From assembly GCA_025359215.1 (NCBI GenBank), contig JANYHE010000015.1:1-51302 (forward strand): a stretch of 51,302 bases of DNA. The letters are read 5' to 3'. Source of the DNA: Hyphomicrobiales bacterium. GTDB taxonomy: Bacteria > Pseudomonadota > Alphaproteobacteria > Rhizobiales > Aestuariivirgaceae. Each line of letters starts with the position of its first letter. Positions within the stretch are counted from its first letter, which is position 1. The notes below the pieces were generated by a model. That model was not told the origin of the DNA, ran no database searches, and saw only the letters and a list, made by a program, of their open reading frames with translations. Shown here piece after piece: positions 1 to 51,302 of the stretch. The position numbers and the translations under genes are program-made.

Positions 1-215
1 CATAGCTCACATGCTTTGCCGAAGCCGGCAACGTCGCTGGCAACTGATCGCGGTACGGTGTAATGATAACTACGCGTAGACCCAGTGCATCGCATGCGGC
101 GAGCGCGCGCTCAAATATCGGGCGCCCGTGCGCCATCGCCGAACCAGGGGTGATTCCAATCGGTGGCGCTCCGGCTTCCAAAAACTGGGCGAGCGGGCGA
201 CCAAGATGGTCGCCG
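1..215 (-). pseudogene. 5'-truncated UGT-type glycosyltransferase, runs off the left edge
   Basis: Read on the minus strand, the frame from about 215 down to the window edge is open and gives a typical start of the C-terminal domain of family 1/28 (UGT/MGT) glycosyltransferases: LAQFLEAGAPPIGITPGSAM, then a stretch ending LPATLPASAKHVSY. The family has about 400 residues and this block normally lies past the middle, so roughly the first half of the gene is missing. Upstream in this frame there is a stop near 255, and the DNA there is the phage-like lysis region. I infer that the border of the phage-like cluster cut this gene and that the 3' part continues outside the window. The exact breakpoint, about 190-215, is uncertain. 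Confidence 0.7.
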
Positions 216-261
216 CGCCAAGGCCGATTGTGACCACGATCACCAACACAGCATCAATCAT
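70..261 (-). CDS. small membrane protein at the end of the lysis cassette, probably a junction chimera
   Basis: This 63-codon frame starts ATG in a 4-base ATGA overlap with the holin-like gene, which suggests translational coupling. The first 22 residues form a hydrophobic segment (MIDAVLVIVVTIGLGAATIL), plausible as a single membrane helix. The rest (arginine-rich, ending WVYA) is encoded by DNA that in another frame is a glycosyltransferase, so the C-terminal two thirds are probably not the original sequence. It may be the truncated remnant of a small lysis protein. I do not recognise a family. Confidence 0.35.
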   Translation of the reverse strand: MIDAVLVIVVTIGLGAATILVARSPSFWKPERHRLESPLVRRWRTGARYLSARSPHAMHWVYA

Positions 262-437
262 TTAATTGTTTTGCCAGTTTTGTTGGTGTGGATCGACCAG
301 CCAGCCGTCACCATGGCCACAAAGCCTGTGACCACTGCGCTATAATCACCAGCGGGCAATGCGCCTTTGCCGATTAAAAAAGCCAAGACTGGAGGAACCA
401 CGGCGCGGATGATGCCGCCAACCATATCACTGTTCAT
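258..437 (-). CDS. small phage holin-like protein
   Basis: This 59-residue protein starts MNSDMVGGIIRAVVPP and has two hydrophobic segments (about residues 8-25 and 32-48) separated by a short polar turn with GDY, then a lysine-rich tail. Size, layout and position after an endolysin fit small holins of alphaproteobacterial phages (Pam3-gp28-like). Such proteins make holes in the inner membrane to release the endolysin. A GAGGTG ribosome site lies just before the ATG. The gene overlaps the next small frame by ATGA. Identification rests on size, topology and context. Confidence 0.6.
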   Translation of the reverse strand: MNSDMVGGIIRAVVPPVLAFLIGKGALPAGDYSAVVTGFVAMVTAGWSIHTNKTGKTIK

Positions 438-495
438 TTATCACCTCATTAATAGAAAGCCGAAAAGCCGTTCGGCGCGGGGTCAGCCCACCCCT

Positions 496-1011
496 TTAAG
501 AAAGATGGGCGAATTGAAAATGCATGCCATCAGCACGGCGCTCATCGGCGGAAGAACCATTGCCATTCCAATCGCCACCCCACACGCCACCGAGCTTTAA
601 AAAGGGCTCGATGATTTCTTGGCGCAGCGAAGCAAAATGGGGTGTCACATCATGAAAGCCATTGCGCGGCGCATCTAAATCCATGGCGCAACCATAAGCG
701 TGCATCGAAAGCTTCTGCAGGCCGCGCATGGTGCGGTAACAATAAGAACCGGAAAAAACACTCATGCCCCATTGGTCGATCACGCGTTGATCATGGCCAG
801 CGTTTTTCCACACTTGGTCCAACCACTCGGAGGCAGCCTCAGAACATTTTATGTGAATTGGAAATTTTGTGACTGGCCCCACCATATGCATTTTAAAAGG
901 CGGCGTGATCAGGGTGATGTTGGATTTATACCAACTCTGATTGAGTGCGGCATTGCGCCCACGCGGATTGCCATAAAAACTATCGGCCTCACTTTGCACG
1001 GGCCACTGCAT
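496..1011 (-). CDS. M15-family peptidoglycan peptidase (endolysin)
   Basis: This 171-residue protein carries the zinc ligands of the M15 (VanY/L-Ala-D-Glu peptidase) family: SMHAYGCAMDLDAP gives the H-x6-D motif and DGMHFQF the last histidine. Such enzymes cleave the stem peptide of peptidoglycan. There is no signal peptide, so release would depend on the neighbouring holin-like protein. The ATG overlaps the stop of the upstream coiled-coil gene (TGATG). In RcGTA the endolysin/holin pair lies at a separate locus; here it is at the 3' end of the structural operon. A role in lysis for particle release is inferred from context. Confidence 0.85.
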   Translation of the reverse strand: MQWPVQSEADSFYGNPRGRNAALNQSWYKSNITLITPPFKMHMVGPVTKFPIHIKCSEAASEWLDQVWKNAGHDQRVIDQWGMSVFSGSYCYRTMRGLQKLSMHAYGCAMDLDAPRNGFHDVTPHFASLRQEIIEPFLKLGGVWGGDWNGNGSSADERRADGMHFQFAHLS

Positions 1012-1229
1012 CAGGAACGAAACCCCATCAGGCTGGGGGCATAGCGGCCCAGAACAGCGCCTAAAGTTGCTGCTAAGCTGATGAGTAGAGTCAGTGTGCG
1101 CCAGCCGCCTTTTACACCCACAAGTGCATCGCGAATTTCGCGCACGTCTTGGCGAATGCCTTGCAATTCGCTTTCAACATTTTGCATCCGCGCTTCAAGA
1201 TTGCCAATTTCGCGTTCAATTGAGCTCAT
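1011..1229 (-). CDS. XhlA-like coiled-coil membrane protein of the lysis cassette
   Basis: This 72-residue protein starts MSSIEREIGNLEARMQNVES. Residues about 3-45 form a heptad-rich coiled coil, followed by one membrane segment (LTLLISLAATLGAVLG) and a short tail. This N-coil/C-helix layout is that of XhlA/haemolysin-type phage lysis accessory proteins. The ATG at 1229 is chosen because TAGGAG lies six bases before it; a longer frame to 1247 would overlap the upstream gene. Its stop overlaps the endolysin start. It could instead be a coiled-coil tail accessory protein. Confidence 0.6.
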   Translation of the reverse strand: MSSIEREIGNLEARMQNVESELQGIRQDVREIRDALVGVKGGWRTLTLLISLAATLGAVLGRYAPSLMGFRS

Positions 1230-1237
1230 GTTCGCTC

Positions 1238-2131
1238 CTACCAGCATGTGATAATAACAAGTCCATTGCCACCTCGGCCCCCCGCTCCGCCTGTGGTGCC
1301 GCCACCGCCCCCACCGCCGCCAGAGCCGATTGCGCCGTTGCCGCCATCACCACCGGCTGTGGCGTTTATGCCCGCACCACCTGCCCCACCACAGGCACCG
1401 AAGGGAACAGGGCTATAAAAACCATCAGCACCACGGATGAAGCCGGTGCTGCCGCCTTTGAGCGTTGGAAACCACGCCGCACCCGTCACATCACCCCCTG
1501 CAAAATCAGCTGAGGTTGTGCCACCACCGCCAGCGCCACCGCTAATGGACACAGTGGCGTTGCCCCACGTGATTGAAGCTCCAACAGCACCAGTTTGTGC
1601 GCCGCCAATGGTGCCCACAACACCTGCAACCGCCGTGAAAGCACCAAGATTAGCCAAAGTGGCAAGCGAGGCTTGGGTGCCAGCTGCTCCTGCCGCTCCG
1701 GCAGCCACAGCTGTTCCTGCACCACCGCCCGTTGGGCCTGTGCCCGTTCCATACAGCACGCGGTTTTGCACCGTAGCGATATCAGGGCGCACTGCTATCA
1801 TGCTATTGCCGCCGCTGGCCCCTGCTGCCCCTGCAGCGCCGCCTGTTCCACCTAAGCCCACATTTATGAAGAGTGTATCTGGCAAAAATGAGAGCGGGAT
1901 GATGAGGCGCGCAATGGCACCACTGCCACCGCCCCCGCCGCCGCCACGCGCCGAAGCCGCAAGGCCAGAAAATCCACCACCGCCGCCAGCACCCGGAGAG
2001 AGTGCCATAATATTCGCCATGGACTTGCCGCGCGGGCGCATCCATGTCTGCCAATCATTAGCCCCCAGTGCATTGAACATAAAAGTCTCTGCACCATTCT
2101 GCGCATTGGGAATGTGCGAAAAATCCAGCAT
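1238..2131 (-). CDS. glycine-rich tail-tip adhesin-like protein
   Basis: This 297-residue protein begins MLDFSHIPNAQNGAETFMF, followed by long blocks made almost only of glycine with alanine and serine (runs of six to eight G at about residues 50-70 and 270-285) separated by beta-like hydrophobic strands. It ends GGNGLVIITCW. Known phage adhesins of this composition, such as gp38 of T4-like phage S16, fold into a polyglycine type II helical sandwich displaying receptor-binding loops. Position between fibre and lysis genes supports a receptor-binding role. That function is inferred; no enzymatic motif is present. Start and stop overlap the neighbours or lie within a few bases, consistent with one transcript. 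Confidence 0.65.
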   Translation of the reverse strand: MLDFSHIPNAQNGAETFMFNALGANDWQTWMRPRGKSMANIMALSPGAGGGGGFSGLAASARGGGGGGGSGAIARLIIPLSFLPDTLFINVGLGGTGGAAGAAGASGGNSMIAVRPDIATVQNRVLYGTGTGPTGGGAGTAVAAGAAGAAGTQASLATLANLGAFTAVAGVVGTIGGAQTGAVGASITWGNATVSISGGAGGGGTTSADFAGGDVTGAAWFPTLKGGSTGFIRGADGFYSPVPFGACGGAGGAGINATAGGDGGNGAIGSGGGGGGGGTTGGAGGRGGNGLVIITCW

Positions 2132-2556
2132 CAGTATTCACCACCAATGGCTGTAAGTGCATAGCCTGCGGCAACTGCGGTGCCGAGCGTGCAATTCAGT
2201 TTATAACCTGCGGGCACCACAAAGTTGAGCGGCACGGTGAAATCGGGTTGTGCTGCCACTTCAGAAAGTGTGGTGGCTGGCAATGTGAATTCTGCAATCA
2301 AGCTGTTATTGGCAGCAGTGGTGTTCACGGCACCATTGTTGATGAACACGCGCAGCACTGTGGCAACGTTTGTGCCCAATGCACGGGCCACAAGCTTCTG
2401 CACGAAGTTGCCTGCGCTATTGCCAGCTGCATTGCCTGTGAAAACCGTGGCCACGGTGCCTGTGCCATCTTTGGCCGTGTTGGCTGCAGTAAGAATTGCA
2501 GGGTTCCATTGAATGGCACCCTTGGCAGAAAAAATGGGATTGGTGTTGGCTGGCAT
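2131..2556 (-). CDS. uncharacterised tail-fibre-region protein
   Basis: I do not recognise a family for this 141-residue protein. It is rich in A, T, N and V with no cysteine pair or charge cluster, and reads as a beta-strand-rich structural domain (for example TVATVFTGNAAGNSAG, then FTVPLNFVVPAGYKLNC near residue 120). A good ribosome site (TAGGAG) precedes the ATG. Its stop overlaps the start of the glycine-rich gene as TGATG. Lying between a DUF2793 fibre gene and the probable adhesin, it is likely a fibre connector, shaft or decoration protein. Confidence 0.6.
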   Translation of the reverse strand: MPANTNPIFSAKGAIQWNPAILTAANTAKDGTGTVATVFTGNAAGNSAGNFVQKLVARALGTNVATVLRVFINNGAVNTTAANNSLIAEFTLPATTLSEVAAQPDFTVPLNFVVPAGYKLNCTLGTAVAAGYALTAIGGEY

Positions 2557-2565
2557 AAAATTCTC

Positions 2566-3567
2566 CTAAGCGAAAATGAGGGTGCGGGCGTGAATGGCCC
2601 CGTGAACATTGAGGGCGACCAAAGTTTGGTCGGCGGTGAGATCTTGCGGTGGGGCCGCAGCTGCTGTGGCATTGGCTTTGAATGTGAGCGCAGCCATATT
2701 GACTAACTTGGCATTGGTGATGGTTGAGGGATCAATAGTCCACACTGTTCCAGTGCCAGAAACAGTAATGTCGCCCTTGTCACCATCTGCAACACCGGCA
2801 GTGCTGATCACATCAAGGCTCGTTCCATTTTGCCGGACCCGCAATTTTCCAGTAGTGGAATTATACCAGAGCTGACCATTGCCGGGCGTGGTTGGGTCTG
2901 CACTTTGCGGATCCAAGACCAGATTGTTCTTTGCTGTCACCAAACCAGAAGCACCGCTAACAATGAGCGATTCAAAATACGTGCTACCGTTGGTGCTGAC
3001 TTTAAAATGGAGACTATCATCGCCCGTGGTGCCAATTTCAGCGCGGCCCGAAAATCCAGTTTGCATCAACAAACTTGCGGTATCCGTGACAGTGTTTTTA
3101 TTGATTTTGAACTGAACCCCTGCCCCCACATTATTGAACAGAACCGAAGATGAACTCACCGCTAATTTATTGGTGGCATCAGCTGTGGCGTTGACGCCGA
3201 GCAGGTTTAAATTTTGCAAAGTGCTGGGCACTGGTGGGGCCACCCAAGTGGCGCCATCAAAAATCAAGAAGATATTTTCAGCTTCCACCCACAGGCGCCA
3301 GCCTTTGCGCGGGACCAAAAAGCGCCAAGCGCCTTCCATGCGCAATGTAATGTGGCCTGCATGTGTGGCCCAAGTGCCAGTGGGGCTGGCCGCAATTAAA
3401 TAGCGATCACCATCGACGGGTGTAAGTGGCGGTGTTGCCACACTGCGCGAGATCACCGAGAGGTGCAGCAGTCCATCCAGCAGTGACAGCGCTTCATTAT
3501 GCGTTACATGTTTTTGCGCTTGCGACCCTGAGATATAAGGCAAGACGAGAAGTGGTGTATCAGACAT
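2566..3567 (-). CDS. DUF2793 tail fibre protein
   Basis: This 333-residue protein has the N-terminal DUF2793 signature (LPYISGSQAQKHVTHNEAL, then DGDRYLI and an aromatic WRFLVPRKGWRLWV block, about residues 5-115). A low-complexity beta-rich shaft and a C-terminal domain with QLWYNSTTGKLRVR follow. DUF2793 occurs in tail fibres of alphaproteobacterial phages and in the RcGTA fibre protein Rcc00171. The chosen ATG overlaps the end of the tail-tip gene by eight bases and follows AAAGGACC. In RcGTA this gene is unlinked to the structural cluster; here it follows gp15 directly. Confidence 0.8.
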   Translation of the reverse strand: MSDTPLLVLPYISGSQAQKHVTHNEALSLLDGLLHLSVISRSVATPPLTPVDGDRYLIAASPTGTWATHAGHITLRMEGAWRFLVPRKGWRLWVEAENIFLIFDGATWVAPPVPSTLQNLNLLGVNATADATNKLAVSSSSVLFNNVGAGVQFKINKNTVTDTASLLMQTGFSGRAEIGTTGDDSLHFKVSTNGSTYFESLIVSGASGLVTAKNNLVLDPQSADPTTPGNGQLWYNSTTGKLRVRQNGTSLDVISTAGVADGDKGDITVSGTGTVWTIDPSTITNAKLVNMAALTFKANATAAAAPPQDLTADQTLVALNVHGAIHARTLIFA

Positions 3568-6500
3568 TGATGGTCCTTTCGAGAAGTGCACCCGCGCCAT
3601 AAGCGGCACTGACTTGCGCCACGCGAAGAGTGAGGCTGGCGGGCATGAAGCCGAAATCAGCGGTGATGTTGACGGTGGTGTAGAGATAAGCAGGCGACGT
3701 GGTGGTGACGCTGCGTTTCAACACGGCACCATCCAGAATGCTTAATTGGTAAAGCTCACTATCTTCCCCCAATGGAATTTCTGCCACATCCCAAGAGTCT
3801 GCGTCGATGCGGCTGCGTCTAATCCAAGTGATTTGAATGCCACTTGCATCGGTTGATGATTTGAGTTGGGAGGGCTTCAACGGGCGCAGTGCGATGAGCG
3901 AACCCGTCACTGTGAATTCAGAAAAAGAGGCATGACCCAAATCAAGCTGTGAAGGCCCCAAGCGCCAGGTTTTTGTCAGGCCCGCTTCAACGGCAGGAAG
4001 ATCAGGCTGAATGACGGCAGCATTAAGCAAAACGATATTTTCACCAGCGAGGCGGGCTGCGAGCATTTCAGGCTCTGACCCTGCTTGGCCGCGCAAGAAC
4101 CCAGAGAGGCGATAAGTGCCCGCGGCCCCCAAGCTGGCAAATTGAAACTGGATGATTTCATAGCCCGTGGCCGCCGAACCGATGGCCGCAAGATTCCCAC
4201 CATTGAAGAGCTCATCTTTGCTGATAGATGTGAATGCGCCGTAACGCATGAGCACATCAAGCGTGAAACTATTATCAATGCGGTGCGGCAATCCAGCGGG
4301 AAGACTTTGCAAAGTTGTGGCGATGGTGGCTTGTTGACCAAGTAGCTTATTGAACGAGAAGCTGGCATCACCAGTTTTTTTATAGAGTGCCAAGGCACCG
4401 GGCCACGGCACGCTTTGCGCCGCTATCCATGGCGCTGCAGAATTTTGCGCTGTCACCAGAGCCAGATTCATCATGGCAAAATCAGCTGGGCCATAAACAG
4501 GCGGAACAGTGGCTGTCACCAAACGCGCTGCGCCCGGTGCAGAACCATAAACTGCTGGGTCATGCGCCACCGCTTCAATTTTACGCGCCTCACCATCAGC
4601 GATGGACTTGATGCGCCAGCGATCAGTGCCGATGCGTAAAACATCACCGGGTTCCAGCTGCATAAATTGTGGGGGCACACTGAACAAAGCGTTTTGACGC
4701 GCGGCCCAAGATTCTTCCAAAGCTACATCCACCCGCGATTGCGCCAGAGCTTGGCCGACGGCCGCTGGCAAACTGACCGTGATTTCTAGGGCACTTCCTG
4801 TGTTCAGTTTGATTTGGCTCACTGCGGCGGTGCGATAATCTAAATCGCCATCGACATATCCCAACTTCACTGCATAGGGCAGTTCGGTTTCCTGCGCGCG
4901 CGTTGTGCTGAAGATGGCTTTGTCTGCACTCTCCTCTACCAGATCACTGGTGGATACAATGATATCTGCTGCAGTGCGACGCGAACGGAATTTCAATTTT
5001 CCATCAGACTCAACGGCATCAATTGCAAAAGATAAAAGCAGATTTTCCAGTGCATCACGCGCCGACATTGGGCGATCTAAAACATAACCATCGACCAGAC
5101 CTTCCACACCTGAAACATCAACATCGGCAAAGCCAAAGCGGGCTGCCACTTGCGAAATCAGATGGGCCAGATCGACAGCATTGATGCGGCCATTGAGCCA
5201 GTGGCCGCGCGCATAACTATCAGCATCGCTCCAGATTTTTGTTAGCGCTGGAAATGCAGGATAAGGCCTTGCATCCCAAGCCCAATAGAAAATGCGCGTG
5301 GCATCCACCATGGTTGCGCCATAGATATTGGAGATAGGATTTTGTGCACCACTTGCGTTCCAATAACTTTGAAAGGCTTTAAGATAAGCCAATTGCATTT
5401 GCACATCTTGCTGGCCGCCAGAAAAATAAGGCACGGCACTTTCTGATGATTTGGCATCATAAAAAACATTAGGCTGATTGCTGCCCTTATCAATGGCGGG
5501 GCAGCCTGCTTCTGTGAACCATATCGGTTTTGATTGCGGCACCCATGGCGTGGCCGTTCCACTTTGCACACCAGCGGGGCGATTATAGTGGGCGTTGCTC
5601 CACCAGTTTTTGAAATCCTTAGCGCGGTAAACCCAGGGCTTGCCATAGGCGCCATCAGTGATTGCGCTGCGGGTTTGGGTGTTGCGTGCCGTTGGTGAGG
5701 CATAATACCAGTCATAATTTTCGCCACTGGCCATTCCGCTTTGCAAATAATTTTGGTCATAGATTGAGCGCGTGCCTGCGGCATAATCGAGATGCGCAGT
5801 GCCATCGCGCCAATCTGATAGTGGCAGGTAGTTATCTATGCCGATGAAGTCGATCGAAGATGACGACCACAATGGATCGAGATGAAAATACACATCATTG
5901 CTTCCATCTTGCGGGCGATGGCCAAAATATTCTGACCAATCGGCGGCATAAGAAATTTTCGCCGCTGGCAGAGTGGCCTTCACTTCGGCAGCCAGTGTTT
6001 GCAAAGCGGCCACGAACGGATAGCTCGAAAACGAAGAGCGCAGAGTGGTGAGGCCCACCAGTTCGCTGCCAATCAAGAAAGCATCAACGCCGCCCGCCAA
6101 AGCACAGAGTTTTGCGTAATGCAAAATCATCCGGCGATAGGACCATTCGGCTGGGCCGGAATAAGCTATGGTTTCAGCAGTCGCTGCGAAGTCCGTGGTT
6201 TGGGCTGCTCCGACAAATGTTGCAATCTCACTTGCTGCGGCAGCAGTTTTATTGGCGGTTGATGTGATGCGCCCGCGCCACGGATATTTGGCCTGCTGCG
6301 CGCCGCCATAAGGATCAGGCAGAACATTCGTGCTTGGAATATCCATCAGGATGAAGGGATAGAACGTCACCTTCAAGCCCCGCGCATGGGCATCTTGAAT
6401 CGCTCGCATCACTGAAGCGTCCGAAGGTGTTCCACCAAAGGCTGCACTGCCATTAATGGTGCTGATTTGATAGGCTGCCGCGCGGCTGGTGTTGCTCACC

Positions 6501-7405
6501 ATCCATGTCACAGGGCTGGTATTCTTCGTTGCACTATCAACACCCGGCTTTATTTGGCACTGGCTGCAGCGCAAATCAGTGCCAAACCACGCCACCACCA
6601 AAGATACCGCTTCGATATTTTCGCAAGCCTGTTGCAGTTGATCCACGGAGTTTGACCAATCTGCATGATCGGCGGAGACATGAGCATTTTCAGCGGCCGT
6701 CACACCAGCGCTGATGGTGCGGGTGATAACCTTAGTGTCATAACCAAATTCAGTAGAACCGGGAATAATGTTCACGGCCTTCACCAAGCTGGAAACATCA
6801 TTACCTTTACGAATAACTTCGAAGGCCAGTTGTGGCAGGCGGTTGCCAAAATTGGCCAGCGGGAAATGCTCGAACACAATATAGGCAAGCCCACGATATG
6901 TGGGGGCCACACCTTCAACAGCCGTTATCAAGCTATCAGGGCTTTGCGTTTCAGTGCCACGATAGACGCGTGGAGAAAAACTCTGCACGTCAATTTCCTT
7001 GCCATCGGCCCAAGCCCGGCCAATGCCATCAATCTCGCCTTCGCATAGGCCCACGGCAAAATTTGCAAAATAGGAATAGCTTGTGCTGGTGGATTTGGAG
7101 GCCCCTTTTGCCGACGTTTTATCAGTTGCAGTAGCGGAGACTTGTTGCAAATTGCTGGCCCAAATCACTTGGCCCGCAATGCGCATTCTGCCGTAAACCA
7201 CAGGAAGGGGCGCACCTTCAACCGATGACATGACGCGCAAGCTATCAAGCTGCGGGCCTTCATGATGAGTGGACGAGCCGAATAATTTCTGATCAAGAAT
7301 ATTTCCAGCCACCGCCCCCACTGCGCGGCCAATTATGCCGCCTATGGGGCCACCTAAAAAAGTGCCAACGGCCGCACCAGCATATTGCAAAACGACGGTG
7401 GCCAT
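3560..7405 (-). CDS. GTA gp15-like tail tip protein with TIM-barrel domain
   Basis: This 1281-residue protein matches the RcGTA Rcc01698 ('megatron') family in length and organisation. The N-terminus is glycine/alanine-rich and hydrophobic (about 1-40). A hub-like region follows, then a glycoside-hydrolase-like TIM barrel (about 330-720), a tail-protein domain (about 740-900, VAARFGFADVDVSG) and a C-terminal beta-rich part. Two glutamates sit where clan GH-A enzymes keep acid/base and nucleophile: LIGSELVG (E448) and WFTEAGCP (E632). It would form the baseplate tip that contacts and perhaps enzymatically opens the recipient envelope. The ATG overlaps the stop of the peptidase gene (TAATG). 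Catalytic activity is inferred. Confidence 0.9.
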   Translation of the reverse strand: MATVVLQYAGAAVGTFLGGPIGGIIGRAVGAVAGNILDQKLFGSSTHHEGPQLDSLRVMSSVEGAPLPVVYGRMRIAGQVIWASNLQQVSATATDKTSAKGASKSTSTSYSYFANFAVGLCEGEIDGIGRAWADGKEIDVQSFSPRVYRGTETQSPDSLITAVEGVAPTYRGLAYIVFEHFPLANFGNRLPQLAFEVIRKGNDVSSLVKAVNIIPGSTEFGYDTKVITRTISAGVTAAENAHVSADHADWSNSVDQLQQACENIEAVSLVVAWFGTDLRCSQCQIKPGVDSATKNTSPVTWMVSNTSRAAAYQISTINGSAAFGGTPSDASVMRAIQDAHARGLKVTFYPFILMDIPSTNVLPDPYGGAQQAKYPWRGRITSTANKTAAAASEIATFVGAAQTTDFAATAETIAYSGPAEWSYRRMILHYAKLCALAGGVDAFLIGSELVGLTTLRSSFSSYPFVAALQTLAAEVKATLPAAKISYAADWSEYFGHRPQDGSNDVYFHLDPLWSSSSIDFIGIDNYLPLSDWRDGTAHLDYAAGTRSIYDQNYLQSGMASGENYDWYYASPTARNTQTRSAITDGAYGKPWVYRAKDFKNWWSNAHYNRPAGVQSGTATPWVPQSKPIWFTEAGCPAIDKGSNQPNVFYDAKSSESAVPYFSGGQQDVQMQLAYLKAFQSYWNASGAQNPISNIYGATMVDATRIFYWAWDARPYPAFPALTKIWSDADSYARGHWLNGRINAVDLAHLISQVAARFGFADVDVSGVEGLVDGYVLDRPMSARDALENLLLSFAIDAVESDGKLKFRSRRTAADIIVSTSDLVEESADKAIFSTTRAQETELPYAVKLGYVDGDLDYRTAAVSQIKLNTGSALEITVSLPAAVGQALAQSRVDVALEESWAARQNALFSVPPQFMQLEPGDVLRIGTDRWRIKSIADGEARKIEAVAHDPAVYGSAPGAARLVTATVPPVYGPADFAMMNLALVTAQNSAAPWIAAQSVPWPGALALYKKTGDASFSFNKLLGQQATIATTLQSLPAGLPHRIDNSFTLDVLMRYGAFTSISKDELFNGGNLAAIGSAATGYEIIQFQFASLGAAGTYRLSGFLRGQAGSEPEMLAARLAGENIVLLNAAVIQPDLPAVEAGLTKTWRLGPSQLDLGHASFSEFTVTGSLIALRPLKPSQLKSSTDASGIQITWIRRSRIDADSWDVAEIPLGEDSELYQLSILDGAVLKRSVTTTSPAYLYTTVNITADFGFMPASLTLRVAQVSAAYGAGALLERTINV

Positions 7406-7833
7406 TAGTTAACATTCTCCGGAAATCGAAAGGCAAATGCAAGGCGCTGCAACCACCATTTGTTCAAGGACACTTCGGCAACGCCGACCCCATCTTGGGC
7501 GTGGATCATCCGTGTACGGTCAATTGCAATGCCTGCGTGTTTGGCCGGCAGATGTGCCTTCCAGCGAAATAGCAAAACATCACCTGCTTCAAAGACCAAG
7601 GGCTGAATTTCAATCAGGTGTTTGCGGCCTGCATTGGCGAGCGCCTCTTCCAATCCCGCTTCCGCCCATTCTGGCGCATAGGGTGGTGGCACTTCGGGCT
7701 CGCTGGCAAAGCGTTCACGCCACACACCGCGAATGAGGCCGAGGCAATCACAACCAACACCTTTCAATGAGGCTTGATGGGCATAGGGCGTGCCGATCCA
7801 GCCTCTTGCAAGGGTGACGATGGGTGAGGTCAT
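7405..7833 (-). CDS. GTA gp14-like NlpC/P60 cell-wall peptidase
   Basis: This 142-residue protein has the catalytic cysteine in GVGCDCLGLIRG and the histidine in PAKHAGIAI, the layout of NlpC/P60 peptidases and of RcGTA Rcc01697. The family cleaves peptidoglycan peptides during tail penetration. The start at 7833 (MTSPIVTLARG) is preceded by GGAG at eight bases. The longer open frame to 7902 only translates the palindromic element upstream and is rejected. It overlaps the gp15-like gene by one base. Confidence 0.88.
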   Translation of the reverse strand: MTSPIVTLARGWIGTPYAHQASLKGVGCDCLGLIRGVWRERFASEPEVPPPYAPEWAEAGLEEALANAGRKHLIEIQPLVFEAGDVLLFRWKAHLPAKHAGIAIDRTRMIHAQDGVGVAEVSLNKWWLQRLAFAFRFPENVN

Positions 7834-7853
7834 AGAAGTTCTCCACTGTTCTT

Positions 7854-7988
7854 CCTTCTCCCCTTGAGGGAGAAGGTGGATTGCGCCTCTAACTTGGCGC
7901 AAGACAGATGAGGGGGTAGTGGGCCGAGTCCAATTGCCACCAACCCCTCATCCGCCCTTCGGGCACCTTCTCCCGCAAGGGGAGAAGG
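7854..7988. repeat. palindromic intergenic element, copy A (between DUF2163 and NlpC/P60 genes)
   Basis: The element has a hairpin at each end (CCTTCTCCCC-TTGA-GGGAGAAGG on the left, CCTTCTCCCGC..GGGGAGAAGG on the right) and an inner inverted pair GATGAGGGG...CCCCTCATC, so the whole unit can fold as a long imperfect cruciform. It fills most of the only large gap in this part of the operon. Similar organisation is seen at copies B, C, D and F. It resembles intergenic mosaic elements known from rhizobia, but I cannot assign it to a named family. Confidence 0.85.
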
Positions 7989-8002
7989 TTAGAATTTATG
8001 CA

Positions 8003-8854
8003 CTACCCGCGTTTCAAACCATCGTTGGTGTCTTTGGCGCTGGCAATAGCCATCACGAAATCATTGCCAGGCATATGAGGGTAGCCGCGAAAATTTATTC
8101 CGTTTGAAAATTTAGTTGTGCAAGTGGAAAATTGTTTGTCACATCCTGCTTGCAACATAACGGCATCGCCAACATTCACGGTGAATTTCAAGGGGTGCCA
8201 AAGATCAACCCGACCTGATGCGAAATGGCGCCTGATTGTTACGCTGCGCTGACCATTAAATTGCAGCACTCCGCGCGTGAACCAATCATCATTGAAGGCA
8301 CTGAGGCCTGAAACATCAAAACTATTTTCGCGCACAGCCGTGATGATCGCAGGCACATTTGTCACAGTAAAACCACAGCGGGTGTCACCTAACATGGCAT
8401 CGCAGCCATATTGAAACAGGCGGCCTTTTGGCTGGTTCATCAGGTGGGCAAGGCCCCGCACTTCAGCGGTGAAATGGCCTTGGCCATAAGACACTTCACC
8501 CAAATGACCTTTGCGCTGCAAAAAGCGCTGTGACGCATCTTGCCAATTGACCCGCCAGATTTCTACGATGGCATGATCATAGTCGCCTGCATTCAAACGC
8601 GCCTCATCAAGCTGGCCGGATTTTAATGCACCGGAAGCTTCAAGATTATCGACTGATAATCCGGTTGAGGAATGAATTTCTGTGCCTGTAAATCCGGCTT
8701 GGGCTTCAAAACTAGTGCCATCCAAAACCACGGGTTCATCATGATCCGTGAACCCCAGCTTTTCGCCTGAGCGCAGCGTGATGCGCCAGCAATGACACAG
8801 TGTTGTGGTGCCGGATTGCAAGTGGCTTTGGAGAGATGGTGGAATATCCCGCAT
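8003..8854 (-). CDS. GTA gp13-like DUF2163 tail hub protein
   Basis: This 283-residue protein starts MRDIPPSLQSHLQSG and ends with a cysteine-containing domain (GCDKQFSTCTTKFSNGINFRG) typical of DUF2163 and phage BR0599-like tail proteins. RcGTA Rcc01696 is the cognate hub protein, where a cysteine-rich region binds an iron-sulfur cluster. The cysteines here (GCDAMLGDTRCGF, GCDKQFSTC) fit that pattern. The ATG is directly coupled to the stop of the DUF2460 gene (TGATG). Confidence 0.88.
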   Translation of the reverse strand: MRDIPPSLQSHLQSGTTTLCHCWRITLRSGEKLGFTDHDEPVVLDGTSFEAQAGFTGTEIHSSTGLSVDNLEASGALKSGQLDEARLNAGDYDHAIVEIWRVNWQDASQRFLQRKGHLGEVSYGQGHFTAEVRGLAHLMNQPKGRLFQYGCDAMLGDTRCGFTVTNVPAIITAVRENSFDVSGLSAFNDDWFTRGVLQFNGQRSVTIRRHFASGRVDLWHPLKFTVNVGDAVMLQAGCDKQFSTCTTKFSNGINFRGYPHMPGNDFVMAIASAKDTNDGLKRG

Positions 8855-9480
8855 CACCGCACCTCAACCAAAGGAATGTGCGGAATTTCTCCACCTGAAA
8901 AATGTGCAAGATTGATGCTGATGGCGTCCGTGTCAAAACGCACAGGCACATCAAATTCAAAACCTGCTGTTACGATTGCACCGACCACCGGAATTGAACC
9001 CGCATTGAAGGTGATTAAACCTGTTTGCAAATTTGTAGAAAACTGCGTGGAGAGCACGCCGTTGACAGCAATGAGAACTTTACCTGAAACAGGGGCCGTG
9101 ATGGTGCGCTGAAAGTCTCGCGATCCGCTACCATATTTCTTTGTCAGTTGAAACGCAGCCGCAGCACCATCTCCCGTGCCTATGATTTGGTCGGTGGCGG
9201 CGATCGCTGCAGAAGGGGCGCAGGACTTATAATCTGCAAAATCTTTCCAACAAAAGGCATAGAGCTTGCCACGGCGTTCTTCGAAAAACGCGACGACGGC
9301 GTGAATATCGTCTAATGATTTCACGCCGAAGCCTGCATTATAGTGGCGTTTGGAATTGGCCCACCGCGCATTGCGTTCTTCGCGGCCAGAGGCCATTACA
9401 ACAACATCAGTGCGTCGTTCGGGCCCTCCTGAAGAGCCGCGCGAAATGCTCGTAGGAAATCTCACATTGTCAAAAGCCAT
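8854..9480 (-). CDS. GTA gp12-like DUF2460 distal tail protein
   Basis: This 208-residue protein has the full DUF2460 pattern: AFDNVRFPTSISRGSSGG at the start, a motif RRTDVVVMASGREERNARW, then a C-terminal domain ending FDVPVRFDTD. RcGTA Rcc01695 is the distal tail (Dit-like) ring that joins the tube to the hub. The gene begins immediately after the stop codon of the tape-measure-like gene (TAA ATG) and is coupled to the DUF2163 gene. Length is that of the family. Confidence 0.9.
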   Translation of the reverse strand: MAFDNVRFPTSISRGSSGGPERRTDVVVMASGREERNARWANSKRHYNAGFGVKSLDDIHAVVAFFEERRGKLYAFCWKDFADYKSCAPSAAIAATDQIIGTGDGAAAAFQLTKKYGSGSRDFQRTITAPVSGKVLIAVNGVLSTQFSTNLQTGLITFNAGSIPVVGAIVTAGFEFDVPVRFDTDAISINLAHFSGGEIPHIPLVEVR

Positions 9481-10041
9481 TTATAAGTTCCTTTGCCCAC
9501 GGCTGATGGCGCGGTTCATCATGGCGGCGATTTGCGATTGTGATTGTTGGAAGCTTTGCAAATCTGGCGTGGAAATATTCACTGTGACATGAGATGTTCC
9601 ACCACCACCGCGCACGCCCAATTTGCCATCGGCTCCCCGCGCCAAAGGCATTATGGCTTCTGGGCCCGCTTCGCCCATAAGGCCCGTGCCGCCACGCATC
9701 GGAAACAGCACCGGGCTGTTGACAATCCCTCCATCAGCAAACGGCACAATGCGACCATTGCTCATCACGTTGCCGCGCGCATTGGCAAACAAACCACCAA
9801 AGAGATTGCCCACCAAACCGCTCAGCGGTTTCAGCGCTGATGATAAGGCTGTTTGGCTAAGCGACAGCACTAAGCCTTTCATCACATCACTGAGATTGCG
9901 ACCATGAATAATGGCTCCCGCAAATGCACCCACCAGTTTGCTGCCAAAACTATCAGCAAGTTTTGACAGGTCTTGCATTTCAGCACGCAGGTCTTGGGTG
10001 CGAAGCGAGAGCGTGTCGAGAGTAGTGTGTGTGTCGGTCAA
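9481..10041 (-). CDS. GTA gp11-like short tape-measure protein
   Basis: This 186-residue protein matches the short RcGTA Rcc01694 type rather than long siphophage tape measures. An N-terminal helix (SLRTQDLRAEMQDLSKLADSF) is followed by a hydrophobic amphipathic region (GAFAGAIIHGRNLSDVMKG) and a glycine-rich part with FADGGIVNSPVLFP and GEAGPEAIMPL, hallmarks of tail-length proteins. The proposed start is TTG at 10041, with AAGGAAA about nine bases before it. The frame stays open to 10122, but that extension is encoded by the palindromic element and is arginine/proline-rich, so I reject it. The short length predicts a short tail. Confidence 0.75.
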   Translation of the reverse strand: MTDTHTTLDTLSLRTQDLRAEMQDLSKLADSFGSKLVGAFAGAIIHGRNLSDVMKGLVLSLSQTALSSALKPLSGLVGNLFGGLFANARGNVMSNGRIVPFADGGIVNSPVLFPMRGGTGLMGEAGPEAIMPLARGADGKLGVRGGGGTSHVTVNISTPDLQSFQQSQSQIAAMMNRAISRGQRNL

Positions 10042-10068
10042 TTCGGGTTTTTCCTTTCTTGTCCTTAT

Positions 10069-10200
10069 CCTTCTCCGCCTTCGGGGAAGGTGGCCCGCTT
10101 GGGCCGGATGGGGTGATGGCAATGGATTGCAATATCAAATATCGAGATTCCCACCTGTCACGGCTGCGCCGCGCCACCCTCCCCGCTTCGCGGAGAGAGA
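10069..10200. repeat. palindromic intergenic element, copy B (between the small chaperone-like and tape-measure genes)
   Basis: The left hairpin is CCTTCTCCGCCTTCGGGGAAGG and the right end carries CCTCCCCGCTTCGCGGAG. A GGATGGGG block is present, though its inner partner is degenerate compared with copies C and D. The element overlaps the 3' end of the upstream gene, supplying its last codons, and leaves only about 30 bp before the TTG of the next gene. This is the most diverged of the long copies. Confidence 0.75.
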
Positions 10201-10397
10201 TAGGTTTCACAATCCGGAAACCTTTCCATCATCTCATCGAGGTTCTGGCGCAGCGATTTTGCATCTTGGGTTTGGGAGGGGAACCCGAATGCTCCGGCGA
10301 TTTCGCGCGGACTGCTGCGCCAGAATTGATCAGGGCTAAGGCGCAATGTGCCTAAACCCAATTGCATCAATCGCTTCCACGGAAATGTTTCAGTCAT
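10158..10397 (-). CDS. GTA gp10.1-like small tail assembly chaperone
   Basis: This 79-residue protein, MTETFPWKRLMQLGLGTLRLSPDQFW, shows the signature of the small protein encoded between gp10 and gp11 in RcGTA (Rcc01693, phage tail assembly chaperone family). Its ATG overlaps the end of the preceding gene by eight bases. The last roughly 12 residues (SPRSGEGGAAQP) are encoded within palindromic element copy B, so the native C-terminus seems to have been replaced or extended by the insertion. The family core appears complete before that point. Confidence 0.75.
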   Translation of the reverse strand: MTETFPWKRLMQLGLGTLRLSPDQFWRSSPREIAGAFGFPSQTQDAKSLRQNLDEMMERFPDCETYLSPRSGEGGAAQP

Positions 10398-10701
10398 TTG
10401 TGAAGGTAGCTTTGAGCAAATCGGCGACGATGCGCAGATAGCCGGGGGCCCCGCCTGCCACTGAAAGCTTTGCGACTTCTTCATCCGTGTACGGAAGACC
10501 TGCACCCCTCAGGCCCGCACCAATCACGCGAATGGCGTCACTGGCTTTGATGCGACCCTTCTCAAATCGCTCGGCAATAGCGATCAGATCTTCGCCGCCA
10601 TAAGCATGTTCGATTTCTGCAAGCGCACCCAGCGTGAGGCACAGTGTGTGGCTTTGCCCACCCAGTTCCGCTTCTATTTCACCACGATGTCGATTGGCCA
10701 T
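10390..10701 (-). CDS. GTA gp10-like tail assembly chaperone
   Basis: This 103-residue protein starts MANRHRGEIEAELGGQSHTLCLTLGA at its N-terminus and contains ALAEIEHAYGGEDLIAIAERF. This is the GTA_gp10 family, which shares the fold of phage tail chaperones acting on the tape measure. The ATG at 10701 has GAGG six bases upstream, which favours it over the TTG at 10713. It follows the major tail protein by eight bases and overlaps the next chaperone-like gene. Confidence 0.82.
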   Translation of the reverse strand: MANRHRGEIEAELGGQSHTLCLTLGALAEIEHAYGGEDLIAIAERFEKGRIKASDAIRVIGAGLRGAGLPYTDEEVAKLSVAGGAPGYLRIVADLLKATFTND

Positions 10702-10709
10702 GATGCACC

Positions 10710-11123
10710 TCAAATTGATGTGAATGTGAGTGCGCCTGCGGATGCGAGCGCAATATCGAATGTCACTTCCTGATCATGGCGTGCCCCAAAATCTAACGAG
10801 GTGATTTGGAAAGGACCCTGCACAATTCCAAAAGCGGGAATGATGATTTGCCAACTCACAATTGTGCCGTTGAAAAAATAAGATTGGATCGACACATCGG
10901 AACTGGCATCTTTGAAAATGCCCTGCCCCCGGATGGTGGCCGATTTTAAACCGGCCCCTGCTAAAAGCTCGCGCCATGCGCCGGTTGAGTCTTGGCTGCT
11001 GGCGTCCACGGTTTCGGCATTGAATGTAAGAGTGTTGCTGCGCAAGCCTGCAACAGTGATGAATGCGCCTGCGCCCGTTGAATCGATTTTCAACAGCAGG
11101 TCGCGGCCTTTTTGGGCGGTCAT
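10710..11123 (-). CDS. GTA gp9-like major tail tube protein
   Basis: This 137-residue protein of the TP901-1-type major tail protein family has MTAQKGRDLLLKID at the start, then TFNAETVDASSQDSTGAWREL and FKDASSDVSIQSYFFNG. Monomers would polymerise into the tail tube (RcGTA Rcc01691). AGGAG precedes the ATG. It is separated from the upstream terminator-like gene by 15 bp. Length and motif order fit the family, with no sign of decay. Confidence 0.9.
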   Translation of the reverse strand: MTAQKGRDLLLKIDSTGAGAFITVAGLRSNTLTFNAETVDASSQDSTGAWRELLAGAGLKSATIRGQGIFKDASSDVSIQSYFFNGTIVSWQIIIPAFGIVQGPFQITSLDFGARHDQEVTFDIALASAGALTFTSI

Positions 11124-11138
11124 TATTTTAGACTCCTA

Positions 11139-11546
11139 TCAGAGTGGTTCGGTGGCAGCACGAAAGCGCAAGACGCCACCAAAATTTTCGGTGGGCCTTG
11201 TGCGGGTGACATTGGTGAAGATCACCCGGAGATTGATCAGCTTGTGGTCAACCAAAGTGAGCGTGGCATTATCGAGGGTTAGTTCCACCTCATTGGCGAT
11301 GGCTTGGACCGCAGCCCTGCTTCTTGAATTGGTGACGATTTCAAGCCCCACAAAATGCTCGTGGGCTTTTTGATCGGCCACACTCCAATCGCGGGTTTCA
11401 ATTCCGGTGAACTGCACGAAGGGGGGATTTGCACCCCGCGGCACTTCATCAAAAATGTGCGAACCACCCAGAATTGAAGTGAGCGGAGTGCGAGCCATGA
11501 GTGCAGCCCGCATGGCCTGTTGAAGGCTGACCGCGGGATTGATCAT
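11139..11546 (-). CDS. GTA gp8-like tail terminator (DUF3168)
   Basis: This 135-residue protein has the DUF3168 pattern (MINPAVSLQQAMRAAL, then FDEVPRGANPPFVQFTGIETRDW). RcGTA Rcc01690 is the tail terminator that caps the tube. The ATG overlaps the stop of the gp6-like connector by ATGA, so no gene separates gp6 from gp8, whereas RcGTA has gp7 between them. Length is normal for the family. Confidence 0.88.
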   Translation of the reverse strand: MINPAVSLQQAMRAALMARTPLTSILGGSHIFDEVPRGANPPFVQFTGIETRDWSVADQKAHEHFVGLEIVTNSRSRAAVQAIANEVELTLDNATLTLVDHKLINLRVIFTNVTRTRPTENFGGVLRFRAATEPL

Positions 11547-12112
11547 AGCAGCCTCACATTTTTATAAGCTGACAGCAGTTCAAGCGCGGCCACCGGAATG
11601 ACTGAGTCTGGCGTGTCGCCTCGGTTGGCATACCAATCAGCGATGATGATCAGCAGTGCCTGCTTGATTTCGAGAGGCACACTGGCCGCGCTTATGCCAA
11701 AGCCCGTTGTGATTTTCAGTTCAAGGCCATTGGTGCCTCGCCCTGGTGGAGCAAAGACACGGCCCCGGCGCAGCGCCACGCGCGCTGGAAACGAGGCTTT
11801 GTCGATATAATAATGTGCGGGATCAATGGTGGCCGCCACATCATCATCGCCATAGACTTTCAAATCGACAACAGACAATAGAGGTGAAAGTGGAATGGCA
11901 AACACGCCATCCACAGGCCATTGATCGGCATAAAGCGACCAGCTCTGTTGCAGCAGACTCAAATCATATTGAATTTCGACGATGCGGCGAGCTGCGATGA
12001 TCAGTGTACTGATATATGTGTCATCATCGGTGTGGCTGATGCGCAAGTGCGCCTTGGCTTCGGCCAAGCTTATGGGTTCCACTGTTGGTGGAGTGGTGAG
12101 CAGTATGGACAT
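11543..12112 (-). CDS. GTA gp6-like head-tail connector
   Basis: This 189-residue protein has the phage gp6-like connector pattern: PPTVEPISLAEAKAHLRISH, followed by DDDTYISTLIIAARRIVE and, near the end, IADWYANRGDT. RcGTA Rcc01688 is the adaptor ring beneath the portal. AAGGAACC precedes the ATG. It follows the major capsid gene after a gap filled by palindromic element copy C. It ends in an ATGA overlap with the gp8-like gene. Confidence 0.9.
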   Translation of the reverse strand: MSILLTTPPTVEPISLAEAKAHLRISHTDDDTYISTLIIAARRIVEIQYDLSLLQQSWSLYADQWPVDGVFAIPLSPLLSVVDLKVYGDDDVAATIDPAHYYIDKASFPARVALRRGRVFAPPGRGTNGLELKITTGFGISAASVPLEIKQALLIIIADWYANRGDTPDSVIPVAALELLSAYKNVRLL

Positions 12113-12134
12113 AAGGGTTCCTTGATTTTCTTAT

Positions 12135-12259
12135 CCCTCCTCACGAAGTGGGGAGGGTGGATCGCGGAGCGAGACGGGTGGGGAGCGCAGTGTTAAATAT
12201 CTTGGCACACCGCCACCCCTTCCGCCCCTTTGGGGCACCTTCCCCCTTTCGGGGGAAGG
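12135..12259. repeat. palindromic intergenic element, copy C (between capsid and connector genes)
   Basis: The left hairpin is CCCTCCTCACGAAGTGGGGAGGG and the right hairpin is CCTTCCCCC-TTTC-GGGGGAAGG. Inner blocks are GACGGGTGGGG and CCACCCCTTCCGCCCC. It occupies nearly the whole gap downstream of the highly expressed capsid gene, so in RNA it could act as a 3' stabiliser or attenuator; that is inference. Copies D and E are its closest relatives. Confidence 0.88.
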
Positions 12260-12274
12260 AAAAGAAGGAAAGTT

Positions 12275-13477
12275 TTACGACACGCCAAACTTCATCAGCT
12301 TAACGGCATCAAAGTCTTGCATTCCGCCGCCCACCCGCTTGGTGGTGTAGAACAGCACATAAGGTTTGGTGGAATAGGGATCGCGCAAGATGCGAATGCC
12401 CACGCGATCAACAATCAGATAGCCGCGCTTGAAATCGCCAAAGCCCATGGAGAATGTATCGGTGGCGATGTCTGGCATATATTCGCTTTCTACAACGGGG
12501 AAATTCAGCAACATGGCATTGCCATCAGTTGTGGCTGCTGGTTGCCAAAGGTAATTGCCTTGGGCATCCTTAAATTTCCGCACCTGCGCTTGCGTGGCAC
12601 GGCTCAGCAGGAAGCGTGCATTTTGGCGATAGCCTGCTTTCAAAGCATAGATGAGATCGACGATTTTATCTGTGGGGTTTACTGCTGGAAATGCTGCGGC
12701 CACACCTGTGGCAATATATCCAGTGTTGCCCCAAGTCCAAGCCGATTGCGCAACTTTGGTGTAGGCCAACATGCCCTTGGGCCTTGTGATGCCATCACCA
12801 TTCAGAAATGCATCGGTTTCTTGCTCGGCAAAAACAGTTTCCACTTCACGCGCCACCCATTCATCAATGTTGACGATGCTATCATCAAGCAAGGCTTGCG
12901 TGGCGGCGGGCATGGCATAAAGTTCAAGCGTTGGATATTGCAGTGAGGCCAATGTGGCGCTGTTGGTTTGCGGGCGAGCCCCCGTTTCAGCAGCCCAACC
13001 TGTAGTGATGCCGTTGGTGTTAAAGGGCTTGTTATAAACCGATGCTGAAATTTGGCGCACATCGCAAATCTGGCGCATGGGCGAGGCTTTGGACAGCAAG
13101 CGCCCGATGGCCGCTTCCACTTCAGGTGGCACCAAATAGCCACCATCAGGACCATAGCCGACCGACATGGCCTTGGCTTCCAAGCTGGCCAGACCGTGAG
13201 TTTCGCCCTTGCGAATATAAGTGTCGAAAGCTTTCTTGTGTTCAGTGGGTTCGGCTTTTGCATCGGTGCCCATCAGCGGGCGGCGCGATTTCAAAATCAT
13301 TTCGTCGAGCGCTTTGTTAATGCGGTCCACTTTTTCAGTGGTGATCACATCGGCACTCATGCGCTTTTCTATTTGATCAAGGCGATCATCATTGGCATCT
13401 TTGAACTGTTCAAAGGCGCTCAGCACATCATCATAAGAATTAGTGGCAGTGGCCACTTTGGTTTCGAGGTTATCCAT
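12275..13477 (-). CDS. HK97-type major capsid protein
   Basis: This 400-residue protein has the organisation of RcGTA gp5 (Rcc01687). An N-terminal coiled-coil scaffold (about 1-105, AFEQFKDANDDRLDQIEKR) is removed by the protease. A mature shell domain begins near GYGPDGGYLVPPEVE, contains SPMRQICDVRQIS, and ends in a beta-rich domain (GFGDFKRGYLIVDR). The start at 13477 is supported by AAGGAACC upstream and lies inside the last codons of the protease gene. A 17-residue longer frame exists but is hydrophobic and lacks a ribosome site. Confidence 0.93.
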   Translation of the reverse strand: MDNLETKVATATNSYDDVLSAFEQFKDANDDRLDQIEKRMSADVITTEKVDRINKALDEMILKSRRPLMGTDAKAEPTEHKKAFDTYIRKGETHGLASLEAKAMSVGYGPDGGYLVPPEVEAAIGRLLSKASPMRQICDVRQISASVYNKPFNTNGITTGWAAETGARPQTNSATLASLQYPTLELYAMPAATQALLDDSIVNIDEWVAREVETVFAEQETDAFLNGDGITRPKGMLAYTKVAQSAWTWGNTGYIATGVAAAFPAVNPTDKIVDLIYALKAGYRQNARFLLSRATQAQVRKFKDAQGNYLWQPAATTDGNAMLLNFPVVESEYMPDIATDTFSMGFGDFKRGYLIVDRVGIRILRDPYSTKPYVLFYTTKRVGGGMQDFDAVKLMKFGVS

Positions 13478-14003
13478 TGAGGGTTCCTTGGTTGAGGTTA
13501 ATATTAAAATGATTTTCAGCCAGCGCACGGGCCCGTGATTTTACAGCGCTCACCCGCGCACCCTCCAGCATGGGGAAGGTGACGAGTGAAATTTCCCACA
13601 GGTCGATGGTGAGCAACTTCCTGGTTTTGCTGGCGCGATCTTGTTTGGCGGCCACGGTTTTAAAACCGATGGAAAGACCATCGAGCCCACCATTTTCCAA
13701 AAGCGAAAACAGTTCACGGCCACGCTGCACATTTTTATCAAGCCGGCCTTGCACAAAAAGCCCGCGCTCATCTTCATGAATGTCCAGCCACGTGCCCACA
13801 GGCTCAGCGGGATCATGCTGAAACAACATGCGGATGTTTTCTGCCCCGCGCTTTTTTATCGAAGCCGCAAAGGCACCGGGCAAAACTATGTCACCTGTGG
13901 CATCACGTTTATTAAACAGGCTGGCATAGCCGGTGAACAGACCGGTGCCGGGGAAAGCCTGCAAAGGCTGGCCCAGCCCGCGCCGAGAAAGACGAAGGGT
14001 CAT
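13470..14003 (-). CDS. HK97 prohead protease
   Basis: This 177-residue serine protease of family U35/S78 has LFTGYASLFNKRDATGDIV at the N-terminus, the catalytic histidine in MLFQHDPAEP, the nucleophile in GLDGLSIGFKT, and DLWEISLVTFPM. It would trim the capsid scaffold during head maturation. The ATG is preceded by AAGGAAA. Its 3' end overlaps the capsid start by eight bases. The 5' gap to the portal gene is filled by palindromic element copy D. Confidence 0.92.
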   Translation of the reverse strand: MTLRLSRRGLGQPLQAFPGTGLFTGYASLFNKRDATGDIVLPGAFAASIKKRGAENIRMLFQHDPAEPVGTWLDIHEDERGLFVQGRLDKNVQRGRELFSLLENGGLDGLSIGFKTVAAKQDRASKTRKLLTIDLWEISLVTFPMLEGARVSAVKSRARALAENHFNINLNQGTLNG

Positions 14004-14025
14004 GTAAAAATTTCCTTTTTTTTAT

Positions 14026-14160
14026 CCTTCCCTGCGGAGCGGGGAAGGTGGATCGCGTTCTATCTTGCGCGAGACGGATGGGGGGCGATGTGCCCAATTA
14101 TCGAGGCGGTCGCCACCCCATCCGGCCCAAGTGGGCCACCTTCCCCCTTTCGGGAGAAGG
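14026..14160. repeat. palindromic intergenic element, copy D (between portal and protease genes)
   Basis: This is the clearest copy. It has a left hairpin CCTTCCCTGCGGAGCGGGGAAGG, an inner pair GGATGGGG and CCCCATCC flanking a 35-base centre, and a right hairpin CCTTCCCCCTTTCGGGAGAAGG. The unit fills almost all of the gap between the portal stop (14172) and the protease start (14003). The block GTGGATCGCG after the left hairpin is shared with copy C. Confidence 0.9.
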
Positions 14161-14171
14161 AGAAAGGTGAA

Positions 14172-15302
14172 TTATTGGCCATAGCCAACGGCAGTTCGCT
14201 TTTCTTCCTCGGTCAAAAAGCTTGCATCATTCACCCGTTTCCACAGCGCATCACGATCAGGAGCCAGTGCTTCCACCTGATCGAGATCAAAACTCAAGCG
14301 CAGGTCTTTGCCAAATTGTGGGGCCAAGAAATTAGTGAGCGCTTCCGTGATGCGGCCCACATGGGGCACTACTGTTTGTCGCCAGAAGCTGCGATTGGCT
14401 TCCGCATAATTTGAAAATGTATTGTCACCAGGAATGCCGAGAAGCATGGGCGGCACACCAAAGGCCAAGGCAATTTCGCGGGCTGAAGCATTTTTTGTTT
14501 CAGTGAATTCCATGTCCTTTGGGCTATAGCCCATTTCTTTCCAATCAAGCCCACCTTCCAGCACCATGGGGCGGCCAGCATTAGCTGCACCTTGGTAAGT
14601 CGATTCCAATTCTGATTTGATGCGATCAAATTGCTCATTGGTGAGCTTGCCTTCGGAGGCGGCAAAGACCAGGGCACCAGAGGGCCGCGCCGCATTATCG
14701 AGCATGGCTTTGTTCCACGCGCTGGCCGAATTATGCGTGTCGATGCTGCGTGATGCCGCCTCTAAAGGAGACTGGCCGTAGTAATCATCAAGCGGGTTAA
14801 ACAAACGTATATGAAGCACAGTTTCAGCAGGCAAGCGCACCGATGATCCGTATACAGAGTATTGATAATATTCAGGCCAACCATTTGCACCAGGAATGAC
14901 CTGCACGCGGTCTGGCCGCAGCGACACCAGCTCACGTGGGGTGCCATCCAAACTTGACACTTCAATGTAGGAATTGCCCGCAACCATCAGTACTGAAACG
15001 ATACTTTCAATGAGGTCACGGCCCGATTGCAACGGGTTCGGGCGCTTTAAAATGTCCAGCAGCGGATGCGTTATCAGTTCGGAATTGGCATCATATAGAA
15101 TCAATGGGATAGAACTAGCGGCCTCTGCAATCATGCGCACACATCGATAAGCAATGGCATTGCTGGCATAAGCCTGGCGGGCCAAAGCTGTGTAATTTTG
15201 CGGCGTCCATTGGGGCTGTCCCAACCCATGCAGCGAGACCACCGGCTGAATGCGAAATTGTTTTTGATCACTTGAAAAAAGTGATTGAATTTTTTTGAAC
15301 AT
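14172..15302 (-). CDS. HK97-family portal protein
   Basis: This 376-residue protein has the HK97 portal pattern: YASNAIAYRCVRMIAEAASS, LLDILKRPNPLQSGRDLIES, then FNPLDDYYGQSPLEAA and EIALAFGVPPMLLGI with DNTFSNYAEANRSFW. Twelve copies would form the DNA-entry ring of the head (RcGTA Rcc01684). AAAGGAACC lies just ahead of the ATG. A half copy of the palindromic element sits between it and the large terminase gene. Confidence 0.93.
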   Translation of the reverse strand: MFKKIQSLFSSDQKQFRIQPVVSLHGLGQPQWTPQNYTALARQAYASNAIAYRCVRMIAEAASSIPLILYDANSELITHPLLDILKRPNPLQSGRDLIESIVSVLMVAGNSYIEVSSLDGTPRELVSLRPDRVQVIPGANGWPEYYQYSVYGSSVRLPAETVLHIRLFNPLDDYYGQSPLEAASRSIDTHNSASAWNKAMLDNAARPSGALVFAASEGKLTNEQFDRIKSELESTYQGAANAGRPMVLEGGLDWKEMGYSPKDMEFTETKNASAREIALAFGVPPMLLGIPGDNTFSNYAEANRSFWRQTVVPHVGRITEALTNFLAPQFGKDLRLSFDLDQVEALAPDRDALWKRVNDASFLTEEEKRTAVGYGQ

Positions 15303-15324
15303 GGTTGGTTCCTTTTTATCTTAT

Positions 15325-15347
15325 CCCTCCTCGCGGAGTGGGGAAGG
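15325..15347. repeat. half copy of the palindromic element, copy E
   Basis: A single hairpin, CCCTCCTCGCGG followed by AGTGGGGAAGG, preceded by TTAT, lies between the large terminase stop and the portal ribosome site. It is nearly identical to the left end of copy C and has no right half, so it is either a solo end or a deletion product. Confidence 0.7.
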
Positions 15348-15364
15348 AGAAGAGATGGCAAACT

Positions 15365-16588
15365 TCACAACACCCGCACTCTTGGCTCGGCTTTTCTTTT
15401 CAACATCAACTCTGTAATCGCCCAGACCAGCGCATCTAATCGGTCAGGGCTTTTTATGCCGTCTCCGATGGCGTTACACATTTCATCTTCGAGTTCGGGG
15501 AAAGCGCCGATGTGGCACACCCTGCCCTGCTCATAAAGTGCGGCCACGGGTTCGGCCCGTGTTTGCTTTCCGCGTGTGGCATGAACCGCACTGAAAGAGA
15601 GTTCCGGGTCCACTTCCCGCAGCACCTGTTCGACCATGGCGCCGCCTTGGTTGATTTCAGCCACCACGCGGTCAGCCTTTCTGGCGTGATAAAGGGCGAC
15701 AACACGGGCTGCCCATTTGGCAGGGCGTGCGCCCTGCACTGAAGCATCATCCAACACATAGGCTCTGCCATCAATCCCAAGACCCACACACACAATGCCA
15801 CAAGCATTACTGGTTTTTCCAAATCCGGCGGGCGGATCAACCGCCACCACAATGCGCGACAAATCAGGTGAGAATTTTAAACGCGCGTTATCAATTTGCG
15901 CACGCTTGAACAACGCATTCGGATCATCTTCTATCATCTCGCCATTCAACTCTTGCCTGCCCAAACGCGTGCCCTGAAAGCGGTCCACCACGGCCTGCAT
16001 GAAGGGCTTGGCGAGATTATTGCGGTTGGCATAAGTTGTGGCCCGCGTGGTTACGGTTCCAGCATCGGCGATCAATTTCTTCAACAGCGGTATCGGGCGC
16101 GGGGTTGTGGTGATGACAGACACTGGGTTCTGCCCCAGCCGCAAGGCAAACTGCAACATGTTCCATGCTTGTTCGGCATGTTTCCATTTTGCCAATTCAT
16201 CACACCAGGCGGCATCAAATTGGGGGCCACGCAGCCCATCATAATCCTCTGCCGAAAACACTTGCGCCTTGCTGCCATTGGGCCACGTTATGGTGCGTTT
16301 GGACGGTTCATATAAGGGCCTGTCTTCATCAGCGTGCACGGATAACAACCCGGATTGTCCTTCAATCATCACCATGCGGGCTTCGGCATGGGTGGGGGCG
16401 ATGAGGGCAATGTGTTTGGCGGTTTCGCCCCATTCACCGCAAGCAATGGCCCGCACCCATTCAGCGCCAGAGCGGGTTTTGCCAGAGCCGCGACCTCCCA
16501 AAATCAGCCAGTTTCGCCATTGATCACCCGACGGTGGCAGTTGATCCGCCCTCGCCCATTGTGGCCATTCCAACAACAGTGCTGTCAC
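15365..16588 (-). CDS. terL: large terminase (DNA-packaging ATPase/nuclease)
   Basis: The ATPase domain begins LILGGRGSGKTRSGAEWVR (Walker A), followed by the Walker B region FDAAWCDELAKW and a coupling motif VITTTPRPIPLLKKL. The nuclease domain includes RIVVAVDPPAGFGKTS and ends SPDRLDALVWAITELM. It would package DNA through the portal. The open frame reaches 16831, but residues before about 82 are an out-of-frame copy of the small terminase. I take GTG at 16588 (VTALLLEWPQWARADQLPP) as the probable start, giving 407 residues and a 65-base overlap with terS. That start is not certain because no strong ribosome site is visible. Confidence 0.88.
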   Translation of the reverse strand: MTALLLEWPQWARADQLPPSGDQWRNWLILGGRGSGKTRSGAEWVRAIACGEWGETAKHIALIAPTHAEARMVMIEGQSGLLSVHADEDRPLYEPSKRTITWPNGSKAQVFSAEDYDGLRGPQFDAAWCDELAKWKHAEQAWNMLQFALRLGQNPVSVITTTPRPIPLLKKLIADAGTVTTRATTYANRNNLAKPFMQAVVDRFQGTRLGRQELNGEMIEDDPNALFKRAQIDNARLKFSPDLSRIVVAVDPPAGFGKTSNACGIVCVGLGIDGRAYVLDDASVQGARPAKWAARVVALYHARKADRVVAEINQGGAMVEQVLREVDPELSFSAVHATRGKQTRAEPVAALYEQGRVCHIGAFPELEDEMCNAIGDGIKSPDRLDALVWAITELMLKRKAEPRVRVL

Positions 16589-17072
16589 TATTTTGTGCGG
16601 CGTTTGCTTCGAGAATGTGCTGCTCTTCCAGCCTAAGGTTCTCAATGCGGCGCGTAAGTTCGTCACGCTCGGCATCATTGAGTTTGCGATTTTTGCGGGC
16701 TCGGCTGGATCTTTGCTTGCGCTCTTTGTGTTCAAGTTCCAAAACCTTTTCCAATGTGCGCACCAGCGTGTTTGTGGCGCGAATGTCTCGCTCACTGGCG
16801 AGAGCTGAAATTTCCTCGCCAATTGCACCAATTTGATTTTCCAAGTGAGCCAGACGGTTCTGTAACAAATCCTTCAAGCGCTTGATGGTGTCACGCGTGG
16901 ATTGCGATTTCTTTTTTGGGTTGGAGCGCAACAGCCACCCTTCGGCCCGCGCCCTTAATGTGAGCTTGTGCGGCGTCATTGCAACATCGGCGGCGATTTG
17001 CGCCACTGTTTCTTGGGCCAGCTCATAGCGCGCACGAATTTGCGCCCACCGTGAAGCGTCGTTCATGGTCAT
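16524..17072 (-). CDS. terS: small terminase-like DNA recognition protein, first gene of the cluster
   Basis: This 182-residue protein has an N-terminal helix-turn-helix (about 15-45, ETVAQIAADVAMTPHKLTLR) followed by a long charged coiled coil (about 70-160), the layout of GTA gp1-type small terminases. It would bind or scan DNA and hand it to the large terminase; in GTAs this protein has lost sequence-specific packaging. The ATG at 17072 is followed by another at 17066, and either may be used. It is the first gene after the divergent promoter region. Confidence 0.75.
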   Translation of the reverse strand: MTMNDASRWAQIRARYELAQETVAQIAADVAMTPHKLTLRARAEGWLLRSNPKKKSQSTRDTIKRLKDLLQNRLAHLENQIGAIGEEISALASERDIRATNTLVRTLEKVLELEHKERKQRSSRARKNRKLNDAERDELTRRIENLRLEEQHILEANAAQNSDSTVVGMATMGEGGSTATVG

Positions 17073-17140
17073 ATGATCAATCTCGTTGTTGGTGATTTAA
17101 GTGTGGCTCGAAGCCCTGACCCATTTCTGGAGTGTGACAA

Positions 17141-17173
17141 GGAATAGGCCAAGCACCGTACGGTGTCAACACC
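17141..17173 (-). promoter_or_regulatory. candidate sigma-70-type promoter of the GTA-like operon with embedded palindromes
   Basis: On the minus strand TTGACA (17169-17164) is followed after 17 bp by TATTCC (17146-17141), about 70 bp upstream of terS. A perfect 12-bp palindrome CACCGTACGGTG (17154-17165) lies in the spacer and touches the -35 box. A second dyad, GGTGT-TG-ACACC (17162-17173), overlaps the -35. A repressor bound here would block polymerase. The promoter is inferred from consensus and spacing only. Confidence 0.5.
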
Positions 17174-17191
17174 TATTTTCCTATCATAGGT
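17171..17191. promoter_or_regulatory. overlapping dyads between the two divergent operons
   Basis: CCTATCATAGG (17180-17190) is an inverted repeat with five-base arms, and ACCTAT (17171-17176) pairs with ATAGGT (17186-17191). The site lies 50-70 bp upstream of the LysR gene and just upstream of the candidate GTA promoter. It could be the LysR autoregulatory operator or an activator site for the GTA-like operon. The sequence does not decide between them. Confidence 0.4.
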
Positions 17192-17240
17192 ATTATTTTT
17201 TTAGTCGTGCTAAGTTTTGGCGTTAAGTTATTGTACGCAC

Positions 17241-18137
17241 ATGGACATTCGGCAATTACAATATTTGGCGGCCTTGGCCCGCGAGAAGCATTTTACACGG
17301 GCGGCAACCGCCTGCAGCGTGACGCAGCCCACATTATCGGGTCGAATTCGCCAGTTGGAACAAGAACTTGGGGTTCCAATTGTGGAGCGGGGGCAGCGGT
17401 ACATTGGTTTAACGCCGGAAGGCGACCGGGTTCTGAAATGGGCCCATCTGATTTTAGATAACTGGCAAAACCTGCAGCAGGAGCTGGTTAAGATCAAAGG
17501 CAAAAAGGGCGAATTGGTGGGCCGCATGGTGCTGGGCGTCATACCCTCGGCACTGCCCATGACTTCGTTTTTAACCAAAGCGATGAACGCTATGCATCCC
17601 GCCGTGGATTTCACAATTCTTTCCCACAGCTCTGAAGAAATCATCCGTGCACTGAGCGATTTTTCAATTGAAGCGGGAATCACCTATCTCGATAATGAAC
17701 CGGTTGAAGGTTTGATGAGCGCCGAACTTTACCGCGAAAACTATTGTCTGTTCATTTCCGACACCCATGAATATGCGGGGCGAGAATCCGTCACGTGGTT
17801 TGAAGCGGCACAACAGCCCTTGGCATTGCTCACACCTAACATGCAAAACCGCCGAATTATTGATCGGGCATTCGCGGCAGCCAATGTTCACCCCTCGCCC
17901 CGGCTGGAAACCAATTCGATCATGAATCTGATTTCCTCTGTGCGATCCATGAACCTGTGCTCCATCATGCCGGACTATTTCAAGAATGCCATGGGTGCCC
18001 TTGAAGGCATTAAAGCCATTCCGCTGGCCGAACCCACGGTCAGCCATGCTGTGGGATTGGTGGCCGTGAACCGCGACCCGCTTTCGCCTGCCATTGCTGC
18101 TTTGTTCCAAGCGGCCAAGAAGTTCAAAGTTCATTGA
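17241..18137 (+). CDS. LysR-family regulator of the formate dehydrogenase operon
   Basis: This 298-residue LysR protein has an N-terminal winged helix (MDIRQLQYLAALAREKHFTRAA at its start, with VTQPTLSGRIRQLEQELG as recognition region) and a periplasmic-binding-type effector domain from about residue 90. The ATG at 17241 is chosen because LysR proteins begin almost exactly at M-D-x-R-x-L; a TTG start 24 bases upstream adds an atypical leader. It precedes fdsG on the same strand by 65 bp. LysR regulators (FdsR) adjoin fds operons in Cupriavidus and Rhodobacter, so control of fds is likely by context. Confidence 0.85.
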   Translation: MDIRQLQYLAALAREKHFTRAATACSVTQPTLSGRIRQLEQELGVPIVERGQRYIGLTPEGDRVLKWAHLILDNWQNLQQELVKIKGKKGELVGRMVLGVIPSALPMTSFLTKAMNAMHPAVDFTILSHSSEEIIRALSDFSIEAGITYLDNEPVEGLMSAELYRENYCLFISDTHEYAGRESVTWFEAAQQPLALLTPNMQNRRIIDRAFAAANVHPSPRLETNSIMNLISSVRSMNLCSIMPDYFKNAMGALEGIKAIPLAEPTVSHAVGLVAVNRDPLSPAIAALFQAAKKFKVH

Positions 18138-18202
18138 CAGCGCCTATGATCTGATCGGAAGCGCCAATTGGTGAGCAGGCTATTTCTTGGCTAGAGATAA
18201 TT

Positions 18203-18694
18203 ATGGCAAAGAAACACACGCTTATCGACATTAACTCGAGCAAGGCTGATCCTGCCGTGGCGATTGCCGCGCGTTATGGCAATAAGCCGGATGCACTTTT
18301 GGAAATTCTGCATGATCTGCAACAGGAACTTGGTTACGTTCCGGAAAAATCTCTGCCAGCCATTGCCAACGCGTTGAACATTTCGCGCGCTGAAGCTTAT
18401 GGCGTGGCCACATTTTACCACGATTTTCATTTAGATCCCATCGGCAAGCATGTGATTAAAATATGCCAAGCCGAGGCTTGCCAGAGTGCGGGTGGCATGC
18501 AAGTCATTGCGGCACTTGAAAAGGGCCTCAAAGTTAAGCTCGGCCAAACCACATCTGATGGCCTTGTGACATTGGAAGCTGTTTATTGTCTGGGCCTCTG
18601 CCCCATGGGGCCCGCTGCATTGATTGACGGAAAACCTAAAGCCGCGATCAAACCAAACACCGTCGATGCGCTGATCAAGGAGCTTGTTTCATGA
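18203..18694 (+). CDS. fdsG: NAD-dependent formate dehydrogenase gamma subunit
   Basis: This 163-residue NuoE-like subunit has a helical N-terminal domain (DALLEILHDLQQELGYVP) and a thioredoxin-like C-terminal domain. The C-terminal domain binds one [2Fe-2S] cluster through C88 and C93 (KICQAEACQS) and C129 and C133 (VYCLGLCPMG). It relays electrons between the alpha subunit and the FMN/NAD site in cytosolic FdsABG formate dehydrogenase. The stop overlaps the fdsB ATG by four bases, typical of a coupled operon. Confidence 0.92.
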   Translation: MAKKHTLIDINSSKADPAVAIAARYGNKPDALLEILHDLQQELGYVPEKSLPAIANALNISRAEAYGVATFYHDFHLDPIGKHVIKICQAEACQSAGGMQVIAALEKGLKVKLGQTTSDGLVTLEAVYCLGLCPMGPAALIDGKPKAAIKPNTVDALIKELVS

Positions 18695-20241
18695 TCAAGA
18701 TTTTTATCCCGCGCGATATGCTCGCTATCGCTTTAGGTGCTGATGAAGTGGCCGAGGCTATTGTTTTGGAAGCTGCTGTCCAAAAGATCAGTGTACAGAT
18801 CATTCGCAACTCATCGCGGGGCATGGCCTGGCTTGAACCTTTGGTGGAAGTTGAAACGCCGAAGGGCCGTGTGGGTTATGGCGGTGTCAAGATGAAGGAT
18901 GTCAAAGGCCTGTTTGCCGCCAAGTTTTATGAAGGCGGGAAGCATGAGCTGGGCCAAGGTTTGGTTGAAGAAATTCCCTTTCTCAAGAATCAGGAACGCC
19001 TGACTTTTGCGCGGGCCGGCATCACCGATCCAGTTTCACTCACCGACTATATTGCCCATGGTGGATTTGAAGGCCTGAAGAAGGCTTTGACCCTGAGTGG
19101 CTCCGACATTGTCAAAGAAGTTCAGGAATCAGGGCTTCGCGGTCGTGGCGGCGCAGGCTTCCCCACCGGCCTCAAGTGGAAAACTGTGAATGAAGTTAAG
19201 GCCGATCAAAAATATGTCTGCTGCAATGCTGATGAAGGTGACTCAGGCACTTTTGCCGATCGTATGATTATGGAAGGCGATCCCTTCCTCTTGATTGAAG
19301 GCATGATTATTGCCGCTCTCGCAGGCGGAGCCACCAAAGGCTATATCTACTGCCGCTCGGAATATCCCTATGCCATCTCGACTCTGAAAGAGGCTATTGC
19401 CATTGCTACCAACGCCAAATGGCTTGGACAAAATATTCAGGGTACGGAGCATTGTTTCACACTTGAAGTGCGGCGCGGTGCGGGAGCTTATATTTGCGGG
19501 GAAGAAACCGCGATGCTGGAAAGCTTGGAGGGCAAGCGCGGCATGGTGCGGGCCAAGCCCCCTATTCCTGCTTTGGTTGGGTTGTTCGGCAAGCCCACCA
19601 TTATCAACAATGTGCTTTCCTTCTGTGCGGTTCCTTTCATTCTTGCCAGGGGCGCAAAAGCCTATGCCGATTATGGCATGGGCCGTTCGCGCGGCACCAT
19701 GCCCTTCCAACTTGGCGGCAACTTGGAACGCGGCGGCATTGTGGAAAAAGCCTTCGGCATCACTTTGCGTGAACTGGTCGAAGACTTTGGCGGCGGGCCT
19801 TATATGGGCAAACCGTTGCGCGCTGTGCAACTGGGTGGCCCCTTGGGTGCCTATGTCGGTGCAAACCAACTCGATCTCAAAATGGATTATGAAACTCTCA
19901 GCGCCAATGGCGCAATGCTCGGCCATGGCGGAATTGTAGTTTTTGATACGACAGTTGATATGGCCCAGCAAGCCCGCTTTGCCATGGAATTCTGTGCAAT
20001 TGAATCTTGTGGCAAATGCACGCCCTGTCGCATCGGCTCCACCCGCGGCGTTGAAGTGATCGACAAGATTGTGGCAGGTGAAAATCGTGATGCAAATTTA
20101 TTGCTACTCGAAGACCTGTGCCAGACCATGACCGATGGATCGCTCTGCGCCATGGGCGGCCTCACGCCGATGCCGGTGATGAGTGCGGTTAAACATTTCC
20201 CCGAAGATTTTGACAAACCAACGCGCCTCGCAGCGGAATAG
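18691..20241 (+). CDS. fdsB: NAD-dependent formate dehydrogenase beta subunit
   Basis: This 516-residue NuoF-like diaphorase subunit has about 90 N-terminal residues ahead of the NuoF core. The FMN/NADH motif GRGGAGFPTG is at 151-160 and CNADEGDSGTFADR follows in the NADH site. The C-terminal [4Fe-4S] cluster is bound by C440, C443, C446 and C486. It reduces NAD+ with electrons from formate. It is coupled to fdsG by ATGA and followed by fdsA after seven bases. All key residues are present. Confidence 0.94.
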   Translation: MIKIFIPRDMLAIALGADEVAEAIVLEAAVQKISVQIIRNSSRGMAWLEPLVEVETPKGRVGYGGVKMKDVKGLFAAKFYEGGKHELGQGLVEEIPFLKNQERLTFARAGITDPVSLTDYIAHGGFEGLKKALTLSGSDIVKEVQESGLRGRGGAGFPTGLKWKTVNEVKADQKYVCCNADEGDSGTFADRMIMEGDPFLLIEGMIIAALAGGATKGYIYCRSEYPYAISTLKEAIAIATNAKWLGQNIQGTEHCFTLEVRRGAGAYICGEETAMLESLEGKRGMVRAKPPIPALVGLFGKPTIINNVLSFCAVPFILARGAKAYADYGMGRSRGTMPFQLGGNLERGGIVEKAFGITLRELVEDFGGGPYMGKPLRAVQLGGPLGAYVGANQLDLKMDYETLSANGAMLGHGGIVVFDTTVDMAQQARFAMEFCAIESCGKCTPCRIGSTRGVEVIDKIVAGENRDANLLLLEDLCQTMTDGSLCAMGGLTPMPVMSAVKHFPEDFDKPTRLAAE

Positions 20242-20248
20242 GTACATC

Positions 20249-23110
20249 ATGCTCATTAAAGAAATCGATTTCGGCACGCCAAAATCTCAATCCGCAGCCA
20301 TGGTCACTTTAGAGATTGATGGCATCAGCGTCACAGTGCCGGAAGGCACGTCGATTATGCGGGCAGCGATGGACTCAGGAACCAAAATTCCTAAGCTCTG
20401 CGCCACCGACTCGCTCAATTCATTTGGCTCTTGCCGCTTGTGTCTTGTTGAAATTGAAGGCCGCAAGGGCACGCCAGCTTCTTGCACAACGCCGGTTTCA
20501 GCCGGCATGAAAGTGAAAACGGAAACGGACCGTCTGAACAAACTGCGCAAAGGGGTGATGGAACTTTATATTTCAGACCATCCACTCGATTGCCTCACTT
20601 GTGCAGCCAATGGCGATTGCGAATTGCAAGACATGGCGGGGGCTGTGGGCCTTCGCGATGTGCGTTATGGTTATGATGGCGAGAACCACACGCACGCCCG
20701 CGTGGGTGGCGAAGAGAATTTCCGCTTCAAAGAAAAAGATGAGAGCAACCCCTATTTCACGTTTGATCCCGCCAAGTGCATTGTGTGCTCGCGCTGTGTT
20801 CGGGCCTGCGAAGAAGTGCAAGGCACATTCGCTTTAACAATTGATGGCCGCGGATTTGCATCCCACGTATCTGCTGGCATGGACGAGGGCTTTATGAATT
20901 CGGAATGCGTGTCTTGCGGCGCATGCGTTCAAGCCTGCCCCACGGCAACGCTCACAGAAAAATCTGTGATTCAAAAAGGCCAAGCAGAGCATTCCGTTGT
21001 CACAACCTGTGCTTATTGCGGAGTTGGGTGTTCCTTCAAAGCTGAAATGAAAGGCGATGATGTCGTGCGCATGGTGCCTTATAAGGATGGCGGCGCCAAT
21101 GAAGGCCATTCTTGTGTGAAGGGCCGTTTTGCTTGGGGCTATGCCACACACAAAGATCGCATTACATCACCAATGATCCGTACACGGATTACTGATGAAT
21201 GGAAAGAAGTGAGTTGGGAAGAAGCCATTGCCCATGCGGCAACGGGATTCAAATCCATTCAGAAAAAATATGGTCGCGGTTCAATTGGTGGCATCACATC
21301 ATCACGCTGCACCAATGAAGAAGTTTTTGTTGTTCAGAAAATGATCCGCGCTGCATTCCAGAATAATAATGTGGACACCTGCGCCCGCGTTTGCCATTCG
21401 CCAACAGGATACGGACTGTCGAAGACTTTCGGCACGTCAGCGGGCACTCAAGATTTCAAATCTGTCGCCAAGGCTGATGTCATTTTGATTATCGGTGCCA
21501 ATCCAACGGATGGCCACCCCGTGTTTGCATCACGCATGAAGAAGAGATTGCGTGGAGGTGCGAAACTTATTGTGGCCGATCCACGCCGCACTGACTCGGT
21601 TCGTTCTCCACATGTTGAAGCCCAGTTTCATTTGCAATTGCGCCCCGGCACCAATGTGGCGATCATCAATGCACTGGCGCATGTGATTGTAACTGAAGGT
21701 CTGGAAGCCAAAGCATTCATTGCTGAGCGTTGCGACACCGCTGAATTTGCGCGCTGGACCAATTTCATCCGTGATCTGACGAATTCTCCAGAAACACTAG
21801 AGTCGATCACCGGCGTTCCTGCTGATGAGATTCGCGGGGCTGCTCGCTTGTTTGCCACGGGCGGAAATGGTGCCATTTATTATGGTTTGGGCGTTACTGA
21901 ACATAGCCAAGGCTCCACCATGGTGATGGGCATGGCCAACCTTGCCATGCTCACTGGAAATATTGGTCGCGATGGTGTGGGCGTTAATCCTTTGCGCGGC
22001 CAAAACAACGTGCAAGGGGCGTGTGACATGGGTTCGTTCCCGCATGAGCTTCCGGGCTATCGTCATATCTCAGATGACACTGTGCGTAACTTGTTCAATG
22101 ACGTGTGGCACACAGAGCTGGATAATGAGCCGGGCCTTCGCATTCCCAATATGTTGAGTGCTGCCGTTGAAGGCACGTTCCGTGGCATCTTCATTCAAGG
22201 CGAAGACATTGCGCAATCTGATCCGAACACCAAGCACGTGACAGCCGCTCTCGAAAGTATGGAAATGGTTGTGGTGCAGGATTTGTTCCTGAATGAAACC
22301 GCAGCTTTCGCACATGTGTTTTTGCCGGGCACGTCATTCTTGGAAAAAGATGGCACGTTTACCAATGCCGAACGCCGCATCAACCGTGTTCGTCAAGTGA
22401 AAGCGCCGATGCAAGGCAAGCATGAATGGCAGATCGTTTGTGACCTCGCACAGGCGATGGGTTATGACATGCGCTATAACAATGCCGCCGAAATTATGGA
22501 TGAGATTGCGTTGGTCACGCCTACTTTCAAAGGCGTTTCCTTTGCCAAGCTTGAAGAGAAGGGTTCCATTCAGTGGCCGTGCAATGACAAGGCCCCCGAA
22601 GGCACACCGATTATGCATATCGGTCAGTTCGTGCGCGGCAAGGGCCGGTTTATGATTACCGAATATGTGCCAACCCCTGAGCGCACTAACCGCGAATTCC
22701 CGCTGATCCTCACCACGGGCCGCATTCTCTCGCAATATAATGTGGGTGCACAAACGCGGCGCACTGAGAATTCCAATTGGCATCCTGAAGATGTTTTGGA
22801 GATTCATCCGCATGATGCTGAAGTGCGGGGCATTAAAGATGGGGCCATGGTTTCGCTCGCCAGTCGCATTGGCGGCACAACCCTTCGGGCCATGATCACG
22901 GAACGGATGCCGCAAGGTGTAATCTACACCACGTTCCATCATCCAGTGACGGGTGCCAATGTGATCACCACGGAATATTCAGATTGGGCCACCAATTGCC
23001 CAGAATATAAAGTAACGGCGGTGCAGGTGACTGTTTCCAATCAGCCCAGTGATTGGCAGAAGGATTGGGAAACCCGCGAGGAAGAAAATAAGCGGGTTGC
23101 CGCGGAGTGA
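20249..23110 (+). CDS. fdsA: NAD-dependent formate dehydrogenase alpha subunit (molybdopterin, cysteine type)
   Basis: This 953-residue catalytic subunit oxidises formate to CO2 at a Mo/W bis-MGD centre. In order it has a [2Fe-2S] ferredoxin domain (C51, C62, C65, C79), a NuoG-type cluster (H111, C115, C118, C124), two [4Fe-4S] ferredoxin motifs (C177/180/183/187 and C220/223/226/230), and the Mo-domain cluster (C254, C257, C261, C289). The active-site cysteine is C382 in CARVCHSPT, where selenocysteine sits in FdhF-type enzymes. The MGD-binding fold makes up the rest. The ATG at 20249 gives MLIKEIDFGTPK; a longer frame starts inside fdsB and is rejected. The stop overlaps the fdhD GTG. Confidence 0.95.
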   Translation: MLIKEIDFGTPKSQSAAMVTLEIDGISVTVPEGTSIMRAAMDSGTKIPKLCATDSLNSFGSCRLCLVEIEGRKGTPASCTTPVSAGMKVKTETDRLNKLRKGVMELYISDHPLDCLTCAANGDCELQDMAGAVGLRDVRYGYDGENHTHARVGGEENFRFKEKDESNPYFTFDPAKCIVCSRCVRACEEVQGTFALTIDGRGFASHVSAGMDEGFMNSECVSCGACVQACPTATLTEKSVIQKGQAEHSVVTTCAYCGVGCSFKAEMKGDDVVRMVPYKDGGANEGHSCVKGRFAWGYATHKDRITSPMIRTRITDEWKEVSWEEAIAHAATGFKSIQKKYGRGSIGGITSSRCTNEEVFVVQKMIRAAFQNNNVDTCARVCHSPTGYGLSKTFGTSAGTQDFKSVAKADVILIIGANPTDGHPVFASRMKKRLRGGAKLIVADPRRTDSVRSPHVEAQFHLQLRPGTNVAIINALAHVIVTEGLEAKAFIAERCDTAEFARWTNFIRDLTNSPETLESITGVPADEIRGAARLFATGGNGAIYYGLGVTEHSQGSTMVMGMANLAMLTGNIGRDGVGVNPLRGQNNVQGACDMGSFPHELPGYRHISDDTVRNLFNDVWHTELDNEPGLRIPNMLSAAVEGTFRGIFIQGEDIAQSDPNTKHVTAALESMEMVVVQDLFLNETAAFAHVFLPGTSFLEKDGTFTNAERRINRVRQVKAPMQGKHEWQIVCDLAQAMGYDMRYNNAAEIMDEIALVTPTFKGVSFAKLEEKGSIQWPCNDKAPEGTPIMHIGQFVRGKGRFMITEYVPTPERTNREFPLILTTGRILSQYNVGAQTRRTENSNWHPEDVLEIHPHDAEVRGIKDGAMVSLASRIGGTTLRAMITERMPQGVIYTTFHHPVTGANVITTEYSDWATNCPEYKVTAVQVTVSNQPSDWQKDWETREEENKRVAAE

Positions 23111-24000
23111 ATTTCGAAAAGAGCCCTCATCCGCCTGTCGGCACCTTCTCCCATGCGAAGATGCACGGGAGAAGGCGGTTAGATTTGCCTTCTCCCGTTC
23201 CTCTTGGGATGGGAGAAGGTGCCCAACGGGCGGATGAGGGCTCTTGCTCGGTTCCCACTATCGGTCGCATCGACGGCCTTCCAACCACATGGTATCTCCC
23301 CGAAGAGGTTCCTGTGGCCCTCCTCATCAATTCCACATCTTATGCCGTGATGATGGCAACTCCAGCTGACCTTGAAGATTTTGCGGTGGGCTTTGCCTTA
23401 TCTGAAGGCCTCGTTGCTCACGCATCTCACCTCAACAATGTTCTCGTTATGCCTTCGGGTGACGGTTTCTCGGTTGATCTTGCTATCGCCAGAACCCATT
23501 TAATCCGTGAACGGATGATTTCACGTTCGATTGAAGGCCGGGTGGGTTGTGGGCTTTGCGGCATTGAGGACATGGCTGATGCTATTCGCATGCCTGATGG
23601 AAAGTTACATGCACCACCGTTTAGTGCTGTTGCTGTTGCCAAAGCCTTCGATGCCCTGCCCGCACATCAACCAATGAACGAACTTAATCGCACAGTTCAT
23701 GCTGCCGCATTTTGCTCTGTGGACGGAGCAATTTTACTGGCGCGTGAGGATGTTGGGCGACATAACGCTTTGGATAAACTGATAGGTGCAATGGCCCGCC
23801 GTCAGATGAAGCCCGATGGCTTTGTTCTCATGTCATCGCGCTGCTCATTTGAACTGGTGCAGAAATGTGCCTCGGTTGGCATTGGCGCGCTGGCCACGAT
23901 TTCAGCGCCCACGGCCCTTGCCTTGAAACTGGCCAAACAAGCTGGCCTTCACCTTGCTTCGCTTTCCAAAGCTGGCGTTATGATTTTTGATGGAGTTTAA
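23107..24000 (+). CDS. fdhD: FdhD/FdsC sulfur carrier for formate dehydrogenase maturation, with in-frame palindromic insertion
   Basis: FdhD transfers sulfur from a cysteine desulfurase to the molybdenum cofactor of formate dehydrogenase and is required for activity. The sulfur-carrying C-x2-C is C148/C151 (GRVGCGLCGIED), and VGRHNALDKLIG and SSRCSFELVQK are also conserved. The likely start is GTG at 23107, overlapping the fdsA stop as GTGA. Codons 5-46 lie inside a palindromic element (23120-23244) that is fully open in this frame, so the protein has about 40 extra residues rich in R, P and G before the conserved core (near IGRIDGLPTTWYLPEE). Internal starts (ATG near 23161 or 23209) are possible. 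Core length is normal. Confidence 0.9.
   Translation: MNFEKSPHPPVGTFSHAKMHGRRRLDLPSPVPLGMGEGAQRADEGSCSVPTIGRIDGLPTTWYLPEEVPVALLINSTSYAVMMATPADLEDFAVGFALSEGLVAHASHLNNVLVMPSGDGFSVDLAIARTHLIRERMISRSIEGRVGCGLCGIEDMADAIRMPDGKLHAPPFSAVAVAKAFDALPAHQPMNELNRTVHAAAFCSVDGAILLAREDVGRHNALDKLIGAMARRQMKPDGFVLMSSRCSFELVQKCASVGIGALATISAPTALALKLAKQAGLHLASLSKAGVMIFDGV
23120..23244. repeat. palindromic element, copy F, inside the 5' coding part of fdhD
   Basis: The outer arms at 23120-23154 and 23209-23244 are inverted repeats of 35 and 36 bases differing only in the central few positions. Each contains CCCTCATCCGCC and CACCTTCTCCCAT or its complement. An inner perfect 12-bp pair ACGGGAGAAGGC (23165-23176) and GCCTTCTCCCGT (23187-23198) forms a second hairpin. 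The blocks CTCATCCGCC and CACCTTCTCCC are shared with copy A. It contains no stop in the fdhD frame and keeps that frame. Confidence 0.9.
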
Positions 24001-24002
24001 CT

Positions 24003-24266
24003 ATGGAAACGCGTGACATGGTGCGCATGGCCAATCAAATGGCGGCTTTCTTTAAATCTTATGGCGATGTTGAAGGCACGAAGGATTTGGCTAGTCATAT
24101 CAATAGTTTCTGGGAACCGCGGATGCGGAAAATGTTTTTTGACTATATCGCGCAAGGTGGAAAAGAATTTGAGCCAATGGTGATTGCGGCCGCTGCACAA
24201 GTGAGAAAGCCCACAAACCACGCGGCCAATCAATCGAGTTTGCCGCAACACGGCGAAGAAAGCTGA
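24003..24266 (+). CDS. fdsD: formate dehydrogenase delta subunit
   Basis: This 87-residue FdsD family protein has METRDMVRMANQMAAFFKSY, then HINSFWEPRMRKMFFDYI, the recognisable W-x-P-R-M core. The protein is needed for maturation or assembly of Fds-type formate dehydrogenases and is not part of the electron path. It starts two bases after the fdhD stop and closes the fdsGBACD operon. A hairpin terminator follows within 45 bases. Confidence 0.92.
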   Translation: METRDMVRMANQMAAFFKSYGDVEGTKDLASHINSFWEPRMRKMFFDYIAQGGKEFEPMVIAAAAQVRKPTNHAANQSSLPQHGEES

Positions 24267-24272
24267 TGCAGC

Positions 24273-24950
24273 TTAGCGCAAATTCAGAATCTCGTTCGCA
24301 ACGAGTTTTTGCAACTCCCATAAATTTTCATCGCGAATGCCGAGCTGTTCCAAGTGGCTCACTGTGTGGTAAAGGTATTCCGATCCAGAACCCCAATGGC
24401 CAGCGGCTTGTGCTAAAATTTTGGCAACTTCAGTAAGGGGCAAATTACCGCGATAACTGTGACCGCTTTGGCTTGCAACAAACGCCAAAGCCTTGAATAC
24501 TCCTTTTTTTGTTTCTACGTTCAACCACAGGGGCGTATTGGTCGAAGGCTTATAGGTCATTTCGCGGAATAACAATTTTTCAAGCTGATCAAATCGTTTT
24601 TCCTCTGACAAATCGTAAACCACGCCTTCGCAGGACCCGCCTTGGTCAAGTGCCATCATTAATCCCGGCAAGGCCCGCGTGCCGCGCCAACGGTCAATTT
24701 GCATGCAGAAGGAACGATGCCATCCATTCAGAATTGCGTGGTGCTGATGAAGCACTTCAAACTCAGGCTTCCAAATCAACGAGCCGTAGGCAAATACACG
24801 AAGTGGGAAATTTCCCAATTCTTCAAGCAGACGCTCTGTATACTGATGAAAATCTGCGTCATCCATTTCTTGGAGTTCAGGATGAGGCCCATCGTCCGGC
24901 TCAATTCTTTGAACTTTCGCAACAAGCTCTGCCGTCAAGGCCATCGTCAT
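24273..24950 (-). CDS. ChaC-type gamma-glutamylcyclotransferase
   Basis: This 225-residue protein has the ChaC signature VFAYGSLIWKPEFE (substrate-binding YGSL loop) and a downstream FDQLEKLLFREM region carrying the catalytic glutamate area. ChaC enzymes split the gamma-glutamyl bond of glutathione to give 5-oxoproline and Cys-Gly. The ATG overlaps the stop of the upstream helix-turn-helix gene by ATGA, so the two are cotranscribed. Its 3' end, convergent with fdsD, holds a hairpin that can terminate the fds transcript. Confidence 0.88.
   Translation of the reverse strand: MTMALTAELVAKVQRIEPDDGPHPELQEMDDADFHQYTERLLEELGNFPLRVFAYGSLIWKPEFEVLHQHHAILNGWHRSFCMQIDRWRGTRALPGLMMALDQGGSCEGVVYDLSEEKRFDQLEKLLFREMTYKPSTNTPLWLNVETKKGVFKALAFVASQSGHSYRGNLPLTEVAKILAQAAGHWGSGSEYLYHTVSHLEQLGIRDENLWELQKLVANEILNLR
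24291..24310 (+). terminator. intrinsic terminator of the fds operon
   Basis: CTCGTT-CGC-AACGAG followed by TTTTT on the plus strand, 25 bases after the fdsD stop. The stem is six perfect pairs with a three-base loop. It lies within the last codons of the convergent ChaC gene, so it serves the plus-strand transcript only. Confidence 0.7.
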
Positions 24951-25693
24951 TTGATCAACATCACAAAGGGCTCTTCGATGGCGCGTTTGAGGAGAGCTTG
25001 ATAGCGACCAAACACGGGAGACTCTGGTGCAACTTTTCCAAACTGAAGTTCATTTTCAAAATTTTTCACCGGAACCAAAACCAACGGTGTTGAAACTGGC
25101 GTGAGCAATGTGCCGCGCCCCGATTGCAATGTGGTGATGAGACCATACATTTCGCCAGAGATCATCGGGCGCGAAAGAATGATGAGGCGATATTGGCCCA
25201 TCTTGTTGGTTACCAGATAGATGTAGCCAGACTGATGCGGAACCGACACCGAGCCATCTTGCTTAAACTGCGCATCAATGCGTTCAGACTCACGAAACAC
25301 CAAATGAGAAAGCGCTGAGTCCCATTTTATTTCGGTCAAATAGCTGTAGATTCCGGCGGGATCACTGAAAGAAGCACGCAGCGTAAGATAGTCCCCTTCC
25401 AACCAGGAAACGGCGGGCCGCGAATAGGAGCCGAGCGATTGCGGTGCCAAGGCTGCTTCGCTGATGGCTTGCGTTTTAACTTTGCGCAAGGGCAGCAGCA
25501 AGGCTTCTTCAATGCGCACCACGGTGGCCAAGGTGAAGGGGCGTTGGCCCGACAAGGCCTTCTCGATGGTTGAAAGGCTGATTTTGGCCTTATCGGCCAA
25601 ATGTTGGCGGGTGAGCCTGCGCCGCGCCAATTCCTCACGGATCACGCTGCTGATGGCGCGGTTTTCTTCGGCTGAAAGGTCGTCGTCGCTCAT
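24947..25693 (-). CDS. helix-turn-helix transcriptional regulator
   Basis: This 248-residue protein has an XRE/Cro-type helix-turn-helix at about residues 15-65 (EELARRRLTRQHLADKAKIS, STIEKALSGQRPF). A C-terminal domain of about 170 residues (from WLEGDYLTLRASF) looks like a beta-rich ligand or signalling domain. The ATG at 25693 (MSDDDLSAEENRA) is preferred; the frame extends upstream but overlaps the divergent leader region. It is coupled to the ChaC gene by ATGA. Target and signal cannot be read from sequence. Confidence 0.78.
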   Translation of the reverse strand: MSDDDLSAEENRAISSVIREELARRRLTRQHLADKAKISLSTIEKALSGQRPFTLATVVRIEEALLLPLRKVKTQAISEAALAPQSLGSYSRPAVSWLEGDYLTLRASFSDPAGIYSYLTEIKWDSALSHLVFRESERIDAQFKQDGSVSVPHQSGYIYLVTNKMGQYRLIILSRPMISGEMYGLITTLQSGRGTLLTPVSTPLVLVPVKNFENELQFGKVAPESPVFGRYQALLKRAIEEPFVMLIK

Positions 25694-25853
25694 CTGTCCG
25701 GTTCCCGCACAAAACCGTACAATTCCATAAAGAGCCGTGATGAGCAAGGAGGAAGCTTGCCAAAGAATGACGGTCTTCACATTGGCGGCGCATTATGAAG
25801 ATGCCGTAATGTTTGAAGTGTCGGGGCACGACAACTTTAACTGGAGGAACACC

Positions 25854-28037
25854 GTGAACGCTATCTCGCTGCATCGCAGCTCAAATTATTTTACGAAAAC
25901 ACTGGTCACCATTATCAGCGCCATATCCATGCTGGGGTCAGCATTGGCGCTGGATGCAAAGCCAAATCTGGTCACTCCCAATGATATGCAATCCGGTGGG
26001 TTGCTTTTGAAATCATCCGAAGCTGGAAAATATTTGGAAGCGCCGCGTGTCGCGACCGACTTCACCGTCACCGTTTCAGGCCCCACCGCCCGCACGGTGG
26101 TGACACAACAATTCAACAATCCATCCGATGGTTGGGTGGAAGGGGTTTATGTTTTTCCGCTGCCGGAAAATTCTGCCGTTGACACTTTGAAAATTGTTTC
26201 CGGCACCCGGGTGATTGTGGGTGAGGTGAAAGAAAAGCAAGAAGCCAAAGTGATTTATGAGACCGCCAAGAATAATGGTGAGGCCGCTTCATTGCTGGAA
26301 CAAAACCGCCCCAACATGTTCACAAACTCGGTTGCCAATATTGGCCCGCATGAAAAAGTTGTGGTGCAAATTGAATATCAGCAAACCATAGCCCAAACAG
26401 CTGGCACTTATAATTTGCGGCTGCCGCTGGTTGTGGCCCCGCGCTATAATCCTCAAACGATTGTACAGACAGTTGATTTTGGCGCGAAAGGTTTGGGCAC
26501 AACAAAAACTGTGGCCCCAACACTGCCTGTGATGGACCCCGCCCTTGATGCACCCGCTAATCCGGTATCAATCACTGTTCATCTTGATGCTGGTTTCGCA
26601 TTGGGTGATGTGAAAAGTGCATTTCATAAAATCGACGTGATTGATAAGGGAGCCAATGCGCGTGAAATTTCGCTCAGTGGTGTTGTTCCTGCCGACAAAG
26701 ATTTTGAGCTCACATGGACTGCCGCTGGTGCTGCTCCACAGGCGGGTTTGTTTACAGAGACAATCAACGGCCACGACTATCTGCTCGGCTTTGTGACGCC
26801 TCCCACTGTTACTGCAACAACCAATCATCCCCGTGAGATTACCTTCGTGATTGATAATTCAGGCTCTATGGATGGCGCTTCGATGCCACAAGCCAAAGAC
26901 AGTTTGCTATATGGTTTAGCTCAACTGAAACCGACAGATCGGTTCAATGTCATTCGTTTTGATGACACGATGGATAATTTGTTTGGTGCTCCAGTTCAAG
27001 CCACTGAAGGTAAGATTGCTGAAGCCAAGGCCTTTGTTTCTAACTTGCAAGCCAGCGGCGGCACAGAAATGATTCCCCCGATGAAGGCTGCCTTGATGGA
27101 TGAAAACCCATTGGACAAAAATTATTTACGCCAAATCGTGTTTATCACTGATGGTTCGATTGGGAATGAACAAGAATTGTTTGACACCATTGCTAAAGGC
27201 CGTGGGCGCACCCGCGTGTTCATGGTGGGGATTGGCTCTGCCCCTAATACTTATTTGATGACGCGCGCTGCTGAATTGGGACGTGGCACCTTCACACAAA
27301 TTGGAGATGGTGTGCAGCTGATGCCACGCATGACAGAGTTGTTCAGCAAAATTGGAAACCCCGTGGTGACTGATTTGAAAGCGCAATTGTTTGGTTCAAC
27401 TGCCGAAATCACACCGAATGATTTGCCTGATCTTTATCAAGGTGAGCCTGTGATGTTGATGGCGGATTCTGCAAAGCTCAGTGGTGTGTTAAAAATCACG
27501 GGCAAAATAGGCGACACCCCATGGGAAGTAAAGTTGCCGCTTGCTAACGCAGCACAGGGCACAGGCGTTTCCAAACTTTGGGCGCGTCGCAAGATTGCTG
27601 AAATCGAAGTGGCCACAACGCTGGGTGCAATGGATCAAGCTGCTGCTGATAAGGCGGTGTTGAAAGTGGCCTTGGAACATCAGTTGGTTTCCAGCCAAAC
27701 CAGCTTGGTGGCCGTTGATAAATCACCAAAGCGCCCAGCAGGTTATAAGCTGACGCGTGCCGATGTGCCGTTGATGTTGCCTGCCGGTTGGGTGTTTGAA
27801 AGTGTGTTTGGTGATGCGGCACCAGCTGCTGATGCTCCGCATACGGATCAAAAAGCTGAAGCTGAATTCCTGCAGCTTGCCAAGATGGAAGCACCTGCCA
27901 CGCCAGCACCGAACGCCCCTGTGAGTTTGCCACAGACAGCGACTTACGGAGAGTTGATGGCGATGCTTGGTTTTATCCTCGCCTTGCTGGCTCTCGCAAT
28001 TCAGCTTTTTGCACGCCGTGAAAAGGCATTGGCATGA
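25854..28037 (+). CDS. sortase-anchored VIT/VWA-domain surface protein
   Basis: This 727-residue protein has a signal peptide (hydrophobic TLVTIISAISMLGSALALD near residue 15-34) and a VIT domain (about 60-180, containing EGVYVFPLPENSAVDTL). A von Willebrand A domain follows with MIDAS motif DNSGSMDG near 333, and a C-terminal sorting signal has LPQTA near 691 followed by a membrane helix and RREKA. This is the layout of proteobacterial sortase target proteins encoded next to their sortase. The GTG at 25854 is chosen because GGAGG lies six bases before it; the frame is open further upstream but lacks a signal. The sortase gene overlaps its stop. Confidence 0.85.
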   Translation: MNAISLHRSSNYFTKTLVTIISAISMLGSALALDAKPNLVTPNDMQSGGLLLKSSEAGKYLEAPRVATDFTVTVSGPTARTVVTQQFNNPSDGWVEGVYVFPLPENSAVDTLKIVSGTRVIVGEVKEKQEAKVIYETAKNNGEAASLLEQNRPNMFTNSVANIGPHEKVVVQIEYQQTIAQTAGTYNLRLPLVVAPRYNPQTIVQTVDFGAKGLGTTKTVAPTLPVMDPALDAPANPVSITVHLDAGFALGDVKSAFHKIDVIDKGANAREISLSGVVPADKDFELTWTAAGAAPQAGLFTETINGHDYLLGFVTPPTVTATTNHPREITFVIDNSGSMDGASMPQAKDSLLYGLAQLKPTDRFNVIRFDDTMDNLFGAPVQATEGKIAEAKAFVSNLQASGGTEMIPPMKAALMDENPLDKNYLRQIVFITDGSIGNEQELFDTIAKGRGRTRVFMVGIGSAPNTYLMTRAAELGRGTFTQIGDGVQLMPRMTELFSKIGNPVVTDLKAQLFGSTAEITPNDLPDLYQGEPVMLMADSAKLSGVLKITGKIGDTPWEVKLPLANAAQGTGVSKLWARRKIAEIEVATTLGAMDQAAADKAVLKVALEHQLVSSQTSLVAVDKSPKRPAGYKLTRADVPLMLPAGWVFESVFGDAAPAADAPHTDQKAEAEFLQLAKMEAPATPAPNAPVSLPQTATYGELMAMLGFILALLALAIQLFARREKALA

Positions 28038-28645
28038 GCATGATGTCCGTCACTTCTATTGCTCCGACGCGGTTTACGCGTCGGGGTGCTTTAAATCTAA
28101 TTTCTGCATTGCTGTTATTTTCTTCAGTGCTCCTGTTCGGCAACAGTCTTTACATTTATGCAAAAGCCCAATTGGCACAGGTTTTGTTGGAACGCGCGTT
28201 TTCGCAAAGCTTGATCACGGGCAAGCCTGTGAAAGCTTGGAGCTGGGCCGATACTTATCCTGTGGCGCGAATTTCAATTGATCGCATCGGTGCTGAAGCC
28301 ATTGTGTTGCAGGGCGCATCAGGTGAGGCACTGGCTTTTGGCCCGGCATTGCTCAACGAAACTTCGCGGCCCGGGACACGTGGCACATCGGTGATTGCGG
28401 CGCATCGCGATACACATTTTGCATTTTTACAAAATGTGAAAGTGGGTGATTTGATCAAGGTCACGCGTGATGATGGTTTAGAGTTTGTCTATCGCGCTTT
28501 GTCCATGCGGGTGGTTGACGCCAATAACTCTGGCATTGATCGGCACGCTGCAGGATTTCATTTGGTGCTCAGCACATGCTATCCATTCGACGCTATCACC
28601 CACGGCACGCAACGCTATTTGGTAGAGGCGGAGCTGGTGCGGTGA
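28034..28645 (+). CDS. proteobacterial class sortase
   Basis: This 203-residue transpeptidase has one N-terminal membrane anchor (about 18-42) and the sortase triad H124 (AAHRDTHF), C182 (LVLSTCYPF) and R194 (TQRYLV). It would cut the sorting signal of the preceding VIT/VWA protein. Its ATG overlaps the stop of that gene by four bases, a strong sign of a dedicated enzyme-substrate pair. In Gram-negative bacteria the acceptor is unknown; inner membrane or periplasmic attachment is inferred. Confidence 0.9.
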   Translation: MSMMSVTSIAPTRFTRRGALNLISALLLFSSVLLFGNSLYIYAKAQLAQVLLERAFSQSLITGKPVKAWSWADTYPVARISIDRIGAEAIVLQGASGEALAFGPALLNETSRPGTRGTSVIAAHRDTHFAFLQNVKVGDLIKVTRDDGLEFVYRALSMRVVDANNSGIDRHAAGFHLVLSTCYPFDAITHGTQRYLVEAELVR

Positions 28646-29101
28646 CTAACGCTTCCGCCTCGCCTTAGGCAGTTTCCAAATGTGATGCACCAATTCCTCA
28701 ACCTTTATGCCCTCTTCGGTATAGGCATCATTTTCAACGCTAATGCCGGCTTGGCGCACGGTTTCTGGAGTTCCTGAAACCAGGGGGTGCCACCATGCCA
28801 AGCCTAAGCCTTCATCCAAGCGGCGATAGGCGCAGGTTTCTGGCAACCAGCCGAGCTCGGCCACATTTTTGGCGGTAAGGGTGACGCAGTCCGGCACTAT
28901 TTTTGCGCGGTTTACATAATCCGTACACTGACAAGTTCCGATGTCGAGCAATTTGCAAGCGGCTCTTGTGTATAAAAACTCGCCCGTGTCTTCATCTTCC
29001 AATTTGTTTAAGCAGCAGCGGCCACAGCCATCGCACAGGCTTTCCCATTCGGTCGGAGTCATTTCAGCGAGGGTTTTGGTCTTCCAGAAAGGTTCAATCA
29101 T
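28646..29101 (-). CDS. ycgN: YcgN/UPF0260 cysteine-cluster protein
   Basis: This 151-residue protein has the family motif [21 protein letters not shown] at its start (three residues longer than the CxxCxxCC core), further cysteines in [14 protein letters not shown] and [18 protein letters not shown]. The family is thought to bind a metal, but its role is not established. It is convergent with the sortase gene, the stops being adjacent, and divergent from the penicillin-binding protein gene. Confidence 0.9.
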
Positions 29102-29198
29102 TTGTTTTCTCTAGCAACTCATCTGGATTTTGACAAATTTGCTCTGTAACTTGCTTCTCAATCTTATTCGGCTTAATTCGGAGCCGAAATCATTTTTG

Positions 29199-31550
29199 GT
29201 GTCCGTGAAAAAGCTACCCACCCATAATTTTATCTACCGGGCCATCTGGACGGCTGATTCTTATGTCAGCACCGGATTGTTTGAGCTTTGGGATATGCTG
29301 AAACGGGCGGGTTCGGCCTATTCATCATTCCTCTATCGTTGGTTTCGCATTTCGGGGCCAAAGCGCTTCTTGATTGATCTGATCGATGATTTCTTCACGT
29401 TTGGTGTGGTGGCCGCCTTTGCTTTGCTGGCTTTTGCGCTGCCTCCGTTTGCCGATACGGGCGATGTGTGGAACCGGGGTCGTGAATATGCCATCACATT
29501 CACCGATGCGGCGGGGCATATTATCGGCCAGCGTGGCATTCGGCAGAATGATGCTATTCCGCTGGATGAAATTCCACCGGTTTTGGTCAAGGCCGTATTG
29601 GCCACTGAAGATGCGCGTTTTTATGATCATTTTGGTGTGGATATTATTGGCACTGTGCGGGCCATTGTGCGCAATGCGCGGGCCAATGGCGTGAAGCAAG
29701 GTGGTTCCTCAATCACGCAGCAAGTGGCCAAGAACCTGTTTTTGTCACCTGAAAAAACCATCCGCCGCAAAGTGAATGAAGCCTTCTTGTCACTTTGGAT
29801 TGAAGCCCGATTAACCAAGAATGAAATCTTGAAGCTTTATTTGGATCGCTCTTATTTGGGTGGCGGTAACTATGGTGTTGAGGCGGCATCACAGTTTTAT
29901 TTCGGAAAATCTGTGCGTGATATTAACTTATCAGAGTCTGCTGTTCTGGCTGGGCTTTTCAAAGCGCCGACCAATTATGCGCCACATAAAAATCCTGAGG
30001 CGTCCAAAGTGCGCACCAACGTTGTTCTGTTCCGCATGTTGGATGCAGGCTTCATTAATCAGGGTGAACTTTTACAAGCCCGCCGCGCACCAGCGCAAAT
30101 TGTGCAGCAGAGCATTACAGCCAGCCCCAACTGGTTTCTGGATTATGCCTATCAAGATGCTTTGGATGTGATGGAGCAACAGGGGCTGAAGAGCGAATAT
30201 GTGGTTGAAGTGAAGACCACCATTAATTCAAAGCTGCAAGATGCCAGCCAAGCCATTTTAAACGACGTGGTCGATAATCAAGGCCCTGACGGAAATTTCA
30301 GCCAAGCGTCATCCATTACCTTGGCACCCGATGGCGCTGTGCGGGCGATTGTGGGCGGGCGCGAATATGAAGACAGCCAATTCAATCGCGCCATCACCGC
30401 CAAGCGCCAAGTGGGTTCATCGTTCAAACCCTTTGTTTATCTCACGGCCCTTGAAAACGGTTATACACGGGACACGAAAGTGCAAGATGGCACGGCCTGT
30501 GTGGGCAATTGGTGCGTGCATAATTATAACGCAGAATCATTTGGCACAGTGCCACTGTGGGAGGCGCTGGCCCACTCAATCAATACAGTAGCAGTGAAGC
30601 TCATGGTCGAGGTGGGTCGAAAGAATGTCGAGGCCACTGCTCACCGTGTCGGCATCACCGGGCAAATTGACCCCTACCCCACAATGGCGATTGGTACGAG
30701 TTCTTTAACGCTGATTGACATGGCCACGGGTTATGCCACGTTTGCCGCTGGCGGAAAATTAGCTCATCCTTATGCGGTTTTAGAAATCCACAAACCCAAT
30801 GGCCAATTGCTCTACAGCCACGCAACAAATGAGCGCGATGCACCGCAAGTTGACCCCTACGACAAAGTCGCTGAACTCAATTCCATGATGCATGATGTTG
30901 TTATGTCTGGCACCGCCACGCGAGCGCAGTTGGGTTATGCGCCCGTGGCTGGCAAGACGGGCACCAACGCCAATTACCGTGATGCGTGGTTTTTTGGTTT
31001 CACCGCCCATAACGTGACGGGCGTGTGGGTGGGCAATGATGATAACACACCTATGAGTGGCACCAAGGCCAATGCTGTCACCGGCGGCCGCGTTCCCGCG
31101 CCGGCATGGAAGCGAATTATGGATGTGGCCGAAATTGGGTTGCCACCAGCGGGCCTGCCCGGTGTGCCCCTTGATGCAAGTTATACACCGCCGCCCGCTT
31201 CAATTCCTGACGTTGCATTGGCAACTGGTGTTCCGGTTGCAACCGCGGTTGATGTTTCTAAGCCGCCAGCTGCAGCCGCTGAGCCTAATCTAGATGAAGT
31301 GCCAGCTTACGCAGATGCGGGCGATGGGGGTGCAAAAGACGTTTTGAATGGTATGTTTGATTTGTTCCAAAATGTGGACGATACTGCGCCCGTGCACCCG
31401 ACTGTAAAGCGTGTTGTGACCGCTGCGCCACCGCTGGTGTTGCCCAAGGCAAATACCACGGCGAAAAAGCAGCCCAATTTCTTTGAGCGTTTGTTTGGTC
31501 GAAACAAGAAACCACAACAGAAAAAGCCAACGACTGTTTTTGGTTTTTAA
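29199..31550 (+). CDS. bifunctional penicillin-binding protein (class A, GT51 plus transpeptidase)
   Basis: The protein polymerises glycan strands and crosslinks peptides at the inner membrane. After a membrane segment (VVAAFALLAFALPPF) comes the GT51 domain with ATEDARFYDHFGVD (catalytic glutamate) and GGSSITQQVAKNL. The transpeptidase has GSSFKP (serine nucleophile), SINTVAV and GKTGTN. The C-terminal tail is long, proline/alanine-rich and then basic. I propose the GTG at 29199; a start at 29130 is open but would leave only 28 bp to the divergent ycgN start and adds an atypical leader. GTG at 29205 is also possible. From 29199 the length is 783 residues. Confidence 0.88.
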   Translation: MSVKKLPTHNFIYRAIWTADSYVSTGLFELWDMLKRAGSAYSSFLYRWFRISGPKRFLIDLIDDFFTFGVVAAFALLAFALPPFADTGDVWNRGREYAITFTDAAGHIIGQRGIRQNDAIPLDEIPPVLVKAVLATEDARFYDHFGVDIIGTVRAIVRNARANGVKQGGSSITQQVAKNLFLSPEKTIRRKVNEAFLSLWIEARLTKNEILKLYLDRSYLGGGNYGVEAASQFYFGKSVRDINLSESAVLAGLFKAPTNYAPHKNPEASKVRTNVVLFRMLDAGFINQGELLQARRAPAQIVQQSITASPNWFLDYAYQDALDVMEQQGLKSEYVVEVKTTINSKLQDASQAILNDVVDNQGPDGNFSQASSITLAPDGAVRAIVGGREYEDSQFNRAITAKRQVGSSFKPFVYLTALENGYTRDTKVQDGTACVGNWCVHNYNAESFGTVPLWEALAHSINTVAVKLMVEVGRKNVEATAHRVGITGQIDPYPTMAIGTSSLTLIDMATGYATFAAGGKLAHPYAVLEIHKPNGQLLYSHATNERDAPQVDPYDKVAELNSMMHDVVMSGTATRAQLGYAPVAGKTGTNANYRDAWFFGFTAHNVTGVWVGNDDNTPMSGTKANAVTGGRVPAPAWKRIMDVAEIGLPPAGLPGVPLDASYTPPPASIPDVALATGVPVATAVDVSKPPAAAAEPNLDEVPAYADAGDGGAKDVLNGMFDLFQNVDDTAPVHPTVKRVVTAAPPLVLPKANTTAKKQPNFFERLFGRNKKPQQKKPTTVFGF

Positions 31551-31623
31551 GTCTTGTTTTTGCTGGACCAAATTTGGATAAGCTTTAAGTTGCGCCAACT
31601 TCACTCGGACCCTCTCATATTTC

Positions 31624-32160
31624 ATGCGCGTTTTTAGTTCTTCAGCTTTTGCGATTTTCGGCGGTTTAGGCTTGGGAATATTCACGGCCATTTACGCATT
31701 GGGCTCATTTGGATTGAAGCCGGCTACAGGCAACCAGGGCTGGCAGGAATGGCGGTTGAGCGAAAATGATAGAATGCTGCCTTATTCACTCGGGCATTTT
31801 TTGGGCAGTGGCCAAGTGCCGCCCCCAAAAGCGGCGCGCTATTATGTTCGTGAGCGCGATGATGAAGGCAATGTGCTGAGCAGTGATTGTATTTTTGAAA
31901 TTTCTGGCCCTTCAACGCCAGCACGGTGGTGGTCGCTTTCGGTTGGGCAAAAGGAAGAGTCGGTCTTGTCGGCGGGGCAAGCCATGCTTGATAGTGCTGG
32001 CAATATAAGTGCTGTTGTCTCACGCCATCCATTGCCCGGCAATTGGTTGAAGCCACCTGATAGCGGCAGCTTCACGCTCACTTATATCGTGACAGAGCCG
32101 ATCAAACAAAAAGGCGATGCGACCCTTGTTCTGCCTCATGTCAAAAAGGCGGGGTGTTAA
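31624..32160 (+). CDS. DUF1214-type membrane-anchored protein
   Basis: This 178-residue protein has an N-terminal membrane segment (AFAIFGGLGLGIFTAIYALG), then a beta-rich domain with ARYYVRERDDEGNVL and SRHPLPGNWLKPPDSGSFTL. This is the DUF1214 pattern found in Rhizobiales next to a DUF1254 protein. No catalytic motif is evident. The next gene begins two bases after its stop, so they form a pair of unknown function, here after a cell-wall synthase gene. Confidence 0.75.
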   Translation: MRVFSSSAFAIFGGLGLGIFTAIYALGSFGLKPATGNQGWQEWRLSENDRMLPYSLGHFLGSGQVPPPKAARYYVRERDDEGNVLSSDCIFEISGPSTPARWWSLSVGQKEESVLSAGQAMLDSAGNISAVVSRHPLPGNWLKPPDSGSFTLTYIVTEPIKQKGDATLVLPHVKKAGC

Positions 32161-32162
32161 TC

Positions 32163-32726
32163 ATGGGCCGCTTGTTCTGGGTGGTGATGACGTTGCTCAT
32201 CGCGGTGGCAGCGCACATCACCTATGTGTTGTTTGAGCCTGGCCTCGTGTTTCAAAAGAAGCTCAATGCCTTAAGCGCTGCCAAACCTGACAATTCATTT
32301 TTCATTTTGCCCCATGAAGAACAATCACAACTTTTTCCCACAGCCACGGCCAATGATGTTGTGGGGGTTTGCAAATATGATTTGGATGCGGGCCGCGTGG
32401 TTCTTTCAGCCAAGTTGCCTCGCAGCTATTGGACGGTTTCGATTTACACAGATTCCGGTGCGCAGATTTATGCTTTGGATGATGTGCAGGCAGGCAGCAA
32501 CAGTTTTACAGTTGATCTGACACGGGCCAAAACTTTGCTGCAACAATTGCTGGCGAAGAATGATGGTGAAGATGGCGGCCAAATTGAAAATTTGGGTTGG
32601 AAAGTTGAATCAACCGAACGACGCGGTCTTGCGGTAATCTGGGTTCCGCTGAGCGACGTCTTAATGCGCGATGGTGTTGAAAAAACGATCAGAGAAAGTG
32701 ACTGCAAATTGAAAGCAGCCCAATGA
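32163..32726 (+). CDS. DUF1254-type membrane-anchored protein
   Basis: This 187-residue protein starts MGRLFWVVMTLLIAVAAHIT, an N-terminal membrane anchor. The domain after it contains NDVVGVCKYDLDAGRVVLSA, then PRSYWTVSIYTDSGAQIY and LAVIWVPLSDV. The ATG at 32163 is chosen over GTG at 32154, which overlaps the upstream stop. It partners the DUF1214 gene. Function is unknown; periplasmic or envelope location is inferred from the anchor. Confidence 0.75.
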   Translation: MGRLFWVVMTLLIAVAAHITYVLFEPGLVFQKKLNALSAAKPDNSFFILPHEEQSQLFPTATANDVVGVCKYDLDAGRVVLSAKLPRSYWTVSIYTDSGAQIYALDDVQAGSNSFTVDLTRAKTLLQQLLAKNDGEDGGQIENLGWKVESTERRGLAVIWVPLSDVLMRDGVEKTIRESDCKLKAAQ

Positions 32727-32730
32727 GTGG

Positions 32731-32940
32731 TTATTCAAATTCTTCAGCTAGAGCTTGATTTTGCCTGCTGGGCAAACGCCGCACTTGAAGTGGCGCTGCT
32801 TCAGTAGCGTCTATTAGGCGCTCATGGCGCACACCCGTGAAAATTAGAATTTGGGCCGAACCCAAAAACTCAGCATCCATTGGATTTCTATATTTCTGTT
32901 TCGGAAACGCAATAACCGCCGCCATCTCTATGCCTCTCAT
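32731..32940 (-). CDS. small hypothetical protein
   Basis: This 69-residue frame contains MAAVIAFPKQKYRNPMDAEF, a start seen in small rhizobial proteins, then ILIFTGVRHERL and an acidic end. A second ATG at 32925 gives the MAAVIAF start. I recognise no domain. It lies convergent with the DUF1254 gene and upstream of two other minus-strand genes after a 69 bp gap. Confidence 0.45.
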   Translation of the reverse strand: MRGIEMAAVIAFPKQKYRNPMDAEFLGSAQILIFTGVRHERLIDATEAAPLQVRRLPSRQNQALAEEFE

Positions 32941-33009
32941 CGCTACAGCGCGAATATGTCCTGCGCCGAAGCAGAATAAAGACGCACATGGTTAACAATC
33001 GCCTAAGGC

Positions 33010-33351
33010 CTAGATTATTTCTGGTTGGAGACCGGCAAAGCCGGTGCGATCTTCGATTTCAATGGCCCAAAGATCGGGATCTGATTTGCGGCGGCGCGCC
33101 ACAACGGCGCTCACCTGCTGCCAATCGCAGGGATTTTCAAATTCTAAAACGAAACGATGCGCACCCTGCTCATCGTGTGCTGGTCCTGGCGGCGGGGCCA
33201 AGAGGTGGTAACTGCCATCAAGATGGTTGACATAAATATAAATGGCACCCGCTTCTGCTGCGCCTTTGTGAATCACTGCGCCATATTTGCCTTCAACTTG
33301 GCAGCGCCTGAGAAAGGCTGCCACCCAGATTTCGCTTTTCAAGCGGGGCAT
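33010..33351 (-). CDS. DUF1491 family protein
   Basis: This 113-residue protein has the DUF1491 pattern: MPRLKSEIWVAAFLRRCQVE, then GAIYIYVNHLDGSYHLLAPP and the conserved DLWAIEIEDR near the C-terminus. The family is widespread in alphaproteobacteria and has no known activity. The ATG overlaps the stop of the peptidoglycan-binding protein gene (TAATG), so the two are coupled. A role linked to the cell envelope is context only. Confidence 0.85.
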   Translation of the reverse strand: MPRLKSEIWVAAFLRRCQVEGKYGAVIHKGAAEAGAIYIYVNHLDGSYHLLAPPPGPAHDEQGAHRFVLEFENPCDWQQVSAVVARRRKSDPDLWAIEIEDRTGFAGLQPEII

Positions 33352-34046
33352 TAATTGCTGGCGGTTTTAGTGAGAGCCGCCAAAAGTTCTGCGTTGACAG
33401 CACCATCCATGGCTAATCCGTTTTCCATTTCGAATTGCAAAATGGCGGCATGGGTGGCCTCATCCAAGGCACCAGTCGGTTGGCCTAAATCATAACCCAA
33501 ATTGGCGAGAGCCGCCTGCACTTTGATAATGTTTTTGCTGTCATTGGGCATGGACTTGACCGGAGCCGGATCTATGCTGCCTGTGAATTCAGCGGCTGCT
33601 TTGATTTTTCTAGCATATTCTATGTGGGTGATAAGCTCGGTGGACACTTCACCTGTCACCGGCAAACCGTTCACCTGTTGATATTGTTGAATGGCCAATT
33701 TGGTGCGCTGACCATTCACACCGTCTACCATGCCTTTATATTGTCCCATGGCGAGCAATTCGCGCTGAACATCTTCAACCAGGGGGTCGTATTTAATCAC
33801 AACCGTTGGCGCGTCGGCTGAAGGGACAATCACTTCCATATGCGTGGTGGCACCCAGCGGCACTTCGGCAACCAATTGCTGGCGCTGGCTTGCGCCACCT
33901 TTCCACACGGCGTTGTAAATAATCATGCTGCCTAAAATTGCAGCTGTGGTGATCATAAGCAGTGAAACAGGTTTCACCTTGCGCTCATCATCATCCAAAA
34001 CATCACGCATCACAACTTTTCCAAAACTCAGATATCTGGCCTTCAA
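33351..34046 (-). CDS. membrane-anchored protein with two peptidoglycan-binding domains
   Basis: This 231-residue protein has a cytoplasmic N-terminal stretch, one membrane segment (SLLMITTAAILGSMIIYNAVW, about residues 28-48), then two PG_binding_1 domains: VQRELLAMGQYKGMVDGVNG near 113 and VQAALANLGYDLGQPTGALD near 172. Such domains bind the cell wall without cutting it. A second possible start is ATG at 34010 (MRDVLDDDE). It is coupled to the DUF1491 gene. Confidence 0.85.
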   Translation of the reverse strand: MKARYLSFGKVVMRDVLDDDERKVKPVSLLMITTAAILGSMIIYNAVWKGGASQRQQLVAEVPLGATTHMEVIVPSADAPTVVIKYDPLVEDVQRELLAMGQYKGMVDGVNGQRTKLAIQQYQQVNGLPVTGEVSTELITHIEYARKIKAAAEFTGSIDPAPVKSMPNDSKNIIKVQAALANLGYDLGQPTGALDEATHAAILQFEMENGLAMDGAVNAELLAALTKTASN

Positions 34047-34252
34047 TGTGCCAGTAATTAGGTTAACAGCGGCTTTCTTGTGGGCTTTTCAACTGCATTT
34101 CCACACTCAAATTAAGGCTTGGCTGTGTCATGGTTAATAGAGCGTAAATTTCTTCCTTTGTATTTGATGAAAAGTTTCCCCCCAAGTTTCACGGCATTGC
34201 AAGACGTGTGCGTTATTAAGATGGCTGTGGGAAGTAATTTTGGAATTTTACT

Positions 34253-34666
34253 ATGGGACTTATTCGAAAAATAATTGTCGTCGGAGGCGCATTGATGGCA
34301 ATGCCTTCGCCGCCTGCGCAATTGCAAAGTGGTGCAACTGCATTAACGACACCATCGACGAGTTGGACCTATATTGCCGCCGCCGCTGACACAGTCGCGG
34401 ACCTTAAAAGCTTCTGCGAACGCAAACCACAGGTGTGTTCAACTGCACAATATTTAGCAGGCTCGCTAGAAGGCAAAGCGAAATATAGCGCCAAGCTGGT
34501 TTATGAATGGGCCAATTCAACGGCACCAACGCCGCAGAGCCTCGCAAAGGCTGATCCTATCCGCACGGGGTCGGTTGATGTTAAAATGGCAGCTTCAGCG
34601 CCTGTTAATTCCACATTGCGCATCGAAGACTTAATTCCGGAATGGCGCGGCACTATAAAGGGTTGA
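34253..34666 (+). CDS. DUF5330 family secreted protein
   Basis: This 137-residue protein has a hydrophobic start (MGLIRKIIVVGGALMAM) that may be a signal or anchor. The conserved core, DTVADLKSFCERKPQVCSTA, has two cysteines that could form a disulfide. The family is found in Rhizobiales and has no assigned function. It precedes sufE by 34 bp on the same strand. The 206 bp upstream gap contains an ATGGTTAA box at 34130. Confidence 0.78.
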   Translation: MGLIRKIIVVGGALMAMPSPPAQLQSGATALTTPSTSWTYIAAAADTVADLKSFCERKPQVCSTAQYLAGSLEGKAKYSAKLVYEWANSTAPTPQSLAKADPIRTGSVDVKMAASAPVNSTLRIEDLIPEWRGTIKG

Positions 34667-34700
34667 GTTCGGTCAACTCCGCGCCTATCTCTCGGCCATC

Positions 34701-35117
34701 ATGACAAGCGCCATTGAAACACTCATTTCAGATTTTGAACTTATCGATGATTGGGAAGAGCGCTATCGTTATGTGATTGAGCTTGGTCGCGGCCTTCCGG
34801 TGATGCCTGATGCCCTTAAGTCTCCTGCAACGAAAGTGAATGGCTGTGCAAGCCAGGTGTGGATTCATTCACGCATTATCGATAGCCACATGGATTTGAA
34901 AGGCGACAGTGATGCTTTGATTGTGAAGGGGCTAATTGCCATTGCCTTCATGATTTTTGCCCCCTTGACGCTTGCCGAAATTGAACAGGTGAATGCACAA
35001 GATATTTTTGCCAAGCTGGGCTTGAAAGATCATCTCACGCCGCAGCGGTCTAATGGATTGGCTTCGATGGTGGCGCGCATCAAAGCTGATGCGCGGGCGG
35101 GCTTGCAGCCGGGCTGA
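34701..35117 (+). CDS. sufE: SufE-like sulfur acceptor
   Basis: This 138-residue protein accepts persulfide sulfur from the cysteine desulfurase SufS for iron-sulfur cluster assembly. Its active cysteine is C49 in ATKVNGCASQVW, and the start IETLISDFELIDDWEERYRY is characteristic. Its 3' end overlaps the convergent DUF6456 gene by 38 bp. The suf operon proper is not in the window, as usual for stand-alone sufE genes of Rhizobiales. Confidence 0.92.
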   Translation: MTSAIETLISDFELIDDWEERYRYVIELGRGLPVMPDALKSPATKVNGCASQVWIHSRIIDSHMDLKGDSDALIVKGLIAIAFMIFAPLTLAEIEQVNAQDIFAKLGLKDHLTPQRSNGLASMVARIKADARAGLQPG

Positions 35118-35631
35118 TGGCGGGGCGATAATCGTCTGTTGCCCAATGGGCAATTGAATCGGTTTTGCGCGGTTGGTAAATTTTGATCAAGCCATAATGG
35201 CGCGCCAATCGTGTTAAGGCCAAGCTCAAAATCGCTTTGCCACTGCGCGGCGGCAATGCCAAAATGCGTTCAGCCTGTTCAAATCCACCTGCAATGCAAC
35301 ACACTTGATAGAGTATGCCTGAAAGCTCTGGCCCCACTGCGGCAAAGGCATGGTGCAAACGCTGCCGCGCGGCAATGGCATTGTCGGAAAGATTGGCAAT
35401 AGCATTGTCGCTCATTTGCCAATGCCGCCCGCCAGAGCCTGCTGATTCCGAATAGGAACTGGTGAGGCGTTGGGACAAATGAGCCCTTTCAAAATCACTG
35501 CGCAATCTTTCGCCTGCTAAAAACTGCTGACCATCAATATAGGTTTTTCCATGCGCATCTTTTCGCAAATACAAGCGCGCCAACGGGCTTTCAGTTTCAT
35601 TGAATTGCGGAGCAAGTGTTTCAGTGTGCAT
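35080..35631 (-). CDS. DUF6456 helix-turn-helix-like protein
   Basis: This 183-residue protein has the DUF6456 core in its C-terminal half: RQRLHHAFAAVGPELSGILY, then GFEQAERILALPPRSGKAIL and ALTRLARHYGLI, which reads as a DNA-binding helical domain. The N-terminal part (SPLARLYLRKDAHGKTYID) is also conserved. Its target is unknown. A perfect palindrome CTATCGCGATAG lies 26 bp before the start and may be its own operator. It is convergent with sufE. Confidence 0.8.
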   Translation of the reverse strand: MHTETLAPQFNETESPLARLYLRKDAHGKTYIDGQQFLAGERLRSDFERAHLSQRLTSSYSESAGSGGRHWQMSDNAIANLSDNAIAARQRLHHAFAAVGPELSGILYQVCCIAGGFEQAERILALPPRSGKAILSLALTRLARHYGLIKIYQPRKTDSIAHWATDDYRPAISPAASPPAHQL

Positions 35632-35656
35632 TGTTGTCTTCCTTTATTTCCTATAG

Positions 35657-35668
35657 CTATCGCGATAG
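35657..35668. promoter_or_regulatory. perfect 12-bp palindrome CTATCGCGATAG upstream of the DUF6456 gene
   Basis: The site lies 26 bases ahead of the ATG on the minus strand. It is A/T-flanked and sits in the short intergenic space between the PAS-protein stop and this start, about where a promoter would be. It looks like a dimeric repressor operator. Autoregulation by the DUF6456 protein is inference. Confidence 0.5.
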
Positions 35669-35698
35669 AAATAAGGAGTCAATATCTATTTTAGGATT

Positions 35699-36196
35699 TT
35701 ATGCTCCGATGGCTAATCGATTCTCGTCGGGGCGTTCAGAGGCCGGCATAAAATAATCATAACACAAGACAATTGCTGTGCGGCCAGATTCAATCGCGCA
35801 GAGCGGCAAACGCAGCCAATATTGCACCATATGTTCTTTGTGGCTGCGCGGGGCTTTGAGAATGCCTTGCGTTGGCACTTGGTCTTCAATTGTGCGGCGA
35901 TAAGAAGCCAACCAATAATCGCGTTTATCGCCCCAATCCAAATCTTCAATGGCCAGACCTGTGATTTCACGATCATAAATTTCGCGCAAACGCGTTCCGG
36001 CAAGGCGCACTTTGCTGCGACCGATTTCTGCTTCAACATCAATCAAACTGATGCCCGGCAGAATTCGTGGTATGTGCGCTGGCCGGATGTCGCTGCGAAG
36101 AGGCATGGCACGACCTGCGGCTTGTTGGAGCCAATAATCATAAAGCTGGCGCTGCTCTGGCACAATGAGTTGTGCCCTAAATGAGCTTATATCCAT
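35699..36196 (-). CDS. PAS-domain protein (PAS_5/DUF1488-like sensory family)
   Basis: This 165-residue protein starts MDISSFRAQLIVPEQRQLYDYW and contains LRSDIRPAHIPRILPGISL and RLAGTRLREIYDREITG, the motif order of the single-domain PAS_5 family common in Rhizobiales. No kinase or other output domain is present, so it may act as a stand-alone sensor. The ATG at 36196 is chosen because the longer frame adds a basic, non-conserved leader. Confidence 0.8.
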   Translation of the reverse strand: MDISSFRAQLIVPEQRQLYDYWLQQAAGRAMPLRSDIRPAHIPRILPGISLIDVEAEIGRSKVRLAGTRLREIYDREITGLAIEDLDWGDKRDYWLASYRRTIEDQVPTQGILKAPRSHKEHMVQYWLRLPLCAIESGRTAIVLCYDYFMPASERPDENRLAIGA

Positions 36197-36307
36197 TCGA
36201 TTTGTCACTGTCGCCCTGCCGCCGTCGAATCGGTGACCCCCACCGACTCGCCTCTTTATGAATCTCCGATTCCTGATCCGCAAGAGTCGTGGTTAACAAA
36301 ATATAAA

Positions 36308-36721
36308 TTATTTTTTCTTGGGCGCCTTATTGCCAAGACCACTGCTTTTGGCAAGCTTGGAACGGGCTGCCGCATAATTTGGGGCAACCATCGGATAATC
36401 AGCGGGCAAGCGCCACTTCTCACGATATCTTTCCGGTGTGAGATCATAGGCCGAGCGCAAATGACGTTTCAGTGACTTGAAACGTTTGCCATCTTCCAAG
36501 CAAATCAGATAATCCGGGAAAATTGATTTCTTAACACTCACAGCGCTGCGCGGCGGCGATGTTGACACAGCAACTGATGGTTTTTCATCAATTGCGCTAG
36601 CCAGTGCTGCGTAAACCTCATGAATGAGTTTGGGTAATTCGCTTTGCGGAACTTCATTGTTGCTCACATAAGCAGCTACGATGGCGCTTGTGAATTCAGC
36701 GGTTTTTTCGCGGTTTTGCAT
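36308..36721 (-). CDS. MucR/Ros-type zinc-finger transcription regulator
   Basis: This 137-residue protein has the MucR fold: a helical N-terminal part (TSAIVAAYVSNNEVP) used in oligomerisation and the Ros-type zinc finger DYLICLEDGKRFKSLKRHLR with the Cys and His ligands, followed by LTPERYREKWRLPADYPMVAP. MucR proteins act as AT-rich DNA silencers that control exopolysaccharide, motility and cell-cycle genes. It has a basic C-terminal tail ending KAPKKK. Confidence 0.9.
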   Translation of the reverse strand: MQNREKTAEFTSAIVAAYVSNNEVPQSELPKLIHEVYAALASAIDEKPSVAVSTSPPRSAVSVKKSIFPDYLICLEDGKRFKSLKRHLRSAYDLTPERYREKWRLPADYPMVAPNYAAARSKLAKSSGLGNKAPKKK

Positions 36722-36803
36722 TTTCAGTATTTACTACGAATGGTCTCACCAGCGTTAGGTGATTTCAACCGCTTGGTCAAATTTAATAGAGTGTAAGAGC
36801 AAC

Positions 36804-38834
36804 CTAATTCATTGGCGCATAGGGGCCAGTTTTTAAAGTGGACCAATCCCAATAGGTGAGCAGAATGCGCGCTTTGTTGAATGACAATGAGTCAAAAAGC
36901 GATTGCAATTCCTCAGGATCTCTCTTGGGGTCAATCATGCCTGAAGCCGACTTCATGAGGCCTTGCAAAATTTCATGCATTGTCGCGCGCGGCACACCAG
37001 TGGCTTTGAACAATGCGGCCAGTGGATCACCCTGACGGTCGGCAAGAATGCGGGCTGCCGTTTTGGGATGAATTTTTGCACATTCGCCCAACTGTTCAGC
37101 CGCTTCATCAAGCTTGCCATCATCAGCCATTTGCAATGCATCCATGATTTTTTCTGGATTTGGAAATTCAACTTTTGAACTTTCATCGCCATTGGTGACG
37201 AGTGCAATTTTCAGAATTTTGGTGAGAGTTTCTGAATCTGTCAGGAACCTGCTGAGCAAATAGCGGCGCAATTGCGCAGGTGCCGACCAAAACAATTCAA
37301 AAGCAAAAGGCACGGGCAAATCAGCTCTGATGCAGAGCGGTGCCAACAACTCTTGTTGTTCAGCGGCGTCACGTACCAATTGCTCAAACCCTTCATGGGG
37401 AATTTCGGCATTTTGGTTGCGGACCAAATTGAGCAAAACCGATGGATCACCCGTATTGACCAATTGCGCAGTGATGGCGCGGCTCACATGGCGGCGTCTG
37501 GCCATCATGCGGCGTTTGGCAGGTTCACCTTCCTGAATGACCAGGCTCAAATCTTCATCGGTGATGTGGCTGCATTCTTCCAGCAATGGTCCTGCCACTT
37601 CGATGCGCGGATCGCAAATGAGCTTTGCCACCAATAAATGCGGCGGAGCATCCATGATGCACAAGCGATCAGCCAACATGATCAAAGATTTTAGGGGCAA
37701 GCGCGGCAACATGCGCAAAAGCGTATCGGCAGCCAAAGCGCGCTCTTGCGGCAAGCCGGAACTTGCGCCTGATGCCATCATATCTAACAGTGAACGGGCC
37801 AATTCAGCCGCTTCTTGTTCTTGCGCGGGCGTTTGCGTGGGCACCACAGCCGCCACCGGTTTGGAAGGAGGCAAAGCAGAGGGCGATAATGCAAAGGCAT
37901 CGCGCGGGCGTTGCCGAAGAGCGGTTGCTGTGGGCTTTGGCGGCTCAACTTCAATTAACGGTGCATCAGTTGCAACTTCAAATGCCGTGGGCGAAATTTG
38001 CGGTTCAAGGGCAGCGACTTCGGCAACAACAGGCTCAACGGGCAGAACATCAAAGGGGCTTGCTTCAATAATGAGCGCAGAATCAATATGCTCCACCGCA
38101 AAATCAATTGGTGCTATGGTTTCTGGAATGATTTCTGGCGTGATGGTCTCAGCGGCCCAGATTGGAGCAATCGCTTCTGGGATCAACTCAGGCGTGATGG
38201 TCTCAGCGGCCCAGATTGGAGCAATCGCTTCTGGGATCAACTCCGGGGTGATAGCTTCGACACCCAGCATTGGTGTAATAGCTTCGGGAACAATCTCCGG
38301 CGCGATGGTCTCAGCGGCCCATATTGGCGCAATCAGTTCTGGGGCAATCTCAGGCACAATGGCCTCAGCAACCATAATTGGAGCAATCGCTTCTGGAACG
38401 ATTTCCGGTGCGATGGTCTCAGCGGCCCATATTGGAGCAATCGGTTCTGGGATCAACTCAGGCGCGATGGTTTCAACAACAATCGTTGGAACAGTCGCTT
38501 CAAGAGCGATTTCAGGCTCGACAACCTCAGCCACTACAATCTGCGCGGCGGTTTGAGGTGCCATCTCAGGCGCGGTCGCCTCGATGACCACAGGGCGCGC
38601 ACTGTGTTCTAAAACTGTTTCAGCGGCAAAAACCTGTGCTGGCGCGGGTGGCGCAACCAAGGGTGCGGGCGTTGCAGTGACGATCACGCCATCTTTCTTC
38701 AAAAACGCCGTGAGTTTGCGGAAAGAATCAGCCGAAATAGGTTTGCGAACCTTAACGCCAGCCGACAGCAAGCCATTTTCTGGATGCGGCGCTGTCACAA
38801 GGTTTTGTCCCTGCGTACTGGCGTATTCCGTCAT
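36804..38834 (-). CDS. DUF2336 protein with N-terminal 18-residue tandem repeats
   Basis: This 676-residue protein has a short N-terminal segment (RKPISADSFRKLTAFLKKDG, about residues 30-50). A repeat region with an 18-residue period rich in P, E, I and A follows (about 115-245), then a spacer and a C-terminal DUF2336 helical-repeat domain (about 330-676, with LARSLLDMMASGASS, MLPRLPLKSLIMLADRL and RRMMARRRHVSRAIT). DUF2336 proteins are alphaproteobacterial and of unknown function. The ATG at 38834 (MTEYASTQ) is preferred over one seven codons upstream. The repeats are near-identical at the DNA level in places. Confidence 0.82.
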   Translation of the reverse strand: MTEYASTQGQNLVTAPHPENGLLSAGVKVRKPISADSFRKLTAFLKKDGVIVTATPAPLVAPPAPAQVFAAETVLEHSARPVVIEATAPEMAPQTAAQIVVAEVVEPEIALEATVPTIVVETIAPELIPEPIAPIWAAETIAPEIVPEAIAPIMVAEAIVPEIAPELIAPIWAAETIAPEIVPEAITPMLGVEAITPELIPEAIAPIWAAETITPELIPEAIAPIWAAETITPEIIPETIAPIDFAVEHIDSALIIEASPFDVLPVEPVVAEVAALEPQISPTAFEVATDAPLIEVEPPKPTATALRQRPRDAFALSPSALPPSKPVAAVVPTQTPAQEQEAAELARSLLDMMASGASSGLPQERALAADTLLRMLPRLPLKSLIMLADRLCIMDAPPHLLVAKLICDPRIEVAGPLLEECSHITDEDLSLVIQEGEPAKRRMMARRRHVSRAITAQLVNTGDPSVLLNLVRNQNAEIPHEGFEQLVRDAAEQQELLAPLCIRADLPVPFAFELFWSAPAQLRRYLLSRFLTDSETLTKILKIALVTNGDESSKVEFPNPEKIMDALQMADDGKLDEAAEQLGECAKIHPKTAARILADRQGDPLAALFKATGVPRATMHEILQGLMKSASGMIDPKRDPEELQSLFDSLSFNKARILLTYWDWSTLKTGPYAPMN
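38107..38490 (-). repeat. 54-bp (18-codon) tandem repeats inside the DUF2336 gene
   Basis: Seven clear units plus degenerate flanks encode the pattern P-I-W-A-A-E-T-I-(A/T)-P-E-(L/I)-(I/V)-P-E-A-I-A. Two neighbouring units (starting at 38137 and 38191) are nearly identical DNA, which points to recent duplication or gene conversion. Unit number is therefore likely to vary between strains. Confidence 0.88.
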
Positions 38835-38984
38835 GATCTCTTTAACTCTCCCCAATATCCAAGACCAGCAATGCGCAAAACTGTTTCAAAGTTGATTAAT
38901 TGGCGAAAGGTTTTTGGAGTTTGTTTGGGTTCGTTTGGGAACGTGGTTAACACGGGGTAAAATTTCAGTGTAACTCGCTTCACA

Positions 38985-38998
38985 ATTCATTAATGAAT
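38985..38998. promoter_or_regulatory. 14-bp AT-rich palindrome between DUF2336 gene and msrB
   Basis: ATTCATT-AATGAAT is a perfect palindrome 33 bp upstream of the msrB start, in a 196 bp divergent gap that also holds GTGGTTAA at 38943. It may be a regulator-binding site for msrB; the regulator cannot be named. Nothing else was seen in the gap. Confidence 0.35.
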
Positions 38999-39030
38999 AC
39001 CCACATGGTCGATGTGATGGAGTTTAGAAG

Positions 39031-39435
39031 TTGAAAACGATTGCAAAATCTGATGCTGAATGGCGGAAACAACTTTCCCCTGACGCCTATTATGTGACAC
39101 GCGAGCATGGCACGGAACGCGCCGGCACCAGCCCTCTGAACGCCGAAAAACGCGATGGCATTTTTATGTGCGTGTGCTGTGGGGCGGCACTTTTTCCATC
39201 CGACACAAAATTTGAATCCGGCACGGGCTGGCCCAGCTTTTATGAACCAGTTGCCCCTGAAGTGATTGGCACCACCACAGACAAAAAACTATTTATGACT
39301 CGCACAGAAGTGCATTGTGCCGATTGTGATGCACATCTTGGGCATGTGTTTCCCGATGGTCCGAAACCCACAGGCCTTCGTTATTGCATCAATGGTGTGG
39401 CCCTTGAATTCATTGCGGAAGATGAAGACGAATGA
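39031..39435 (+). CDS. msrB: peptide-methionine (R)-S-oxide reductase
   Basis: This 134-residue enzyme reduces methionine-R-sulfoxide in oxidised proteins. The structural zinc is held by C47/C50 (MCVCC) and C96/C99 ([13 protein letters not shown]). The catalytic cysteine is C119 in LRYCING, and [10 protein letters not shown] is the substrate loop. The start is TTG at 39031; no upstream ATG in frame is plausible. Its stop overlaps the ptrB ATG by ATGA. Confidence 0.93.
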
Positions 39436-41510
39436 CATTAAATCCACCTCGTGCTGAAAAGCGCGCTCACAGCTCAACGGTTCACGGTTTTGCTCGCAGC
39501 GATGATTATCATTGGTTGAAAGCCGACAACTGGCAAGAGGTGATGCAAGATCCTTCGCTGCTACCACAAGATATTCGTGATTATCTGGAAGCAGAAAACA
39601 AATATCATGAAGTTCAAATGGCAGACACAGCCAACTTGCAAGAAAATCTGTTTGCAGAACTCAAGGGGCGCATCAAGGAAGATGATTCATCGGTGCCAGC
39701 GCCAGATGGCCCTTATCTTTATTATTCGCAAACAGTAACGGGTGGTCAATATGCCCGTTATTGCCGCAAATTGCTGGATGGCACCCATGAACAGATTATG
39801 TTTGATGGTGATGCATTGGCCAAGGGCCATGATTATTTCAGCTTTGGCGGCCTTGCGCTTTCACCTGATCAAACACTGGCCGCATGGTCTTATGACAACA
39901 AGGGCTCTGAATTTTACGATGTGCGCATTCGTAATTTGGCAACAGGTGAAGACCATGCCGATCTCTTGACCAACACATCAGGCGGTGCCGTGTGGGCGGC
40001 CGATGGCAAGACCATTTTTTACACCACGCAAGATGATAATCATCGCCCATTGAAAACCTATCGCCATGTTCTGGGCAAGGCGCAAAGCGATGATGTTTTG
40101 GTTCATGATGAAAAAGACACAGGGCTCTTTACAGGCGTTGGGTCTAGCTCATCTGAAAAATTTATCATGATCGATATTCATGATCATGACACCTCGGAAG
40201 TGTGGTTGATTGATGCTGACAGGCCGGGGAATGCGCCGCGCCTGATGGTTTCACGCGCTGAGAAAATTGAATGCGAAGTTGAACATTGGGATGATCAATT
40301 TTTGATCAAGACCAACAAGGACGGCGCTGAAGATTATAAAGTTGTTGTGGCACCCGTTTCTGACCCATCTCCCAAGAATTGGAAAGATTTCATCCCGCAT
40401 CGCCCTGGCATTGTTATTGTGAGCATGTTGGTGTTTAAAAATTGGATGGTGCTGCTGGAACGCGAGAACGCCCTGCCCCGCATTGTGATTCATGATTTGA
40501 AATCGGGCGCACAACACAACATTGCCTTTGATGAAGAGGCCTATTCGCTGGGCTTTGGTGAGATGCGCGAGTTTGATTCAGAAATCTTGCGCTTCAGTTA
40601 TGGTTCGATGACAACGCCCAACCAGGTGTTCGATTATAACATGCGCACCCGCGAACGCGTGTTGAAGAAGACGCAGGAAATTCCATCGGGCCATGATATC
40701 TCTCTTTATAAAACCCGCCGCATTCAAGCCACAGCCCATGATGGTGAGCTGATCCCTGTGACTTTGCTTTGTCGCAAATCCACACCCTTGGATGGTTCTG
40801 CGCCACTGTGGCTTTATGGTTATGGCTCTTACGGTATTTCCATGCCGGCCAGTTTTAATACTGGAATTTTGTCGCTCGTCGATCGTGGCTTTGTCTATGC
40901 CATTGCCCATATTCGTGGTGGCCAAGAAAAAGGCCGCGCTTGGTATAAAATGGGCAAGCTTGAGCACAAGATGAACACGTTCAAGGATTTCATTTCTGTG
41001 GCGCAACACTTGATTGACGCGAAATTTACATCGCGCGGAAAGATCATCGCGCAAGGCGGCAGTGCAGGCGGCATGTTGATGGGCGTTGTGACAAATTTGG
41101 CACCGGAGCTGTTCAACGGCATTGTGGCTGAAGTTCCTTTTGTTGATGTGCTCACCACCATGCTGGATGACACGTTGCCGCTCACGCCGCCGGAATGGCC
41201 GGAATGGGGCAACCCGATTGAAAGTGTGGAGGCTTATAAAAATATCGCCGCCTATTCTCCGGTCGATAATGTTGCTGCCAAAGCCTATCCACATATTCTC
41301 GCGGTGGGCGGGTTGACGGATCCGCGTGTGACTTATTGGGAACCCGCCAAATGGGTGGCCCGGTTACGGGAACTCAAAACTGATAAGAACTTGCTGCTTT
41401 TCAAAACCAATATGGGTGCTGGCCATGGCGGCGCTTCAGGGCGTTTTGACAGGCTGAAGGAAGTGGCCTTTGTTTATGCGTTTGGGATGAAGGTGGCGGG
41501 TTTGGGTTGA
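39432..41510 (+). CDS. ptrB: S9 family oligopeptidase B
   Basis: This 692-residue serine peptidase cleaves short peptides after basic residues. The N-terminal beta-propeller (about 60-410) begins after [15 protein letters not shown]. The alpha/beta hydrolase part has the catalytic triad S544 ([12 protein letters not shown]), D630 (GLTDPRV) and H665 ([11 protein letters not shown]). It has no signal peptide, so is probably cytoplasmic. It is translationally coupled to msrB. Confidence 0.92.
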
Positions 41511-41525
41511 CTTGCGACGATGATT

Positions 41526-41554
41526 GGTATTAAAAGGTATTACCTTTTAATACC
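41526..41554. promoter_or_regulatory. operator of the CopG/ParE toxin-antitoxin operon
   Basis: Perfect inverted repeat: GGTATTAAAAGGTA (41526-41539), one base, TACCTTTTAATACC (41541-41554). It ends 11 bases before the antitoxin ATG and adjoins its GGAGC ribosome site. Arms of 14 bases are typical of sites bound by ribbon-helix-helix antitoxins for autorepression. Confidence 0.85.
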
Positions 41555-41565
41555 GGAGCTGTGCT

Positions 41566-41838
41566 ATGGGTACTAAAGCTGTTTCAGTTAAACTTTCTTC
41601 TGAAGAACATGAACGCCTCGCCGCTTTGGCGGAAAAACGCGACCGCAGTGCGCATTACTTGATGCGTGAAGCGGTGCTTGGTTTTCTTAATTATGAAGAG
41701 TGGCGCAACGAGTTTGAGGAGGAGGCTGAGGCAGCTTGGCTCCACTACAAAGAAACGGGTGCCCATTACACGCTGGAAGACTTGGAAGACTGGGCAAAGA
41801 AGCCTGATGGGCCGATGCCTCCATGCCGCACGTCATAA
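41566..41838 (+). CDS. ribbon-helix-helix (CopG/ParD-like) antitoxin
   Basis: This 90-residue protein has the RHH domain at the N-terminus (TKAVSVKLSSEEHERLAALA, then RSAHYLMREAVLGFL). An acidic C-terminal part (YEEWRNEFEEEAEAAW, LEDLEDWAKKPDG) probably binds and neutralises the toxin encoded next. It overlaps the toxin start by 16 bases. The palindrome upstream is its likely operator. Confidence 0.88.
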   Translation: MGTKAVSVKLSSEEHERLAALAEKRDRSAHYLMREAVLGFLNYEEWRNEFEEEAEAAWLHYKETGAHYTLEDLEDWAKKPDGPMPPCRTS

Positions 41839-42137
41839 TCTCACTGAATGCTGCAAGCAACATGGGGCGGATTAGGCGGTTTTATGAGGATCCTAAAATT
41901 GGAGAGCGCGCTATCATTGCGATCAATTCCGCATTGCGCCTGCTCATAACAAATCCTCTGGCCGGGCGACCTGTGAAGAATCGAGTGGAATTGCGAGAAA
42001 GAGTCATCGTCTTCGGTAATCAAGGGTTTATCGCGCTTTATAAATTTGATCTGTATACTGAGGAAATTGTGGTGCTGGCGATACGCCATCAGCGAGAGGC
42101 GGGCTATCGTCAAAATATTGCACCTGTGGGACAATAG
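41823..42137 (+). CDS. RelE/ParE-family toxin
   Basis: This 104-residue protein has the ParE fold pattern: MPHVIISLNAASNMGRIRRF, then AINSALRLLITNPLAGRPV, ELRERVIVFGNQGFIALYKF and a C-terminal VVLAIRHQREAGY. ParE-type toxins inhibit gyrase and RelE-type cut ribosome-bound mRNA; the sequence does not settle which. It starts inside the antitoxin gene, a standard type II arrangement. The frame is intact. Confidence 0.87.
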   Translation: MPHVIISLNAASNMGRIRRFYEDPKIGERAIIAINSALRLLITNPLAGRPVKNRVELRERVIVFGNQGFIALYKFDLYTEEIVVLAIRHQREAGYRQNIAPVGQ

Positions 42138-42139
42138 TG

Positions 42140-42685
42140 ATGTTGCTCAGCGCTTCTCAAGCTTCTCTGTTGATCGTCGATATTCAGGATCGCTTATTGC
42201 CTGTTACGGTCGAACCGACGCGTGTTGTTTCGCGCACGCAAATTCTTTTGAAGGCCGCTGAGCTCTTGCAAATTCCCGTCACAGTTTCAGAACAATATCC
42301 CAAAGGGCTGGGCCACACTGTGCCGGAGCTTGATAGTGCTGGTGCTAGCGTTTTTGAAAAGATCACCTTTTCCTGCTGGCGTGACGTAGCGATGAAAAAT
42401 CATTTCATTAATCTACACGAAGCGGGGCGGCCTTTGGTGATAGTGGCTGGCATTGAGGCGCATGTTTGTGTGATGCAAAGTTGCATTGATCTTTACAATG
42501 CAGGTTTTGGCGTTTTTGCGGTGGCTGATGCTATGTCTTCTCGGCAAAACGCATCAGCAGAACTGGCCTTTCACAGGTTGAGAGACTGCGGCATTCAAGT
42601 GATTAATACTGAGATGGTGGTTTTTGAACTCCTCGAAAAAGCAGGCACGGCGGAATTCAAAGCACTTTCGGCGTTGATAAAATGA
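42140..42685 (+). CDS. isochorismatase-family cysteine hydrolase
   Basis: This 181-residue hydrolase has the family triad: aspartate in SLLIVDIQDRLLP, a lysine region near EKITFSCW, and the nucleophile in GIEAHVCVMQSCID. The natural substrate is not identifiable; relatives hydrolyse amides or nicotinamide-like compounds. The ATG at 42140 lies two bases after the toxin stop, with GTG at 42137 an alternative. It is coupled by ATGA to the GNAT gene. Confidence 0.87.
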   Translation: MLLSASQASLLIVDIQDRLLPVTVEPTRVVSRTQILLKAAELLQIPVTVSEQYPKGLGHTVPELDSAGASVFEKITFSCWRDVAMKNHFINLHEAGRPLVIVAGIEAHVCVMQSCIDLYNAGFGVFAVADAMSSRQNASAELAFHRLRDCGIQVINTEMVVFELLEKAGTAEFKALSALIK

Positions 42686-43125
42686 TTGAGATTAAGCCCG
42701 CAGACCCTCGTGATTTTGTTGCACTCTTAGTGGCCAGTGATGCCTATATGACTTCACTTTACCCTGCTGAAAGCAATCATTTGTTGGACGTTGAAACTTT
42801 GCGCAAACCGCAAATGCATTTTTTTGGTGCCACTGATGATGGCGTTGCACAAGGGTGCGGAGGCTATTGGACCCATTCTGATTATGTAGAAATCAAGCGC
42901 GTTTGGGTTGAGCCATCGGCGCGTGGACTTGGGCTTTCAAAGAAAATAATGTTGGCTTTGGAGCATGACGCTCGGCTCAACGGATTCAAATTTGCGCGAT
43001 TAGAAACAGGAATTTCACAGCCCGAGGCTTTGGGGCTTTACAAAACCCTTGGCTATTTGGAGTGCGGACCATTTGGAGATTACAAGCCTGATCCTCTTAG
43101 CGTTTTTATGGAAAAAATGCTCTGA
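42682..43125 (+). CDS. GNAT-family N-acetyltransferase
   Basis: This 147-residue protein has the GNAT core: YVEIKRVWVEPSARGLGLSK with the acetyl-CoA loop R-G-L-G, then LETGISQPEALGLYKTLGYL. The length and motif order suit a single-domain acetyltransferase; the substrate is unknown. It starts in an ATGA overlap with the isochorismatase gene and ends overlapping the convergent TauE gene by 20 bp. Confidence 0.88.
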   Translation: MIEIKPADPRDFVALLVASDAYMTSLYPAESNHLLDVETLRKPQMHFFGATDDGVAQGCGGYWTHSDYVEIKRVWVEPSARGLGLSKKIMLALEHDARLNGFKFARLETGISQPEALGLYKTLGYLECGPFGDYKPDPLSVFMEKML

Positions 43126-43879
43126 GGGGATTGGCAGGATCGCGCAAAAGTTTCACAGCCATGGCGCAGCACACAACAACCAATAATGGCCTGATGATTT
43201 TTGCGCCCTGCTTCATGGCCACGTGCGAGCCCAATTGCGCGCCAATAAATTGCGCCACCCCCATGGTGAGGCCTACAATCCAAATGATTTTTCCTGAAAG
43301 TGCAAACACCAGCAGCGATGCAACATTGGATGTGAAATTGAGCAGCTTGGTTTGGGCTGTGGCCTGCACAATGCCGAGTCCCAAAAGTGTTACCAAGGCC
43401 AACATGAAAAAAGATCCTGTGCCGGGGCCAAAAATGCCATCGTAAAAGCCAATGGCTGGGGCCAATCCAAAAGTGAACACCGCAATGGGAATACGCGGCG
43501 CTTTGGCTTCATTGGTGAGTTTTGGAGAGAGTGCAAAATAGATTGCGATGATGATCAATAAAATTGGCAAGGCCGCATTGAGCCATTGTGTGGGTGCATA
43601 TTTTATGGCGGCCACGCCCAGACTGGCCGCAATGAATGTGGCGAGGACTGCAGGCCAATGATCAACCAAGTGAATGTGGCCCTTGCGCCAATAGGCATAG
43701 GTGGCCGACGCTGTGCCAAAGCTGCCTTGCAATTTATTGGTGGCAAGAGCTGAAATCGGATCGAGGCCTGCTAACAGCAAAGCGGGCAATGCTAGAAGCC
43801 CACCGCCGCCTGCAATGGAATCCACAAAGCCTGCAAGAAGTGCTGCGAGTGCTAAATATATGAGCGTGGTGGTTTCCAT
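43106..43879 (-). CDS. TauE/SafE-family membrane exporter
   Basis: This 257-residue integral membrane protein has about eight membrane helices and the family motifs FVDSIAGGGGLLALPALLL and GFYDGIFGPGTGSFFMLAL. Family members export sulfite or organosulfur anions, though many are uncharacterised. The ATG at 43879 overlaps the TetR stop (TAATG), so it is co-translated with the regulator. The longer frame to 44002 is the TetR gene read out of frame. Confidence 0.88.
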   Translation of the reverse strand: METTTLIYLALAALLAGFVDSIAGGGGLLALPALLLAGLDPISALATNKLQGSFGTASATYAYWRKGHIHLVDHWPAVLATFIAASLGVAAIKYAPTQWLNAALPILLIIIAIYFALSPKLTNEAKAPRIPIAVFTFGLAPAIGFYDGIFGPGTGSFFMLALVTLLGLGIVQATAQTKLLNFTSNVASLLVFALSGKIIWIVGLTMGVAQFIGAQLGSHVAMKQGAKIIRPLLVVVCCAMAVKLLRDPANPLRAFFP

Positions 43880-44466
43880 TATAATTCTTTGAGGCCCGCA
43901 ATCATCATACGCAACGTGTTTTCTTCGGCGGCATGCAACATGAGATGCGGCGGCAAGCGGCGCTCGGCTTTCAACATCGATAATCCGTGCACGGATGACC
44001 ACACATGCAAAGCACCGTTGGGGGCATGATTTCTTCCAGTTATTGCGGCCACGGCATTTTCCAGCTGGGTCCAGGCAGCCAAAGACGCTTGCACCATGCT
44101 GGGGGTCATGGCCATGTTTTCCATTTTGCCAAACATAAGAGAATAAACCGCGCGGTGCTTCTCAGAAAATCGCAAATAGGCCCAACCCATGGCCATAAGC
44201 CTGCCTTCAGGCGATTGGGTGGTGGTGTGCTTGGCGGCTTCATCGAGGGCGGACACAAACTTTTGAAAGCCTCTTGCAGCGATTTCTCCTAATAAATCGC
44301 CCATGGATGCAAAATGGTGTTTGGGCGCGGCGTGGGAAACGCCAGCGCGCCTGGCAATCTCGCGCAATGACACCTGTTCCAATGGCATTTCGGCCAATGC
44401 TTGCTCGCCCGCCAGAAGCAGTTGTTCGCGCAAGTCGCCGTGGTGATAGGGCTTTGTAGCATCCAT
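43879..44466 (-). CDS. TetR-family transcriptional regulator
   Basis: This 195-residue protein has the N-terminal helix-turn-helix YHHGDLREQLLLAGEQALAE followed by SLREIARRAGVSHAAPKHHF, then a C-terminal ligand domain of WHG type (EGRLMAMGWAYLRFSEKHRA, YSLMFGK). It probably represses its own transcript with the TauE exporter and the divergent ABA4-like gene. The ATG at 44466 (MDATKPYHHGDL) is chosen over one three codons upstream. Confidence 0.88.
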   Translation of the reverse strand: MDATKPYHHGDLREQLLLAGEQALAEMPLEQVSLREIARRAGVSHAAPKHHFASMGDLLGEIAARGFQKFVSALDEAAKHTTTQSPEGRLMAMGWAYLRFSEKHRAVYSLMFGKMENMAMTPSMVQASLAAWTQLENAVAAITGRNHAPNGALHVWSSVHGLSMLKAERRLPPHLMLHAAEENTLRMMIAGLKEL

Positions 44467-44494
44467 GGTGCACAATTAGATCACGATCAACATC

Positions 44495-44559
44495 TTTACA
44501 ACGTCAAAATTAATCTTGACGGTGTCAGTTTATTGTGGTTTTTATGTTTACAACGTAAA
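44495..44559. promoter_or_regulatory. TetR operator region between divergent tetR and ABA4-like genes
   Basis: TTTAC-AAC-GTAAA (44547-44559) is a perfect dyad. Its left half, TTTACAACGT, recurs at 44495-44504, 52 bases away. Between them TGAC-GGT-GTCA (44517-44527) is another dyad overlapping a possible -35 box TTGACG (44516-44521), with a weak TTTTAT 18 bp further on. This arrangement suits repression of both divergent genes. Confidence 0.6.
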
Positions 44560-44572
44560 GATGGAGGATATC

Positions 44573-45004
44573 GTGACTGCTGATCAACTGTTTCAAATCG
44601 TAAATCCCATTGCACTGCTGGGCTGGATTGTTCTGGCGGCGGGGATTGTTTTCAAAAAGCCCACGTGGCGCGATGTGATTGCGGGCCAAGTTTTTCCGGC
44701 TGGCCTCGCACTGGTCTACACGTCTTTGATCGTTTTCTTCTGGGCCAAAGCAGAAGGTGGATTTGATTCGCTTGCCAATGTGCAAAAGCTTTTCACTTAT
44801 CCTTGGGCGGCCTTGGCAGGTTGGGTGCATTATCTGGCGTTTGATCTTTTTGTTGGAGCCACCATTGCCCGTCGGATTATGGATGAAGGCATTTCACGTC
44901 TTTTTCTGATTGTGCTTTTGCCGCTCACATTCTTGTTTGGCCCCATTGGTTATTTTGCGTTTCACCTCACGCGGTTTGGCTTTCGTAAAGTGAGTGCAGC
45001 ATGA
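44573..45004 (+). CDS. ABA4-like (DUF4281) membrane protein
   Basis: This 143-residue protein has four predicted membrane helices. The family motif WVHYLAFDLFVGATIARRI lies near the middle, and GPIGYFAFHL near the end. The plant homologue ABA4 acts in neoxanthin formation; the bacterial role is unknown. The start is GTG at 44573, since GGAGG sits six bases upstream; ATG at 44561 contains the ribosome site itself. It is coupled to the next gene (overlapping ATGATG). Confidence 0.82.
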   Translation: MTADQLFQIVNPIALLGWIVLAAGIVFKKPTWRDVIAGQVFPAGLALVYTSLIVFFWAKAEGGFDSLANVQKLFTYPWAALAGWVHYLAFDLFVGATIARRIMDEGISRLFLIVLLPLTFLFGPIGYFAFHLTRFGFRKVSAA

Positions 45005-45783
45005 TGGCACAAGAATTTGCGATTTTTCATTTTCTGAAATCTTCTCGGCGAGCGTCTCCGGTGTTGTGGTGGTCTAGCGTGGCGATGCTGTTTGGCATGG
45101 TGATTTGCTTTGCGTTGTCTTTCGTTGATGCGCGGCTTATTGCTGGTGCTAGTGTTTGGGAAAAGCCTGCGAAGTTTTTTCTCTCGCTAATTGTACAAGC
45201 CCTCACCGTGGCTTGGGCCATTTCTCTGTTACCAAAGCCAGCGCGTGGCATAAAAACTGCGACCTGGATTTTTGCTTTCGCTGCTTGGTTTGAATTATTC
45301 TATATGATTTTCCGCGCCTCACGGGGCGAGGCCTCACATTTCAATCAATCGTCGCACTTTGCAATTGTAATGTATGCGCTGATGGGAGTGGGTGCTGTTT
45401 CATTGACGGGCACAAGTGCCTTCATTGGCTGGCGCCTATGGCGGCAGCGCGGGGCAGATATTCTGCGGGAAGCCACAAGTTTAGGGCTGATGCTGGGTGC
45501 AGTGCTCGGCACGATTGCTGGCGGATATCTCTCCAGCCACACCAGCCATTGGATTGGCGGCGACATGAATGATGCTTCGGGCCTTGGTTTTTTCCATTGG
45601 TCAACCACGGGTGGCGATTTGCGTGTGGCCCACTTTATTGGACTACATGCCACCCAAGCTATGCCACTGGCAGCGCTGAGTGGAAGCCGGGTTGTGGTTT
45701 ATGCTGTGGCTCTTCTTTGCATTGGGGCCATGGCCGCAACATTTGTAATGGCCGCCATGGGCATTCCGTTTTTACGGGCCTGA
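45001..45783 (+). CDS. uncharacterised multi-pass membrane protein
   Basis: This 260-residue protein has about seven hydrophobic helices, including WWSSVAMLFGMVICFALSFV near the start and AAWFELFYMIFRASRGEASH. Histidines recur in SSHFAIVMYALMG, SSHTSHW and HFIGLHATQAMPL, which could bind a metal or cofactor. I do not recognise the family. It follows the ABA4-like gene with a four-base overlap, so the two membrane proteins are probably made together under TetR control. Confidence 0.7.
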   Translation: MMAQEFAIFHFLKSSRRASPVLWWSSVAMLFGMVICFALSFVDARLIAGASVWEKPAKFFLSLIVQALTVAWAISLLPKPARGIKTATWIFAFAAWFELFYMIFRASRGEASHFNQSSHFAIVMYALMGVGAVSLTGTSAFIGWRLWRQRGADILREATSLGLMLGAVLGTIAGGYLSSHTSHWIGGDMNDASGLGFFHWSTTGGDLRVAHFIGLHATQAMPLAALSGSRVVVYAVALLCIGAMAATFVMAAMGIPFLRA

Positions 45784-45788
45784 GCATA

Positions 45789-45840
45789 AATTTTAGCCGA
45801 GTGCGTGGCTCCTAAAATTCGTAGAGTGTATTTTACGAAT
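45789..45840. other. two inverted repeats ahead of the membrane glycosyltransferase-like gene
   Basis: AATTTTAG (45789-45796) pairs with CTAAAATT (45812-45819), and ATTCGTA (45817-45823) with TACGAAT (45834-45840). They share three bases, so only one hairpin can form at a time. They fill the short gap between two genes and could act as a terminator for the first, an operator, or an alternative RNA fold. No U-tract follows. Confidence 0.35.
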
Positions 45841-45853
45841 CAAGGGGCCCGCA

Positions 45854-47320
45854 GTGCTGTCGACCAAAAACCAGAACATTTTAGTTTTTTTGATTTGTGC
45901 GGTGATGCTCATTTGCGCGTTGGCTTTCTATACAACACAGCCCTTGGTTTCTGATGTTTCTTATTTTGTTGCCGCTTCAAAACGCATTTTGCACGGGGCG
46001 GTGCCTTATGTTGATCTTTATGAAAACAACCCCCCCTTGGCCTTCTGGTTCACAGTGCCTGCGGTGTGGTTTGCCGCGCTGATAAACCAAAATGCTGAAG
46101 CAATTTTCGCAGTTTTTGTGATTGTTCTTGATTCAACCATTCTGTTATTCACTTGGAAACTTCATGAATTGGACTGCCGCGGTGACCCCTATCGCCGATA
46201 TCTAATATTAATTCTAACGGTGGTTGTCAGTTTTTGCCTTGCATTCGGCTTTGGGCAGCGCGAATATTTTACGACGCTGTTATTGCTTCCGTATGTTTCT
46301 TCGGTGGCCCTTCGCAGCAATCACCAAAACCTGCCAAAGGGCTTTGCACTTCCGCTGGGCGCCCTTGCTGGCATTGGCGTTTGCTTCAAACCTTATTTTA
46401 TTTTCATTCCAGTTTTCGTTGAGTTCTTTTGGCTCACGCAGCACCGGAATTGGCGACTTCTGTTCAGATGCGAACTGCTGGCGGGCTTGGCATTGGTTGT
46501 TCTTTATGCCGCACTGGTCTGGTGGTTTTATCCATCTTATTTCAGCGAGATATTGCCGCTCACTGTTCTCACGTATGGTGCCTATCAAGCCTCCACTGCG
46601 GCGATTGTCACGAGTTCGACTGTTCTTATTTTCACATGTGCGGCTTTGCTTGTTTTCACAACGGGCTACTGGACTGTGGCACGAGACCGCGCGATTTTAA
46701 TCTGGGTGGCAGCGGCTCTTGCTGGCATCGTCATTCATTTCGCGCAGCACATGGGTTGGCCCTATCATTTATTGCCGGGCCTGGCCTTTGTAACAATCGC
46801 ACTTTTGCTTTCTGCTGTGCAATTGCAGCAACCGATTTTAAAAATGGCAATTGGTTTCTTGGTTCTTTTAAGCATCAGTTTGGGATTATCTGATTATCAG
46901 CGCACCCAAATGCAAAGTGTCACGCGGTTTGACCGCTTGCTCAGTGGTGCTAAACCCACGCGCATGATGATGTTGACTTATGAGCTGGGGGCTGCATTTC
47001 CATTTATGCCCGCACAAACCATTGAATGGGTGGGGCATTTCCAATCGCTCTGGCCAATGGCGGCAATTGAAAAACATCAATTATCAGCGGTAGACAGCGA
47101 AAGGGTTCTTAAAAAAATAGCACTCACTTTGGCCCACGATATTTCGGAACAAAAGCCGGATTATATGATTGTAGATCATCGTCCGAATTCTGAGATGTTT
47201 TTGGGAGGTGATAGCAATCCTGTGAGCAGCCTGAGCAGTTTTCCTGAATTCAAGTCTGCGTGGGCTGTTTACACCCTGATCAACGATGATGGTGGGTTTC
47301 AACTTTGGCAGCGACAATAA
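45854..47320 (+). CDS. GT-C-like multi-pass membrane glycosyltransferase
   Basis: This 488-residue protein has roughly 11 membrane helices and an early luminal loop with YFVAASKRILHGAVPYVDLY followed by ENNPPLAFW, the pattern of GT-C/ArnT-type transferases that use polyprenol-linked sugars. The acidic residue in LVSDVSYFV is where these enzymes keep a catalytic aspartate. The C-terminal domain (SERVLKKIALTLAHDISEQK) is soluble. The start is GTG at 45854. Substrate unknown; envelope glycan modification is inferred. Confidence 0.7.
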   Translation: MLSTKNQNILVFLICAVMLICALAFYTTQPLVSDVSYFVAASKRILHGAVPYVDLYENNPPLAFWFTVPAVWFAALINQNAEAIFAVFVIVLDSTILLFTWKLHELDCRGDPYRRYLILILTVVVSFCLAFGFGQREYFTTLLLLPYVSSVALRSNHQNLPKGFALPLGALAGIGVCFKPYFIFIPVFVEFFWLTQHRNWRLLFRCELLAGLALVVLYAALVWWFYPSYFSEILPLTVLTYGAYQASTAAIVTSSTVLIFTCAALLVFTTGYWTVARDRAILIWVAAALAGIVIHFAQHMGWPYHLLPGLAFVTIALLLSAVQLQQPILKMAIGFLVLLSISLGLSDYQRTQMQSVTRFDRLLSGAKPTRMMMLTYELGAAFPFMPAQTIEWVGHFQSLWPMAAIEKHQLSAVDSERVLKKIALTLAHDISEQKPDYMIVDHRPNSEMFLGGDSNPVSSLSSFPEFKSAWAVYTLINDDGGFQLWQRQ

Positions 47321-47392
47321 TGGTCGTCGTCAAGCTTGCGCCTTGCACTGCAACAGACTAAATCAAATTTAACACTCAACTGGAGAACTCTC

Positions 47393-47992
47393 ATGGCCCT
47401 CGAACTGCCCGCCCTTCCTTATGCTTATGATGCACTTGGCCCTTTTATGTCGAAAGAAACGCTCGAGTTTCATCATGATAAACACCACATGGCTTATGTG
47501 ACCAACGGCAATAATCTTTTGAAGGATTCGCCTTTGGCGAGTGCTTCAATTGAAGATATTTGTAAAGTTGCCTTTGCTGATAAGGCCCAAGGCCTGATTA
47601 ACAATGTGGGCCAGCATTATAACCACAATCATTTCTGGAATTGGATGAAGCCGAATGGTGGCGGCAAGAGCCTGCCTGCAAAACTTCAGGCCGCTGTTGA
47701 TGCTGATCTTGGTGGCTATGACAAGATGCGCGCTGATTTTGTGCAAGCTGGGCTCACCCAGTTTGGTTCGGGTTGGTGCTGGATTGCGGTTAAAGGTGGC
47801 AAGCTTGTCATCATGAAAACGCCAAATGGCGAAAACCCACTCATGCATGGCGCATCTCCCATTTTGGGTTGTGATGTGTGGGAGCACAGCTACTACATTG
47901 ATTATCGCAATGCGCGCCAAAAGTATTTGGAAGCTTTCGTCGATAGCCTCGTGAATTGGGAATACGTCGAACAGATGTTTGCTAAGGCATAA
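47393..47992 (+). CDS. sodB: Fe/Mn superoxide dismutase
   Basis: This 199-residue cytosolic enzyme dismutates superoxide. Metal ligands are visible: H27 in EFHHDKHH, a histidine in GQHYNHNHFWNWM, and the aspartate and histidine of CDVWEHSYYIDY. Sequence around the second ligand and rhizobial relatives favour iron, but the metal cannot be proven. The ATG at 47393 is supported by GGAG eight bases upstream; the longer frame is not conserved. Its stop overlaps the dipeptidase ATG. Confidence 0.93.
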   Translation: MALELPALPYAYDALGPFMSKETLEFHHDKHHMAYVTNGNNLLKDSPLASASIEDICKVAFADKAQGLINNVGQHYNHNHFWNWMKPNGGGKSLPAKLQAAVDADLGGYDKMRADFVQAGLTQFGSGWCWIAVKGGKLVIMKTPNGENPLMHGASPILGCDVWEHSYYIDYRNARQKYLEAFVDSLVNWEYVEQMFAKA

Positions 47993-49029
47993 TGGTTCAG
48001 GTCTTTGATGGCCACAATGATGTGCTGTTGCGGCTTTGGTTGAAGAACTCAACCAAAGCCGTTTCGCATTTTATTGAGGGTGATGGCGAAGGCCATATGG
48101 ATTTGCCACGGATGCATGATGGCGGCATGTGCGGTGGCTTGTTTGCCGCGTACACACCATCTGATGATGGCCTTGTTCATGAGGGTCTGAATCCGCTGCC
48201 CTATGGTGAAGTTGATCGCGCATCAGCGTGGAAGACCACAGCGGAAATGGCAGACATTCTGTTTGGCATTGAACGCGAAACACCCAATAATGGGTTCAAG
48301 GTTTGCACATCGGCAGCTGAGATTAGAAGCTGCATTGCGCGTGGGGCAATTGCTGCTGTGTTTCACATTGAAGGCGTTGAGTGCATTGGCCCCAAGCTTG
48401 AAGGCTTGCATCCACTCTACGCTATGGGTTTGCGCTCGCTGGGGCCGGTGTGGAGCAGACCCAATGTTTTTGGCCATGGTGTGCCCTTTCGCTTTCCATC
48501 ACCACCAGACACCGGCGATGGCCTGACGAGTGCAGGCAAAGACTTGGTGCGTGAATGCAATGCCCTCAAAATCATGCTCGATGTTTCGCATCTCAACAGC
48601 AAAGGCTTTTGGGATTTGGCCCGCCTCAGTGATGCACCCTTGGTTGCGAGCCACTCAAACGTTCACGCACTTTCGCGTTCATCTCGTAATTTAACGGATG
48701 ATCAAATTCGCGCCATTGGAGAAAGTGGCGGCCTGATTGGCTTGAATTATGCGTTGGATTTTTTACAAGATGATGGCGCGCTGCATCCGGCATTGCCTCC
48801 TGCTGAAATGCTGCGCCATGTCGATCATCTGCTGCGGTTAGCGGGCGAGGATTGCGTTGGCTTAGGATCAGATTTTGATGGCGCTGCCATTCCTGAATTT
48901 ATCCATGATGTTAGTGGTTTGCCAGCATTTGTGGAAGCAATGGATAAAGCGGGTTATGGCGCGGCGCTGATACAGAAAATCACATCTGAAAATTGGCTGC
49001 GAGTCCTCGAAAAAACCTGGGGGCGCTAA
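47992..49029 (+). CDS. M19 membrane-type dipeptidase
   Basis: This 345-residue zinc dipeptidase has the family motifs: FDGHNDVLLRL (zinc-binding H and D), FHIEGVECIG (bridging glutamate), MLDVSHLNSKGFW and VASHSNVHAL (histidines). LGSDFDGA closes the barrel. It hydrolyses dipeptides, often with a D-amino acid at the C-terminus. It shares one base with the sodB stop and is followed by the transporter gene after two bases. Confidence 0.92.
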   Translation: MVQVFDGHNDVLLRLWLKNSTKAVSHFIEGDGEGHMDLPRMHDGGMCGGLFAAYTPSDDGLVHEGLNPLPYGEVDRASAWKTTAEMADILFGIERETPNNGFKVCTSAAEIRSCIARGAIAAVFHIEGVECIGPKLEGLHPLYAMGLRSLGPVWSRPNVFGHGVPFRFPSPPDTGDGLTSAGKDLVRECNALKIMLDVSHLNSKGFWDLARLSDAPLVASHSNVHALSRSSRNLTDDQIRAIGESGGLIGLNYALDFLQDDGALHPALPPAEMLRHVDHLLRLAGEDCVGLGSDFDGAAIPEFIHDVSGLPAFVEAMDKAGYGAALIQKITSENWLRVLEKTWGR

Positions 49030-49031
49030 CC

Positions 49032-50234
49032 ATGTTGAATGCTTTCAAATCAATTCTCTCAAATTCAAAATTGGGCGTGGCCACGATCACATTGTTCTGC
49101 CTTGGCTTCACCTATGCTTCGACTGTGCCTTACCATTCTCTCATTGGCGTTAACCAACTGGGCATGAGCGCTTGGCATTTCTCAATGTTTCTTTTGGCCA
49201 TGGCAATCACAGGCATGGTTGGCTCATTTGTACTGGGTCATTTTTCGGATGAAGTTGAAAATCGCAAAACTTTAATTTTGATCGTGCTGGCCTTCGGCGC
49301 AATTGGCTTTGGTGCTTTTGCTCTTATTCCATCGGTGTGGACATTTCTGATTTGCCTGCTTGTGTTTTATCCCATTTCGGGCAGCGCATACGGACAGCTC
49401 TTTGCGGTGATCCGCGCCGAGACGAATGCTTTGGGTTCAAAACAGGGTGCCGCAACAAATTCCGTCGTGCGCTCAGTCTATGCTGCATCCTGGATTGTGG
49501 TGCCGGGGCTGGTGGGACTTTTTATAGCAACACGCAAGAATGTGTCCGATAGTTTTGCTGTGGCCGCTGCAGCATTTGTGCTGTGCTTTGTGATCTATGC
49601 TTTGTTTGGCAGCGGAGACACAAACAAGAATTTGGGCCAATCCACGGCTTGGGCTGGGTTCAAAATGGCGCTCGGTTTAGTAGGCAGTCGTGCCATCCTG
49701 TTGCGCGTGCTGGCCTTGGCATTGATTGCCACGTCTTACTCGGCCAATGCGATTTTATTGCCGTTGTTCATCACACATTTGCCGGGCGGCAGCACGACAG
49801 ATGTGGGTGTGCTGGCCGGATTGGTGGCGGGGTTGGAAATTCCGTTTATGCTCATCGGTGGCTATTTCAGCCGCAATATTGTCTTGTGGAAGGTGATTTT
49901 GGCGGCTGGTTTGGTGCATGTCATTTACTTGGTCGGCTTGGGCTTTGTCACATCGCTGTGGCAGATCTATGCACTTGCGATTTTGAATGCCGCAGGGGCG
50001 GCCATTCTGCTCAGCCAACATCTGAGCTATCTTCAAGATATGATGCCTGATCGGCCGGGGCTTGGCTCATCCTTACAAAGCATTTCAAGTCTGCTTTATA
50101 AGGCCACAGGAGCCTTAGTTTTTGCTTCGTCAGGCACTGCAATTGGTTTTTCTGGCGCGGCATGGTTTGGAGCGGGTCTTGCTGTGATGGGTTGCATGAT
50201 GCTTTATAGTCTGGATCACAAGAAAGAAATTTGA
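49032..50234 (+). CDS. MFS transporter, SET (sugar efflux)-like
   Basis: This 400-residue protein has 12 predicted helices and the family loop [13 protein letters not shown] between helices 2 and 3. The start [18 protein letters not shown] and [12 protein letters not shown] also match SET-like transporters, which export sugars and related compounds. The ATG at 49032 is chosen because the longer frame overlaps the dipeptidase gene. It is followed two bases later by a dehydrogenase gene. Substrate is unknown. Confidence 0.8.
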
Positions 50235-50236
50235 CC

Positions 50237-51268
50237 ATGCGTGCAGTCTACTATGAAGCTTTCCAGCAACTGCCTATCATAGCCAATTTGCCAGACCCAA
50301 CACCTTCACCCACGGGTGTGGTGGTTAAGGTGGAGGCTTCGGGTGTTTGCCGCAGTGATTGGCACGGTTGGATGGGGCATGATTCCGATGTGAAACTGCC
50401 GCATGTGCCGGGCCACGAATTGGCAGGTGTTATTGTGGCCTTGGGCCGCGATGTTCGGAACTGGAAACTGGGGGACCGCGTGACGGTGCCCTTTGTTGCA
50501 GGCTGTGGCCATTGCCATGAATGCCATGCGGGCCATCAACAGGTTTGCGAAAATCAATTTCAACCCGGCTTTACGGCATGGGGGTCTTTTGCTGAATTTG
50601 TAGCACTTGAATATGCCGATGGAAATTTAGTTCGACTGCCAGAGTCAATGAATTTTGCAACGGCCGCCAGTTTAGGGTGCCGGTTTGTAACTTCGTTTAG
50701 AGCCGTAGTTGATCAAGGCCGCGCAGCGCCGGGAGAATGGGTGGTTGTGCATGGCTGCGGCGGTGTGGGCCTTTCAGCCATCATGATTGCTGCTGCTTTA
50801 GGCGCCCGCGTGATCGCGGTTGATTTGACCGACGAAAAATTGGAAATGGCGCGCAATGTGGGCGCTGAAATTTTGATCAATGGTGCGAAAGTTGATGTGG
50901 TTGAGGCCGTGAGCGAAGTGACAAGTGGTGGCGCGCATTTATCAATCGATGCATTGGGACATCTATCAACGAGTTTTAACTCGATCAGCAATCTGCGCAG
51001 GCGGGGGCGGCATGTGCAAGTGGGACTGATGGCAAAGGCCAAAGTTCCGATGGACCGTATCATTTCCTATGAGCTGGAGATTCGCGGCAGCCATGGAATG
51101 CAGGCGCATCGCTATGGCGACATGATGCGCATGATTGAAAGTGGAAAACTAAAGCCTGAAAAACTCATCGGAAATCAAATTTCTTTGAGTGAGGCGCCCG
51201 CAGCTCTGGCCGCAATGGACCAGTTTAAAGGGCTTGGAATTTCGGTCATCACGCAATTTCAAGTGTGA
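50237..51268 (+). CDS. zinc-dependent alcohol dehydrogenase
   Basis: This 343-residue medium-chain dehydrogenase has catalytic zinc ligands C38 (GVCRSDWHG) and H60/E61 (PGHELAG), and a structural zinc site C90, C93, C96 and C104. The NAD(P) fold has [10 protein letters not shown] and the acidic [10 protein letters not shown], which favours NAD. The substrate alcohol is unknown. The ATG at 50237 is preferred to TTG at 50231, which overlaps the transporter stop. It closes the visible operon; only 34 bases follow. Confidence 0.92.
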
Positions 51269-51302
51269 ATGACTGCGCAAATTTTCTTTTGTTGTTTGAT
51301 TT

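Follow-up and report, generated by a model that had tools for sequence, protein, structure and literature searches.

An in-frame palindromic repeat between the fdsA stop codon and the FdhD fold of an Aestuariivirga-type alphaproteobacterium

Background

Does a long palindrome at the head of fdhD belong to the protein, to the message, or to neither? The question is raised by the window analysed here, a stretch of 51,302 nucleotides from a Hyphomicrobiales bacterium (contig JANYHE010000015.1); all coordinates below are on its forward strand. The gene fdsA, for the formate dehydrogenase alpha subunit, runs from 20249 to 23110 with its stop at 23108-23110; its start was set at MLIKEIDF, 22 codons into the ORF 20183-23110. 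A GTG at 23107-23109 overlaps this stop (GTGA) and opens an fdsC-type fdhD ORF, 23107-24000, which stays open throughout and gives 297 amino acids. Pfam FdhD-NarQ (PF02634) covers residues 66-290 (E 1.6e-58). The original prediction placed a palindromic element between this GTG and the FdhD core and read it as a translated part of FdhD. The open ORF agrees with that placement, and sequence comparison and a structure model support the reading.

We consider it quite probable that a non-autonomous palindromic repeat inserted behind the fdsA stop and is most likely read whole, as a disordered extension of FdhD. The repeat would have entered 8 nt past the stop, the usual niche of family copies in this genome, and because the fdhD GTG overlaps that stop it would have landed in fdhD codon 5. 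It would have been retained because its net length is in frame, about 40% of family frames are open, and the first FdhD residues lie outside the fold. After terminating fdsA, the ribosome would most likely begin again at the old GTG and translate the entire element, adding some 42 disordered residues to FdhD. We infer the start at this GTG over an ATG within the element, as well as actual expression, mobility and neutrality.

The element, its frame and the fold behind it

The palindromic repeat lies at 23119-23245, in frame between the overlapping GTG and the FdhD fold. It is 127 nt long, belongs to family A (subfamily A1) and encodes about 42 residues, close to the 40 or so first proposed. 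Inverted-repeat detection gives outer arms at 23119-23141 and 23223-23245 (23 nt, 91% complementary). The inner arms at 23140-23176 and 23187-23223 (37 nt, 89% complementary) contain sub-hairpins of 13 bp (23144-23175) and 14 bp (23188-23219). Outer and inner arms form a single imperfect stem of about 58 bp, so the predicted palindrome holds while its arm length of 35-36 bases does not. From the GTG to the conserved EEVP the leader has a folding energy of -123.3 kcal/mol, whereas 60 dinucleotide-shuffled versions average -66.6; this z of -12.5 puts the folding far beyond chance and rules out a chance hairpin as the source of the palindrome. A structured RNA of known type was rejected as well: over 22900-23500 Rfam gives four matches at E<=1, three to microRNA models and one to a snoRNA model, and all are far under their gathering scores (the best, mir-2131, at 38.6 versus 92 bits).

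The frame is best judged against the empty site found in the sister species G021 and G003, the kind of relative in which the original prediction proposed to look. The distance from the fdsA stop to EEVP is 194 nt here versus 59 nt at the empty site, a net gain of 135 nt or 45 codons. This keeps the fdhD frame, and the insertion is indeed a multiple of three in effect, although the 127 nt of the element alone are not. At the empty site the overlapping GTG stands 20 codons ahead of EEVP. From the fdsA stop onwards it is the only start in frame; fdsA itself contains two others, 43 and 55 nt further upstream.

The fold is predicted to begin right behind the element and to occupy 23248-24000. The AlphaFold2 model has residues 1-45 at pLDDT below 50, a first strand at 48-55, and blocks over residues 51-130 with mean pLDDT above 90. 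The low values for residues 1-45 are partly due to the alignment, since its other 33 rows are empty before residue 47. The sequence that follows the element is protein-like, and a W stands four residues ahead of EEVP in 32/32 alignment rows.

Copies elsewhere in the genome

The element family was compiled, whole or in part, from 31 places in this genome, a list that excludes five further places with E of 1.5 to 5.1. Nineteen of the 31 lie at most 20 nt behind a predicted stop codon or overlap one, where the stops come from a rough codon-score gene finder whose training set was 20 ORFs of the window. In-frame copies also lie inside DnaE2, CobN and the linker of PDH-E2. Both the DnaE2 insertion (compared in five congeners) and the CobN insertion have an empty-site homologue in G021.

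The frames were counted at 22 of the 31 places. Five of these are marked as coding; among the 17 intergenic copies, 41 of 102 frames are open (about 40%). There is no need to invoke selection on the element's own open frame, since so many intergenic frames are open anyway. One copy, in EamA, is open in none of six frames because the stop that ends the EamA gene lies inside it.

Among the loci fetched, the nearest copies to the fdhD element are one in G003 (C59, 91%) and one in its own genome (C120, 88%), and other fdhD leaders reach at most 82%. A Y1 transposase encoded in the same genome is rejected as the agent of movement: no RAYT (PF01797) was found in this one genome, whose assembly is 99.2% complete, with 6 of 14 controls positive and five over the cut-off.

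The fdsA/fdhD junction across the genus

An fds-type FdhD locus is present in 33 of 37 genus genomes; G008 has a fragment only (E 7.6e-21) and three have none. The junction was compared in 31 species, leaving aside G012 and G024, in which either the fdsA end or the core is missing. The congener records looked at are metagenome bins. Family A matches at E<=1e-8 occur in 26 of the 37 genomes. In 21 of the 31 species, this one included, the junction has an ATGA or GTGA overlap that lies in the FdhD frame. An element occupies the junction in 11 of them (this one counted), from four families whose labels A-D were given by eye, and the folding z is -3.4 or lower in 12. Family C recurs chiefly as half-units; family D matches as a whole at this junction only, in the four genomes searched, and its half-units recur. 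In searches including families C and D, the match rows count both strands.

Parsimony on the junction states, with the open forks of the genus tree kept as polytomies, needs 8 changes at equal cost. If losses are free it needs 5 gains with an empty root, or 4 with any root state, and we would put the gains at 5 to 8 by parsimony. Shuffled labels need more changes (mean 10.7, range 8 to 11), so the states are partly inherited rather than all independent. A single old insertion inherited by all is contradicted by the empty sister species and by the closer matches elsewhere. This rejection is tempered by the small number of gains that suffices if losses are free.

A different account, which we think unlikely, is that the element is kept as RNA: its hairpin behind the fdsA stop would protect or process the fdsGBA message and lower translation of FdhD, a chaperone that may be required in lesser amounts, with the peptide a by-product. 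The convergence of four families on one junction in 11 of 31 species speaks for it. The remaining fds operon junctions are mostly tight, and fdsG-fdsB and fdhD-fdsD have no comparable expansion save one unexplained gap in G025. G016 and G020 have hairpins behind the fdsB stop too, and REPs have been reported adjoining 3' ends with an RNA role proposed (PMC3733652). The hairpin was first thought to lie over the translation start; it begins 9 nt past the start codon and could throttle FdhD output. However, 20 of the 31 species have no recognised element at the junction, so it is dispensable, and copies of the family lie deep in dnaE2, cobN and pdhC, where an RNA role hardly fits. Beyond the genus, z is -3.4 or lower at just 3 of the 36 junctions that could be read (65 loci), all with leaders of 98-101 nt, and five other leaders of 275-352 nt fold without excess; we therefore reject the idea that this junction attracts hairpins in all related bacteria.

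Where translation starts

Translation of the whole element, the reading we prefer, depends on the start codon. In-frame ATG, GTG or TTG codons before EEVP occur at 23107, 23161, 23185 and 23209 (-1, 53, 77 and 101 from the fdsA stop). The last three, ATG 23161, TTG 23185 and ATG 23209-23211, are within the element, and none lies between the element and EEVP, so that the element must be read partly or wholly unless translation begins at a rare start codon. Two ATC codons there could in principle serve. A start downstream of 23244, or a lack of empty-site relatives, would have spoken against the original prediction; G021 and G003 are empty and, apart from those ATC codons, all candidate starts lie before or within the element. 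By eye, no candidate has a good Shine-Dalgarno sequence.

It is decidedly unlikely, to our minds, that the element itself provides the start, at ATG 23161 or 23209, and is translated in part only. Such ATGs exist within it, and the first usable start lies within the element in three other species. G017 has three in-frame starts before EEVP, with GTG +91 and ATG +103 within the element and TTG +139 at its extreme edge. The frame of G032 and G011 does not open until +73; its first starts, GTG +79 and ATG +82, are mid-element behind a G-rich stretch. Here, however, the old overlapping GTG is still present and in frame, and in the predicted RNA fold pairing is complete at TTG 23185 and ATG 23209 and partial at ATG 23161; the GTG also sits in a short 3-bp helix. 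That the leader is untranslated and open by luck is very improbable: some 40% of element frames are open by chance, and a 2013 paper on REPs cautions that many of those placed at N-termini may in fact be extragenic (PMC3733652), but no standard start follows the element before the conserved W..PEEVP and the predicted fold begins at once behind it.

Significance

What appears to be new is that several families have used one stop/start junction repeatedly, with the first usable start codon sitting within the element in some species. Our literature search found no report of the fdhD-junction case and no mention of Aestuariivirga, which is weak evidence. Apparently translated palindromes whose sites are filled in some species of this Aestuariivirga-type genus and empty in others offer a natural series on how such segments are tolerated, used and removed. 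Since one operon junction was struck by four families, convergence becomes a matter of counting, not of argument.

A broader reading is possible, and we offer it tentatively: several unrelated palindrome families may be a standing source of protein segments, with tolerant places filled, replaced and eroded repeatedly, and the junction hairpin may also be selected to set the FdhD level after FdsA. The tolerant places in question are the FdhD leader, the PDH-E2 linker and one CobN loop.

Comparison with known systems

Parts of family A match replicons of Sinorhizobium, Rhizobium and Shinella (22 of 72,556 plasmid records), one of them over 95% of the query with 70.9% identity; the gene table for these records has no repeat features. 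Family A may resemble the Rhizobium-specific intergenic mosaic elements (RIME).

Protein-coding palindromic elements are a known kind, represented by the RPEs of Rickettsia and by intragenic REPs, and "rare elsewhere", as the original prediction put it, is too strong. PMC3733652 describes intragenic REPs in several species, DnaE2 genes included, and different REPs at about the same recB site in two Xanthomonas species. Like the GTAG/CGTC-tagged REPs described there, with N-terminal cases noted, our copies occur downstream of stop codons and also within genes such as DnaE2. Unlike them, family A lacks a GTAG or CGTC end (by eye, the window copy ends AAGAGCCC...GGGCTCTT) and the genome has no Y1-type transposase that we could find. 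Family B of G010 starts CCGTCATCCC and has CGTC near its end.

The MITEs with open frames (ERIC, YPAL, Correia) are likewise small and palindromic, with in-frame host-gene fusions known (PMC2229807). At the fdhD element we could see no TA ends and, by eye against the empty site, no direct repeat to mark a target-site duplication at its ends; the flanks have diverged.

By description, the element is also like the RPEs, which are palindromic and 105-146 bp long (PMC2229807). In both, copies are found in intergenic DNA and also, in frame, within conserved genes that are unrelated to one another, where the extra peptide, presumably here too, is tolerated. The host differs, being an Aestuariivirga-type alphaproteobacterium, as does the presence of four families at one stop/start junction. 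The general RPE-like kind is a multi-copy palindrome of about 100-150 bp, and the element here has 127 nt and recurs, whole or in part, at 31 places, with in-frame insertions opposite empty-site homologues in FdhD, DnaE2 and CobN.

The fdhD leader and its empty site

The original prediction placed a palindrome in frame between the GTG that overlaps the fdsA stop and the core of FdhD, and this is borne out. An inverted-repeat search finds an element of nested inverted arms at 23119-23245 (127 nt), separated from the fdsA stop codon by 8 nt and read in the frame of GTG 23107, which itself overlaps that stop. The leader from this GTG to the conserved EEVP of FdhD has a predicted folding energy of -123.3 kcal/mol; relative to 60 dinucleotide shuffles its z is -12.5.

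Comparing the 5' ends of fdhD in relatives, as had been proposed, does find an empty site. The comparison drew on 33 FdhD loci from the genus; in 31 of them the end of fdsA and the core of FdhD are both present. Genomes G021 and G003 are a sister pair adjoining the window's genome in the tree (support 88/91), and they have 59 nt from the fdsA stop to EEVP versus 194 nt in the window, which is longer here by 135 nt (45 codons). Their overlapping GTG is the sole in-frame start at or 3' of the fdsA stop; two more lie upstream inside fdsA, at distances of 43 and 55 nt. Of the 31 species, 21 show an ATGA or GTGA overlap that is in the FdhD frame.

The start of FdhD

The window's in-frame starts ahead of EEVP are GTG 23107, ATG 23161, TTG 23185 and ATG 23209, and there is no in-frame ATG, GTG or TTG between the element and EEVP. 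The segment 3' of the element looks like protein judging by its conservation: a W stands four residues ahead of EEVP in 32/32 aligned rows, as does EEVP itself. AlphaFold2, run with 34 aligned sequences, starts the first strand right after the element's part, at residues 48-55. Confidence is above 90 in the blocks covering residues 51-130 and pLDDT is below 50 for residues 1-45, in part because the remaining 33 rows of the alignment are empty before residue 47. The Pfam FdhD-NarQ match starts at residue 66, and the alignment to the solved E. coli FdhD at residue 64.

The simplest reading is that the old GTG 23107 would still be the start of fdhD. The alternative is an ATG inside the element. 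Relatives have such an arrangement: in G032 and G011 the frame stays closed up to +73 and the first starts fall mid-element, and in G017 the in-frame starts are inside the element save one TTG at its edge, so the first usable fdhD start in these three genomes falls within the element. A non-standard start at one of two ATC codons is possible as well.

Family A in the genome and beyond

The window's element belongs to a family, A, compiled from sequence searches at 31 places, whole or partial, in the 3.0-Mb genome, with subfamilies A1 (127 nt, the fdhD copy) and A2 (about 115 nt). With a cut-off of E<=1e-8, 26 of 37 genomes from the genus have matches, the window's included. Among plasmid records, 22 of 72,556 have matches, confined to Sinorhizobium, Rhizobium and Shinella. 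Compared with the loci fetched, the fdhD copy shares 91% identity with one on a different contig of G003, 88% with one on contig C120 of its own genome, and at most 82% with other fdhD leaders.

Nineteen of the 31 places, the fdhD copy among them, overlap a predicted stop or sit within 20 nt 3' of one, and 3 of 31 are deep inside genes. In 17 intergenic copies 41 of 102 frames are open by themselves; in-frame insertion therefore requires a lucky length more than selection on the element. The window holds a further family-A copy, a partial one (7945-7997), which lies outside predicted genes with a predicted stop codon 6 nt away. About 10 nt past the element's end are common to the fdhD copy and one on C90 (L018 1535-1546), which may be chance or carried-along flank.

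The copies inside dnaE2, cobN and PDH-E2 are in frame. One adds 42 residues to dnaE2 (G000:C95:46089-46211; L006 1501-1623), where G021 has a short form. An A2 copy forms the linker that separates the lipoyl and E3-binding domains of PDH-E2 (G000:C85:25001-25120; L026 1501-1620). Across the genus 29 loci were inspected for this linker, and of the 28 that were readable 9 have z <= -4.5; it folds strongly (z <= -4.8) in eight species besides the window's. Another A2 copy fills a loop of cobN (G000:C13:5812-5935; L028 1412-1534), which is also filled in G016 and G003, holds different inserts in G018, G032 and G001, and is empty in G021. For this loop 30 loci across the genus were inspected and 29 were readable; z is <= -3.1 in 6 of these, including G013, which has a short loop without an insert. 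The long loops of G003, G018, G019 and G011 fold barely better than their own shuffles; it looks like the palindrome eroded and the insert was kept. Family-A copies also make up the C-terminal ends of one EamA and one DUF559 protein in the window's genome. The small DUF559 gene on C138 (L020, L021) lies between two copies, one being its C-terminal end.

The junction across the genus

Recognising elements and families by eye, we find a junction element in 11 of 31 species. Family A is present in G000, G005, G017, G027 and, as a composite, G020; family B in G010 and G030; family C in G016; and family D in G011, G029 and G032. G010 carries family B versus family A in its closest relative, G005. 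Leader z is <= -3.4 in 12 of 31, these 11 plus G001. Families B and C are repeated in G010 and G016 (15 match rows each, for C mainly half-units), and D repeats as half-units only in the four genomes searched. A family C half-unit also lies in the window at 12214-12260.

Equal-cost parsimony needs 8 changes against a mean of 10.7 (8 to 11) over 1000 label shuffles, so the junction states are partly inherited. With free losses, 5 gains are enough given an empty root, and 4 given any root.

Spacing at fdsA-fdhD runs from 20 to 238 nt in 31 species. The other junctions of the operon are -1 to 5 nt for fdsG-fdsB in 26 of 27 values (G034 being unreadable), 7 to 27 nt for fdsB-fdsA in 25 of 28, and -11 to 20 nt for fdhD-fdsD in 30 of 31 species, with 899 nt in G025 (L301). 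Hairpin elements 3' of the fdsB stop accompany fdsB-fdsA spacings of 202 and 196 nt in G016 and G020 (L294, L295), and G004 has 85 nt there without an obvious hairpin element. Of 36 readable fdsA-fdhD junctions from outside the genus, 3 have z <= -3.4.

We believe the junction element is most likely an insertion that is tolerated, at a site that is itself tolerant. If elements commonly landed 3' of the fdsA stop and the leader of FdhD were dispensable, several families would be expected there. A hairpin under selection would likewise give several families at one junction, and the data do not tell these two scenarios apart.

Relation to known elements

The classic case of an element of this kind is the Rickettsia RPEs (PMC2229807, PMC10969869). 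Among the cases in a 2013 survey (PMC3733652) are REPs 3' of stop codons and within genes of several species, DnaE2 included, and differing REPs that occupy roughly the same recB position in two Xanthomonas species. The survey cautions that many of the N-terminal ones may not actually be translated. The fdhD element is well supported as an N-terminal case, because standard start codons are absent between the element and the fold. It is of the same kind as the RPEs and intragenic REPs, a kind already known.
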